Part shown: positions 1-47,264 of the stretch, piece by piece
Layout of the letters: each line of letters starts with the position of its first letter
How positions within the stretch are numbered: the first letter of the stretch is position 1
NCBI GenBank assembly: GCA_017615125.1
Contig: JAGAAS010000106.1
Location: forward strand, 1 to 47,264
Direction of reading: 5' to 3'
Length of the DNA: 47,264 nt
Source: Bacteroidaceae bacterium
GTDB taxonomy: Bacteria > Bacteroidota > Bacteroidia > Bacteroidales > Bacteroidaceae
Notes under the pieces: generated by a model
The model's database searches: none
The model's input: only the letters and a program-made list of their open reading frames with translations
What the model was told of the DNA's origin: nothing
Position numbers and translations under genes: made by a program

Positions 1-9
1 AAAAAATTT

Positions 10-62
10 TCCCTTCTTCATACGGCGAGATGTAGAAAGAAAAAAAATTTTTCCCTTCTCCA
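10..62. repeat. 21-nt lattice repeat, locus A (mixed orientation)
   Basis: Three 11-nt cores start exactly 21 nt apart: TCCCTTCTTCA at 10, TGTAGAAAGAA at 31 and TCCCTTCTCCA at 52. The middle core is in the opposite orientation to its neighbours. The 10-nt spacers are TACGGCGAGA (21-30) and AAAAAATTTT (42-51). It lies just upstream of araA. The same modules recur at about 10.6, 15.7, 15.8, 26.9, 33.3 and 38.6 kb. Function unknown. Confidence 0.85.
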
Positions 63-106
63 AAATTGAAGAAACATTAAACAAACATTTCAATAAGAAA
101 ACCAAA

Positions 107-1648
107 ATGACAAAGCCATTTGAAAATTACGAAATTTGGTGGGTGACTGGTGCACAGTTGCTCTACGGAGGCGACGCTGTCGTTGCCGTCGACGGACATT
201 CAAAAGAAATGGTTGCAGGGCTCAACGAGAGCGGCAACATCCCCGTTAAGATTGTCTACAAGGGTACTGCCAACAGCAGCAAAGAGGTTGAAGCCGTCAT
301 GAAGGCAGCCAACAACGAAGAGAAATGCGTAGGTATCATCACCTGGATGCACACCTTCTCGCCCGCTAAGATGTGGATCAAGGGTCTGCAGGCTCTTCAG
401 AAGCCGTTGCTCCACTTCCACACCCAATACAACGCCGAGATCCCCTGGGACAAAATAGACATGGACTTCATGAACCTCAACCAGAGTGCTCACGGCGACA
501 TTGAGTTCGGACACATCTGCACCCGCATGCGTGTGGCTCGCAAGGTTGTCTGCGGATACTGGAAGAGCGAGGATGCGCAGAAAAAGATTGCCGTCTGGGC
601 ACGCGTGGCTGTCGGAGTTGCCGATGCCAAGAATGTCCGCTGCCTTATGTTCGGTATGAACATGAACAACGTGGCTGTTACCGACGGAGACCGTGTGGAG
701 TTTGAGCAGCGTCTCGGCTATCATGTTGACTACTACCCCGTCAGCTCGCTGATGGAGTACTACAAGAAGGTTACCGACAAGGAAGCCGATGCCCTCGTAG
801 AGGAATACAAAAAGCTCTACACCATCAAGATTGACGAGAGCGGAGAAGAAGTGTATTGGGAAAAAGTCAAGAACAGCGCCAAAGCAGAAATCGCCCTTCG
901 CCGCGTGCTGAAAGACGAAGGCGCCAACGCTTTCACGACAAACTTCGACGACCTCGGTGGTGCTGACATCAACGATCCGAACTTCGTGGGCTTCGACCAG
1001 ATTCCAGGCCTTGCCTCACAGCGCCTCATGGAAGAAGGCTACGGCTTCGGCGCCGAAGGCGACTGGAAGACGGCATGCCTCTACCGTACTCTCTGGGTGA
1101 TGCAGCAGGGTATGCCTACCGGTTGCTCCTTCCTCGAGGACTACACGCTTAACTTTGCCGGCAACCGCAGTTCCTGCCTCCAGAGCCACATGCTTGAAAT
1201 CTGCCCGCTTATCGCTTCCGACAAGCCTAAGCTTGAGGTTCACTTCCTCGGCATCGGCATCCGCAAGCAGCAGACAGCCCGCCTTGTCTTCACCTCAAAG
1301 GTAGGACGCGGCATCAAGGCAACTGTCGTTGACCTCGGCAACCGCTTCCGCCTCATTTCGCAAGAAGTGGAGTGCATTGAACCGAAGCCCATGCCTCATC
1401 TCCCCGTAGCTTCCGCCCTCTGGGTTCCCCAGCCTACATTCGAGATTGGTGCTGGCGCTTGGATTCTGGCAGGTGGAACGCATCACAGCGCATTCTCCTA
1501 CGACATCACAGAGGAATACTGGGAAGACTTTGCAGAAATGACGGGCATCGAATATGTCCGCATCAACAAGGACACTAAAACCAGTGAGTTCAAACAGCAG
1601 CTCCGCAACAACGAGGTTTACTACATGCTGAACAAGGCTCTTATGTAA
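107..1648 (+). CDS. araA: L-arabinose isomerase
   Basis: Cytoplasmic L-arabinose isomerase, converting L-arabinose to L-ribulose, the first step of arabinose use. The 513-residue length is close to the usual ~500. The N-terminus has the family's WWVTGAQLLYG block. The central GANAFTTNFDDL and GYGFGAEGDWKTA blocks hold the catalytic/metal Glu region, SHMLEICP follows, and GGTHHSAFS near residue 457 carries the C-terminal metal His. No signal peptide. The ATG at 107 gives an N-terminus that matches the family. An FGGY kinase follows on the same strand after a 242-nt gap holding a possible lipoprotein remnant. A repeat array lies upstream, and the promoter is probably beyond the window. Araf-specific substrate is inferred from family membership. 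Confidence 0.97.
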   Translation: MTKPFENYEIWWVTGAQLLYGGDAVVAVDGHSKEMVAGLNESGNIPVKIVYKGTANSSKEVEAVMKAANNEEKCVGIITWMHTFSPAKMWIKGLQALQKPLLHFHTQYNAEIPWDKIDMDFMNLNQSAHGDIEFGHICTRMRVARKVVCGYWKSEDAQKKIAVWARVAVGVADAKNVRCLMFGMNMNNVAVTDGDRVEFEQRLGYHVDYYPVSSLMEYYKKVTDKEADALVEEYKKLYTIKIDESGEEVYWEKVKNSAKAEIALRRVLKDEGANAFTTNFDDLGGADINDPNFVGFDQIPGLASQRLMEEGYGFGAEGDWKTACLYRTLWVMQQGMPTGCSFLEDYTLNFAGNRSSCLQSHMLEICPLIASDKPKLEVHFLGIGIRKQQTARLVFTSKVGRGIKATVVDLGNRFRLISQEVECIEPKPMPHLPVASALWVPQPTFEIGAGAWILAGGTHHSAFSYDITEEYWEDFAEMTGIEYVRINKDTKTSEFKQQLRNNEVYYMLNKALM

Positions 1649-1655
1649 TTTCAAC

Positions 1656-1838
1656 ATGAAACGCAGCTCATCTACATAATTGATTTTCCTGTTGCTGCTG
1701 TCTGCCTCGTGCACGACAGCATGCAACGGGAATCATTTATGTCATTATAAGCAAAAGTTTCATTCTTCCGACATTGAGAGCATAGAAATATCCGAAACCT
1801 CAGAAAATCACCTTAGTTTCATTCATGAGAGTGATTGA
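1656..1838 (+). pseudogene. possible remnant of a small lipoprotein gene
   Basis: Eight bases after the araA stop, an ATG begins a reading frame that codes MKRSSST, stops at TAA (1677-1679), then continues in the same frame as LIFLLLLSASCTTACNG and runs open to TGA at 1836. The piece after the stop looks like a lipoprotein signal peptide with a lipobox (LSAS-Cys), and the basic residues sit before the stop, as if one nonsense change split a short lipoprotein gene. Only ~60 codons are involved and the tail matches nothing I recognise, so chance resemblance is possible. Confidence 0.3.
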
Positions 1839-1890
1839 ACACCTTAGCTCAAATATCTCTTCACTAATAAACTCAACCACAAAAACAATT

Positions 1891-3486
1891 ATGCAAGAAG
1901 CAAAATCAACCATTCAAGCCGGAAAAGCCATTCTGGGAATAGAATTCGGTTCAACACGAATCAAAGCCGTCCTCATTGACGAGAAAAACAATCCTATCGC
2001 GCAAGGAAGCCACCAATGGGAGAACCAGCTAGTCAACGGGCTGTGGACCTACAGCATCGACGAAATCTGGCACGGACTTCAGGATTGCTACAGCAGTCTT
2101 CGCGCCAACGTCAAGGAGCAGTATGGCATTGAAATTGAATCGCTCGCAGCCATTGGCATCAGCGCTATGATGCACGGCTACATGCCTTTCGACAAGAACC
2201 AGAAAATTCTCGTTCCCTTCCGCACATGGAGAAACACCAACACAGCAAAAGCCGCTGCCGAACTCTCCAAGCTGTTCGTTTACAACATTCCCCTGCGCTG
2301 GAGCATCTCACACCTCTATCAGGCCATCCTCGACGGAGAAGAGCATGTAAAGGACATTCATTTCCTTACGACGCTGGCTGGATATATCCACTGGCAGCTG
2401 ACTGGCAAGAAAGTGCTTGGCGTGGGCGATGCCTCTGGCATGATTCCTGTTGACCCAAACACCAAGACCTACGATGCCGAAATGGTCGACAAATTCAATA
2501 AGTTGATAGCAGATAAAGGCTATGCATGGAAGCTGCTTGACATCCTGCCCGCCTCTCTTCCCGCTGGCGCCGACGCAGGCGTGCTCACCGTCGAAGGAGC
2601 AAAGAAACTTGATGTCTCGGGGCATCTGAATGCAGGTATTCCTCTCTGCCCGCCTGAAGGTGACGCAGGCACAGGAATGGTAGCAACCAACGCCGTAAAG
2701 CAACGTACAGGAAACGTTTCTGCCGGAACCTCTTCGTTCTCGATGATTGTTCTTGAAAAAGAGCTCTCCAAGCCGCACGAGGTAATCGATATGGTGACAA
2801 CTCCTGACGGAAGCCTTGTAGCGATGGTACATTGCAACAACTGCACTTCCGACATCAATGCGTGGGTAAACTTGTTCAAGCAGTATCAAGAACTCCTGGG
2901 AGTACCCGTCAACATGTCGCAGGTTTACAGAGTTCTCTTCGAGGAGGCCCAAAGGGGCGAAGCCGACTGCGGGGGAATCCTTACCTATAATTATATTTCA
3001 GGAGAACCCGTTACAGGATTCGCCGAAGGAAGACCCCTGGTTATCCGCTCTGCCAACGATAAGTTCAGCCTTGCAAACTTTATGCGCGCCAACATCTATG
3101 CATCTATCGGTGTTCTGAAGATTGGCAACGACATCCTGCTGAACGAAGAAAAGGTAAAAGTGGACCGAATCACCGGGCACGGAGGCCTGTTCACCGTCAA
3201 AGGTGTCGGTCAACGCATGCTGGCAGCAGCTCTCAACTCCCCCATTTCTGTTATGGAAACGGCTGGAGAAGGCGGAGCTTGGGGAATTGCCCTTCTTGCA
3301 GGATACCTTGTCAACAATCCTCGCAAGCTGACCCTTCCTGACTACCTTGACGAAGTTGTCTTCGCAGGCAACACGGGAACGGAAATTGCTCCCACGCCAG
3401 AAGAAGTGGCAGGATTCAATGCATACATTGAAAACTACAAGGCATGTCTGCCCATCGAGGAAGCAGCTGTCAAAAACAAGAAGTAA
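1891..3486 (+). CDS. araB: FGGY-family carbohydrate kinase, probable L-ribulokinase
   Basis: ATP-dependent sugar kinase of the FGGY family (hexokinase/Hsp70 fold). ILGIEFGSTRIKAVLID near the start is the phosphate-1 loop. AIGISAMMHGYMPFD is the FGGY substrate-side block, and GNVSAGTSSFSM and GHGGLFTVKGVGQRMLA are the C-terminal ATP-site blocks. Length is 531 residues from the ATG at 1891. An in-frame ATG at 1825 would add 22 poorly conserved residues overlapping the lipoprotein-like remnant, so 1891 is preferred. Sequence alone does not separate ribulokinase from xylulokinase. The position directly after araA, and the presence of a separate xylB next to xylA at 10.7 kb, favour L-ribulose as substrate. 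The following araD step is not in the window. Confidence 0.88.
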   Translation: MQEAKSTIQAGKAILGIEFGSTRIKAVLIDEKNNPIAQGSHQWENQLVNGLWTYSIDEIWHGLQDCYSSLRANVKEQYGIEIESLAAIGISAMMHGYMPFDKNQKILVPFRTWRNTNTAKAAAELSKLFVYNIPLRWSISHLYQAILDGEEHVKDIHFLTTLAGYIHWQLTGKKVLGVGDASGMIPVDPNTKTYDAEMVDKFNKLIADKGYAWKLLDILPASLPAGADAGVLTVEGAKKLDVSGHLNAGIPLCPPEGDAGTGMVATNAVKQRTGNVSAGTSSFSMIVLEKELSKPHEVIDMVTTPDGSLVAMVHCNNCTSDINAWVNLFKQYQELLGVPVNMSQVYRVLFEEAQRGEADCGGILTYNYISGEPVTGFAEGRPLVIRSANDKFSLANFMRANIYASIGVLKIGNDILLNEEKVKVDRITGHGGLFTVKGVGQRMLAAALNSPISVMETAGEGGAWGIALLAGYLVNNPRKLTLPDYLDEVVFAGNTGTEIAPTPEEVAGFNAYIENYKACLPIEEAAVKNKK

Positions 3487-3515
3487 AAAAGACTTTTCGA
3501 GAAGTCTAATCAGGA

Positions 3516-3540
3516 GGATGAGGGTTGATAGCCCTCATCC
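3516..3540 (+). terminator. stem-loop between kinase and GH97
   Basis: GGATGAGGG (3516-3524) pairs perfectly with CCCTCATCC (3532-3540) around a 7-nt loop, 30 nt after the kinase stop. The T-run after it is weak (TTCACTATCC), so it may be a poor terminator, a processing site or an mRNA-stabilising hairpin between two co-transcribed genes. A smaller AGACTT/AAGTCT hairpin lies just upstream. Confidence 0.5.
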
Positions 3541-3580
3541 TTCACTATCCAGAAAAGAACCAACAAAACACGATTCCCTT

Positions 3581-5608
3581 ATGAAAAGATTTCCACGCAC
3601 GGCACGAAAGGCAGTCTTTATATGCCTAAGTCTCATGGCTTTCATATCCGTCAGCCTTTACGCCGAGACACTTACGCTCTCCTCCCCCGATGGGCTTACC
3701 GTCGTTACCATCACCGACGCCAATCATCGTGCAGAGTATTCCGTCGCCTACAACGGAACAACCGTCATTGAACCTTCCCTTTTAGGTGTAACAACCAATA
3801 TCTGCTCCCTCGGCGACGGAAACGAGCACATCCAAGTACACTTCGAGCGACGTATTCAGCAGACCTATCATCTTGACAGAGGCAAACGGTCTACCATTCA
3901 CTACACCGCTAACCAGTCAACGGTTACCTTTATCGATAGCGAGAGTCGCTCCTTTGCCGTGCAGTTCCGCGTGAGCGACAACAACGTTGCTTTCCGCTAC
4001 ACCATTCCTCAGCAAGACTACCGACGTGCTTGCACGGTCCTTAGCGAGATGACAACGTTCAACTTTCCTACGACAACAACCTCGTTTCTTTGTCCACAAG
4101 CAGAACCTATGACTGGATGGAAACGCACGAAGCCTTCCTACGAAGAAGAATACGTTGCAGAGGCGCCTATGGGAACTCCTTCCTTATATAAAAGAGGATA
4201 CACGTTCCCCTGCCTGTTCCACGTACATGGAGGAGTACGACTCGCCAGCCGCTACGACCTAAGCGACACCTACTGGGTACTGATTTCCGAGACAGGCGTT
4301 TCAAGTCACTACTGTGCATCACGCCTTTCCGAAGGCACCGACGACGGCGTTTTCGGCATTTGCTATCCGATGCCAGAAGAAAACGACGGCTTTGGCTCCA
4401 CAGGCGCACAGATTTCTCTACCAGGATATACTCCTTGGCGCACCATCACTGTAGGAAACACCTTAAAGCCTATCGTGGAGACAACCATCCCTTTTGACCT
4501 TGTCAGTCCCCTCTACGAGCCCTCTACCGAGTACAAATACGGGCGCGGAACATGGTCGTGGATGTTGTGGGACGACGCTAGTATCAACGAGGAAGACCTT
4601 CATGCCTATGTGGACCTTTCGGCTGCTATGGGTTGGGAATACTGTCTGATTGACAACTTCTGGGATATCAACTTAGGCAAGAAGAAAATGGAGGAGCTCA
4701 TCAGCTACGCCAGAGATAAAGGCGTGGGAATCTTCCTCTGGTACAACTCTGCCGGCACGTGGAACGACACATCTCAGTCGCCCTATGATTGTATGCACAA
4801 CGCCATCACGCGCAAGCAGGAGATGCGCTGGATGCGTGACAACGGTGTCAAGGGAATCAAAGTGGACTTCTGGGGAGGCGATAAGCAGGAGACTATGCGT
4901 CTGTACGAAGATGTTCTGAGTGATGCCAACGACTATGGGTTGATGGTCATCTTCCACGGATGTACCCTTCCGCGCGGATGGGAACGAATGTATCCCAACT
5001 ACGTCGGCAGCGAAGCCGTTCTTGCCTCAGAGAATCTCAAGTTCAGCCAGCATTCCGACGATATGGAAGCCTTCAACGCTTGTCTTCATCCCTTCATCCG
5101 CAACACAGTAGGATGTATGGAGTTCGGAGGAACCATTCTCAACCACAATTTGAGTCGCGACAACATTCACGGCACGCACCGCGTTACGGGAGATGCCTTC
5201 GAGCTTGCCACAGCCGTCCTTTTCCAGAATCCCATCCAGAACTTCGCGCTCACGCCCAACAACTTGGAAGACGCACCTGCCGATGCGCTTGCTTTCATGC
5301 GCGAGGTGCCTACTACATGGGACGACACGCAGTTCATCGACGGCTATCCCGGCAAGTTTGTCATCCTTGCACGCCGACATGCTGACAAATGGTATGTAGC
5401 TGCCGTCAACGCCGAGCCAACACCTCTCAGCTACAATTTTGACGGCGCTCTGCTGGGACTTACTCCGAAGACAAAAGCCCGTTCCTACACCGACGACAAG
5501 AAGCTCACCTTCTCGGCTCAAGACATCAAATCCGACAAAAAGGGAATCTTCAAGCTTTCTGTTCCGACAAACGGGGGTACAGTATTAGTCATAGACGCGG
5601 CTGAATAA
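3581..5608 (+). CDS. GH97 family alpha-glycosidase, secreted
   Basis: Glycoside hydrolase family 97, the SusB family typical of Bacteroidetes, 675 residues. Signal peptide: MKRFPRTARKAV followed by a hydrophobic stretch and a probable cut after LYA, giving a periplasmic or surface enzyme. The N-terminal beta-sandwich begins TLSSPDGLTVVTI. The (beta/alpha)8 barrel contains GTWSWMLWDD, EYCLIDNFWD, GIKVDFWGGD (Asp429), IFHGCTLPRGWER and SEAVLASE. The KVDF block with Asp at the nucleophile position resembles retaining alpha-galactosidase-type GH97 enzymes rather than inverting SusB. I infer an alpha-galactosidase-like or beta-L-arabinopyranosidase-like activity, fitting the arabinose genes upstream. 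The start at 3581 is chosen because a longer frame from 3347 would overlap the kinase and bury the signal peptide. Confidence 0.92.
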   Translation: MKRFPRTARKAVFICLSLMAFISVSLYAETLTLSSPDGLTVVTITDANHRAEYSVAYNGTTVIEPSLLGVTTNICSLGDGNEHIQVHFERRIQQTYHLDRGKRSTIHYTANQSTVTFIDSESRSFAVQFRVSDNNVAFRYTIPQQDYRRACTVLSEMTTFNFPTTTTSFLCPQAEPMTGWKRTKPSYEEEYVAEAPMGTPSLYKRGYTFPCLFHVHGGVRLASRYDLSDTYWVLISETGVSSHYCASRLSEGTDDGVFGICYPMPEENDGFGSTGAQISLPGYTPWRTITVGNTLKPIVETTIPFDLVSPLYEPSTEYKYGRGTWSWMLWDDASINEEDLHAYVDLSAAMGWEYCLIDNFWDINLGKKKMEELISYARDKGVGIFLWYNSAGTWNDTSQSPYDCMHNAITRKQEMRWMRDNGVKGIKVDFWGGDKQETMRLYEDVLSDANDYGLMVIFHGCTLPRGWERMYPNYVGSEAVLASENLKFSQHSDDMEAFNACLHPFIRNTVGCMEFGGTILNHNLSRDNIHGTHRVTGDAFELATAVLFQNPIQNFALTPNNLEDAPADALAFMREVPTTWDDTQFIDGYPGKFVILARRHADKWYVAAVNAEPTPLSYNFDGALLGLTPKTKARSYTDDKKLTFSAQDIKSDKKGIFKLSVPTNGGTVLVIDAAE

Positions 5609-5631
5609 AGAAGCTGAGCTTATATATTATT

Positions 5632-5661
5632 AATAAGGAGAGCTTTTCAGCTCTCCTTATT
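5632..5661. terminator. bidirectional terminator between GH97 and rpiB
   Basis: A perfect 13-bp inverted repeat, AATAAGGAGAGCT (5632-5644) and AGCTCTCCTTATT (5649-5661), with a TTTC loop, followed on the + strand by TCTTTTCC. It lies between two convergent genes and is flanked by A/T on both sides, so it can end transcripts from both directions. Confidence 0.9.
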
Positions 5662-5685
5662 CTTTTCCTGCTGCAGACGATAGTA

Positions 5686-6147
5686 TTACTCCGTCTGGCT
5701 ACAAGGCTCTTCCGCAACGGCAATGGGAATCTTCTCGATACGGCGCTGATGCCTGCCTCCCTCGAAAGGAGTCTGGAAGAACTCATCCATAATGGCTGCT
5801 GCCTTATCGGTGTCGATAAATCTCCCAGGCATCACGAGCACGTTCGCATCGTTATGCTGCCGGCAGAGATGCGCAATCTCTGGTATCCAGCACAGCCCGG
5901 CGCGTATGCCCTGATGCTTGTTTACCGTCATTGCTATGCCCTCTCCGCTGCCGCAGATAGCGATTCCGAAGGGATAGCTCCCCTCCTCTACGGCTGACGC
6001 CAGCAGGTGTCCGAAGTCGGCATAGTCGCAACTCTCAGGCGTGTACGTTCCGAAATCGTAGAAGTCAAAGCCGTGCATCGTGAGCCACGTTTTCACAAAC
6101 TGCTTCAGCTCAAAGCCCGCATGATCGGACGCTAATGCAATTGTCAT
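5686..6147 (-). CDS. rpiB: ribose-5-phosphate isomerase B
   Basis: RpiB/LacAB-family isomerase interconverting ribose 5-phosphate and ribulose 5-phosphate in the non-oxidative pentose-phosphate pathway, cytoplasmic. The N-terminal IALASDHAGFELK, YPFGIAICGSGEGIAMTVNK (active-site Cys in ICGSGEG) and GIRAGLCW blocks are diagnostic. The 153-residue length is normal. It begins 13 nt after the transketolase stop on the same strand, so the two are almost certainly one operon (tkt then rpiB) feeding C5 sugars from the arabinose and xylose genes into central metabolism. Ends at the shared terminator 5632-5661. Confidence 0.96.
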   Translation of the reverse strand: MTIALASDHAGFELKQFVKTWLTMHGFDFYDFGTYTPESCDYADFGHLLASAVEEGSYPFGIAICGSGEGIAMTVNKHQGIRAGLCWIPEIAHLCRQHNDANVLVMPGRFIDTDKAAAIMDEFFQTPFEGGRHQRRIEKIPIAVAEEPCSQTE

Positions 6148-6160
6148 AGCCTTTCTACAT

Positions 6161-8173
6161 TTAAAACATTGCCTTCACTTGCTCGTAGACGTTCTGTGCC
6201 GTGAAGCCGAGTTTCTCGTCGAGCACCTTGTAGGGAGCAGAGAAGCCGAAGCTTTCCAGTCCGAACACCTTACCGTTAGCGCCTACCAACCCTTGAAGAG
6301 TTACGGGCAGGCCGGCAGTCATACCGAACACCTTTGCTCCTGCGGGGATAACAGCCTCCTGATACTCCTTGGGTTGTGTGCGGAAGAGTCCCTCGGAAGG
6401 AACGCTTACGACGCGCACTTTCAGTCCGTCGGCACGCAGCAGCGGAGCGCCGCTCACGAGCGTGCTCACTTCCGAGCCGCTGGCAACCAGAACCACATCG
6501 GGATTCTCGTCGCTTCCCTCCACAATGTAGGCACCCTTCGCAGCCTGGCTGTAGTCGTTGCCTGCAGGAAGGTTCACGATATTCTGACGGCTGAAGATGA
6601 GCGCCGTAGGAGTGAGCGTGTTCTCCATAGCCAGACGCCAGCAAACCGTCGTTTCCTCAGCATCGGCAGGACGGAGGACAAGCATCGAGTTGCGCCCGCT
6701 GTGGTTGCGCATCTTCTCCATCAGACGGATCTGTGCTTCCTGCTCTACAGGCTCATGGGTAGGCCCGTCTTCGCCCACGCGGAAGGCATCGTGCGTCCAG
6801 ATGAACTTCACGGGCAGCTCCATCAAGGCAGCCATACGTACGGCAGGCTTCATGTAGTCGCTGAATACGAAGAATGTGCCGCAGGCAGGAACGACGCCCC
6901 CGTGCAGAGCCATACCTATGCAGCAGCAAGCCATCGTGAGCTCAGCCACACCAGCCTGGAAGAAGGCTCCGCTGAAGTCGCCGCGCACGAAAGCGTGCGT
7001 CTTCTTCAGGAATCCGTCTGTCTTGTCCGAGTTGCTCAGGTCGGCGCTGGCGCAGATCATGTTCTCCACCTGCTCAGCCAACGAGCCCAGCACGGTTGCC
7101 GAAGCACCACGCGTAGCAGCGTCTGCCTTCTGGCTGATTTTGCTCCAATCCACAACGGGAGCCTTGCCCGAGAACCATTCGGCCAGCTTCACAGCCTTGT
7201 CAGGGTTCTGTGCTGCCCATGCAGCCTTCTCGCTGCGGCGCACAGCACAAATCTTCTCCAGTTCCTCAGCACGACGTGCATAGAGTTCCTTTACCTCGGG
7301 GAACACCTGGAAAGGATTCTCCACATCGGCACCCAAAGCCTTCATCGTGTTCACATACGCATCGCCTCCGAGAGGTGCTCCGTGTGTGGCGCAGTTGCGC
7401 TCGTAGCTGGTTCCGTCAGCCTTCAGCGCACCTTTGCCCATCACGCACTTGCCGATAATCAGCGTAGGCTGCCCTTTCACGGTGAGTGCCTCGTCGAGAG
7501 CCTTGCGGATCTGAGCCACATCGTTACCGTTGATGCTGATTACATGCCAGCCCCAAGCCTTATACTTGGCAGCCACATCCTCGCTCGTCACAGCGCTGCA
7601 TTCGGTAGAGAGCTGAATGTCGTTCGAGTCGTAGAACATGATCAGGTTATCCAGCCCCAGATGGCCTGCAATGCGTCCTGCACCCTGCGAAATCTCTTCC
7701 TGCACGCCTCCGTCGGAGATGTAGGCATAGATTTTGTGCTTCATCACCTCTTCTCCCAGACGGGCTGCGAGGAACTTCTCGGCTATGGCGGCGCCCACAG
7801 CGTAGGCATGTCCCTGTCCCAGCGGGCCGCTGGTGTTCTCAATGCCGCGCTTCAGGTTGCGCTCGGGATGTCCGGGCGTTGGCGAGCCCCACTGACGGAG
7901 CTGAGCCAGCTCGTCCATCTCATATTTCCCCGAAAGGGCAAGCACGCTGTAGAGCATGGGAGCCATGTGTCCCGGGTCGAGGAAGAAACGGTCGCGTCCC
8001 TCCCACTCAGGGTTCTTGGGGTCGAAGATAAGGTATTCACTATAAAGCACGTTCACGAAGTCGGCACCGCCCATTGCGCCGCCGGGATGCCCTGACTTGG
8101 CTTTCTCAACCATCGAGGCAGCCAGCACGCGGATGTTGTCGGCTGCGCGGTTCATCAATTTAATGTCGTTCAT
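6161..8173 (-). CDS. tkt: transketolase
   Basis: Thiamine-diphosphate transketolase moving two-carbon units between ketoses and aldoses in the pentose-phosphate pathway, 670 residues (usual length). The N-terminal KSGHPGGAMGGADF and GPLGQGHAYAVGAA blocks and the ThDP/metal segment SDGGVQEEISQGAG...FYDSNDIQLS are present. The central pyrimidine domain has FWTHDAFRVGEDGPTHEPVEQ (here FIWTHD) with the active-site region. The C-terminal domain ends KLGFTAQNVYEQVKAMF. First gene of a likely tkt-rpiB operon. A weak promoter-like CAAGGTTA (TAACCTTG on this strand) lies at 8192-8199. Diverges from msrA. A long open frame on the opposite strand (6179-8095) is a coding shadow. Confidence 0.97.
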   Translation of the reverse strand: MNDIKLMNRAADNIRVLAASMVEKAKSGHPGGAMGGADFVNVLYSEYLIFDPKNPEWEGRDRFFLDPGHMAPMLYSVLALSGKYEMDELAQLRQWGSPTPGHPERNLKRGIENTSGPLGQGHAYAVGAAIAEKFLAARLGEEVMKHKIYAYISDGGVQEEISQGAGRIAGHLGLDNLIMFYDSNDIQLSTECSAVTSEDVAAKYKAWGWHVISINGNDVAQIRKALDEALTVKGQPTLIIGKCVMGKGALKADGTSYERNCATHGAPLGGDAYVNTMKALGADVENPFQVFPEVKELYARRAEELEKICAVRRSEKAAWAAQNPDKAVKLAEWFSGKAPVVDWSKISQKADAATRGASATVLGSLAEQVENMICASADLSNSDKTDGFLKKTHAFVRGDFSGAFFQAGVAELTMACCCIGMALHGGVVPACGTFFVFSDYMKPAVRMAALMELPVKFIWTHDAFRVGEDGPTHEPVEQEAQIRLMEKMRNHSGRNSMLVLRPADAEETTVCWRLAMENTLTPTALIFSRQNIVNLPAGNDYSQAAKGAYIVEGSDENPDVVLVASGSEVSTLVSGAPLLRADGLKVRVVSVPSEGLFRTQPKEYQEAVIPAGAKVFGMTAGLPVTLQGLVGANGKVFGLESFGFSAPYKVLDEKLGFTAQNVYEQVKAMF

Positions 8174-8308
8174 TGCTAATCAAAATTTATGCAAGGTTAA
8201 TAATTTTCAGTAATGCCCAAATTGGGGTGCTAAGTTAAGCATTTTTTCTGAAAAAAGCAATTTTTCCGATTTTTGTTGCCTTCGGGAGAAGAATCATCCT
8301 TTTTATCG

Positions 8309-8316
8309 TACCTTTG
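8309..8316 (+). promoter_or_regulatory. Bacteroidetes-type promoter of msrA
   Basis: TACCTTTG matches the TAnnTTTG -7 element of Bacteroidetes housekeeping promoters, 46 nt before the msrA ATG. A -33 TTTG at the standard spacing is not obvious. Confidence 0.65.
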
Positions 8317-8361
8317 CGCGAAAGAAAAGAACTTTATTCCTCACTTCTTCAAAACCGCACT

Positions 8362-8874
8362 ATGACAAAGGAAATCTATCTGGCAGCAGGCTGTTTCTGG
8401 GGCGCCGAGCACTATCTGAAGCAGATACGGGGCGTCATTTTCACGCAGACAGGCTTTGCTAACGGGCACACCGAGCACCCTACATATAAAGAGGTATATA
8501 CCGACACGACGGGCTATGCCGAGACGGTTCTCGTTCGTTACGACGATGCGATTCTCCCCCTCCGCTTGCTCGTTGAACTCTATTTCCACTCCATCGACCC
8601 TACGAGCCTCAACCGACAAGGCGAAGACGAGGGCACGCGCTATCGGACAGGCATCTACTACACATCTGCCGACGATCTGCCCGTCATCCAAGCCGTCTAC
8701 GAAGTCGAAGCAGCCAAGCACGACAAGCCCCTCTGCGTGGAGCTTCTACCCCTCCGAAACTACTGGCCTGCAGAAGAATACCATCAAGACTTTCTCGACA
8801 AGAATCCTTCGGGATACTGCCATTTGCCAAAAGCCTTGTTCGACTTTGCCCGTCAAGCAAACAGCAAAGAATAA
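8362..8874 (+). CDS. msrA: peptide methionine sulfoxide reductase MsrA
   Basis: Reduces the S-epimer of methionine sulfoxide in oxidised proteins, 170 residues. The N-terminal AAGCFWGAEHYLKQ carries the catalytic Cys in GCFWG, and GVIFTQTGFANG and the FHSIDPTSLNRQGEDEGTRYRTGIYY blocks are family hallmarks, followed by FWPAEEYHQDFL-like NYWPAEEYHQDFL. No MsrB domain is fused. Start at 8362 rather than 8314, since the -7 promoter box lies at 8309-8316 and the family begins at this Met. Ends in a strong terminator. No functional link to the neighbouring sugar genes is apparent. Confidence 0.95.
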   Translation: MTKEIYLAAGCFWGAEHYLKQIRGVIFTQTGFANGHTEHPTYKEVYTDTTGYAETVLVRYDDAILPLRLLVELYFHSIDPTSLNRQGEDEGTRYRTGIYYTSADDLPVIQAVYEVEAAKHDKPLCVELLPLRNYWPAEEYHQDFLDKNPSGYCHLPKALFDFARQANSKE

Positions 8875-8902
8875 GCAACCTCGACATCAACGAACTCAAA
8901 AG

Positions 8903-8935
8903 CGGATGCGCCCTTCTGGTACGCATCCGTTTTTT
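8903..8935 (+). terminator. rho-independent terminator of msrA
   Basis: CGGATGCG (8903-8910) pairs with CGCATCCG (8922-8929) around an 11-nt loop and is followed by six T (8930-8935), 28 nt after the msrA stop. Confidence 0.9.
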
Positions 8936-8959
8936 CAATAACTTTATCTTTTCTTTCTC

Positions 8960-9079
8960 AAAAGCTTTATACCTTCACGAAGGCACACGTTCACCTTCAT
9001 GAAGGAACACGTTCACCTTCATGAAGGAACACGTTCGCCAACGTGAAGGAACACGTGTTCCTTCGTGATGTCAAAACAA
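8960..9079. repeat. 22-nt lattice repeat, copy 1 (four units)
   Basis: Four tandem 22-nt units start at 8973, 8995, 9017 and 9039, each an 11-nt CTTCATGAAGG-type word followed by an 11-nt AACACGTTCAC-type word. The left flank is AAAAGCTTTATACC and the right flank CTTCGTGATGTCAAAACAA. The last unit contributes the perfect 20-bp palindrome of 9045-9064. A second copy with the same flanks lies at 20575-20672. It sits between the convergent msrA and xylA genes and codes for nothing evident. Confidence 0.85.
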
Positions 9080-9144
9080 AGAAACTTCTTCATTTCACAC
9101 GCGAGTTGCTTGGTTTTGAGAAGGAAGCTCTCAATCATAATGGG

Positions 9145-9187
9145 ACAAAAACAAAGTTGGATTGCAGCAGTTGCCGCAATCCAACTT
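9145..9187 (-). terminator. rho-independent terminator of xylA
   Basis: A perfect 12-bp stem, AAGTTGGATTGC (9154-9165) with GCAATCCAACTT (9176-9187), lies 28 nt beyond the xylA stop. Read on the - strand it is followed by TTGTTTTTGT, a T-rich tail. Confidence 0.85.
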
Positions 9188-9214
9188 AGAAAACTCTGCA
9201 AAGAGTTGCGCTTA

Positions 9215-10528
9215 TCAGCAATACATGTTGACAATAGCTTCGTAGAGCTCTTGTTTACCGCTTGTCTGAGCGGGCTCGCCATTCTTCTTAGCATATGCTA
9301 CAAGGTCTTCGAGCGACAGCTCACCGTTCTCGAACTTCTTGCCTTCGCCTGCGTCGAAGCTAGCGTAACGCTCGGCAACCATCTTCTTGTAGGGGCTCTC
9401 CTCAAGCAGCTTGGCAGCAGCCTCAAGGGCGCGGGCCATAGCATCCATTCCGGAGATGTGAGCAATGAAGATATCCTCCAAATCGGTAGAGTTGCGGCGC
9501 GTCTTAGCATCGAAGTTGGAACCTCCGTTACCCAGGCCTCCGTTGCGGATAATCTGCATCATTGCCTGAATGAGATCGAAGTTGTCGATGGGGAACTGAT
9601 CGGTATCCCAGCCGTTCTGGTAGTCGCCTCTGTTGGCGTCGATGCTGCCAAGCATGCCGTTATCAACAGCTACAGCAAGCTCGTGCTCGAAGGTGTGCCC
9701 TGCAAGCGTAGCGTGGTTAACCTCGATGTTTACCTTGAAGTCCTTATCCAAGCCGTGAGCGCGCAGGAAGCCGATAACCGTCTCGGTATCGACGTCGTAC
9801 TGATGTTTCGTGGGCTCCATAGGCTTGGGCTCGATGAGGAACGTTCCCTTGAATCCGTGAGCACGAGCATAGTCGCGAGCCTTCGTCAGCATCGTAGCTA
9901 GATGCTCCTTCTCGCGCTTCTGATCGGTGTTGAGCAGGCTCATATAGCCTTCGCGTCCACCCCAGAATACGTAGTTCGAACCGCCGAGCTCAATGGTAGC
10001 GTCGATAGCGTTCTTCAGCTGAACGGCAGCGCGGGCAACCACGTTGAAGTCAGGATTGGTAGCAGCGCCGTTCATATAGCGCTTGTGCCCGAAGACGTTT
10101 GCCGTACCCCAAAGGAGCTTGATGCCCGTCTCGGCCTGCTTCTTCTTCAGGTAGGCAACGATTTCCTTCATGCGCTTCTCATACGTCTCGATGTCGTCGC
10201 AGTCCTGGACGAGGTCGATGTCGTGGAAGCAGTAGTATTCGATGCCCAGCTTCTGCATAATCTCAAAGCCTGCGTCGGCCTTGTTCTTGGCAGCCTGCAG
10301 CACGTCAGAATCGCCGTTCCAGGGGAAAGACTTCGTGCCGCCTCCGAACTGATCGCCGCCTTCTGCGCCAAGCGTGTGCCACCAGGCCATTGCGAAGCGG
10401 AGCCAGTCCTTCATCTTCTTGCCCAAAATCACTTTCTCGGCATCGTAGTAACGATATGCCAGAGGATTCTTACTTGCTGTTCCTTCGAACTTGATTTTTC
10501 CTATTCCAGGAAAATACTCTTTTGCCAT
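9215..10528 (-). CDS. xylA: xylose isomerase
   Basis: Converts D-xylose to D-xylulose, metal dependent, cytoplasmic, 437 residues (class II length). FHDIDLV places the catalytic pair at His102 and Asp105. [32 protein letters not shown] and [19 protein letters not shown] supply the metal-binding Glu, His and Asp residues. Start [16 protein letters not shown] matches the family. It lies downstream of xylB on the same strand, separated by 127 nt that hold 21-nt repeat locus B, so co-transcription is likely but the repeat sits in the message between them. Ends at its own terminator. Confidence 0.97.
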
Positions 10529-10595
10529 AGTTTTCAGATTTTAAAAATTGAAATGATTTATACTTGTTTCCTTATTCTTTATCTATGAAAAATTT

Positions 10596-10658
10596 TGGAG
10601 AAGGAATCTCGCCGTATTCTTTCTACATCTCGCGAGATTCTTTCTTCATAATTTTTTA
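10596..10658. repeat. 21-nt lattice repeat, locus B
   Basis: Cores TGGAGAAGGAA (10596), TTCTTTCTACA (10617) and TTCTTTCTTCA (10638) are spaced exactly 21 nt apart, with spacers TCTCGCCGTA, TCTCGCGAGA and TAATTTTTTA. The first core is inverted relative to the other two. The last spacer contains the xylB stop codon (10656-10658). Confidence 0.85.
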
Positions 10659-12140
10659 TTCTTTGGGAAGGTAGGATTTCCAGCGCTCGTAAGCTTCGCG
10701 GTATTCCTCCACATGGGCAACGTCGGGCTCGACATAGGCGATTCGCTCAAGCGTAGCGAAGGCTTCGTTGTGATCCTTGTAGATTCCTGCACCCATACCT
10801 GCGCCTTTCGCGGAGCCCACAGAGCCGTCGGTGTCGAAAAGCTCGATTGAAGCACCCGTGATGCTTGCTAGCGTGTTGCGGAAGGCAGGATTCAGGAACA
10901 TGTTGGCGTGTCCCGCATGAATCTTATTAATAGGAATACCCATCTCGCCCATAATATCCATTCCGTACTTGAACGAGAAGACGATACCCTCCTGTGCCGC
11001 ACGCAACAGATGGGCTCTGTTGTGCACGTTAAAGTTCAGTCCATGTATGCTGCAGCCTACCTCTTGATTGCGGAGCACTCGCTCGGCGCCGTTGCCGAAT
11101 GGAAGGATGCTGATGCCGTAGCTTCCGATGGGAACGGTGTCGGCAATCTCGTTCATCTGCGCATACGAAACGCCCTCGGGGGCAACGTTGCGGCGCATCC
11201 AGGAATTGAGGATTCCCGTACCGTTGATGCAAAGGAGCACGCCCAGACGAGTCTGCTCGGCAGTATGATTCACATGTGCGAAGGTGTTTACTCGGCTCAG
11301 CGGATCGTATCCCACCTTGCCCAGCACGCCATATACGACGCCCGAGGTGCCAGCCGTAGCGGCAATCTCGCCTGGGTTGAACACGTTGAGCGAAAGCGCA
11401 TTGTTGGGCTGGTCTCCTCCGCGATAGGTAACGGGAATACCTGCCGCGAGGCCCAGTTCCTCAGCAACGGAGGCTGTTGTCCTGCCCTGCTCGGAGAAGG
11501 TAGGAACGATGGGCGGGATGATCGAAGAATCAAAGCCGTAATAGTCCATCAGGAAGTCGGCAACCTTGTTGTTGCGGAAGTCCCAGAACATTCCCTCGGA
11601 GAGTCCCGAAACCGTCGTGCAGGCTTCTCCTGTCAGGCGCATAGCGATGTAGTCGCCCGGAAGCATAATCTTGTCGATACGGGCAAAGATGTCGGGCTCG
11701 TTCTCCTTTACCCAAGCGAGCTTGGAGGCTGTGAAGTTGCCGGGAGAATTGAGCAGATGTCCGAGACAGCGTTCCTCGCCCAGCGCCTCGAAAGCCTTGT
11801 TGCCGTAGGGCACAGCGCGCGAGTCGCACCAGATGATAGCAGGGCGCAGGACACGTTTATCCTTGTCCACGCACACTAGTCCGTGCATCTGATAGCTGAT
11901 ACCTATCGCTGCCACTTCGTCGCCCTTCACGCCGGCTGATGTCATTACCTCGCGGGTGACTTCCTTCAGGTAGCTCCACCAGTCCTCAGGGTTCTGCTCT
12001 GCCCATCCTGGGCGCACGGCGCGGATAGGAGCCTCGCTCTTGGGGTAGAAAGCATTTGCCACACTCTTACCTGTCTCCACGCTCACCAGACTTGCCTTTA
12101 CCGACGAGCTGCCAATGTCGTAACCTATCAGATATTTCAT
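10656..12140 (-). CDS. xylB: xylulokinase
   Basis: FGGY-family kinase phosphorylating D-xylulose to xylulose 5-phosphate, 494 residues, typical for XylB. YLIGYDIGSSSVKASLV is the ATP phosphate loop. AAIGISYQMHGLVCVDKD and PAIIWCDSRA form the sugar-site block, and ATAGTSGVVYG and the C-terminal NKIHAGHANMFLNPAFRNTLA and GSVGSAKGAGMGAG blocks complete the fold. It is upstream of xylA on the same strand and has a consensus -7 box 38 nt upstream. Assignment as xylulokinase rests on the MHG/WCDSRA motifs and the xylA neighbour. The protein is clearly distinct from the araA-linked kinase at 1.9 kb. Confidence 0.96.
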   Translation of the reverse strand: MKYLIGYDIGSSSVKASLVSVETGKSVANAFYPKSEAPIRAVRPGWAEQNPEDWWSYLKEVTREVMTSAGVKGDEVAAIGISYQMHGLVCVDKDKRVLRPAIIWCDSRAVPYGNKAFEALGEERCLGHLLNSPGNFTASKLAWVKENEPDIFARIDKIMLPGDYIAMRLTGEACTTVSGLSEGMFWDFRNNKVADFLMDYYGFDSSIIPPIVPTFSEQGRTTASVAEELGLAAGIPVTYRGGDQPNNALSLNVFNPGEIAATAGTSGVVYGVLGKVGYDPLSRVNTFAHVNHTAEQTRLGVLLCINGTGILNSWMRRNVAPEGVSYAQMNEIADTVPIGSYGISILPFGNGAERVLRNQEVGCSIHGLNFNVHNRAHLLRAAQEGIVFSFKYGMDIMGEMGIPINKIHAGHANMFLNPAFRNTLASITGASIELFDTDGSVGSAKGAGMGAGIYKDHNEAFATLERIAYVEPDVAHVEEYREAYERWKSYLPKE

Positions 12141-12177
12141 TTTCGCTATTTTTGTTTATCGTTTTATTTTGTTCCCG

Positions 12178-12185
12178 CAAAGGTA
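12178..12185 (-). promoter_or_regulatory. Bacteroidetes-type promoter of xylB-xylA
   Basis: On the - strand this reads TACCTTTG, a full match to the TAnnTTTG -7 element, 38 nt before the xylB start, placing the transcript start near 12170. Confidence 0.7.
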
Positions 12186-12328
12186 CAAATTATTTTCTAA
12201 CGAGCCAAGATTTTTCTTTGTCAAGAATGAAATAAGTATAAAGAAGATTCTTTTTTCACTTATAAAGCCTCATTTTCCGATGTTGCAAGAGGTGTATTCA
12301 TTGAAGATACCGCACCGCTGACTTCGTC

Positions 12329-14881
12329 TCAGCGAGCCATCTTCAACGAAGCCTTTGCCGACTGCAAGCCTTCGGACGTAGCCGTCAACGTTGCCTTTCC
12401 CGTGTTTCCGTCGTTTTGCAGGACGACAAGACATTTTCCGTGAAAAGCTTTGCGGAACGGTTCCTTGAAACTCTCAAGCGAAGTCTGGCATCCGTTATCC
12501 ACGCCAGTAATAAAAGCTGGGCCATTGACGCTGAAATTCACCAGGTTGTCGGCATAAGGACACAGGTTTCCTTCCTTATCTATTATTTCTACCGTAACAA
12601 ACGACAAGTCACGTCCATCAGCCGTAAGGCGTTTTCTGTCAGGCGTCAGACGCACAGCATAGGGCTCCCCTGCCGTTCGGATAGTCTGCGACAACACTTC
12701 AGCTCCCGCCCTGCGCGTAACTACACGCAACTCTCCCGGCTCGAACTTCACACGCCACGCTACATGATAGTCGCCTTCCTTTTCGACAACGCCCTGCGAC
12801 TTTCCGTTAATGAACAATTCGGCTTCGTCAGCATTGTTGAAGTAGGCCCAGACATCTACCGTCTCGCCCTCCTTCCAGTTCCAATGCGGGAAAACGTGGA
12901 GCATAGGTTTGTCTGTCCATACGCTCTGATAGAGGTAATAAGCATCCTTCGGGAAGCCTGCCAAGTCAACGATGCCGAAATAGCTGCTTCGCGCAGGCCA
13001 ACCATAAGGAGTCGGTTCTCCTATATAATCGAAGCCAGACCAAATGAACTGCCCGGAAATATAAGGAAGCTCATCGTAATAATGAAGGTTCTGCTCGTGT
13101 GTACAGCTCCAGGGAGCATGACAGTTGTCGTAGGCGCTGCACATATAAGTGCTGTCGTAGAAAGGTCTGTCCCAGCGCGAAGGCCAGACAAAGACGCTGT
13201 CGCTGGGCATACGGTAATAGCCGCGCGTATGAAGCGAGGAGACGCTTTCGCTAATGATGAATGGCTGGTTCGGGAACCATTCGGGTACTTTCGGGAAACT
13301 ATACTCGTGGTAGTTAAACCCGATGATGTCCACGCCTCCTTCGCAGAACAGGTTGTTCCGAGGATCGGCAGCGTTGCATCCTGCCGTGATGGGGCGCGAG
13401 GTATCCAATGAACGGATGATCTGACAAAGATGACGCGTGAGGAACTGATTGACGTTGAATGAAGAATCCGCAGCGTTGCCTAAGTCGTGCCCCGCATTCA
13501 GAATCATATTCGCCTGCTCCAGCGACAAGGTGTCGGCGCTGGCATCGTTCCATTGCTCCAGCACTTCGTTGCCGATGCTCCACATTACAATAGAAGGGTG
13601 ATTCCTATCCCTACGAACCAAATCGCTTAAGTCATGCTCGTGCCACTCGTCAAAGAAGCGGGCATAGTCTCGCTGCGTCTTCCGCCTACGCCACATATCA
13701 AACGACTCGTCCATAACGAGGAAACCCATCTCATCGCAAAGTTCCAAAAGCTCTTCCGAAGGCGGATTGTGGCTGCATCTGATGGCGTTGACGCCACATC
13801 CGCGCATAATCTCCAGTTGACGCTGAACGGCACGACGGTTGACTGCCGCACCCAGACATCCTAAGTCGTGATGGAGGCAAACTCCGTTGAGCTTCATCGG
13901 CTGCGCATTCAGAGAGAAGCCTTCGTCGGGATTAAACGCAAACTCACGCACGCCAAAGCGGAAAGACCAATCGTCAATCAACGTTTTCCCTTCTTTCAGC
14001 TCCACTTTCATCGTATATAGATACGGATTGCTCACGCTCCAGCGCACAGGATGCTGAATCTCGAAAGCTTGTCCGTTCTCCGTGAGGGCTTGTGGTGCGA
14101 CGTCGATTTCTTCAGCCTTGCTGAAACGAACTGCGCCCTTTGCATCGGTAACAGTAACAACCTGCATGAGACGACGGGCTGCATCCGTATTGTTTCGAAC
14201 AGCCACAACGATGCTGTCGTAATCCCCATAGACGAAAGGTCTTTCCTCCCCTCTCGCGCGACAAGCCAGCCGCGTGTCCCAAGGCTCGATGTGAACGGGA
14301 TCGACAACAGTAACGTACACGCTTCGGTAGATGCCGCAGCCCGAATACCAGCGGCTGTTGGGCTGGTCACTATTATCCACACGTACAGCAAGCACGTTGT
14401 CGCCCTCCCAGTCGATCCAGGGCGTCATGTCGTATTCGAAGGAGATATACCCATACGGGCGTGTGCCGAGAAGGTGCCCGTTGAGGTAGACGCTTGAGTT
14501 CATGTACACACCGCCAAACTTCACCAACAGTTGCTTTTGTCGCACGTCGGGATTTTCCGTAATGTCGCTTACGCGGAAGTGCTTGCGGTACCAGCCGATG
14601 CCTCCCGGCAGAGCGCCGCCTCCCGTCCCCGAGGGATTGTCCTTGCTGAACGAGCCTTCGATAGCCCAGTCGTGTGGGAGATTCAGGCTGCGCCAATTGC
14701 TGTCGTCGAAGTCTGCCTCAGCCATAGATGGAACGTCGTTATTGAGCACGAAGAGCCAGCCTTGGTCAATGTTCTCAACGAGACGTACTTGAGAGGAGGT
14801 TCCCTTGCCCGAGCAAGCTGTTATCAGCAACAGGAAGACGACAGGCAGAAGGAAGGAAACTATGGTGTTGCGAAGATTCAT
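12329..14881 (-). CDS. GH2 beta-galactosidase-type lipoprotein
   Basis: Glycoside hydrolase family 2, 850 residues, probably a beta-galactosidase. The N-terminus has a lipoprotein signal peptide with lipobox LLITAC (Cys about 23), so it is membrane anchored in the periplasm or at the surface. Domain order: jelly-roll sugar-binding domain (LNLPHDWAIEGSF, GGIGWYRKHF), immunoglobulin-like domain, then a TIM barrel (LNGVCLHHDLGCLGAAVN, NAIRCSHNPPSEELLELCDEMGFLVMDE). MWSIGNEV gives acid/base Glu439 and FIISESVS gives nucleophile Glu545. C-terminal beta domains follow (GETVDVWAYFNNADEAELFINGKSQG). Located after the response regulator on the same strand (81-nt gap). Exact substrate among beta-galactosides is unknown. 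Confidence 0.93.
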   Translation of the reverse strand: MNLRNTIVSFLLPVVFLLLITACSGKGTSSQVRLVENIDQGWLFVLNNDVPSMAEADFDDSNWRSLNLPHDWAIEGSFSKDNPSGTGGGALPGGIGWYRKHFRVSDITENPDVRQKQLLVKFGGVYMNSSVYLNGHLLGTRPYGYISFEYDMTPWIDWEGDNVLAVRVDNSDQPNSRWYSGCGIYRSVYVTVVDPVHIEPWDTRLACRARGEERPFVYGDYDSIVVAVRNNTDAARRLMQVVTVTDAKGAVRFSKAEEIDVAPQALTENGQAFEIQHPVRWSVSNPYLYTMKVELKEGKTLIDDWSFRFGVREFAFNPDEGFSLNAQPMKLNGVCLHHDLGCLGAAVNRRAVQRQLEIMRGCGVNAIRCSHNPPSEELLELCDEMGFLVMDESFDMWRRRKTQRDYARFFDEWHEHDLSDLVRRDRNHPSIVMWSIGNEVLEQWNDASADTLSLEQANMILNAGHDLGNAADSSFNVNQFLTRHLCQIIRSLDTSRPITAGCNAADPRNNLFCEGGVDIIGFNYHEYSFPKVPEWFPNQPFIISESVSSLHTRGYYRMPSDSVFVWPSRWDRPFYDSTYMCSAYDNCHAPWSCTHEQNLHYYDELPYISGQFIWSGFDYIGEPTPYGWPARSSYFGIVDLAGFPKDAYYLYQSVWTDKPMLHVFPHWNWKEGETVDVWAYFNNADEAELFINGKSQGVVEKEGDYHVAWRVKFEPGELRVVTRRAGAEVLSQTIRTAGEPYAVRLTPDRKRLTADGRDLSFVTVEIIDKEGNLCPYADNLVNFSVNGPAFITGVDNGCQTSLESFKEPFRKAFHGKCLVVLQNDGNTGKATLTATSEGLQSAKASLKMAR

Positions 14882-14962
14882 ATCTGGTTGGTTTTTATCG
14901 GTTTAAGATTTGTTATCGGATAATCCTGGAAAGACAAAGAAACAATGCTTTTGCGGAAAGCA

Positions 14963-15679
14963 TCAGTCGTCGGGGATAAGGTTTTCGGGATCGATGATGT
15001 GGAGCTCGATGGCGCGCACAACTAACCGTACCGAGTTGACCGTTCTTCCGTCGTTGTCGGGAAAGAGGCGTGCAATAAGGTCTGCCTGCCGTTTCTCGAG
15101 CGACTTCGTGCTGAACGGCATCGTGCGCAGCGTTGAAATCTGGTCCTTCGTATATCCCAGCGCGAGATGCCTGAGGTAGCGCTCGTCGTACTCGTCGATG
15201 TCGTACTCAATGATGGCTTTCCGACGCATTGTCTCGGCGTTGACGGCTTGGCGGAAACGTTCGACAATCTTTTCAAGGATGGGCTGGTTGAAAACCCACT
15301 GCTTCCCCTCCATCACGCGCCGCACCTCGTCGCGAGTGAGCAGCTCGCCCGTCTTCAGCACGATGCCGTTGGCGCCAGCATCCAGCACGTCAACCCAAAG
15401 TTTCTCGTTCAGCACTTCGCCTGTGAAGATGAGGACCTTAACGGAGGAGAACTCCTTGCGAAGACGGCGACAGATTTCGACGCCTATCGTGGTAGAGCCC
15501 CCAAGCCCCAAGTCGAGCAACACCATATCGGGCACCTCCTTCTCCATCAAGGGCCAGAACTCGGCTTCCGACATAGCCGTACCAATAACTTCGGCTTCGG
15601 GAATCTCCGTGCGGAAAATCTCCACCGTTCCCTTCATCTCAAGCTTGACATCCTCTACGATAATAACTTTCCAAGACAT
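14963..15679 (-). CDS. response regulator, receiver plus LuxR-like C-terminus
   Basis: 238-residue response regulator. The receiver domain spans about residues 1-120: acidic pocket Glu9-Asp10, phospho-acceptor Asp56 in VLLDLGLGG, Thr86 in LIFTGE and Lys109 in IVLKT, all as expected for a phosphorylatable receiver. The C-terminal part (YLRHLALGYTKDQISTL then FSTKSLEKRQADLIARLF) has the spacing of a LuxR/NarL helix-turn-helix but is divergent. It lies 169 nt after the tandem sensor kinase on the same strand, so the two are a likely phosphorelay pair. The next gene downstream is the GH2 lipoprotein, a possible but unproven target. The promoter region between kinase and regulator contains two 21-nt repeat arrays. 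Confidence 0.88.
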   Translation of the reverse strand: MSWKVIIVEDVKLEMKGTVEIFRTEIPEAEVIGTAMSEAEFWPLMEKEVPDMVLLDLGLGGSTTIGVEICRRLRKEFSSVKVLIFTGEVLNEKLWVDVLDAGANGIVLKTGELLTRDEVRRVMEGKQWVFNQPILEKIVERFRQAVNAETMRRKAIIEYDIDEYDERYLRHLALGYTKDQISTLRTMPFSTKSLEKRQADLIARLFPDNDGRTVNSVRLVVRAIELHIIDPENLIPDD

Positions 15680-15687
15680 ATATTTTT

Positions 15688-15740
15688 TCTTTCTACAAAA
15701 TTATTTTTTCTTTCTTCATCTCGCGAGATTCTTTGAGCAT
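15688..15740. repeat. 21-nt lattice repeat, locus C
   Basis: Cores TTCTTTCTACA (15688), TTCTTTCTTCA (15709) and the diverged TTCTTTGAGCA (15730) are exactly 21 nt apart, with spacers AAATTATTTT and TCTCGCGAGA. It begins 9 nt upstream of the response-regulator start codon and so falls in its 5' untranslated region if transcribed from the kinase side. Confidence 0.8.
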
Positions 15741-15812
15741 ATTTATCTATGCTCTTCCTCTGTCGCGACTCGGGATAACTAAAGCAAGCTTCGTTCTCCT
15801 CTTGCTGCTCCA

Positions 15813-15844
15813 TCGGTTCTTCATACGGCGAGATTCCTTCTCCA
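15813..15844. repeat. 21-nt lattice repeat, locus D (partial)
   Basis: A degenerate core TCGGTTCTTCA (15813), spacer TACGGCGAGA and core TTCCTTCTCCA (15834) keep the 21-nt register. It abuts the stop codon of the sensor kinase (15849). The 72 nt between loci C and D may be decayed units. Confidence 0.7.
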
Positions 15845-15848
15845 TATT

Positions 15849-18842
15849 TTAATCATTGTTTGAATCGTGCTTCCCGCGATGAATAGGAATGGTAAAACGA
15901 ATACACAGCCCTTCGCCTTCTTTGCCGGGCGAAGCAAGAATGCGGCATCCGGGATGATTGAAGTACTCGTCGTGCTCGCGGATGATTTGCCGCATCAGCA
16001 CGTGAGCATGTTCTGTAGAGGGTTCGAAGAACTGCTGCAGCTCTCCCTCGCTCAGCCGTATGCGTTCATCGGTAAACACGACTTGAACGAAATCTCCCTC
16101 GCGCTGTGCGCTGAGAGACAAGACGCCTTCTTTCTCAAGCGTGAGCGCATCGTCCATCAGCACTTCCATCATATACTGGAGCAACACGTTGTCGCCCTCT
16201 GCCGCGAGCCCCGAAGGCTCGGCGCTTAGCATTAGGGCAACACCTTTTGCCTGACTCTTTTTCCTGAGATAGCTGTTGGCATAGCTGAAGAGGCTGTCGA
16301 GAGAGACTGCCGAACGGCGGAATGTCGACGCCTCAAGCTGACGAGCCGCGCAAGCCGTCAGCGTCATATATACCTCGCTGTAGTAGTCAACCAGCTCGGG
16401 AAGGTCGTCAAACGCTTTGTTCTCCACCATGTGGCGTATGCGCCCGGGATAGAAGAGCGTCTCGTGCTTAATGGAAGAGAGGCAGTTGTCAAGCACTTGG
16501 TTCTGCACGTAGAGACGATTCTCCTCAAACTGCAGACGGGAGAGCCCGCTGTCTTCTTCCACCATACTGCTTTGTTCCTTGATATGCTGCTCTTGAAGGC
16601 GATGGAGACGATTTCGCGGGCGTACCAGCAACAGATAGTAGCACAAGGCAAACAGGAGCGCAACAACCAGCAGCACGACGATAAGTCCTACCATATCGGC
16701 ATACGTTCGCTGCATCCGCCGGCAGTCTTTGGCGATGTTGAGGTCTATCGACTGAAGCTTGTAAAGAGTGGTGTATGCCCGGTTGTTATAGCGGTAGTCG
16801 GCCCAACGGTTCAACGCGAGAGAGGCGACAGCCAGCTCGTTGCGCAGGTCAAGGATGGTGAAGTAGTCGGTAGCAAAGTCTGCCATCCACCAGTCACGCT
16901 CGACAACATGCCCTCTTCCCGTAGATGCGAGCGTGTCGAGGGGCGTATTGCTGTTAAGGCGGCAATGATGGTTCAGGCAGGCAAAGGCGCTGTCGGCATA
17001 GGTGAAGGCATCCTCGTAGCGGGCCTCGGTGTTGGCGTAGTAAACGCTGTCGGCAAAGTCGGCAGCCTGCGTGAGGAGGCTGTCATAGGGAGCCGTTTCC
17101 GTATTGCTTTCTAAGCTGACGTCTTGCGAGAACAGGCTGTCGTAAGGGGTGCAGGCACTTGGAGCAATCAATAAGAGGCAGAGAGCAATCAGCGTGGCTG
17201 CCTTGCGCAGGGCCTTCGGCAGGCGGAACCAGAAGCGGCTGCCCTTCCCTTTCTCGCTCTCGATGCCGAAGCGGCACACGCGGAAGAAGTCGTCGGTCTT
17301 GCGGTATTTGTCGATGATTCCCTTGCAGTTGAGGATGCCGAAGCCGTGATTGTCGCTCGTGAGCACCTTTTCGTCAAGGATGCGCCGTTTCTCCTCAGGA
17401 GTGAGGCCTACGCCCGTATCTTCCACACCTATCTCCACATAGTCGCCCTCCGTCTCAGCGCTGATTCGGACGGTACCGTCCTTCGGGGTGAACTTCTGCG
17501 CGTTGTCCATCAACGTGTTGAGCATGAACAGCGTAAGCGCCTTATCGGCTTTCACGGTAGCGTCGGTAGGCAGCACGTCGAGGTGAATTCCTTTTGCCGA
17601 GAAGGAGGGCTTGTTCTTGGCAACGATGTCGAAGATATCCCGCAGGGCAAAGTTCTCGATGTGGAGGTTTACCATCCCCTGACGCGTCTGAATCCATTTC
17701 GCCAACACCTCGTTGCGGTAGTCGATTTCCTGCGCCAGCTCGCTCACGTACTCGTAGTCGCCCTTGTGGTGTATCTCGCGCCGCATGCGGTCGATGAGGG
17801 GGATGACTCCCGTCACAATGGAGAGCGAGGCCTTGCGCATGATGTTGTCGCGCTTGTTCTTCTCTGCCTGGAGCTGATGAAGGGCGTAGCGCTCGCCTGC
17901 TTCGCGGCGTTCCTCGTCGAGCTGCTCGTTGAGCTGGCTGAGATATTCCCTGCCCCGCTTGCGCCAACGGCGTGCCAGCAGCCAGAGAAGCGCTGCCGCG
18001 AGGGCAATGAAAGCTATCGTCACGAAGAACAGACGTCGCACCGAGGAGACGCGCTTTTCCAGTTCTGCGCGACGTGCCGGGAGTTCTTTATCCTCGCGTA
18101 TCTCGTTCAAAAGGTCGAGGTATTGGTTTCGGTAGCTGTCGGAGAGGTATTTGTTGCCCAGCCCGGCATAGGCTACGCTCATCTGCTCGTAGAGCCTGCT
18201 GAGGCTCTCGGGGAACAGCTCCGCATTCAGGGCATCGGGCTTGTGCTCCACGTAAAGCGGCTCCATCGAGCGGAGTGTATCGAGAGCAGCCGAGAAGTTG
18301 CCTTCGCTGCTGAGCAACGAAGCCTCAATGAGCTTCGCTTCCACACGCCAGTAGTCGTCCGAGGCTGCCAGCTGGTTGGCAATTCCCTGACATTGACGTA
18401 TGCCGAGCCTGCCCACCTCAGGGCCGTAGCCGTAATAGCCGCAGAGATAGCGGTACTCGAGCCATTGGCGCGTGGAGGCCGTCAGGGGGTTATCCTCGTC
18501 AATCTGGAGCATCTCCTGCGCGGCTCTGTTCTGCTGGCTCAGCATGTAGTAATAGGCAGCGGAAGTCAGATGGTACTGCGTCTGCGCGTGGGCATAGCGC
18601 AAACGATCCTCCTCGGAAAAGAAACGAGCCGTCCGTCCTGCCAGACGCAGATAGCGCTCAGCCCTCTGACGGGCGCGATAGAAGGCAATGTTGTCGGCAG
18701 TTCGCTGGGAGTGCTGCATCTCTGTCACCTCGTCCTCAAGCCGCTCCAACTGCGGGTGCGTGCTGCAGGCGCCCAACGCCAGACAGGCGAGGACAACGAC
18801 AACACGAAGACGTGAACAGATGTTTCGAGGCATACTTCTCAT
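15849..18842 (-). CDS. tandem membrane sensor histidine kinase (DUF5112/DUF5113-like)
   Basis: 997-residue protein built as two kinase-like halves. Half 1: lipoprotein-like signal (CLALGAC), helical TPR-like sensor region, membrane segment about 271-291, then a dimerisation-like helix (MRKASLSIVTGVIPLIDRM) with no His at the usual place. Its ATPase is good: N-box NTLMDNAQKF (~441), G1 DTGVGLT (~474), G2 GFGILNC and GSRFWFRLP. Half 2: a hydrophobic segment about 551-564 ending in a lipobox-like PSAC, a second helical sensor region, membrane segment about 717-740, then SSIKHETLFYP with His793 like an H-box, and a C-terminal ATPase lacking clear glycine boxes. It resembles Bacteroidales proteins with DUF5112 and DUF5113; that name is from memory. 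Partner is the response regulator downstream. Confidence 0.85.
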   Translation of the reverse strand: MRSMPRNICSRLRVVVVLACLALGACSTHPQLERLEDEVTEMQHSQRTADNIAFYRARQRAERYLRLAGRTARFFSEEDRLRYAHAQTQYHLTSAAYYYMLSQQNRAAQEMLQIDEDNPLTASTRQWLEYRYLCGYYGYGPEVGRLGIRQCQGIANQLAASDDYWRVEAKLIEASLLSSEGNFSAALDTLRSMEPLYVEHKPDALNAELFPESLSRLYEQMSVAYAGLGNKYLSDSYRNQYLDLLNEIREDKELPARRAELEKRVSSVRRLFFVTIAFIALAAALLWLLARRWRKRGREYLSQLNEQLDEERREAGERYALHQLQAEKNKRDNIMRKASLSIVTGVIPLIDRMRREIHHKGDYEYVSELAQEIDYRNEVLAKWIQTRQGMVNLHIENFALRDIFDIVAKNKPSFSAKGIHLDVLPTDATVKADKALTLFMLNTLMDNAQKFTPKDGTVRISAETEGDYVEIGVEDTGVGLTPEEKRRILDEKVLTSDNHGFGILNCKGIIDKYRKTDDFFRVCRFGIESEKGKGSRFWFRLPKALRKAATLIALCLLLIAPSACTPYDSLFSQDVSLESNTETAPYDSLLTQAADFADSVYYANTEARYEDAFTYADSAFACLNHHCRLNSNTPLDTLASTGRGHVVERDWWMADFATDYFTILDLRNELAVASLALNRWADYRYNNRAYTTLYKLQSIDLNIAKDCRRMQRTYADMVGLIVVLLVVALLFALCYYLLLVRPRNRLHRLQEQHIKEQSSMVEEDSGLSRLQFEENRLYVQNQVLDNCLSSIKHETLFYPGRIRHMVENKAFDDLPELVDYYSEVYMTLTACAARQLEASTFRRSAVSLDSLFSYANSYLRKKSQAKGVALMLSAEPSGLAAEGDNVLLQYMMEVLMDDALTLEKEGVLSLSAQREGDFVQVVFTDERIRLSEGELQQFFEPSTEHAHVLMRQIIREHDEYFNHPGCRILASPGKEGEGLCIRFTIPIHRGKHDSNND

Positions 18843-18885
18843 TTCGTTTTCCGTCCGTATTCGTCTAAAAGACGAACCGACGCCA

Positions 18886-18893
18886 CAAAGTTA
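18886..18893 (-). promoter_or_regulatory. Bacteroidetes-type promoter of the tandem kinase
   Basis: Reads TAACTTTG on the - strand (TAnnTTTG), 44 nt before the kinase start. The rest of 18843-19155 shows only A/T-rich sequence with no supported gene. Confidence 0.6.
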
Positions 18894-19155
18894 CAGAAAT
18901 ATTTTAATAAATCTCACTACCACTCCTATATTAAATTGCATTTTTTCATTTTCCTTTTGCCCCATACGTACGAGCTACTTTTCCACACGCCGAATCATAA
19001 CTGAGGAAGCAAAGAAGACTATTTATCCATCGAAGATGATTACTCGACGCGTTGGACTAGCCACAAAAAGAAAGAAGACCACGCTCGTCGCAATCTTCTT
19101 CCTTTATCCAATTCAGATTATATTTCACTTTTTGGAGGGAGCAAAAAAGATCTTC

Positions 19156-19956
19156 CTATTCTTTAATACGCACGGGACGCAAAGAGTAACCATTGTAGCG
19201 TCCATAGTTGTTGACACCAACGCCGCCCGCATAGAAATACAGACCCCAAGCACAACTCGGACTATCTGGATACAGCGAGCGCGACCAATAGGCTCCTCCT
19301 GAACCCATAGACCCGAGGGAACTATTGCTACGGGCACCAGCTGCAGGAAGGAAAATAGTTTTTCCATTAACATTGCTAGTGACCTTAAGGCCGTTCGTGT
19401 TATTCTGTATTGTCCATTTGGTAGTAGTATATTCAATATCGAATAGTTCCATAAACTGATCCACGCTAGGAAGCTGCCACATCATTCCCCAGTAGATATT
19501 GGCAGCATCGTCCTCTGGCTCCAACTCCGTTAACTCATCTGTATAGCCGTCGTTGCCGTAACTCCGATAGCTGCAGTATTTGGTCAGCTTGTAATACACC
19601 CCATTACACCATTTATATGTGTTATAGTTAAAAACAGTTTTTCCTTCTTTGTAACCATCCGTCTCGCCCCAAGCCATATAGTCACCATAGTCCTCAGGGC
19701 AATCAGCACCAACGTTACACGTTGCCCAAAGCGTGCCGCTGGGAAGGCCTAAATCGACGTATTCATGATTGTCTACAATGATGTGTTCTCCATAGATATG
19801 CTGCTCTGCGGTATTTCCGAGGATGGTGCCAACCAGAACCGTAACGTCAGACACATCAAGGCTACCATCACCATTCATGTCGCCCACGAGAAGCTGTGCG
19901 TTTGCTGTCATTGTGCCAAAAGCAAACAGAATACAAGAAAAAAATACTTTTTTCAT
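19156..19956 (-). CDS. secreted protein with dockerin-like repeat and FISUMP/DUF1566-type domain
   Basis: 266 residues with a signal peptide (KKVFFSCILFAFGTMTANAQ). Directly after it comes one EF-hand-like dockerin repeat, GDMNGDGSLDVSDVTVLVG. The rest resembles the Fibrobacter succinogenes major paralogous (FISUMP) or DUF1566 fold: YVDLGLPSGTLWATCNVG, DYGDYMAWGET, MWQLPSVDQFMELF, IFLPAAGAR and the closing YNGYSLRPVRIKE are its usual landmarks. No T9SS tail. Exported; role unknown, commonly taken as surface or extracellular. It diverges from the CotH-domain gene, which also has dockerin-like repeats. A 7-bp hairpin (AGTTCCT/AGGAACT, 19976-19992) lies 20 nt before the start in the 5' leader. 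Confidence 0.85.
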   Translation of the reverse strand: MKKVFFSCILFAFGTMTANAQLLVGDMNGDGSLDVSDVTVLVGTILGNTAEQHIYGEHIIVDNHEYVDLGLPSGTLWATCNVGADCPEDYGDYMAWGETDGYKEGKTVFNYNTYKWCNGVYYKLTKYCSYRSYGNDGYTDELTELEPEDDAANIYWGMMWQLPSVDQFMELFDIEYTTTKWTIQNNTNGLKVTSNVNGKTIFLPAAGARSNSSLGSMGSGGAYWSRSLYPDSPSCAWGLYFYAGGVGVNNYGRYNGYSLRPVRIKE

Positions 19957-20574
19957 CGTTTTCCACCATCCTCTCAGTTCCTAAGAGGAACTATTAAACA
20001 GATGAAGCGTGGAACTGTATCTGCTTCTCTCAAATTGAAAGTCATGAGAAAACACGGCACAGAAGATTAAGATAACATTCCACGCAATGCACGGAATCAC
20101 TCATGTTCTCTTACCGTACATGAAATCTCCGAGGTCCCTATTTAAAAGAACAGCATAACGCTTCTTTTTATCACAAAAATCTGGATTCACATGATGAAAG
20201 CACGCTTATCCGCCTCAAAAATATGTATAAGTTTCTGACTGAACAAGAAAAATAACGAAAAAAACAACAAAATTTAACTTTTTTCAGAACTATTCTGAGA
20301 ATTTATCATGCCAGCACGTTAAAAGGAAACGGAATGTCAACGAAAAAAGTGAGTAAACTATATTCAGTTATATGTTAAACCAGATCTTTCCTTAATAGGA
20401 ATAATACTAACACGGGTCACGTTTTTTAGAAAACACATAACGACAGACTTATTCTGTTAGCCACGGGGAAAAGCATTTTTTATGACAAAGGAAAAACTTT
20501 TAACATGTAATGAAAGTATATTGTCACGCCGTGAAAAAATCGTTTTGCGCTTTTCAACGTCCTTTTTTATTCCG
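19957..20574. other. intergenic, no gene seen
   Basis: About 600 nt of A/T-rich sequence between two divergent secreted-protein genes. Apart from the leader hairpin at 19976-19992 I see no open frame with a recognisable product, no RNA gene and no clear TAnnTTTG box for the leftward gene. Possible long regulatory region. Confidence 0.6.
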
Positions 20575-20672
20575 AAAAGCTTTATACCATCACGATGGCA
20601 CACGTTCTCCTTCACGAAGGAGAAGTTAAGACATCACGAAGGCACACGTGTTCCTTCGTGATGTCAAAACAA
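20575..20672. repeat. 22-nt lattice repeat, copy 2 (three units)
   Basis: Units start at 20588, 20610 and 20632, exactly 22 nt apart, with the same left flank (AAAAGCTTTATACC) and right flank (CTTCGTGATGTCAAAACAA) as the copy at 8960-9079, but one unit shorter. Two 13-nt arms, 20630-20642 and 20653-20665, form a perfect inverted repeat around a 10-nt loop. Confidence 0.85.
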
Positions 20673-20840
20673 CTTTCTTTGAGAAAAAGCGAATGCAATT
20701 TCTTTTCCACGAAGAGCATTCTGCCTTCCGAAGAGCGAAAAAAGTTGTTTTCCTTCCTTTCCAAAGAATTTCTGTATTCTGTTTTTCAACTTACCAGAAG
20801 GGCTTCCCATTTGCTAAAAGGTGTGAAAAGGGGCGAAAAA

Positions 20841-20872
20841 TTTGGACGCTACGGAAAGACGCCGTATCTTTG
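20841..20872 (+). promoter_or_regulatory. Bacteroidetes-type promoter of the CotH-domain gene
   Basis: TTTG (20841-20844) and TATCTTTG (20865-20872) are 20 nt apart, matching the -33/-7 pattern. The transcript start would be near 20880, which excludes the longer upstream reading frame and supports the ATG at 20934. Confidence 0.8.
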
Positions 20873-20933
20873 CCCGATATTACGCTCGCGCATACGCGCA
20901 AACATCTGTTTATTGAGCACCTTGAAATTGAGA

Positions 20934-23900
20934 ATGAAACATTTTACTCCACTATTATTTGCCTGCCTGCTGCAGGCAGCCGTCCCCGCCACGAGCAGCG
21001 CCGACGACACGTACGTTTACGGTAAGGACGGGTCGCTGACTGTATTCCCCGCAGAGTGCGTCCTCTCCATTTCGCGAACGTTGGAGACGCTGACACTCAG
21101 CCTCGTGGGCGACACCGTCGTCACCTTCGCGATGAGCGATGTTGCCAACCTTTCCACGCAGGCTCCCGAGCTGCCCACGATGACATCGTTCAAGCTGAAC
21201 AACAAGTTCAACCCCGACTTGGTGCGCGACGTGGAGCCCTTGTTCCTCGACGGCATCGTGCCCCAGTACCTCGAACTTGAGGTGCCGGTAATCGGCAAGC
21301 GCCTCACGCCCTCGTTCAAGCTGAGCGACGAGAACTCCGTAGCCTATGTCGACGGAGTGGCCCAGGAGTCGAAGGTGTCGCGCCTGCGCTTCGACAAGGA
21401 CATCACCTACACCGTGAGCTATCCCAACTGGAAGATCTACAACCGGACGAAGCTTACCGACGACATTTGGAGCGAGGTGAAGGAAGACGGATGGGTGGAA
21501 GTGGAACTCACCGCCGACATGATCTCTTCCAATCAGGAGTCGAATCTCGACTATGAGACTACCGACAAGATGATTGACAACAACGAAGAAACCTACTTCC
21601 AGTCGAGATACGGAAACGGGCAGCTGATGGAATGCGTCTATATCGACATTGCCCTTCCCCATGAACTCAGCCAGTTCAAGCTTTTCTATCAGACTTGGAA
21701 CCGCTCGAGCAACTACAACATCACGGAGCTGACTATCCACGCTTCGAACGACGGCACCACCTGGACGCCCGTCACCGTGCTGACGGCAGAAGAGGACGGG
21801 CTGCCCACGAAATATACAGGCGGAGGCGGACAGAAGTTTTCTTCCGAGCCCATAGACCTGGGCGGCAGCTACAGGTACCTTCGCCTGACAGCTACCAAAG
21901 GAGAGAAGACTCCGAGCAACGGCAATCCCCTTCCCTACTACGTTGCCTGGGCTGAGATGCGCATTCTCGAATACATCGAATCGGGCGACGAGCCTGTGCT
22001 CATCCAAGCTGCTACCTACGCAAACCAGATGCTCCCCTACGGCAGAGACTATACCATACATATCGACTGGATGTCCGACCGTTGCGAAGTTCCCCGCATC
22101 GACATCTGGACAGACAACGGAGAGATGCCCAACCACAGCCGTACGAAGTACATCGACCGCATGATGTGGCAGACAGGCTACTTCAAGCTGACAGGAAACG
22201 GCATGTACGACGATATGGAGGACAGCATCCGCATCAAAGGACGCGGCAACAGCAGCTGGGCAGGACAATGGGGAAAGAGTCCCTACAACGTGAAATTCAA
22301 CGCGAAGAAAAAGCCCTTCGGGCTGAAGAAAGGCAAGAGCTGGTGCTTGATAGCCAACGCGCAAACGGGCTCGATGATGGCAAACGCGATGGGCATGAAG
22401 GCAGCTCGTATGGTGGGCACCGACGGAGCCAACGACGTGATACCTGTTGAGCTGTACATCAACGATAGCTATCGCGGAAGCTACACCTTCACCGAGAAAG
22501 TGGGCATCGCAAACAACAGCATCGATATAGACGAGGCTAACGGCGTGCTGCTTGAGCTCGACAGCTACTTCGACGAGACGTATAAGTTCTACTCCAGTCC
22601 CTTCACGCTGCCTACAAACGTGAAAGACCCCGACCTTACCGACGAGGAATGGAGCGATGTCGCAGAAGAACTGTTTGCCACATATGAGGATGAGTTCGAC
22701 GACTTCTGCAATGCCCTCTACAGGAACAGCGGCTTCGAGAGAATGATGGACCTGGAGTCGTTTGCACGCTTCTTTATGGTCAACGACCTTATCAACAACA
22801 TGGAGCTCGGACATCCCAAGAGTACCTACGTCTATAAAGAAGGACTTCACTCGCTGAACGCCAAATATCGCTTTGGCCCCGTCTGGGACCTCGACTGGGC
22901 TTTTGGCTACGAAAACAGCTCCAGATACTACCAATACGACGCCACAACAGACTTGCTCCACACGAAGATGCGCGGGCAGGCAGGAGACAACTTCTTCTAT
23001 GCCCTGCGCTACAGCAGCGACGACGTGAAACGCGAGTACTACCGCGTCTGGAAGAACTTCATGGACAACCATCTTGACGAGATGATAGAGTATGCGCAGG
23101 ACTACTATGACTTCGCGGAAGCCTCATTCAGACACAACAATTCACTTTGGGGCGACGGCAGCAACTATGGAAACTCCATACGCAACATCCGCAACTGGCT
23201 GAGAAACCGCACCCAGTACATCATGAGCAACATCGACGTCTACGTCATCGATGATGAGGGCGACGGAAAGGGCGACGTGAACGGTGACGGCTTCCTGAGC
23301 GCTGCCGACGTTGTATGCCTCATCGACTACCTGCTGGGAGCCGAGGATGACGACTTTAACTTCAAGAACGCTGACGTTGACCAGAACGAAATCATAACCG
23401 TCACCGACCTTGTCTGGGTAATCCAACTGCTGACAGAAGCAGGCGTAACCCTCTCGCCCTACCGCACGGCAGCCGCTGAGGTACGCCTCTGCATGAATGA
23501 CTTCGACGCCAGCCTGGGCGAAAGCGCCAGCGTGGATGTGATGCTGTTGCCTGTCGAGGAGGCTGACGAGAGCATTGCCTACACCGCTTGCACTTTCGAC
23601 ATCGTGCTGCCCGAAGGTATGACGCTCGTTGAAGTCAGCAGCAGCAATGCTTCGCACAACGTCAGCTACAAGCAGGGCGAAGAGCAGACAACCCATGTTC
23701 TGCTTTACTCCGACACAAACGCTCCCCTCAGCGTAGGCGACGTCTTGCGTCTGAAAGTGCGCGCCGATGCCGTAGTTGATCAAAACGCACGCGCTATAGC
23801 TCTCAACAACGCCTCTATCGTTACGCGCGAAGGGGAAGATCAGCACATGACATCAACTCTCGGACGTTTTGCGCCGAGCACGGGTATCAATCCTGCTTTG

Positions 23901-24083
23901 GCAAACATCCGTGTAGAAGGAGGAAAGCAGCTGACAATCGACGCTATCGCTCCGACTCACGTGGATGTCTATAGCGCTAACGGCTTACTGCAGCAGGCTC
24001 TCGACGTTCCTACGGGACGAACAAGCCTCCATCTGCCGAGCGGCATTTACATTGTGAACGGAATAAAGACGATTATCTACTAA
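20934..24083 (+). CDS. secreted CotH-kinase protein with discoidin, dockerin and cohesin-like domains, T9SS-like tail
   Basis: 1049 residues from the ATG at 20934, chosen by the promoter and signal peptide (KHFTPLLFACLLQAAVPATSSA). Order: short beta region with DLVRDVEPLFLDG; F5/8-type C (discoidin-like) domain around ETYFQSRYGNGQLMECVYIDI; CotH domain beginning RIDIWTDNGEMP with IRIKGRGNSSW, KSPYNVKFNAKKKPFG, GSYTFTEKVGI and FGPVWDLDWAFGY; two dockerin-like repeats (GDVNGDGFLSAADVVCLID and ADVDQNEIITVTDLVWVIQ); a cohesin-like beta domain (ASVDVMLLP...FDIVLPEGMTLVEV); and a tail LHLPSGIYIVNGIK like type IX secretion signals. CotH domains in other bacteria phosphorylate spore-coat proteins; here substrate and surface role are inferred. 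The next gene starts 18 nt downstream. Confidence 0.9.
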   Translation: MKHFTPLLFACLLQAAVPATSSADDTYVYGKDGSLTVFPAECVLSISRTLETLTLSLVGDTVVTFAMSDVANLSTQAPELPTMTSFKLNNKFNPDLVRDVEPLFLDGIVPQYLELEVPVIGKRLTPSFKLSDENSVAYVDGVAQESKVSRLRFDKDITYTVSYPNWKIYNRTKLTDDIWSEVKEDGWVEVELTADMISSNQESNLDYETTDKMIDNNEETYFQSRYGNGQLMECVYIDIALPHELSQFKLFYQTWNRSSNYNITELTIHASNDGTTWTPVTVLTAEEDGLPTKYTGGGGQKFSSEPIDLGGSYRYLRLTATKGEKTPSNGNPLPYYVAWAEMRILEYIESGDEPVLIQAATYANQMLPYGRDYTIHIDWMSDRCEVPRIDIWTDNGEMPNHSRTKYIDRMMWQTGYFKLTGNGMYDDMEDSIRIKGRGNSSWAGQWGKSPYNVKFNAKKKPFGLKKGKSWCLIANAQTGSMMANAMGMKAARMVGTDGANDVIPVELYINDSYRGSYTFTEKVGIANNSIDIDEANGVLLELDSYFDETYKFYSSPFTLPTNVKDPDLTDEEWSDVAEELFATYEDEFDDFCNALYRNSGFERMMDLESFARFFMVNDLINNMELGHPKSTYVYKEGLHSLNAKYRFGPVWDLDWAFGYENSSRYYQYDATTDLLHTKMRGQAGDNFFYALRYSSDDVKREYYRVWKNFMDNHLDEMIEYAQDYYDFAEASFRHNNSLWGDGSNYGNSIRNIRNWLRNRTQYIMSNIDVYVIDDEGDGKGDVNGDGFLSAADVVCLIDYLLGAEDDDFNFKNADVDQNEIITVTDLVWVIQLLTEAGVTLSPYRTAAAEVRLCMNDFDASLGESASVDVMLLPVEEADESIAYTACTFDIVLPEGMTLVEVSSSNASHNVSYKQGEEQTTHVLLYSDTNAPLSVGDVLRLKVRADAVVDQNARAIALNNASIVTREGEDQHMTSTLGRFAPSTGINPALANIRVEGGKQLTIDAIAPTHVDVYSANGLLQQALDVPTGRTSLHLPSGIYIVNGIKTIIY

Positions 24084-24101
24084 TTCTTTTCTGTGCGCAC
24101 T

Positions 24102-25451
24102 ATGATGAAAAAGATATATTTGCTATTTGTTCTTGCCTTAACCCTTATTGGGACAGCAACAGCACAAATAACCTCGCTGCCTGTGACGCTCACAACTGAA
24201 GACGGACTTCCAGGAGAAGAGGATCTTTACAGTGAAGGATGGTGGAACACCCTTAATCAATATCGTTTCAGTTCCCCAGACATTCAACTCTCGAAAGCGA
24301 TTGAAGCTTTGCGCATCACCGTTGAAGCCACAACTACGGGTGATTCCGGAGGCGGTTATCCCTGTTTTGCCATTTCCGAATTCTATCTATACGATGCCAA
24401 CGGAAACGAAATCGAGCTGACGGTAGATAATTTTGAGACAAACGCGCAGGAAGGAAGCGAAGGCCCTATGGAGTATATCTGCGACAGGAATCGCGGCACT
24501 TACTTCCATTCTCTCTGGTCTTGGTCTGATTACTCAACAGGATACCACTATGTTGAAGTGACTTTCCCCGAGCCGCTAAGCAAGTTCTCTTTCGAATACA
24601 CCACACGCTACCAGAATATCTCACCAACCGTTATTGAACTCTCTGACCCTAACGCAGAAGAAATCATTCCTCCTACCGACAGCATCTATGCCTCCATCGA
24701 GGAATTGCATGAAGGCAGCGACTGGTTGCTGACAGTCGGACTCAACGACTACGACGAGGAAGATAGCTTCACAGCCCTGCAGATGGACATCGTGCTTCCC
24801 GAAGGCATCAGAGCTTCCGGCAAGGCTTCCATCAGCAAAGAATGGGCATCCTATACTCACACCTCTACAGGAGGAGATATCGGCAACAACATCGAAAGAG
24901 TCATCCTTTACTCTACCAACAACCAGCCGTTCAACGCATCTGAGGGCGACATCTTCACGCTTTCGCTCGCAGCAGCAGGAATTGTGGAAGGCGACTACGA
25001 GGTAACCATCCAGAACATACGCCTTACTACTACGCGCGGAACCGAAATCGAACTCAGCGACGTGACAACAATGATGCACGTTTCGGAATTGAGCTACACG
25101 CTTACCATTACCATTAAGGACCCGACACAAGGGTACGTAACGGGCGCTGGAACTTATCCCGCAGGCACAAGTGTCACCATCGAAGCCATTCCTTACGAAG
25201 GATTCCTCTTCGGCATGTGGAGTGACGGGCGCATAAACAATCCGCGCACCATCGTTCTGAACAAGGATACCTCCATAATGGCTATCTTCAAGAAAGACAA
25301 CTCGAGCGTTGAGCCGCTTATCGTTGAGGAGGAGCTGCTTCCCGACGTTATCTACGACATGCTCGGGCGTACCATTCAGACAAAAGGCCTCCGACTCTCC
25401 GACTTACCCAAGGGAATATATATTATAAAAGGTAAGAAGGTTATCAAATAA
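24102..25451 (+). CDS. secreted protein with cohesin-like and InlB-repeat domains, T9SS-like tail
   Basis: 449 residues from ATG 24102 (a GTG nine nt upstream is less likely). Signal peptide KKIYLLFVLALTLIGTATAQ. The N-terminal ~190 residues look like a discoidin-type sandwich (FAISEFYLYDANGNEIELTV, YICDRNRGTYFHS, YHYVEVTFPEPLSKF). A cohesin-like domain follows (LQMDIVLPEGIRASG, VILYSTNNQPFNASEGDIFTLSL), then one InlB B-repeat-like segment (GYVTGAGTYPAGTSVTIEA...GFLFGMWSDG) and a T9SS-like tail (LSDLPKGIYIIKGKKVIK). It begins 18 nt after the CotH gene, so the pair is one operon. Its cohesin-like module echoes the one in the CotH protein. Function unknown. Confidence 0.87.
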   Translation: MMKKIYLLFVLALTLIGTATAQITSLPVTLTTEDGLPGEEDLYSEGWWNTLNQYRFSSPDIQLSKAIEALRITVEATTTGDSGGGYPCFAISEFYLYDANGNEIELTVDNFETNAQEGSEGPMEYICDRNRGTYFHSLWSWSDYSTGYHYVEVTFPEPLSKFSFEYTTRYQNISPTVIELSDPNAEEIIPPTDSIYASIEELHEGSDWLLTVGLNDYDEEDSFTALQMDIVLPEGIRASGKASISKEWASYTHTSTGGDIGNNIERVILYSTNNQPFNASEGDIFTLSLAAAGIVEGDYEVTIQNIRLTTTRGTEIELSDVTTMMHVSELSYTLTITIKDPTQGYVTGAGTYPAGTSVTIEAIPYEGFLFGMWSDGRINNPRTIVLNKDTSIMAIFKKDNSSVEPLIVEEELLPDVIYDMLGRTIQTKGLRLSDLPKGIYIIKGKKVIK

Positions 25452-25482
25452 TCTGCTCGAAGACGTTGTACGGCAGAAACAG

Positions 25483-25520
25483 AAGAGGAGCCTGACGAAA
25501 GCCAGGCTCCTCTTTCCTTT
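25483..25520. terminator. terminator between convergent genes
   Basis: AGAGGAGCCTG (25484-25494) and CAGGCTCCTCT (25503-25513) form a perfect 11-bp stem around an 8-nt loop, followed by TTCCTTTC. It lies 32 nt after the InlB-repeat gene and 18 nt beyond the stop of the protease gene on the other strand. Confidence 0.85.
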
Positions 25521-25537
25521 CTAATAGTCCGAGTTTC

Positions 25538-26473
25538 CTATGCAGACTCTTTCCTTTCACGCCGATGCATTACAATGAGGATTATGACAGCAACGACGAT
25601 GAACGCGCATCCTCCTATAATTCCCGTGCTGAGAGGTCCCACAAACGGGTTAAAGGGCGACTGCGTCCCATCCGTCAATGACGTCGGATCATACATTACG
25701 CTTGTGAACATAAGCGGAAGTCCTGCCACTCCGTTAAGACACCCATGAGCCAACACGGCGGGCCAAACACTATGTGCACGTTCAGAAATGTAGCCAAACA
25801 AGACAGCAAGCACCATACTCAAGATACACATCGCACCTATTGCAGCAAGCACCATCCAAACGGAGCTGATGCCGTAGATCTGATGATAGTTATGTCCTGC
25901 GGCAATAAGCGGAGCATGCCAAAGTCCCCAAATAAGTCCCGTCAGCATTGAAGCCTTGAAGAACGAATACTCCTCGTGGAGACGAGGCATGAGGAATCCT
26001 CGCCAGCCCCACTCCTCGCCGAAGCAAGCCACACAGTTCAAGAGGGGCGAGAGGAGCAACAATGCTACGAAAATCACTATTCCTCCTACCCCAGGCACCT
26101 TCTCCGCATAGGGATTGGTAAAGGAAGTAAACGCCTCAGGATTGAATGCAAACCAGACGGCAGCTCCGATGACAACCAGAACAAGGGGCCCGAACCACCC
26201 GATAAGGTACGGAACGAGATTCCCCTTGAAGTTAGGACGCAGATAGCAGTTCTTCCAGTCGTTCGTAATGACCCGCGTGAGCAGGACACTTACAGTAGGA
26301 ATGAACATACAGGCAGATACGAGCGCCATTACTAAAGCGACACGAGTCGTGTCTGTAATCTCCCCCGAATTCACTTTTGCGTACCAAGGCATTACTGCCA
26401 GTATCTCAAAGAGATAGGAAATCGTGAATACCAGCAGAAGATAGATGATGATACTTTTACGATTGTTTTTCAT
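25538..26473 (-). CDS. CPBP-family intramembrane glutamic protease
   Basis: 311 residues, many hydrophobic segments, inner membrane. The CPBP/Abi signatures are present: motif 1 FGEEWGWRGFLMPRL, motif 2 GLIWGLWHAPLI and motif 3 HGCLNGVAG supply the catalytic Glu pair and the His residues of glutamate-type intramembrane proteases (Rce1/PrsW-like). The C-terminus ends in a membrane helix and a basic tail (VIILIVMHRRERKES). It starts 13 nt after a small membrane-protein gene on the same strand, so the two are probably co-transcribed. Some relatives handle bacteriocin immunity or prenyl-protein cleavage; the substrate here is unknown. Confidence 0.92.
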   Translation of the reverse strand: MKNNRKSIIIYLLLVFTISYLFEILAVMPWYAKVNSGEITDTTRVALVMALVSACMFIPTVSVLLTRVITNDWKNCYLRPNFKGNLVPYLIGWFGPLVLVVIGAAVWFAFNPEAFTSFTNPYAEKVPGVGGIVIFVALLLLSPLLNCVACFGEEWGWRGFLMPRLHEEYSFFKASMLTGLIWGLWHAPLIAAGHNYHQIYGISSVWMVLAAIGAMCILSMVLAVLFGYISERAHSVWPAVLAHGCLNGVAGLPLMFTSVMYDPTSLTDGTQSPFNPFVGPLSTGIIGGCAFIVVAVIILIVMHRRERKESA

Positions 26474-26486
26474 ACAAACTTTTCTT

Positions 26487-26840
26487 TTAGTTTTCTTTCA
26501 AGTCGACAATATACTTCTTTCCGAACGACTCAATGTATACCCTTCTACCTTTTCCGGTAAGATAGAAATGATACTTATTCCCAGTTCGGATGTTTCTATA
26601 AGTCCCAGTTCGTGTTCTGCCGATATTGCCCCCGAACACCTTGACAAGATGTTTCTTGGCGTCGTCAGGAACCTCCTGGAGCCCCGATTCCGATATGTCG
26701 ATAACCTTTTTGTTGCCCAAGAGGAAGCAGACAAAGAGCAAGTCGTCCTGAATGAAGTTACGCACAGGAATAGTCGCAGCAGCAATAAGAAAGCAGCCTA
26801 CGAAAACGGCAATGCTGATGATGATATTCAATGTTGGCAT
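26487..26840 (-). CDS. small membrane-anchored protein of unknown function
   Basis: 117 residues. One N-terminal membrane helix (NIIISIAVFVGCFLIAAATIP) followed by a soluble part containing VIDISESGLQEVPDDAKKHLVKVFGG and KYHFYLTGKGRRVYIESFGKKYIVDL, which looks like a small beta domain. I recognise no family. It lies 13 nt upstream of the CPBP protease and may be its partner or substrate, which is a guess from the spacing. Upstream lies 21-nt repeat locus E. Coding use looks like that of its neighbours and the product has no low-complexity shadow character, so I take it as real. Confidence 0.75.
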   Translation of the reverse strand: MPTLNIIISIAVFVGCFLIAAATIPVRNFIQDDLLFVCFLLGNKKVIDISESGLQEVPDDAKKHLVKVFGGNIGRTRTGTYRNIRTGNKYHFYLTGKGRRVYIESFGKKYIVDLKEN

Positions 26841-26850
26841 ACGCGGATTA

Positions 26851-26976
26851 TTCTTTCTACATAATTATTTTTCCCTTCTCCAAAAAAAATTTTCCCTTCT
26901 TGAAAAATTTTTTTTCTTTCTTCATACGGCGAGATTCTTTCTTCATCTCGCCGTTTTCTTTCTTCATAATTTTTTC
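26851..26976. repeat. 21-nt lattice repeat, locus E (six units, the longest)
   Basis: Six cores start at 26851, 26872, 26893, 26914, 26935 and 26956, every 21 nt without a slip: TTCTTTCTACA, TCCCTTCTCCA, TCCCTTCTTGA, then TTCTTTCTTCA three times. Spacers include TAATTATTTT, AAAAAAATTT, AAAATTTTTT, TACGGCGAGA and TCTCGCCGTT. The last two are complementary, so 26926-26934 and 26146-type equivalent 26946-26954 can form a 9-bp stem with a core as the loop. The stop codon of the acyltransferase (26964-26966) lies inside the last core. Confidence 0.9.
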
Positions 26977-28109
26977 TCCTTTGTCTTCTTGATGCCGAAC
27001 ATCATCCAACGGATGAGGGGAATTCTCCGAAGCGATTCCCACAAGGCAATCGAGACAAGGAACGTTGCCAGCAGCGTAATGACATAAATGGCCCATACGG
27101 GCAATGTTGTCATCGTCTTCAGCGTCCAGGCTGTTGCCAGACAGGGAAGATAATGCACGATGTAGAGCCCGAAGCTGCTGCGCGTCATATATGTTGCGAA
27201 GCCCGAAGTCTTGTTGCCCCACGCCTTGAAGCAGCCCAGCATAGCCAGCACAGCCATCCACGCATAGACATTCGTCAAGCGCCTGGGTGCAAGCATAGGA
27301 TAGTCAGCTCCGAAGTTACGGTAAACATACAGCACAGCACATGTGATGCCGATGAACAGCAGCGCCCAGCGCTGTTCGGCCAACGCGTCGGTAACCTTCT
27401 CGTGCGACAGCACATAATACCCAACCAAGAAACCCACGAGATAGAACAGCGGGCGATACAAGTTGAGCAAACCAGCCCACGGATGTGCTTCAGTAGAGCC
27501 CGGGAACCACTGAGCAGCCAGCCAGAAGAGAGCAGCAAGCGCCATCAACGAAACAGTTATCGTGATGCTCGACATATTTCCCAGTTTTCCGCAAAACGCG
27601 TAGGCTCGGTCCTTCTTGTCGAGCAAGCGGAAGACAACGAGCAGAAGCGAGAACAGCCACAAATCCTGAATAAACCAAAGCGGCCCGATGCCGGTAAAGG
27701 CGTAGATGAAATAGCGGATTACCCCCGGAACGCCCTCTGGAATACTTCCTCCGCTGGCAAACATGTTGAGGTAACCCGTCATCCAATGGTAGACAAACAA
27801 GCCAAGAGTGGAAGGAACCAGCAGTTTCGTCGTACGAGAACGGATAAACTGGCGATGAGCCTCCTTTCTACTGGGAAGTTTCGCTTCCAGACTCTCCAGC
27901 GCATAACGCGAGCACATGCCCGCAACGACAAACAACAGCAGCATGAACCAAGGATAGAGCACATACTCGATGACGTCCTGATACTGCACTTCGGCAAAGC
28001 CGCCTATGCCCCCGAAGACGCCTTCGGCATTGAAAAGATAGAAAACGTGGTAGACAAGCACCAGCACGACAGTTATCCATCTTATATTATCCAAATAAAC
28101 TCGTCTCAT
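26964..28109 (-). CDS. acyltransferase family 3 membrane protein
   Basis: Membrane acyltransferase (Acyl_transf_3, OatA/NodX-like), 381 residues from the Met of RRVYLDNIRW, with about ten hydrophobic segments. The start YLDNIRWITVVLVLVYHVFYLF holds the family's R/D-x-x-R and H residues, and RSFGLYIVHYLP-like SSFGLYIVHYLPCLA near residue 310 is the usual late signature. Such enzymes transfer acetyl or other acyl groups to sugars or lipids at the inner membrane; the acceptor here is unknown. The 7-codon longer start at 28130 is less likely. The stop codon falls within 21-nt repeat locus E. Confidence 0.88.
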   Translation of the reverse strand: MRRVYLDNIRWITVVLVLVYHVFYLFNAEGVFGGIGGFAEVQYQDVIEYVLYPWFMLLLFVVAGMCSRYALESLEAKLPSRKEAHRQFIRSRTTKLLVPSTLGLFVYHWMTGYLNMFASGGSIPEGVPGVIRYFIYAFTGIGPLWFIQDLWLFSLLLVVFRLLDKKDRAYAFCGKLGNMSSITITVSLMALAALFWLAAQWFPGSTEAHPWAGLLNLYRPLFYLVGFLVGYYVLSHEKVTDALAEQRWALLFIGITCAVLYVYRNFGADYPMLAPRRLTNVYAWMAVLAMLGCFKAWGNKTSGFATYMTRSSFGLYIVHYLPCLATAWTLKTMTTLPVWAIYVITLLATFLVSIALWESLRRIPLIRWMMFGIKKTKEKKL

Positions 28110-28173
28110 TGTTTTATCTGATAAAAACATTTCTGATATTTCACACGTCAGACACGCGCAAGTCGTCGGAGCC

Positions 28174-28377
28174 TCATTTGGACTCCACTTCCTGTCGGTC
28201 AGCCTTCGTTTTCTTTATTCTTCCGCTCTTGCGGAGCGCTTCGTTGATAATCCATTGCAATTGCCCGTTGGTGCTGCGGAATTCATCCGCAGCCCAACGT
28301 TCAATAGCTGCCATTGTGTCGACATCTATACGCAAAATGAAGTTTTTAGTCTCTTTCTCCTTCATGATGCTTCCCAT
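28174..28377 (-). CDS. Arc-type ribbon-helix-helix DNA-binding protein
   Basis: 67 residues with the ribbon-helix-helix pattern: beta strand KNFILRIDVDT, helix MAAIERWAADEFRSTNG, helix QLQWIINEALRKSG and a basic tail RIKKTKADRQ. A start at the internal Met (28365) is equally possible. It lies 39 nt after the SPFH gene on the same strand, an arrangement I recall from other Bacteroidetes. A tandem 11-nt motif upstream of the SPFH gene (29401-29421) is a candidate binding site, suggesting control of its own operon. That link is inference. Confidence 0.85.
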   Translation of the reverse strand: MGSIMKEKETKNFILRIDVDTMAAIERWAADEFRSTNGQLQWIINEALRKSGRIKKTKADRQEVESK

Positions 28378-28416
28378 TCGTCTGTTACTATTAAGAAGAA
28401 TGGCAGATGCCTTCTA

Positions 28417-29361
28417 TTAATTATATAAGGTACCGCTGTTTACGACGGGCTGAGCAGGCTCGTCACCACAGAGCACTACAAGCAGATTGCTTACCATAGC
28501 GGCTTTCTTCTCTTCGTCAAGATCCACCACACCTTCAGCCTTCAGCTTGTCAAGAGCCATCTTAACCATCGAGACAGCTCCGTCGACAATCTTCTCACGA
28601 GCCGTGATGATAGCATCAGCCTGCTGGCGACGCAGCATTACTGCAGCAATCTCAGGAGCATAAGCAAGATAGTTGATGCGAGCCTCAATCACATGGATTC
28701 CAGCCATAGCGAGACGATCGTTGAGTGTCTCCACCAGCGTCTGGTTGATTTCATCGGCATTGCTGCGCAAAGTAAGTTCGTCGTCTCCTCCCGTCGAAGT
28801 GTCGTCGTAAGCATAGTCGCCGGCTACCTGACGGAGAGCAGCATCGCTCTGAACCTTCACGAAGTTCTCCAAAGCACGCATCAGCATCGAAGCCTGCTGC
28901 TTGCCCGTAGTTCCGGAAACAGCCATCGACTGAGTGTCAATCTCGAAAAGTGCTTTGTATGTGTCCTCAAGTTTCCAGACAAGTACCATACCGATAAGGA
29001 TTGGGTTACCCGACTTGTCGTTCACCTTGATGGGCTCGGGATTCAGGTTGCGGGCACGCAACGAAAGGGACTTGCGGCTATAGAAAGGATTTACCCAGTA
29101 GAAGCCCGTCTTCGTCAGCGTTCCACGATACTTTCCGAAGAACACCATTGCCTTTGCCTCGTTGGGCTCAAGCTTTACGAATCCGCCCGACATCAAGCAG
29201 GCTAATACCATTAACACAGCGCCAAGACAGATAAACCAACCATTGTTGTTTCCTAAAATTAATAGGTAGATAGACAAAGCATACAATGCAATGTTAAGAA
29301 ACAAGGCAAGGAAGCCGTTCATCAAAAGTCCACTGAAGGAATACTCATTTTTCTTTTCCAT
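28417..29361 (-). CDS. SPFH/Band 7 domain membrane protein
   Basis: 314 residues. Two N-terminal membrane helices ([19 protein letters not shown] and [20 protein letters not shown]) are followed by a SPFH/prohibitin-like domain: [68 protein letters not shown] long helical part follows ([26 protein letters not shown]...), typical of stomatin/flotillin relatives. Such proteins form membrane microdomain scaffolds. First gene of an operon with the ribbon-helix-helix regulator and possibly the acyltransferase. No consensus promoter seen in the 190 nt upstream. Confidence 0.92.
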
Positions 29362-29400
29362 ACTTTTTAAATTTATAAGGTTAATAATACTGACTTTTTC

Positions 29401-29421
29401 TTTGATATCATTTTGATATCA
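29401..29421. promoter_or_regulatory. candidate operator upstream of the SPFH operon
   Basis: TTTGATATCA occurs twice, at 29401-29410 and 29412-29421, offset by exactly 11 nt (one helical turn), and each contains the palindrome GATATC. The site lies 40-60 nt before the SPFH start and about 105 nt from the divergent yciO -7 box. A CTTTG/CAAAG outer pairing also surrounds it (29400-29426). Its proximity to an Arc-like regulator gene suggests an operator. Confidence 0.45.
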
Positions 29422-29523
29422 CAAAGATTTCGAAATAATTTTCATTCCTCCAAATTTTTTGGCAACTTTTTTTCAAAAATTTTATTTTTTTCTTCTGAAA
29501 GCCCTTTTTATCCATATAATCCG

Positions 29524-29531
29524 TATCTTTG
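29524..29531 (+). promoter_or_regulatory. Bacteroidetes-type promoter of the YciO-type gene
   Basis: TATCTTTG, a full TAnnTTTG match, 21 nt before the ATG at 29552. Confidence 0.7.
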
Positions 29532-29551
29532 CATGAAAGAAAATAAGGATT

Positions 29552-30160
29552 ATGCTACAAAAACTTTTTGAAAAGGACAACAATCCGCGCATAATGGAGC
29601 AGATCTCCGACGTGCTCAACGACGGCGGCATCATTATCTATCCTACCGACACAACTTATGCTATCGGATGTCACGCGCTGAAAGAGCGCGCCATCGAGCG
29701 CATCTGCCAGATAAAAGGATTAGACCCGAGGAAACATCGTTTTTCCGTCGTCTTCCCCGACATGAGCACCATCAGCGAATACGTAAAGGTGGACAACGCC
29801 TCGTTCAAACTTATGCGCCGCAACCTTCCCGGGCCTTTCACCTTCATTCTTCCCGCAGGCAGCCGCCTTCCTAAAATATTCCGCAACAGGAAGGAAGTGG
29901 GCATCCGCATACCCGACAACGAAATCACTCTTTCCATCTGCCAATGTATTGACGCGCCCTTGCTCTCCACTACTTTGCCTTACGACGAAGATGACGACAT
30001 CGAATATCTGACGGACCCAGAACTTATCGACGAGAGATTCGGCGAGCTGGTTGACTTGGTTATCGACGGAGGACTCGGAGGAACGAGCCACTCTACTATC
30101 GTTGACTGTACGACTGGGGAACATGAAATTGTTCGTCAAGGACTTGGCGAACTGGCATAA
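29552..30160 (+). CDS. Sua5/YciO/YrdC-family protein (YciO type)
   Basis: 202 residues, YrdC fold, cytoplasmic. GGIIIYPTDTTYAIGCHALKERAIERICQIKGLDP is the nucleotide/threonylcarbamoyl-binding core, followed by FSVVFPDMSTISEYVKV, LPGPFTFILPAG and VGIRIPDN. The length and the sequence run match YciO more than full-length Sua5. The family makes threonylcarbamoyl-AMP for tRNA t6A, but YciO-type members may be weaker or auxiliary, so this assignment to the t6A enzyme is tentative. It is followed 28 nt later by the Wzi-like gene on the same strand. Confidence 0.9.
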   Translation: MLQKLFEKDNNPRIMEQISDVLNDGGIIIYPTDTTYAIGCHALKERAIERICQIKGLDPRKHRFSVVFPDMSTISEYVKVDNASFKLMRRNLPGPFTFILPAGSRLPKIFRNRKEVGIRIPDNEITLSICQCIDAPLLSTTLPYDEDDDIEYLTDPELIDERFGELVDLVIDGGLGGTSHSTIVDCTTGEHEIVRQGLGELA

Positions 30161-30188
30161 TCTATTACGCATACGAGCATAAGAAGAA

Positions 30189-31721
30189 ATGAAAAAAAAA
30201 TATCCCTTCTACATAATTCTTTTTTTGTTCTCCATAATCTGCACTTCTTCCTTCGCAGGGGGCGACGGAGAAAGCATTCTGTTTGCTGTCAGCACTAATG
30301 TAAATGCCGGAACGGGGAACTATGCACCTTTCTGGTTCACCGCCAACCGTCAAGGACTTTCCACAACAAGTCCTACTGGCGCCTATGCACGAGTATCGGC
30401 CATCCGTCCTTTTGACGAAGGAAAGACCTTCGCTTGGAGCTACGGGGCAGATGTTGCGGCAGCATACAACTATCCATCTCTTTTCGATGTGCATCAGCTT
30501 TATGCCGAAGCGCGGCTCTTCTGCTGGCAGCTGTCGGTAGGAAGCAAGGAGCGATGGGCGCAGGGAAAGAATCCGCTTCTTTCCACAGGCGGAATGACTT
30601 GGTCGGGCAACGCGCGCCCCATTCCGCAGGTTCGATTCGGCATTGAGGACTATACAGCTGTTCCATTCACCTCTGGATGGGCTCACGTCAAAGGCTTCAT
30701 CAGTTATGGTAAGCTTACCGATAATCAGTACCAACGAGATTTTGTAAGACCTTCGACTTATTCCCTTTACACGCAAAACGCCCTCTTCCACGAAAAAAGC
30801 GCCTTTTTAAAAATAGGTAATAAGGAAGCCTCTCCCCTCTCCTTCGAAGTGGGGCTGGAGATGGACTGTATGTTCGGAGGAGAACTTTGGGAATACAGCT
30901 CGGTAAGAGAAGAAACGGACGCACTCCTTTTCAACAATCCCTCCTCTATGAAGGATTACCTGAAAGCTCTTGTCCCTCTGAACGGAGGAGAAAACTCCAC
31001 CATCGCCGACCAAAAGAACGCCGCAGGAAACCATTTCGGAAGCATCCACTTTGCCGGAAATTATCAGGCGGAAGACTGGAAAGTGCGCGCCTACTACGAG
31101 CATTACTTTGACGGGAGAACCGGAATGACGCCCTGGAACGCAACAAGCGATATGGAAGGAAACCAGCATGCCTGGATTGCTTATCCTTGGTTCGACGGGC
31201 TCTCAGGCCTTGAGATTTCCCTGCCTGCCAATCCTTACGTGAGCACCGTTGTCGTTGAATACAACACTACGCGTGACCAATGCGGCAGTATTCACCACAC
31301 CTCTACTTCTGTCTTGCCGGAAAGCATTCACGGCTTTGCTCTCTATTATTATAATAGTAGCTATCCTGCCTATCAGCATTGGGGAATGACTATAGGTTCC
31401 CCGCTTCTGTACTCTCCTGCCTACAACGAAGACGGAGTGCTCATCAACGCCCATACCCGCATCCGCGCCTATCATCTTGGGCTTGCAGGAAATCCTCACG
31501 CAGAGTGGAAGTATAGGATTCTCGGTACACTTGTGCGTTCTTGGGGCTCATACATTGATCCTCTTCCCGAGCCGGCAAACACATTCAGCACCCTCGTCGA
31601 AGGAACATGGACGCCTAATCGTCTTCAAGGATGGGACTTTACTGCAGCGCTTGCTGCCGACAAGGGAACCATCATCGGCAACAATGCCGGCTTGCAGATT
31701 TCGCTGAAGAAAACATTCTAA
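30189..31721 (+). CDS. Wzi-like capsule assembly outer-membrane protein
   Basis: 510 residues with signal peptide (KKKYPFYIILFLFSIICTSSFAG). The rest is beta-strand rich with alternating polar and aromatic residues and ends in ISLKKTF, as in an outer-membrane beta-barrel. The segments YAPFWFTANRQGLSTTSPTGAYARV, LSVGSKERWAQGKNPLLSTGGMTWSGNARPIPQVRFG and YYEHYFDGRTGMTPWN match the Bacteroidetes capsule-assembly Wzi family. Wzi proteins help anchor capsule at the surface. It lies 3 kb from the polysaccharide locus on the other strand, which supports a role there. Followed 27 nt later by a small lipoprotein gene. Confidence 0.87.
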   Translation: MKKKYPFYIILFLFSIICTSSFAGGDGESILFAVSTNVNAGTGNYAPFWFTANRQGLSTTSPTGAYARVSAIRPFDEGKTFAWSYGADVAAAYNYPSLFDVHQLYAEARLFCWQLSVGSKERWAQGKNPLLSTGGMTWSGNARPIPQVRFGIEDYTAVPFTSGWAHVKGFISYGKLTDNQYQRDFVRPSTYSLYTQNALFHEKSAFLKIGNKEASPLSFEVGLEMDCMFGGELWEYSSVREETDALLFNNPSSMKDYLKALVPLNGGENSTIADQKNAAGNHFGSIHFAGNYQAEDWKVRAYYEHYFDGRTGMTPWNATSDMEGNQHAWIAYPWFDGLSGLEISLPANPYVSTVVVEYNTTRDQCGSIHHTSTSVLPESIHGFALYYYNSSYPAYQHWGMTIGSPLLYSPAYNEDGVLINAHTRIRAYHLGLAGNPHAEWKYRILGTLVRSWGSYIDPLPEPANTFSTLVEGTWTPNRLQGWDFTAALAADKGTIIGNNAGLQISLKKTF

Positions 31722-31748
31722 GAACCAAGCCCTCAACAAGATTACCCT

Positions 31749-32201
31749 ATGAAACGAATCGTTTACCTCATATCACTTTTGCTCGTTTTGTTCCTTACAT
31801 CCTGTGAGCAGAATCCCCGTTATTCCGATTTGGATGGTTTCTGGCAAGTACGTTCCGTTGAAGACAAGGCCAGCAGCATCACGGGAGATGCAAAAGGAAG
31901 ACTTTACATCAGTTTCGAGTGTGATTTAGTAAAGCTCACTTATTACCCCGAAATACGCAACAAAGGCTCTCTTGGGCACGAATATATCAGTTCCTATACC
32001 GTGCAGGACGGAATACTATCCTTCGGGACGTTCTACAAATACTCCTATAACATTGCGAAGACGGAGAAAGAACTTGCGCCCATTCAAGAAGTGGCGGCCT
32101 TTGGCATCTACCATCAGCCCGACGCCTTCCATCTCTCCATAAGCAAAAAGACGATGATGCTGGAAAACGACGAAGTGCGCATCTGCCTCTTGCATTATTA
32201 A
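31749..32201 (+). CDS. small lipoprotein, lipocalin-like
   Basis: 150 residues. The N-terminus KRIVYLISLLLVLFLTSCEQ is a lipoprotein signal peptide with lipobox LTSC. The mature part begins DLDGFWQVRSVEDK, which fits the start of lipocalin-like single-domain lipoproteins (GxWxV), and continues as beta-strand-rich sequence with RLYISFECDLVKLTYYP and GILSFGTFYKYSYN. It lies 27 nt after the Wzi-like gene and is probably its operon partner. Exact family is uncertain. A weak stem, GGGAGGGGCTTTCCC, follows the stop. Confidence 0.75.
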   Translation: MKRIVYLISLLLVLFLTSCEQNPRYSDLDGFWQVRSVEDKASSITGDAKGRLYISFECDLVKLTYYPEIRNKGSLGHEYISSYTVQDGILSFGTFYKYSYNIAKTEKELAPIQEVAAFGIYHQPDAFHLSISKKTMMLENDEVRICLLHY

Positions 32202-32269
32202 TGGGAGGGGCTTTCCCGCGAATAAAGAAGAATACTCCCTTATTTTTTCCCTATCCCGATTTTTGTCTC

Positions 32270-32277
32270 TATCTTTG
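32270..32277 (+). promoter_or_regulatory. Bacteroidetes-type promoter of the epimerase gene
   Basis: TATCTTTG, 18 nt before the ATG at 32295, so the 5' leader would be about ten nt. It separates the epimerase from the Wzi-lipoprotein operon. Confidence 0.7.
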
Positions 32278-32294
32278 CGGCGAAAACAAGAAAA

Positions 32295-33281
32295 ATGAAG
32301 ATTTCTATATTAGGAGGCTCTGGTTTCGTCGGCACTCGCTTGATTGAACTGCTGAAAGATGATTACGAGATTGAGAACATCGATCTCGTCAACAGCCCTT
32401 TCTTCCCGGAACTGACACGAATCGGCGACGTCCGCATTCCTGCGCAGATGAACGAGATGCTTAGGGGGACAGACATCGTGGTTCTTCTGGCAGCACAGCA
32501 CCGAGACGACGTCACGCCCACTTCCCTCTATTACGACACCAACGTGGAAGGGATGAGAGTAGTGCTTGACGCTATGGAATTAAACGGCATCAAGCGACTC
32601 GTATTCTTTTCCAGCCTTGCCATCTATGGCCTCGACAAAGAGATGCCCAAGGAAGACAGCCCCGCAGATCCGTTCAATCACTACGGCAAATCAAAATGGC
32701 AAGCAGAGCAAGTCCTTCAAGCCTGGCTGTCGAGCCATTCTGACGTAACGGCTACCATTTTGCGTCCTACCGTTATTTTCGGAGAGCGAAACAGAGGAAA
32801 TGTCTACAATCTGCTCAACCAGATAGCCCGAGGGCGTTTTATGATGGTAGGCAACGGGAAAAACCGCAAGTCGATGGCCTATGTGGGAAACATCGTCAGC
32901 TTTGTCAAGCACGTTCTGGAGACGGATACCGAGGGCTGCCAAGTTTACAACTATTCCGACGGACCTGACTTCGACATGAATAGCCTTGTACAGCTTGCCG
33001 AAGAGGTTCTCGGCAAGAAAATTCCGACTGTTCACCTCCCCTACTGGCTGGGAATGGCTGGAGGATACGTTTTCGACGCTCTTGCGTGGATTACCCGTAA
33101 GAAGTTAAACATCAGCTCCGTCAGAGTAAAGAAATTCTGCGCAAGCACGCAGACCGACTCCACCAAAGCACATTCAACCGGTTTCGTTCCTCCCTATACG
33201 CTCCGCGAAGGACTTTCCCGCACACTTCTCTTTGAATTTGTTCATCCTCAGCCCGACAGCATCACCTTCCATACGGAATAA
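32295..33281 (+). CDS. NAD-dependent epimerase/dehydratase (extended SDR)
   Basis: 328 residues, extended short-chain dehydrogenase fold. The N-terminal ISILGGSGFVGTRLIELL is the Rossmann glycine loop (GxxGxxG). IVVLLAAQHRDD, VFFSSLAIYG and NHYGKSKWQAEQVL give the Ser and YxxxK catalytic residues, and ATILRPTVIFGERNRGNVYNLL is the downstream substrate-side block. Substrate unknown; relatives act on nucleotide sugars. It is on the opposite strand from the polysaccharide locus and converges on it. Its own promoter and the shared terminator make it a single-gene unit. Confidence 0.92.
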   Translation: MKISILGGSGFVGTRLIELLKDDYEIENIDLVNSPFFPELTRIGDVRIPAQMNEMLRGTDIVVLLAAQHRDDVTPTSLYYDTNVEGMRVVLDAMELNGIKRLVFFSSLAIYGLDKEMPKEDSPADPFNHYGKSKWQAEQVLQAWLSSHSDVTATILRPTVIFGERNRGNVYNLLNQIARGRFMMVGNGKNRKSMAYVGNIVSFVKHVLETDTEGCQVYNYSDGPDFDMNSLVQLAEEVLGKKIPTVHLPYWLGMAGGYVFDALAWITRKKLNISSVRVKKFCASTQTDSTKAHSTGFVPPYTLREGLSRTLLFEFVHPQPDSITFHTE

Positions 33282-33317
33282 GTGAAGGAGGAAAACTGCC
33301 CAAAGGAAAAAAACATA

Positions 33318-33391
33318 TGAAGAAAGAAAACGGCGAGATGAAGAAAGAATCTCGCGAGATGTAGAAAGAAAAAATTTTTTTGAAGAAAGAA
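33318..33391. repeat. 21-nt lattice repeat, locus F (four units)
   Basis: Cores TGAAGAAAGAA (33318), TGAAGAAAGAA (33339), TGTAGAAAGAA (33360) and TGAAGAAAGAA (33381) are exactly 21 nt apart with spacers AACGGCGAGA, TCTCGCGAGA and AAAATTTTTT. This is the clearest single-orientation example. It lies between convergent genes and runs directly into the terminator. Confidence 0.9.
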
Positions 33392-33422
33392 AAAACGTCA
33401 CCTCTCAGAGATGGCGTTTTTT
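33390..33422. terminator. bidirectional terminator, epimerase and GT2
   Basis: AAAAAACG (33390-33397) pairs with CGTTTTTT (33415-33422), extended inward by U-G, C-G and A-U pairs, one mismatch and CTC/GAG. A-run and T-run flank the stem, so it serves both convergent genes. It overlaps the stop codon of the GT2 gene on the other strand. Confidence 0.75.
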
Positions 33423-34254
33423 AGATTTCTACAGGATTGGGATGATCCTTGAGGTATTTCTTTATATCGCGACGTTTCTTGAGCTTTTTTAGGACATACG
33501 CAGGCAGAAAGCAGAAGAACAGGTAGAAATAGGAGTGAACCTTCGAGTATCCCAAGACAATCTGATACACTTGAACTGCATACCGAACCAAAGGAATCTT
33601 CTTGCGCGACAATGAGTTGCGACTCAGGTTATAATACGTCAGCACCTCGTCAACGCCAAAAGCCTCCTTGCATTTTTGCAGAATGAGCAAGACAAGAGCC
33701 CAGTCCTGACGGCGGCGGATAGTAGGCATGTAGAATTTCCCGAACTTGCTGGTATCGTACATTGCCGTAGAGAAACCGATTTTATCGTCGTGAAGCGTGT
33801 CGCGGAAAGTCAGGCGCTCGGGAGGAAGCATGATGCTGACAGCATTTCCCGCATCGTTCAGCTCAAGATACGAAGTGTAGCTCAGACAGCAGTCCTTTTC
33901 CTGCATCAGCTTCAGCTGCTTCTCCAGCTTCGTAGGCATCCAGTAATCATCTCCGTCGCAGAAGGCGATATATCTCCCGCGAGCCATTTCAGTACACTTG
34001 TTACGTGCTACGCCTGCGCCTGAATTCTTTTCCAGATAGAAAACCCGAACGCGAGGGTCTTTCTCGAAGGACGAAAGTATCTCGTGCACCTTCGGATCGG
34101 TAGAACAATCGTCGGTAATGACAAGCTCGAAATCGGTAAAAGTCTGAGAGAGGACACACTCAATTGTCTTCTTCAAATACCGCCCACAATTGTATGTCGG
34201 CATTATTACCGACACCAAAGGCTCCTTGTTTATGCTTTGCGTATCTTCGAGCAT
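33421..34254 (-). CDS. GT2-family glycosyltransferase
   Basis: 277 residues from the Met at 34254, GT-A fold. VSVIMPTYNCGRYLKKTIECVLSQTFTDFELVITDDCSTD is the nucleotide-sugar binding N-terminus, with AFCDGDDYW (DxD-like) at mid-protein and a basic C-terminus. A start at 34284 is possible in frame, but a consensus promoter box (34271-34278) lies inside that extension, so 34254 is preferred. Last gene of the polysaccharide locus; donor and acceptor sugars unknown. Confidence 0.88.
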   Translation of the reverse strand: MLEDTQSINKEPLVSVIMPTYNCGRYLKKTIECVLSQTFTDFELVITDDCSTDPKVHEILSSFEKDPRVRVFYLEKNSGAGVARNKCTEMARGRYIAFCDGDDYWMPTKLEKQLKLMQEKDCCLSYTSYLELNDAGNAVSIMLPPERLTFRDTLHDDKIGFSTAMYDTSKFGKFYMPTIRRRQDWALVLLILQKCKEAFGVDEVLTYYNLSRNSLSRKKIPLVRYAVQVYQIVLGYSKVHSYFYLFFCFLPAYVLKKLKKRRDIKKYLKDHPNPVEI

Positions 34255-34270
34255 TTCCAAAAATTGCGTG

Positions 34271-34278
34271 CAAAGGTA
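34271..34278 (-). promoter_or_regulatory. Bacteroidetes-type promoter of the last GT2 gene
   Basis: Reads TACCTTTG on the - strand, 17 nt before the preferred start at 34254. It implies that this gene can be transcribed apart from the rest of the locus. Confidence 0.55.
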
Positions 34279-34366
34279 CAACAAAGCAAGCGAAAAGGAA
34301 AAGAAAACTGTCTTTTTTTATTTTCTCCGAGTTATATTTCCTTGAGACTAATCCTGACGAAGATGA

Positions 34367-35281
34367 TTAATCTTTCGCCGACGGAAGCGTAATGAGCTGT
34401 CCCGTTTTGTCAAGGAACTCGGGAGAATATACATTCATCAATCCCCCGATAGAAGTAAAAGTCATCTCTCCGAAATAAATTGCGCCTCCGACACTATACA
34501 AATCAACCCGGACGACAGGGAACGGAGCAGATAGTTTTTCTGCCACTTCTAGCATTTCTGTCAGATTATCGGGCTTGGGGATATAATCGGAAATTTTATA
34601 GTGATGAGTTGCCACAGAATATTCAGGATGAGCATTCCATTCTGTATCATACGTCATCACACGAACTGACTCTTTCGTTCTGTCTATGCAAGCCCATATA
34701 TAGTAAGCCTTCCCATTAAAGCACCAAATCTTGTAATCAATAAGGGAAGAAGAATATTTAGCAGACTCTTCGTCATTCTGCAAGAGCTGTTCAGCAACAA
34801 CACGCGGAGTTATACGAGAATAATGAATATCTCCTTCATCAAGGCCATACGTCTCGGAAAGAGTCTGTCGCATTGAACGTCGTATCTCGTCCAAGTTCGT
34901 TGTACTCTTATCACTAACAATTATGCTGTCTCCAGAACCATGAGTAGCTTTCAGGACAAATTGTTGTGGCAACGACTCAAAATCAATCTTTTCCGCAGAG
35001 TTCCATACGCCATACAACCTGTTCAATATATGCTCCAATCCACATTCGGCAACATACTCGCGTACTGCATATTTATCTGTCAGTCTCGACCATTCTTCCG
35101 TATTCGTTCGCAGCGATAAGTATTGTATCTTTTCATTAAGGTTCCTTGGATTTCGTAAGTTCAAGCGCTTGCGAAAACGGAGCCAATAGCGTATTCTTAC
35201 GACGAGTTCTGGTTTTTTTCTCCCCAGACGTCCGGCTATCTTCTTGAGTTCTTTCTTAATAGAAAACATAAGTTCTTTCAA
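34367..35281 (-). CDS. ATP-grasp (TupA-like) polysaccharide-modifying enzyme
   Basis: 304 residues, resembling the TupA-like ATP-grasp family of polysaccharide loci. NLRNPRNLNEKIQYLSLR, LTDKYAVREYV, QFVLKATHGSGDSIIV (ATP-side Lys and Gly-rich loop), VVAEQLLQNDE and DYKIWCFNGKAYYIWACIDRT are the family blocks, ending with RVDLYSVGGAIYFGEMTF. Such enzymes may add amino acids or other acids to teichuronic or capsular polymers, or act as atypical glycosyltransferases; the role here is not settled. The start overlaps the stop of the GT4 gene by 4 nt (ATGA), indicating translational coupling. Confidence 0.85.
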   Translation of the reverse strand: MKELMFSIKKELKKIAGRLGRKKPELVVRIRYWLRFRKRLNLRNPRNLNEKIQYLSLRTNTEEWSRLTDKYAVREYVAECGLEHILNRLYGVWNSAEKIDFESLPQQFVLKATHGSGDSIIVSDKSTTNLDEIRRSMRQTLSETYGLDEGDIHYSRITPRVVAEQLLQNDEESAKYSSSLIDYKIWCFNGKAYYIWACIDRTKESVRVMTYDTEWNAHPEYSVATHHYKISDYIPKPDNLTEMLEVAEKLSAPFPVVRVDLYSVGGAIYFGEMTFTSIGGLMNVYSPEFLDKTGQLITLPSAKD

Positions 35282-36333
35282 CTTTCTACAGGTTTGTCCA
35301 TTCCCAACTGTGCTATGAGCGTATCGTTAAGGACTTTCTTTACGTCGTACAGCGCGGAGCGTTTTAATGCGTTTTCCCGTAAAGGCTGTAATATTTCGCG
35401 ATTCTCAATCACCTTGCGCATTATCTCCAACATAGCATTTTTATCTCCAACAGGGAATAGGAAACCGCAGCACCCATTTCCAATGATTTCTTCAGCATAA
35501 CTCCAATTAGAAGCTATGACAGGTAAGGCTGAAATCGCTGCATCTGCTATCACGCCAGGAAATCCTTCGGTAACGTGCATTGTCGGAAACAGCATAGCAT
35601 CATACGACGACAAGATTTCGTAACCCTCTGCATTGTTCAGATTCAAGAATCCACGATAGCAAGCATTTGGTAGAGAGTCTACTTCTGCAAAAAAACGTTG
35701 CTTTATATCCTCATCCATACGTCCATAGAAATCTACTTCGAACTTTTCCGATAGGCCCTGTGAGTTTAAATCGCGGATTGCGCCTAAAATAAGAAAAATA
35801 CCCTTCAGTTCAGTCAGCCTTGACAAGAACACAAATTTTAATTTTCCTTCTTCTCGCTGATTTATTTCAGGAACGAAATAAACTGGTTTGAAATTATATA
35901 GACGATACGTATTGTCAATGCCTACTTCATGATAAAGTTCACTCACCAAATCGGCTTCAACCACAATTCGTTCCAACTTATGGAAAGGAGCTGCCTTGTA
36001 AATGCCTTTTTGTATTTTGACGGGAGTATACCCCCCTATCATGAAATAATAGATACGACTGCGCAAATGAAGAGAAGTCGAAAGGCGTATGAGACGGTAA
36101 GCGCTTACGTTTGACGTTGAAATAACGATATTGTCAAACTGTCTGAATAGCAGATTCCATAAGACCTTGCATAATACCAACGGATTACTCTTCCATCGCT
36201 GAGTATCAGTATACTTGACGTCCGACAGCTTCTCCTTAAAGAAAGACAAGAGATATCTGTTCTTCACAGCATCCCCCGCTTGAGGTATATTTGGATAATC
36301 CAACGCCCCAATGAAGAAAAGTCGATGTCTCAT
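35278..36333 (-). CDS. GT4-family glycosyltransferase
   Basis: 351 residues, GT-B fold. LKFVFLSRLTELKGIFLILGAI is the start of the C-terminal nucleotide-binding domain, and EGFPGVIADAAISALPVIASNW is the glycosyltransferase group 1 E-x7-E block near the end. Substrate unknown. Start MRHRLFFIGALDYPN. It overlaps the ATP-grasp gene by 4 nt and is 30 nt downstream of wzx. A consensus -7 box within the end of wzx could serve as an internal promoter. Confidence 0.9.
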   Translation of the reverse strand: MRHRLFFIGALDYPNIPQAGDAVKNRYLLSFFKEKLSDVKYTDTQRWKSNPLVLCKVLWNLLFRQFDNIVISTSNVSAYRLIRLSTSLHLRSRIYYFMIGGYTPVKIQKGIYKAAPFHKLERIVVEADLVSELYHEVGIDNTYRLYNFKPVYFVPEINQREEGKLKFVFLSRLTELKGIFLILGAIRDLNSQGLSEKFEVDFYGRMDEDIKQRFFAEVDSLPNACYRGFLNLNNAEGYEILSSYDAMLFPTMHVTEGFPGVIADAAISALPVIASNWSYAEEIIGNGCCGFLFPVGDKNAMLEIMRKVIENREILQPLRENALKRSALYDVKKVLNDTLIAQLGMDKPVES

Positions 36334-36363
36334 AAATTACCTTTTTAATATAGATGCTAGTAT

Positions 36364-37587
36364 TTACGCCACAAAGGTAATCTTTTTTATGTAAAGACAA
36401 TAATTATAATAAAGAGAAATTGCGTAGACAAACGAACTTAGCAAGACAGTCAGGATAGCTCCGCTTACATTCCACAGCCAGACAAACAAGACGGAACCGA
36501 TTATCTTTACCGATCCGCAGGCAAAGCTGCTGTTACGGATGTCTCTCCCCTGCCCGTGCGAGCCAAGAAAGCGATTTATCATATCCCCGATACCGTGAAT
36601 GCTAAATCCTACTGCCATCCATTTGGCATACGAACCGACAACGAAATATGAACTGTCGTATAGGCTCACTACTGGATCTATCAGCAAGATAAACCCGAAG
36701 CACGACAAAGCCGTCATAGCAATCGTAAGCAGGAAAACCTTACTCGGGATGCGCTGCTCATGCACGAACCGTTTGAAGAAAGTCGTCCCAACTATTCCTG
36801 GAAGATACGAGATGGGTTGCGCCAACGAAAGGCCCAACGTGAAGAAGCCCACGTTAGCATTATCCGAATTGAAAAGTCCCAGAGTGACGCCAGAAAGATA
36901 GTTTGTTGCCACCATTGCCAATGAACCCCAGTAGAGTTGGATGCCATATTCCTTGTTTTCTTTCTGTAAATCCGCGAATACGGGCTTAAGGCTTCTGAAC
37001 GAGGGCTTTGTGGAAATAATGATGCCGACAAGTACCAATGAACAAACGCCCCAATGAAGATAGAGAACTGTTTTGGAGTCAACTGCGTCGAGTCGGGGAT
37101 ATACCAACAGGGCTACTATAATGAAACAAAAAACAGGAAGCACGCGGGCAAGCGAAAGACGAACGATATGATTATCTCCTTGCGCCGTAGTGTTCATGTA
37201 ATTTGTCAGCAAAGGATACAAGCAAACGGGCAACGAACAGAAGAACAATAGCTTAAGTTCAGGCCTATTCACGTAGCAAAGGCCTACCGATGACGTCAGC
37301 AGCATTAAGAGGAAAACAGCTACAAGTAGGAAGACAATCATTGCCCCCCTTATCCGGGCACTCCTCTTCTTATCATTAGACAACGCCAAAAGCCGGCTGC
37401 CCGACATAAACCACCCAAACAGCACTACCCACGAAAGCAACTGAATGATATTCATCACGAAACGCACGTTTCCATACTCTACCGTATTCAATGCGTCCGT
37501 GTTGATTTTCGAAGCAATGAAGTTAAGCACCGCCCCTAAGAAAGTGGCAGCATATAACATCAAAACCTGTCTCAGTCCCTTACTCAT
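36364..37587 (-). CDS. wzx: Wzx-type polysaccharide flippase
   Basis: 407 residues, many hydrophobic segments with basic loops, MATE/PST-like polysaccharide flippase moving lipid-linked repeat units across the inner membrane. The N-terminus VLMLYAATFLGAVLNFIASKINTDALNTVEYGNVRFV is characteristic of the family, and alternating helices run to the end (YAISLYYNYCLYI). The gene overlaps the upstream GT2 gene by 8 nt. With Wzy, Wzz and Wza in the same locus it defines a Wzx/Wzy-dependent pathway. Confidence 0.88.
   Translation of the reverse strand: MSKGLRQVLMLYAATFLGAVLNFIASKINTDALNTVEYGNVRFVMNIIQLLSWVVLFGWFMSGSRLLALSNDKKRSARIRGAMIVFLLVAVFLLMLLTSSVGLCYVNRPELKLLFFCSLPVCLYPLLTNYMNTTAQGDNHIVRLSLARVLPVFCFIIVALLVYPRLDAVDSKTVLYLHWGVCSLVLVGIIISTKPSFRSLKPVFADLQKENKEYGIQLYWGSLAMVATNYLSGVTLGLFNSDNANVGFFTLGLSLAQPISYLPGIVGTTFFKRFVHEQRIPSKVFLLTIAMTALSCFGFILLIDPVVSLYDSSYFVVGSYAKWMAVGFSIHGIGDMINRFLGSHGQGRDIRNSSFACGSVKIIGSVLFVWLWNVSGAILTVLLSSFVYAISLYYNYCLYIKKITFVA
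36372..36379 (-). promoter_or_regulatory. possible internal promoter within the end of wzx
   Basis: Reads TACCTTTG on the - strand and overlaps the last codons of wzx. A start near 36365 would give a ~30-nt leader for the GT4 gene. The match could be chance within codons. Confidence 0.35.
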
Positions 37588-38542
37588 CGGTACGTTTCAG
37601 AAAATCAAAATATGTCCCATCGTGCAACATATGCTGAAAATCTTCCTGCGAGATGCCTTTTTTAGTACGTGCATCCGCTCCGAGGTGCTCTGCAAGCTGC
37701 TTTGCCTGCTTCTTGCTCAGCCCGTCAGCTTGGAAATACCTCAGGCTCTTCTTCATCGTCAGCAAACGGATGAGAGAAAACTCCAAAGGCGAATAATAAT
37801 CGCGGGCAACAAGGAGACGCCCAAGATAGTACATATAGTCCCTTCCGAGCATAGCGTTGGAAGCCTTTTTTGTGGAAGAGCCCACTTTATGATAGATGAC
37901 GGAATCTCTCACTATCACCATTTTTTCGCCCCGAGAACGCATCCGGAGGGCAAATTCGTAGTCTTCCTCTCCGAAGAAGAACTTCTCCGTCAGCAGTTTC
38001 CCGCTTTCGTCCACCAACGAAGAATCCACCATAAGAGCACAACCCGAAATGAACGATACCGGGAAAGGAGTACGCTCGGGCAAGTCGCTCACGAAGGCAT
38101 TCCGGTAATACGCCTTCCGCGAACCGAAGATCAGCTTGCCTCCGCAAGACCAAATCCGCACCTTTTCTCCCCAATAGTTGATCAGAGGACCCAACACCTT
38201 ACATTCAGCATGTTCCGCACGATATGCCTGCAACTTAAGCAGGAAATCCGGCTCCACTTCCGTATCGTTGTTAAGAAGCATGTATGAGTCGGGATTGTAC
38301 TTACGGGCGTAAGCTATTGCCTTATTGTTGCCCACAGCAAAGCCGTAATTCCTGTCGAGCGGCAACAGTTCTGTCTTCAGAGTCGATGTAGCGAGGAACT
38401 CCCCTATCCGCTCTCTGCTGTCGTCCGACGAGCCATTATCGGCAACGACCACACGGAAATCGCCCTTCGTACGCTCAAGCGACTTAAGGCAGGCGATGGT
38501 ATCGTCGGCTCCGTTCCAGTTAATGATTATAAACAACGTCAT
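37580..38542 (-). CDS. GT2-family glycosyltransferase (rhamnosyltransferase-like)
   Basis: 320 residues, GT-A fold. TLFIIINWNGADDTIACLKSLE, VVVADNGSSDDSRE, NYGFAVGNNKAI and YMLLNNDTEVEPDFL (DxD-like) form the nucleotide-sugar site, and FFGEEDYEFALRMRSRG is the conserved acceptor-side block seen in rhamnosyltransferase-like members. Substrate is not certain. It overlaps the polymerase gene by 23 nt upstream and wzx by 8 nt downstream, so it is translationally linked to both. Confidence 0.92.
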   Translation of the reverse strand: MTLFIIINWNGADDTIACLKSLERTKGDFRVVVADNGSSDDSRERIGEFLATSTLKTELLPLDRNYGFAVGNNKAIAYARKYNPDSYMLLNNDTEVEPDFLLKLQAYRAEHAECKVLGPLINYWGEKVRIWSCGGKLIFGSRKAYYRNAFVSDLPERTPFPVSFISGCALMVDSSLVDESGKLLTEKFFFGEEDYEFALRMRSRGEKMVIVRDSVIYHKVGSSTKKASNAMLGRDYMYYLGRLLVARDYYSPLEFSLIRLLTMKKSLRYFQADGLSKKQAKQLAEHLGADARTKKGISQEDFQHMLHDGTYFDFLKRTDE

Positions 38543-39860
38543 CGTGAGAAAGCATGTTATTTTTTGGAGAAGGAATCTCGCGCGCTCGAGAAGGAATCTC
38601 GCCGTATGAAGAAAGAATAATTCCTTTTGGAGAAGGGAAAAAAGTTTTTTCCTTCTTCATAAACATCCAATCCAGTACGTGCAAGAGGATAATCATCGCG
38701 GGGATTTCAACAACGTCAAGATGGAAGAAATAGAACTCAAACCACCCCATCGCCAGCAAGGCGCAGAAGTAGTAATAGGTAGTGCATGTGAAAAGGTTGT
38801 TGAACCCTACGGAAATGATTTTCAGCGTATAGCAGAAGGCACTCAGGCCCAGGGTGTAAAGTGCAAACTGAACGGGAGAGGTGTATATATATAGCGTGCC
38901 GAAGACCGTACGCACGTTCGTCAGGCTTATGCCCGTAAAGAAGAATGTCGGATTCACAGGAGAGAGTACCTCCTTGTTCCCGGTAATCTGATTGTATATA
39001 TTGATAAATGGAGTCCAGATGACATCAAAATCTCCTCTGTCGGGAAAGCCCAGCTCCATATCGACGCTCAGTCCCAAGGTACCGCTCGAGAAATAGTGGA
39101 CAAAGCGCTGAAAAATCCAAAGCAAGACTCCACCATTGATGTCGATATCGTTCACAACGACGATAGCAAGCCCGAATGAAACAAAGAACACAGCCAACGC
39201 ACCTATTAATATAGTAAGGACAAGGCGCCCTGTAATCCGCATCTTTCCAGAAGCCAAGCGAAGGAGCACGCCCACAACAACAGGAATAATCATCGTGCCC
39301 TTCACCATATTGATTACGCTTACAACCATGAAGGCGATAATGAAAATCCAAATCCAAGGCTGACGCTTGTTCACGTAGTAGATGCACAACATAAGCATCA
39401 CTACGCAGAAACGCTTCAAGTGCGCCCAAAAGCCAAAGCCCGCAAACTCCTCAGCAAAGTCATCGGAACCAATCAGGAACTGAGAGCTATGTATCGTGCT
39501 CATAAGCCGATACGAAAACATCATCAACAGGACAACGCATATAAGCGTAAAGACAAGCGGAATCCTTGACTCTTCAATATCGGTTCGCTCCGTTGGGTAA
39601 TTGTTTTTCCGGGCATATCCCGCAAGAGCAAAGCTCGGAATAGCAAAAAGCAGAAGTCCTACATTCCAGATCAAGATGCTCGGAAAGTAGAACTCCACAA
39701 AATCAAACCGTCCCGATATGGCAATTGAGACAATGAGCACTACCAGGTAAGGGAGCATCAGGAAATTCAAGGGAGTGAGCAGCGTCTTCCACGCTTTCTT
39801 CTCGAGATAGAACAAAATCCCTATCTCGATTAGAATGGAAAGGAAATACAGGAAGCCCAT
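38520..39860 (-). CDS. wzy: Wzy-type polysaccharide polymerase with repeat-encoded tail
   Basis: 446 residues, about a dozen hydrophobic segments and a large periplasmic loop, fitting an O-antigen/capsule repeat-unit polymerase; Wzy sequences are poorly conserved, so the call rests on topology and context (between Wzz and the glycosyltransferases). The last membrane segment ends near residue 400 (ILLHVLDWMF). Residues about 401-433 are encoded by 21-nt repeat locus G and show a 7-residue period (FFPSPKG, IILSSYG, EIPSRAR, EIPSPKN). The tail then runs on to overlap the next gene by 23 nt. The original stop was probably upstream of the repeat. Confidence 0.82.
   Translation of the reverse strand: MGFLYFLSILIEIGILFYLEKKAWKTLLTPLNFLMLPYLVVLIVSIAISGRFDFVEFYFPSILIWNVGLLLFAIPSFALAGYARKNNYPTERTDIEESRIPLVFTLICVVLLMMFSYRLMSTIHSSQFLIGSDDFAEEFAGFGFWAHLKRFCVVMLMLCIYYVNKRQPWIWIFIIAFMVVSVINMVKGTMIIPVVVGVLLRLASGKMRITGRLVLTILIGALAVFFVSFGLAIVVVNDIDINGGVLLWIFQRFVHYFSSGTLGLSVDMELGFPDRGDFDVIWTPFINIYNQITGNKEVLSPVNPTFFFTGISLTNVRTVFGTLYIYTSPVQFALYTLGLSAFCYTLKIISVGFNNLFTCTTYYYFCALLAMGWFEFYFFHLDVVEIPAMIILLHVLDWMFMKKEKTFFPSPKGIILSSYGEIPSRAREIPSPKNNMLSHDDVVYNH
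38565..38659. repeat. 21-nt lattice repeat, locus G (inside wzy)
   Basis: Cores TGGAGAAGGAA (38565), TCGAGAAGGAA (38586), TGAAGAAAGAA (38607), TGGAGAAGGGA (38628) and, inverted, TTCCTTCTTCA (38649) keep exact 21-nt spacing. Spacers are TCTCGCGCGC, TCTCGCCGTA, TAATTCCTTT and AAAAAGTTTT. It is the only copy within a coding region, and as 21 is a multiple of three it leaves the frame open. Confidence 0.88.
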
Positions 39861-39885
39861 ACTCGAAAGAAGAATGCCCTACCGC

Positions 39886-40974
39886 TTATTCCATTCCCTT
39901 CGCGTCGTTTATCAGTTCCTTGACGACGAGCCAGGCAGCCGTACCGAAGAATGCAAGGAAGACATACAGGATGCCCATCATCAGCTTCTTAGGCGAAGAT
40001 GCCTTGAAGGGCGTGTATGGAGGCTGCATCACTACGCACACGGGGGTTTTCTCCTGCACTTTAGCCTTTGCCAGCTCAAGCTGACTGGCTATCTGGTTGT
40101 ACACGCCAAAGGCGAGGTCCTTCTCGTTCTCAAGGCGGTCCTGCTCCATCTGATACTGCATCTTGACAAGTCCCTGATGCTGATCGACAAAAGTAGCATA
40201 CGCCTTCTGCGCCTTGAAGTAACGGTCCTGAGCCTCGTTGTACAGCTGCGTAGTATAGGCCAGATCCTTGCGGGCCTTTGCGGTACGATAGTCAACGACG
40301 TACTGCTGCAGCTTTTCCGAAACCTCGTTGGCTACTTTTGCCGCAATCAACGGATCTTGCATCGTGACATTCAGCGTAATCACGTTATTTCCTTTATCGA
40401 CATCTACCCTTACCTTGTTGCTCAAGGACTTCAGCACGTTTTGCTGACTCCGCGTGAGAACGAGCGAGTTGCTGTTTTGCGCAGTAGGCATCACCGTATC
40501 GACGGTATGAGTCGTAAGCTTCTTTATCATACGTCCAGGAGCCTGCAGAGCCCATGTCCACCAAGGGTATTTCTGCTTGTAACGCAAGTAGTGATACAAG
40601 TCGGTGTTTATCTTCCCGTCCTTCGTGGAAACAGGAAGGTCCATCAGCTCGCAAAGGAAAGGCGTTGAAGAAACAATCTGAGGATACAACTCAGGGTAGA
40701 GAGCATCTTCATTGCCGCTCAAGCCGCCCAAGTCTATTCCTGCCATCGAAGCCAACGAGCCAATGCTTCCCGAGATGCCGCCCGAGGAAGAGAGTTCGGG
40801 AGCAAGAACAACCTTCGATGTGTATTGTTTGGGAATACTGAATGCAACGATTATACTTAGCACGCCACCTATGATGCAAGCCTTGAGCAAAGTCTTGCGC
40901 TTTGCCCACAACAGCAGGAGGATGTCAATGAAGTTCTGTCCTGTTTTATTCTTACGCACAACGTCTTCTTCCAT
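39886..40974 (-). CDS. wzz: Wzz-type chain-length determinant
   Basis: 362 residues. A membrane helix near residue 35-53 (ACIIGGVLSIIVAFSIP), a long helical periplasmic part (NEVSEKLQQYVVDYRTAKARKDLAYTTQLYNEAQDRYFKAQKAYATFV) and a C-terminal helix (KLMMGILYVFLAFFGTAAWLVVKELI) give the polysaccharide co-polymerase topology. PPYTPFKASSPKK is the family's proline-rich block before the last helix. No kinase domain is attached. It lies 33 nt downstream of wza and 25 nt upstream of wzy. Confidence 0.92.
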   Translation of the reverse strand: MEEDVVRKNKTGQNFIDILLLLWAKRKTLLKACIIGGVLSIIVAFSIPKQYTSKVVLAPELSSSGGISGSIGSLASMAGIDLGGLSGNEDALYPELYPQIVSSTPFLCELMDLPVSTKDGKINTDLYHYLRYKQKYPWWTWALQAPGRMIKKLTTHTVDTVMPTAQNSNSLVLTRSQQNVLKSLSNKVRVDVDKGNNVITLNVTMQDPLIAAKVANEVSEKLQQYVVDYRTAKARKDLAYTTQLYNEAQDRYFKAQKAYATFVDQHQGLVKMQYQMEQDRLENEKDLAFGVYNQIASQLELAKAKVQEKTPVCVVMQPPYTPFKASSPKKLMMGILYVFLAFFGTAAWLVVKELINDAKGME

Positions 40975-41007
40975 CGTAACGGGTATTATCGCATTTATTA
41001 CTGTCTG

Positions 41008-43509
41008 TTAATTCTTCCCTATCAGGTTCACGAGGGCCAGCACCACAGTAGCCAGCGAGGCGGCTGTAGAGCCGAGGCTGAGGATTTCGGCTGTCTTCAT
41101 GCCCTCTTTCTTCTCCTTCTCGGGTACAACGATCTCGCAGCCGGGCTGAACCACATGACTGCTGAAGCTATTCGCCTTCGTCACCGTACCATTCATATAT
41201 ACGATATAGGCACGCGACTTCTTGGCACTTCCGTTGTATCCGCCGGCTTGGTTGATATAGTAACGGAGCGACTTGCCCTTCTTGTAGGCTATCGTGTTGG
41301 CATACATCACTTCGCCGCTTATCTTCACCGTGTTGGAGAACTGCGGGATTGTAATCACGTCACCGTCAAAGAGAACTGGGTCGACATCGCTTCCGGGATT
41401 CTTCAAGGCCTTGTCAAGCTCAATACCGACAGGATAGGATGTCTGGCCCTCCATACGCTTGCGGATGGCAACGGAGTCGCGCTTGTTCTCTGCCAACTGT
41501 ACGGCCGTTTCAATGGTTGACTCCAAGCGCAGCTTCTCCTCGTCGGTCATCTGGCGTTCCAGACGAGCCCCTTTGATATAAGCCTGCGGGGTAAGTCCGC
41601 CTGCCATAGCTATCACCTCGCTCAGGCGCTGGTTTTTCTTCGAGAGCGGATAGGTACCGCTGAACAGCACTTCACCTTCAATCTTCACGTTCTCCTGCTC
41701 AAAGTAGCCTGGACTCTTGCGGATGTACACCTCGTCAAAAGGCATCAGGACGAAGTTAGACTGCCCGTTGATGACCAGACCGTCGCTGATGGAAAGACTA
41801 TAGGTCTGCGAGATGGTGTCGCTGGCACTTGTGGCACGTGAATCCTTCGCGTGGCGTGCTACGTCAACCTTAGCTGTTGAAGCAGCCTCCGTCAAGCCTC
41901 CTGCACTCACGATGAAGTCCTCAATGGTCATGTTCTCCTGATAGCGATACGAGCCGGGGAAGGCGACCTCGCCATAGATGGTGACTATTTGCGTCTCACG
42001 CATTTCGTCGATGCTGGGGATGACGAGGATATCGTTTTTGCGGAGTTCGATATCCGAAGCTGTGCCGTTCATAACTCCGTTGAGATCCACAGAGAGGTTC
42101 TCGAGAGTACCGTCAGCATTCTTGCGGCTCAGCACAGCACGGTTCAAGAAGGCATCGTCCTTCAGTCCTCCGGCTGCTTCCACGAGACGCCTAACCGAAG
42201 CGATGCGCCCATTCATCTGGAACTGCCCGGGACGATAGACGGCCCCTTTCACCTCTACCATGTTGGCAAAGCTGGGAAGGATGGAGTCAACCGATACGGA
42301 GTCCCCATCCATCACGAAGAACGACTTCTGCTCCTGCTCGTTGAGGGTATAGATTTCGTATTCACGGTTTCCTACTCGTATGAGGCGCACATCCTTTCGA
42401 TAGGCATTGCCTGTGAAGCCTCCAGCATAGTCGAGCAGCGTCTTCACCGACTCGGAGGGCAGCATCTCATAGAACATGGGGCGCTTCACCTTGCCGGTAA
42501 CACATACCAGCTGCTTGTAGGCTCCCACCTTCACCACATCGTTGTCCTCCAGACGGACATCCTTGCCCATCTTGCCGTTGAGGATGAAGTCGTAGATGTC
42601 ATACGAGGCAATTTCCTTGTTGTGGCGGAACACTTTCACATCACGCAACGTTCCCACATCGTTCACGCCGCCCGCCATGTAGAGGGCGTTGAAAATGGTG
42701 GCAAATGAAGAGAGCTCGTACGTACCGGGGCTTTCCACTTCACCCATCACGTGCACGCTGATGCTGCGGTTCTGCGCAAGTGTCAGCCTGCAGTAGGTAG
42801 TGGGCTGTTCGCCGCTGATGCCCGAGTAGATACGGTCGAGAAGGGTCTTGAGGCGGCTGTTGGCTTGCTTCACCGTCAGCCCGCTCAGGTAGACGGGGCC
42901 GATGTTCTCTATCTGGATGGTGCCGTCGGGCGAGATGGTCTCCTGTACCGACTGCTGCGAAGCTCCCCAGATGTCAATCACCACCTCGTCGCCGGAGCCC
43001 AGGCGGTAGTTGTCGGGCGTGGGAAGGTTGTAACTTGCCTGGAAAGATACGTCCTTGTTCTTGAACATGTCGTGTCCGAATATCTGTCTGCGCTGCTTCT
43101 CCAGCTCCTGCTCCACCAACATCGACAGAGAGTCGGGCATCAAGAAGCCGAGGCCTGACATCATCTGCTCCTCGCGCTCCTCCTGCGTCATCTTGCGGTC
43201 GGCGGTGTTGTCCGTCTCCGACGGCAGGCGTCCGTTGTTGTCAACAGCCATGCGGGTGCGTGTCTTTTCGGTGAGCACGCTGCCCTGTCCTGTCCGTGCC
43301 TGACGGCTGCTCTGGCGCTGGATGCGGTTCACCTGATCCATTGTCACGCCCTTGCGGAGAAGGCCCTTGACGATATCGCCGTCGGACTGTCCTTTCTGGC
43401 GGGCTTCCATCACGTACTCAATCACTTGCTCATCCGTCATCTTCTGCGCATGCACGTACGCGCAAAAAGAAAGCATGAGTGCAATCACAATAATTGCTTT
43501 TTTCATCAT
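41008..43509 (-). CDS. wza: Wza-type polysaccharide export protein (SLBB repeats)
   Basis: 833 residues, long for Wza but usual for Bacteroidetes. Signal peptide KKAIIVIALMLSFCAYVHAQ. The export domain starts with NLPTPDNYRLGSGDEVVIDIWGASQQSVQETISPDG and VTGLTVKQANSRLKTLLD-like VYLSGLTVKQAN. Several SLBB segments follow (ISVHVMGEVESPGTYEL, VCVTGKVKRPMFYEM, VEVKGAVYRPGQFQM, VTIYGEVAFPGSYRY, VKIEGEVLFSGTYPL, VKISGEVMYANTIAY). A C-terminal membrane helix (AASLATVVLALVNLIG) ends the protein. It forms the outer-membrane/periplasmic export channel with Wzz. Confidence 0.95.
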   Translation of the reverse strand: MMKKAIIVIALMLSFCAYVHAQKMTDEQVIEYVMEARQKGQSDGDIVKGLLRKGVTMDQVNRIQRQSSRQARTGQGSVLTEKTRTRMAVDNNGRLPSETDNTADRKMTQEEREEQMMSGLGFLMPDSLSMLVEQELEKQRRQIFGHDMFKNKDVSFQASYNLPTPDNYRLGSGDEVVIDIWGASQQSVQETISPDGTIQIENIGPVYLSGLTVKQANSRLKTLLDRIYSGISGEQPTTYCRLTLAQNRSISVHVMGEVESPGTYELSSFATIFNALYMAGGVNDVGTLRDVKVFRHNKEIASYDIYDFILNGKMGKDVRLEDNDVVKVGAYKQLVCVTGKVKRPMFYEMLPSESVKTLLDYAGGFTGNAYRKDVRLIRVGNREYEIYTLNEQEQKSFFVMDGDSVSVDSILPSFANMVEVKGAVYRPGQFQMNGRIASVRRLVEAAGGLKDDAFLNRAVLSRKNADGTLENLSVDLNGVMNGTASDIELRKNDILVIPSIDEMRETQIVTIYGEVAFPGSYRYQENMTIEDFIVSAGGLTEAASTAKVDVARHAKDSRATSASDTISQTYSLSISDGLVINGQSNFVLMPFDEVYIRKSPGYFEQENVKIEGEVLFSGTYPLSKKNQRLSEVIAMAGGLTPQAYIKGARLERQMTDEEKLRLESTIETAVQLAENKRDSVAIRKRMEGQTSYPVGIELDKALKNPGSDVDPVLFDGDVITIPQFSNTVKISGEVMYANTIAYKKGKSLRYYINQAGGYNGSAKKSRAYIVYMNGTVTKANSFSSHVVQPGCEIVVPEKEKKEGMKTAEILSLGSTAASLATVVLALVNLIGKN

Positions 43510-43537
43510 ATCGAAAAAGTGTTATTTGCTTAAGAAA

Positions 43538-44188
43538 TCAGAATTTTTTCCCCGAGGAAATCGATGTAAACGTTCTCCATAAGATGACGACATCACCCCA
43601 TAGTGAACGCGTCGTCAGGTACTCCAGGTCCATGTCGAGGCGCTTGAGCATTTTCTCCATCGTGTCGGTATAGCCGTTGTAGATGGTGGCCATCGAGGTG
43701 AGTCCGGGACGTATCTGGTAGAGCTGCTCATAGGCGGGATTGTGCTCCATGATCTGGTCGATGAAGCACTTGCGTTCGGGACGGTAGCCCACAAGCGACA
43801 TGTCTCCCACAAACACATTCCAGAGCTGCGGGAACTCATCGAGGTGATGGTCGCGGAGGAAATGCCCCAGGCGTGTCATCTGGGCCTTGCGTTCCTCGGC
43901 CGAGCGAGGGATGCCGTTGCGTTCACAGTCCTTCTTCATCGTCCTGAACTTCAGTATCCTGAACGGCTTGCCGTTGAGCCCTATCCGTTCCTGGCTGAAG
44001 ATGGGTTGCCCTCCGCTGAAGAGAATCATCAGCCAGATGGCACAGAAGAACGGGGACAGGACTATCATGCACAGGCCCGACACCAGGATGTCTGCCAGTC
44101 TTTTTAAGAAACGCTGCCATCCGTTCATTGCATCACGGTACATCGGGATGGCTTGTTGAGAGGTAAAAGGGGTATCTATATGTTCCAA
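43538..44188 (-). CDS. initiating sugar-1-phosphate transferase (WbaP/PglC type)
   Basis: 216 residues, monotopic phosphoglycosyl transferase that starts repeat-unit synthesis by moving a sugar phosphate to undecaprenyl phosphate. One membrane hairpin (ADILVSGLCMIVLSPFFCAIWLMILF) is followed by PIFSQERIGLNGKPFRILKFRTMKKD, LDEFPQLWNVFVGDMSLVGYRPE and PGLTSMATI, the family's catalytic blocks. No N-terminal multi-helix domain, so it is the short PglC-like form. It is the first gene of the - strand locus; no consensus promoter was found in the 160 nt before it. Confidence 0.95.
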   Translation of the reverse strand: MEHIDTPFTSQQAIPMYRDAMNGWQRFLKRLADILVSGLCMIVLSPFFCAIWLMILFSGGQPIFSQERIGLNGKPFRILKFRTMKKDCERNGIPRSAEERKAQMTRLGHFLRDHHLDEFPQLWNVFVGDMSLVGYRPERKCFIDQIMEHNPAYEQLYQIRPGLTSMATIYNGYTDTMEKMLKRLDMDLEYLTTRSLWGDVVILWRTFTSISSGKKF

Positions 44189-44306
44189 TGCGAAAAATCT
44201 TTAAGAATTCTTTTTATTATCAAACGCGCCCGGTCCTTTTTTATTGTATAAAAAAACATATTTTTTATTTTTTCCTGAAAAAAGCGGTTTTTTACACTCT
44301 ATTTAC

Positions 44307-44314
44307 TACCTTTG
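44307..44314 (+). promoter_or_regulatory. Bacteroidetes-type promoter of fabD
   Basis: TACCTTTG, a full TAnnTTTG match, 35 nt before the fabD ATG at 44349. It shows that the longer in-frame start at 44244 lies upstream of the transcript. Confidence 0.7.
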
Positions 44315-44348
44315 CCGTACGTTAGAATCACTTAATCCAAAAGCATAT

Positions 44349-45212
44349 ATGAAAGCATTTGTTTTTCCAGGTCAAGGCGCCCAGTTTTCCGGCATGGGCA
44401 AGGAGATGTTCGAAACGAACGAACAGGCAAGGGAGCTCTTTCTCCAAGCCAACGATATCTTAGGTTTCCCCATTACCGACATCATGTTTGAAGGCACCGA
44501 CGAGGAGCTGCGGCAGACACGTGTCACGCAGCCTGCCGTGTTCCTGCACTCCGTCATCACGGCTCTCTGCATGGGCGACGAGTTCCAGCCCGATATGGTT
44601 GCAGGGCACTCGCTGGGCGAGTTCAGCGCGTTGGTTGCCTCGGGTGCTCTTACCTTCGAAGACGGGCTCAAGCTCGTGAGTGCACGTGCCACCGCCATGC
44701 AGCAGGCTTGCGAAATGCAGCCGTCAACCATGTCTGCCATCATCGGACTCGAAGACAGCGTCATCGAACAGGTCTGCGCCGAGGTTTCCGCCGAGGGACA
44801 TGTCGTGGTGGCTGCCAACTACAACAGCCCTGGGCAGGTGGTTATCTCGGGAACCTTCGAGGGCATCAGCCTGGCAAACGAACGGCTTCTTGCTGCCGGA
44901 GCCCGGCGTGCTCTGCAGCTCAGCGTGGGAGGAGCCTTCCACTCGCCCCTCATGGAGCCGGCACGCGCCATGCTTGAAGCAGCCATCCAGCAGACGACGT
45001 TCCAGACACCCCGCTGTCCCATCTACCAGAATGTGGATGCCCTGCCTCACACCGATCCTGAGGAAATCAAGGCCAACCTCGTTGCGCAGCTCACCTCGCC
45101 CGTGCGCTGGACTCAGACCGTCCTCAACATGATTGCCGACGGGGCCGAGGAGTTCACCGAGTGCGGACCAGGAGCCGTCCTCACGGGGCTTATCAAGAAG
45201 ATCAGGAAGTAA
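44349..45212 (+). CDS. fabD: malonyl-CoA:ACP transacylase
   Basis: Loads malonate from CoA to acyl carrier protein in fatty-acid synthesis, cytoplasmic, 287 residues. KAFVFPGQGAQFSGMGKEMF, VTQPAVFLHS and AGHSLGEFSALVASG (nucleophile Ser88) are the family motifs; VGGAFHSPLMEPA holds the second catalytic His, and FTECGPGAVLTGLIKKI closes the fold. Start at 44349, which fits both the family and the promoter. The GH13 gene follows 95 nt later on the same strand with no terminator seen between them. Confidence 0.97.
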   Translation: MKAFVFPGQGAQFSGMGKEMFETNEQARELFLQANDILGFPITDIMFEGTDEELRQTRVTQPAVFLHSVITALCMGDEFQPDMVAGHSLGEFSALVASGALTFEDGLKLVSARATAMQQACEMQPSTMSAIIGLEDSVIEQVCAEVSAEGHVVVAANYNSPGQVVISGTFEGISLANERLLAAGARRALQLSVGGAFHSPLMEPARAMLEAAIQQTTFQTPRCPIYQNVDALPHTDPEEIKANLVAQLTSPVRWTQTVLNMIADGAEEFTECGPGAVLTGLIKKIRK

Positions 45213-45307
45213 GCCGCACCGTTGCCGCGTCAGTCCTCTGCCGGCAACGAGAAGAGCTGATTCCCATCGTCTGTTCCCTGATTGTCGGACTATCCGTAAT
45301 TTGCACC

Positions 45308-46963
45308 ATGCGTCCCGTTATCTATCAAGTGTTGCCCCGCCTGTTCGGCAACGACAATGCCCATTGCGTCCCAGGAGGCAATGCTGCCGTGAACGGCTGC
45401 GGCAAGCTGGCTGACTTCGACGAAGAAGCCCTGCAGGAGATCCGCTCGCTGGGAGCCACCCACGTCTGGTACACAGGCCTGCCCGACCATGCCACCCTTA
45501 CCGACCACTCCCTCTGCCACCGTCCGGCCGACAGCCCCACCGCCGTCAAGGGACAGGCAGGCTCGCCCTATGCCGTGCGTGACTGGTACAACATTGCCCC
45601 CGACCTTGCCGTCCATCCCAGGCAGCGGCTCAGGGAGTTCGATGCCCTCGTCAGGCGCACCCACGCGTGTGGGCTCGGGTTCATCATGGACTTCGTGCCT
45701 AACCACACGGCCGCCCGCTACGTGGGAGAGAAGCAGCCTTTCACCGACGAGAACTACTACCCAGGGCATATCCACGACGGTGACTGGAGCGATACGGCCA
45801 AGCTGAACTACGGGAGCCGCGACACGTGGAACAAGATGCGTGACATCCTCCTCTTCTGGGCAGCACGGGGCGTGGACGGCTTCCGCTGCGATATGGCGGA
45901 GCTTGTCCCTGTGGCCTTCTGGCAGTGGGTGGTGCCGCAGGTGAAGAAGGAATACCCCTCGCTGCTCTTCATCGGCGAGGTCTATCAGCCCTGGCGCTAC
46001 GAGGAGTTCATCCAGCAGGGGGGCTTTGACTATCTCTACGACAAGGTGGGCCTCTACGACACGCTCGTTGCCATCCTCCGCGGCTGGCAGCCTGCCTCCG
46101 ACATTACCCGATGCTGGCAAACTCTGGGCAACGCGGGGCCACACATGTTGCACTTTTTGGAAAACCACGACGAGGTGCGCCTGGCCTCCGACTTCATCTG
46201 CCGCAACGGGCTCTATGCCCTGCCGGCCATGATAGTCACCGCCTGCATGGACGCCTGTCCCCTACTTGTCTATTTTGGGCAAGAACTGGGCGAGAGGGGC
46301 ATGGAGGCCGAGGGATTCAGCGGAATAGACGGCAAGACATCCATCTTCGACTACTGCTCCGTACCCGCCATACGCGAGTGGAGACGATGGAAGAAAGAGG
46401 AGCAGACCGAGCCCTCCGCAACGGCCAAAGTTGACCGAAAGGGAAAAGCCCTCCCCTGCTCCGGTTCTCCAAAAGAGGAGACGTCCACCCATGCAGAGTT
46501 GTCCGATTTGGATAACAAAAAGGAATTTAAGAGACAGAGGACAGAAGACGGAAGACAGAGGACAGAGGAGGGGGAACGCCTGGCCCTGCGCAGCTTCTAT
46601 GCCCGCCTGCTCACCCTATGCAACGAGAGTCCGGCCCTGAGGGAGGGACGGTTCTTCGACCTGATGTACGTCAATCCCTACTCGCCTGACTTCGACCCCC
46701 GCTACCACTACACCTTTCTCCGCCAGGCCGAGGGAGAGCTCCTGCTCATCGTGGTCAACTTCGCCTCCACGCCGGCAGCCCTCCGCGTCAACATCCCCCA
46801 GCACGCCTTCGACTACCTCTCGCTCCCCACGCTGGCCCGTGCCCAGGCCACCGAGCTGCTCACGGGCTCCACGCTGGGCATCGTGCTCCAGCCCGGCATG
46901 CCCGTCTCCGTATCCCTGCGAGGTCACTCCGGAGCCATCCTCCGCATCCCCCTGAAGGAATAG
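45308..46963 (+). CDS. GH13 alpha-amylase-family enzyme with an internal insertion
   Basis: 551 residues from ATG 45308, no signal peptide seen, so probably cytoplasmic. The GH13 (beta/alpha)8 barrel has GFIMDFVPNHTA (region I), GVDGFRCDMAE (nucleophile Asp195), FIGEVYQPW (acid/base Glu224) and FLENHDEVR (Asp288), all catalytic residues present. Subtype unclear; an alpha-amylase or maltodextrin-type glucanotransferase is likely. Residues about 362-422 are a polar insertion between barrel and C-terminal beta domain (LLLIVVNFASTPAALRVNI). Its last part is a 7-nt tandem repeat read as RQRTEDG, RQRTEEG. A longer start at 45161 would overlap fabD. It may be co-transcribed with fabD. Confidence 0.9.
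   Translation: MRPVIYQVLPRLFGNDNAHCVPGGNAAVNGCGKLADFDEEALQEIRSLGATHVWYTGLPDHATLTDHSLCHRPADSPTAVKGQAGSPYAVRDWYNIAPDLAVHPRQRLREFDALVRRTHACGLGFIMDFVPNHTAARYVGEKQPFTDENYYPGHIHDGDWSDTAKLNYGSRDTWNKMRDILLFWAARGVDGFRCDMAELVPVAFWQWVVPQVKKEYPSLLFIGEVYQPWRYEEFIQQGGFDYLYDKVGLYDTLVAILRGWQPASDITRCWQTLGNAGPHMLHFLENHDEVRLASDFICRNGLYALPAMIVTACMDACPLLVYFGQELGERGMEAEGFSGIDGKTSIFDYCSVPAIREWRRWKKEEQTEPSATAKVDRKGKALPCSGSPKEETSTHAELSDLDNKKEFKRQRTEDGRQRTEEGERLALRSFYARLLTLCNESPALREGRFFDLMYVNPYSPDFDPRYHYTFLRQAEGELLLIVVNFASTPAALRVNIPQHAFDYLSLPTLARAQATELLTGSTLGIVLQPGMPVSVSLRGHSGAILRIPLKE
46532..46573 (+). repeat. 7-nt tandem repeat inside the GH13 gene
   Basis: Six units of 7 nt (AGACAGA, GGACAGA, AGACGGA, AGACAGA, GGACAGA, GGAGGGG) run without a slip. 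Three units make 21 nt, so the protein repeats every seven residues. It forms the end of the polar insertion. Confidence 0.85.
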
Positions 46964-46983
46964 CCTGCGCTATTATATTTAAA

Positions 46984-47016
46984 GAGGTATGCCGCCCCCG
47001 CACGACGGCATTCCTC
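46984..47016 (+). terminator. terminator-like stem-loop after GH13
   Basis: GAGGTATGCCG (46984-46994) pairs with CGGCATTCCTC (47006-47016) with one T-T mismatch and an 11-nt loop, 20 nt after the GH13 stop. A TTTTT run (47029-47033) follows at a distance. The remaining 47017-47264 shows A/T-rich sequence with no supported gene. Confidence 0.6.
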
Positions 47017-47264
47017 GTAGCTATTCGCTTTTTCTGCGGATAAATGCTGTGCGCTGTGCGGGCAACATCGCCCAGAAGGTACTCAAAGAAATCATCTACG
47101 CCAACGAGAAATAAACTGTCACGCGTAATGATAGCCTTGTAAGGAAATAAATCATTGGCAAACAAGTGATTACGAACCGAATCTTCCAGTTCTTCCAATT
47201 CCAATTAGGACAATAAGGTATACAACCCCCTTTCTAAGACTTTATAACTAATTAATATATAGAT

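Follow-up and report, generated by a model that had tools for sequence, protein, structure and literature searches.

BOX elements are modular intergenic repeats built from a small set of subunits, which are fixed and longer and are not known to follow a 21-bp lattice. Iterons and comparable multi-site arrays, for instance those of replication initiators or of Mu- and Tn7-type transposases, repeat protein sites at about two helical turns and lie at an origin or at transposon ends. The closest described element to the arrays reported here is BrickBuilt of Porphyromonas gingivalis which, according to excerpts of its description, has 19 copies of head-to-tail 23-mers with a leader and a tail bearing IS5-like inverted ends, not both of which are present in every copy (PMC4596501). 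REPs have a 5–13 bp stem with a GTAG or CGTC tag next to it, many are tied to RAYT transposases, and most of their dimer spacers vary in length, although some evenly spaced tandem REP arrays are described (PMC3733652, PMC3116915).

The window analysed here is a 47,264-nucleotide stretch (contig 73) of a 3.03 Mb Bacteroidaceae MAG (G000; 107 contigs, 87% complete), and its genes include araA, FGGY kinases, GH97, and a CotH/dockerin protein; together with the yak-omasum relative named below, they suggest a Bacteroidales of the gut or rumen. An earlier note, made from the letters alone, described seven sites in it that share one design of 11-nt cores and 10-nt spacers, with core starts never departing from 21 nt. 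All seven are present as described (see table), and a two-core pattern with up to 3 mismatches matches the window 21 times, compared with a mean of 0.04 in dinucleotide shuffles. A strict caller recovers six of the arrays, the seventh site being 15813–15844, and in several arrays the lattice extends one degraded slot past the ends given earlier. The strict 21-nt spacing holds throughout the window but not absolutely in the sampled DNA of the two genomes: of 324 close neighbours, 14 miss the 21-bp distance by up to 3 bp, some of these being background. At the 26851–26966 array the first bases of the outermost core form the stop codon of an acyltransferase ORF (26964–28130, minus strand), and the array therefore begins at the end of that gene. 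The window also contains a period-22 tandem repeat at 8971–9068 (ACCTTCATGAAGGAACACGTTC, 3.9 copies), the sequence of which is unlike the arrays. Rfam models gave no match over the window at the gathering threshold; two matches near 15.7 kb score far under it.

Arrays and the associated hairpin element in the window
Feature	Positions	Strand	Context and remarks
Array, 3 cores, mixed orientation	10–62		Upstream of araA (L-arabinose isomerase, 107–1648, +)
Array, 3 cores	10596–10648		Directly past the stop of an FGGY kinase gene (10656–12140, -)
Array, 2 cores plus edge core TGCTCAAAGAA	15687–15739	-	Upstream of a response-regulator gene (14963–15679, -)
Hairpin-bearing middle of the composite	15735–15819	-	Dispersed family with covarying stem; 21-bp phase kept between the cores on either side
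Composite, second half (a good core and a degraded one)	15813–15844	-	Exactly in phase with the array at 15687 (126 = 6x21)
Array, 6 cores, single orientation	26851–26966	-	Site of the earlier note
Array, 4 cores	33318–33391	+	Between convergent ORFs 32295–33281 (+) and 33421–34284 (-)
Array, 5 cores	38565–38659	+	In the 3' coding end of the DUF6337 gene (38520–39860, -), in frame, 7 codons per unit

The arrays extend well beyond the window and are shared with a sister species, represented by the congener RGIG9746 from yak omasum (G005, a MAG that is 91% complete). The final, profile-based caller found 58 arrays in the 492 kb sampled from G000 and 91 in the 620 kb sampled from G005; mononucleotide-shuffled G000 sequence yielded none. 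Totals of ~350 arrays in G000 and ~500 in G005 are extrapolations from these stretches, which were not randomly chosen. A genome-wide count with a test of phasing had been named beforehand as the check on the proposal, and arrays are far above the control: the degenerate two-core pattern finds 454 same-orientation neighbour pairs in G000 compared with one for the reversed control, and distances of 21, 42, and 63 bp dominate. The dispersed repeat family is real and strongly ordered.

The pattern GARGAARGAA-N10-TGNAGAARGRA matches 148 times in G000 and 139 times in G005, and not once in 17 other congeners and 22 further genomes, with its reversed control giving no match in any of the 41. A looser three-core lattice pattern, scanned over 150 genomes, matches 215 times in G000, 180 times in G005, and between 1 and 6 times in each of six other genomes, including congener G013; we did not accept the latter as family members, since by eye those printed resemble heptad repeats, except in G129, where other modules are repeated in tandem. 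The reversed control of this looser pattern gave 5 matches in G005, 22 in G017, 1 in G048, and 3 in G071, and those in G017 and G005 are heptanucleotide repeats rather than versions of the family. These repeats are of GTAAGAG type (C94, C113, C187, and C197 of G017; C7:3996–4066 of G005) and are unlike the arrays. Matches from other phyla were also set aside, those listed being mostly two-core matches together with a few single-spacer or short-period tandem repeats. Viral contigs gave no match to a pattern for GC-type spacers only, and plasmids and phages gave none to one 126-base query each with the low-complexity filter on. Among the genomes searched, the array family is confined to the two sister species. 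As the earlier note had suspected, no catalogued family was found; in the open-access literature, outside of which most subscription journals lie, no described repeat was recognised as these arrays, and set against the searched open-access papers the 21-bp family is apparently new.

In the G000 sample 167 core pairs are 21 bp apart, 110 are 42 bp apart, and 61 are 63 bp apart, with a total of 7 at 18–20 and 22–24 bp; the G005 numbers are 143, 101, 64, and 7 respectively. Cores of opposite orientation occupy the same slots, with 39 such pairs at 21 bp in 441 kb. The 11-bp slot has the consensus T-NN-AGAA-N-G-N-A, and in G000 cores positions T1, A4, G5, A6, A7, G9, and A11 are conserved at 99–100%, while positions 2, 3, 8, and 10 vary in small sets. 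When interior slots are picked solely by their neighbours, 108 of 109 in G000 have at most one mismatch to the degenerate core, and A4, A6, A7, G9, and A11 are at 100%. The corresponding number in G005 is 66 of 101, and 17 of the 25 weaker slots printed carry the species-typical CAAA/CACA core.

Spacers can be divided into two 5-nt halves that are nearly always of the same class (GC+GC or AT+AT), mixed-class spacers being few (11/169 in G000, 23/233 in G005). The GC-type spacers have a central GC (70 of 71 in G000, 87 of 95 in G005), and the AT-type spacers run from A to T in 70/87 and 89/115 and from T to A in 1/87 and 0/115, the rest doing neither. Outermost half-spacers are mainly A/T (82 of 102), and past the last core the lattice signal fades from ~9 bits to 2–3 in the next slot and ~1 in the slot after, so that there is no constant end sequence. 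Linkage is strong between adjacent parts, namely between the two arms of a core, between a core arm and a half-spacer, and between the two halves of a spacer, and is weak between the half-spacers flanking one core (z 5.9 and 4.9). We considered spacer-centred modules joined at AGAA as the unit, and rejected this as the core arms in G000 are linked (z 22.9) at least as strongly as any other neighbours (z 5.9 to 17.2). A heptad-coding origin was also rejected; the purine strand is readable as a charged heptad, but by eye the TGTAG cores and TAA spacers give in-frame stops. Predicted intrinsic curvature from phased A-tracts is not increased; computed with wedge angles, the arrays curve less than their dinucleotide shuffles, with a mean z of +1.2 and +0.9 compared with ~+0.1 for neighbouring controls.

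A neutral, degenerate minisatellite, in which slippage expands 21-bp units and the lattice is nothing but the unit length, is difficult to reconcile with one alphabet being common to hundreds of separate places, with the in-register flips, and with the scarcity of length errors in spacers that are rich in homopolymers. Units are not head-to-tail and near-identical as in a simple minisatellite, orientations and modules being mixed, and successive identical spacers are below expectation in G000 (3/111, expected 10.0 ± 2.8), although not clearly rarer in G005 (4/151, expected 5.8 ± 2.5). We therefore regard this explanation as improbable, even though unit length does not vary, some arrays of G005 consist of near-homogeneous 21-mers (C10:26048–26121), and neighbouring same-orientation cores in G000 are identical slightly above expectation (25/125, expected 18.3 ± 3.8; 17/177 are identical in G005). 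A Kapaibacterium (L062) and a Nostoc (L107) have tandem repeats of 21-bp period that combine a comparable core with a single spacer, which also speaks for it.

Using ORFs of at least 150 aa, arrays occupy 69/273 of the co-directional gaps, 23/78 of the convergent ones, and 20/76 of the divergent ones (P 0.48–1.0), and the purine strand is sense in 36 cases and antisense in 31. Gaps carrying an array are longer (median 259 compared with 170 bp), and 21 of 149 array centres fall within called ORFs, some of which may be spurious. With gap types about equally occupied, and in both orientations, we rejected a terminator or promoter role. An RNA-level element more generally (a terminator, mRNA stabiliser, or processing hairpin) would account for folding energies that are below those of dinucleotide shuffles on both strands, with a mean z of -1.91 in G000 (100 strands) and -1.55 in G005 (130); z falls under -2 in 39% and 38% of these, and in 6% and 9% of control sequence taken 300 bp leftward. 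Arrays in co-directional gaps are also closer to the upstream stop (47/69), and an earlier, cruder count, in which many arrays were swallowed by short spurious ORFs, placed few arrays in divergent gaps (3/33 and 3/21 of placed arrays). However, the later count shows similar occupancy of divergent and convergent gaps and no preferred orientation, perfect inverted core pairs are not in excess (1/24 with 2.2 expected; 0/30 with 3.7 expected), and a 21-nt lattice is no requirement of RNA structure, such that an RNA-level role seems very improbable. The paired RNA modules suggested in the earlier note, with folding that exceeds shuffles on both strands but no preference of strand or gap type, are weakly supported at best. 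Flipping of cores via quasi-palindrome template switching, which predicts an excess of perfect inverted neighbours, was rejected on the same counts.

Comparison of the sister species shows how the arrays change. When 31 window ORFs were compared with 100 kb of G005 C24, 21 matched, 20 of them at 71–98% protein identity and one, out of order, at 49%. Synteny anchors in the sampled G005 DNA are available for 16 of the 58 G000 arrays and lacking for 42; ten of the 16 have an array at the orthologous place in G005 and six have none. The site at 10–62, which is also occupied in G005 (C24:52141–52193, with one core flipped), lies at the window edge and was left out of this count. Among G005 arrays 17 of 91 are anchored (74 are not), ten of which are shared with G000 and seven not. 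Positional sharing by chance has P 0.0016–0.007 at 25–30% gap occupancy and P 0.09 at 43%; occupancy by ORF count is 26% (112/427), and 43% is the highest estimate, from the cruder count. Retention of many array positions across the sister species is supported, but less firmly.

Within retained arrays the register is held while the modules differ. The counterpart of the 10596–10648 array (C24:67146–67198) has equal length and register. At five orthologous loci the fixed core positions differ at 4 of 119 (3%), the variable core positions at 25 of 68, and spacers at 55 of 140 (39%), with two flips among the 19 slots; these conservation counts are biased, as the loci were chosen for equal slot number and the arrays are detected via their cores. 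Across four of the loci there are 77 differences and the length never changes, although at one of the four the aligner favoured two 6-nt gaps over the ungapped pairing that we counted; array-free syntenic gaps (19 of 23, at least 60% identical) have 85 gap openings per 422 substitutions, or 0.20 each. Module use differs strongly by species: spacer TCTCGCCGTA is present in 36/58 G000 arrays and 3/91 G005 arrays, TATCG half-spacers in 2/58 and 60/91, and CAAA/CACA cores in 3/58 and 50/91. Species-specific module alphabets across loci are a case of concerted evolution, and they point to in-register recombination or conversion between arrays. The earlier claim of module swapping on an exact lattice holds up; the companion argument, that register could not survive such swapping, was too strong, as in-register recombination or conversion via a common core would keep it.

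The arrays that lie in frame within genes are clear in the polA and GSCFA genes of G005 and in the DUF6337 gene of both species. At the DUF6337 tail, five cores persist in G000 and G005 (C24:111100–111194) and the peptide diverges; here the DNA pattern is kept, rather than the peptide. The array in the G005 DNA polymerase I gene lies in the linker that separates the 5'-3' exonuclease domains from the rest of the protein (L141:9955–10028, equivalent to C5:89955–90028), and nothing similar was found in the G000 gene or in the peptides of 13 other congeners. The G005 GSCFA-family gene has four lattice slots, one of them reversed (L191:2995–3068, equivalent to C23:62995–63068); the G000 ortholog lacks the cores and is equally long in this region, at 85 nt counted to the same point.

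We tentatively favour, at a little short of an even chance, an interpretation in which these are lineage-restricted arrays of a recognition site, T-NN-AGAA-N-G-N-A, that evolve by in-register exchange, with the lattice reflecting a DNA-level constraint set by a putative binding factor. Each of these short, mostly intergenic arrays would consist of double-stranded sites that can face either way, with one to each 21-bp slot (two helical turns); the spacers between them have a GC at the centre or else an A-tract with a T-tract after it. Ectopic recombination or gene conversion, acting through the cores that arrays have in common, may swap modules in register, and such exchange would produce swaps and flips with the register unbroken. 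The fixed bases and two-turn spacing could then be kept by a putative DNA-binding protein that touches a number of sites along the same helix face, serving either the host (e.g. in nucleoid organisation) or the repeat's own spread. In-register exchange through shared cores would together explain the swaps, flips, species-wide alphabets, and stable lattice, but it does not by itself explain the seven kept core positions and the two-turn spacing. Either a one-face DNA-binding factor or a transposase needing intact sites would explain these, and the core conservation can also be explained by recent copying. As the family is not found in 17 congeners, any host function must be dispensable in the genus. 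Selection for DNA-face spacing, as proposed in the earlier note, may be at work and is compatible with a fixed 21-bp slot in either core orientation and in every gap type.

Some arrays lie inside, or travel with, longer dispersed elements, and most of those sampled lack such a flank. Using the 82 G005 arrays of the first, stricter caller (the profile-based caller giving 91), a flank matches that of another array in the same genome over at least 40 bp for 10/58 arrays in G000 and 19/82 in G005, leaving 48/58 and 63/82 without a match. Two pairs share both flanks (C91:21627 and C91:33819 in G000; C43:714 and C5:120990 in G005), and most of the flank-matching arrays in G000 carry a hairpin-bearing element. 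Three G005 arrays (C5:120990, L142; C43:714, L192; C8:99874, L147) have a common flank of ~100–120 bp with 75–87% identity, which contains a ATTATTGTTTAACTC-type inverted sequence and belongs to a longer dispersed element that carries the array. A second dispersed element of ~80 bp forms a hairpin and is found at 15735–15819 of the window (minus strand), L120:17038–17122, L134:39–123, L199:2064–2148, and L130:18770–18850, with further copies in L200, L201, L142, L187, and L118. Its stem covaries, with compensatory changes at 10 of 13 predicted pairs among 13 copies. The 21-bp phase of the flanking cores is kept across four of five G000 copies and is off by one in the fifth, and some G005 copies have no core in the printed 40 bp.

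The location of a minority of arrays within longer dispersed elements makes mobility a serious rival. The arrays might be MITE-like, meaning short elements that are non-autonomous, spread by copying, and offer their 21-bp units to a transposase as binding repeats, such that core conservation reflects recent copying and not host function. Several observations are as such an element would predict: 6/16 and 7/17 anchored arrays are found in a single species, the array-bearing gap is often, though not always, the longer one, and the composite at 15687–15844 is missing from G005, where 34 bp correspond to its 178 bp. Part of the flank matches are genuine longer dispersed elements, as expected for mobility, but several of the 15 flank-match pairs in G005 consist of nothing but additional array modules or arise where the flanks of adjacent arrays overlap, and the majority of arrays have no matching flank or constant end sequence. 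BrickBuilt, in the excerpted description, sets a precedent as a repeat-unit MITE from the same order (PMC4596501). However, by eye the empty sites lack a clear target duplication, modules change in place at retained sites, and the Y1 transposase (RAYT, PF01797), the only transposase family tested, has no match in G000 or G005, an absence that is not final for MAGs of 87% and 91% completeness. We consider a mobile origin of this kind possible, if doubtful.

A more specific version of the recognition-site interpretation has a dedicated putative DNA-binding protein using hundreds of two-turn-spaced intergenic arrays, be it in organising the nucleoid, in copy control, or in programmed exchange, within a lineage-specific, genome-wide system whose site alphabet has shifted in concert between the sister species; as a whole, we judge this rather unlikely. 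As a natural example, the arrays show cleanly how dispersed and very short repeats of bacteria evolve in concert, and so strict a register points towards DNA being physically constrained. A protein reading the arrays, if there is one, could represent a new type of factor for structuring bacterial chromosomes or maintaining repeats; if there is none, a two-turn lattice can be held through the separation of two species by exchange of modules alone.

Among the systems introduced above, BOX elements share modular assembly from few subunits with the arrays, which differ in being on a 21-bp lattice, and in contrast to the iteron and Mu- and Tn7-type arrays they occupy hundreds of intergenic places. 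Like REPs, BIMEs, and REPINs as presented in the excerpted accounts, they are many, short, mostly extragenic, of mixed orientation, and clustered, with palindromic parts, but they have a fixed 21-bp spacing and no RAYT was found with them (PMC3733652, PMC3116915). A GTAG or CGTC tag beside a palindrome is not a feature of the arrays, TGTAG being merely one among several core starts (TGTAGAAAGAA accounts for 26/237 G000 cores), and a RAYT-driven REP was rejected since neither of the two incomplete MAGs, G000 and G005, has a Y1 transposase match; 7 of 19 genus members do. BrickBuilt, as described, is similar in being from Bacteroidales, in having tandem units near two helical turns (23 nt), a limited host range, and many intergenic copies per genome, and in differing in unit number at a locus among strains (PMC4596501). 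Where BrickBuilt has a leader and a tail, no constant ends were found here, and the minority of arrays in longer dispersed elements have flanks from several different elements, some of which are merely array modules. BrickBuilt is placed only intergenically, whereas some array centres are within called ORFs (21/149, some ORFs perhaps being spurious). In place of a 23-nt head-to-tail unit, the arrays of these two species are present in hundreds, on a 21-bp lattice of mixed orientation, with flippable cores, variable spacers combined from a few halves, and in-frame copies in a few genes.
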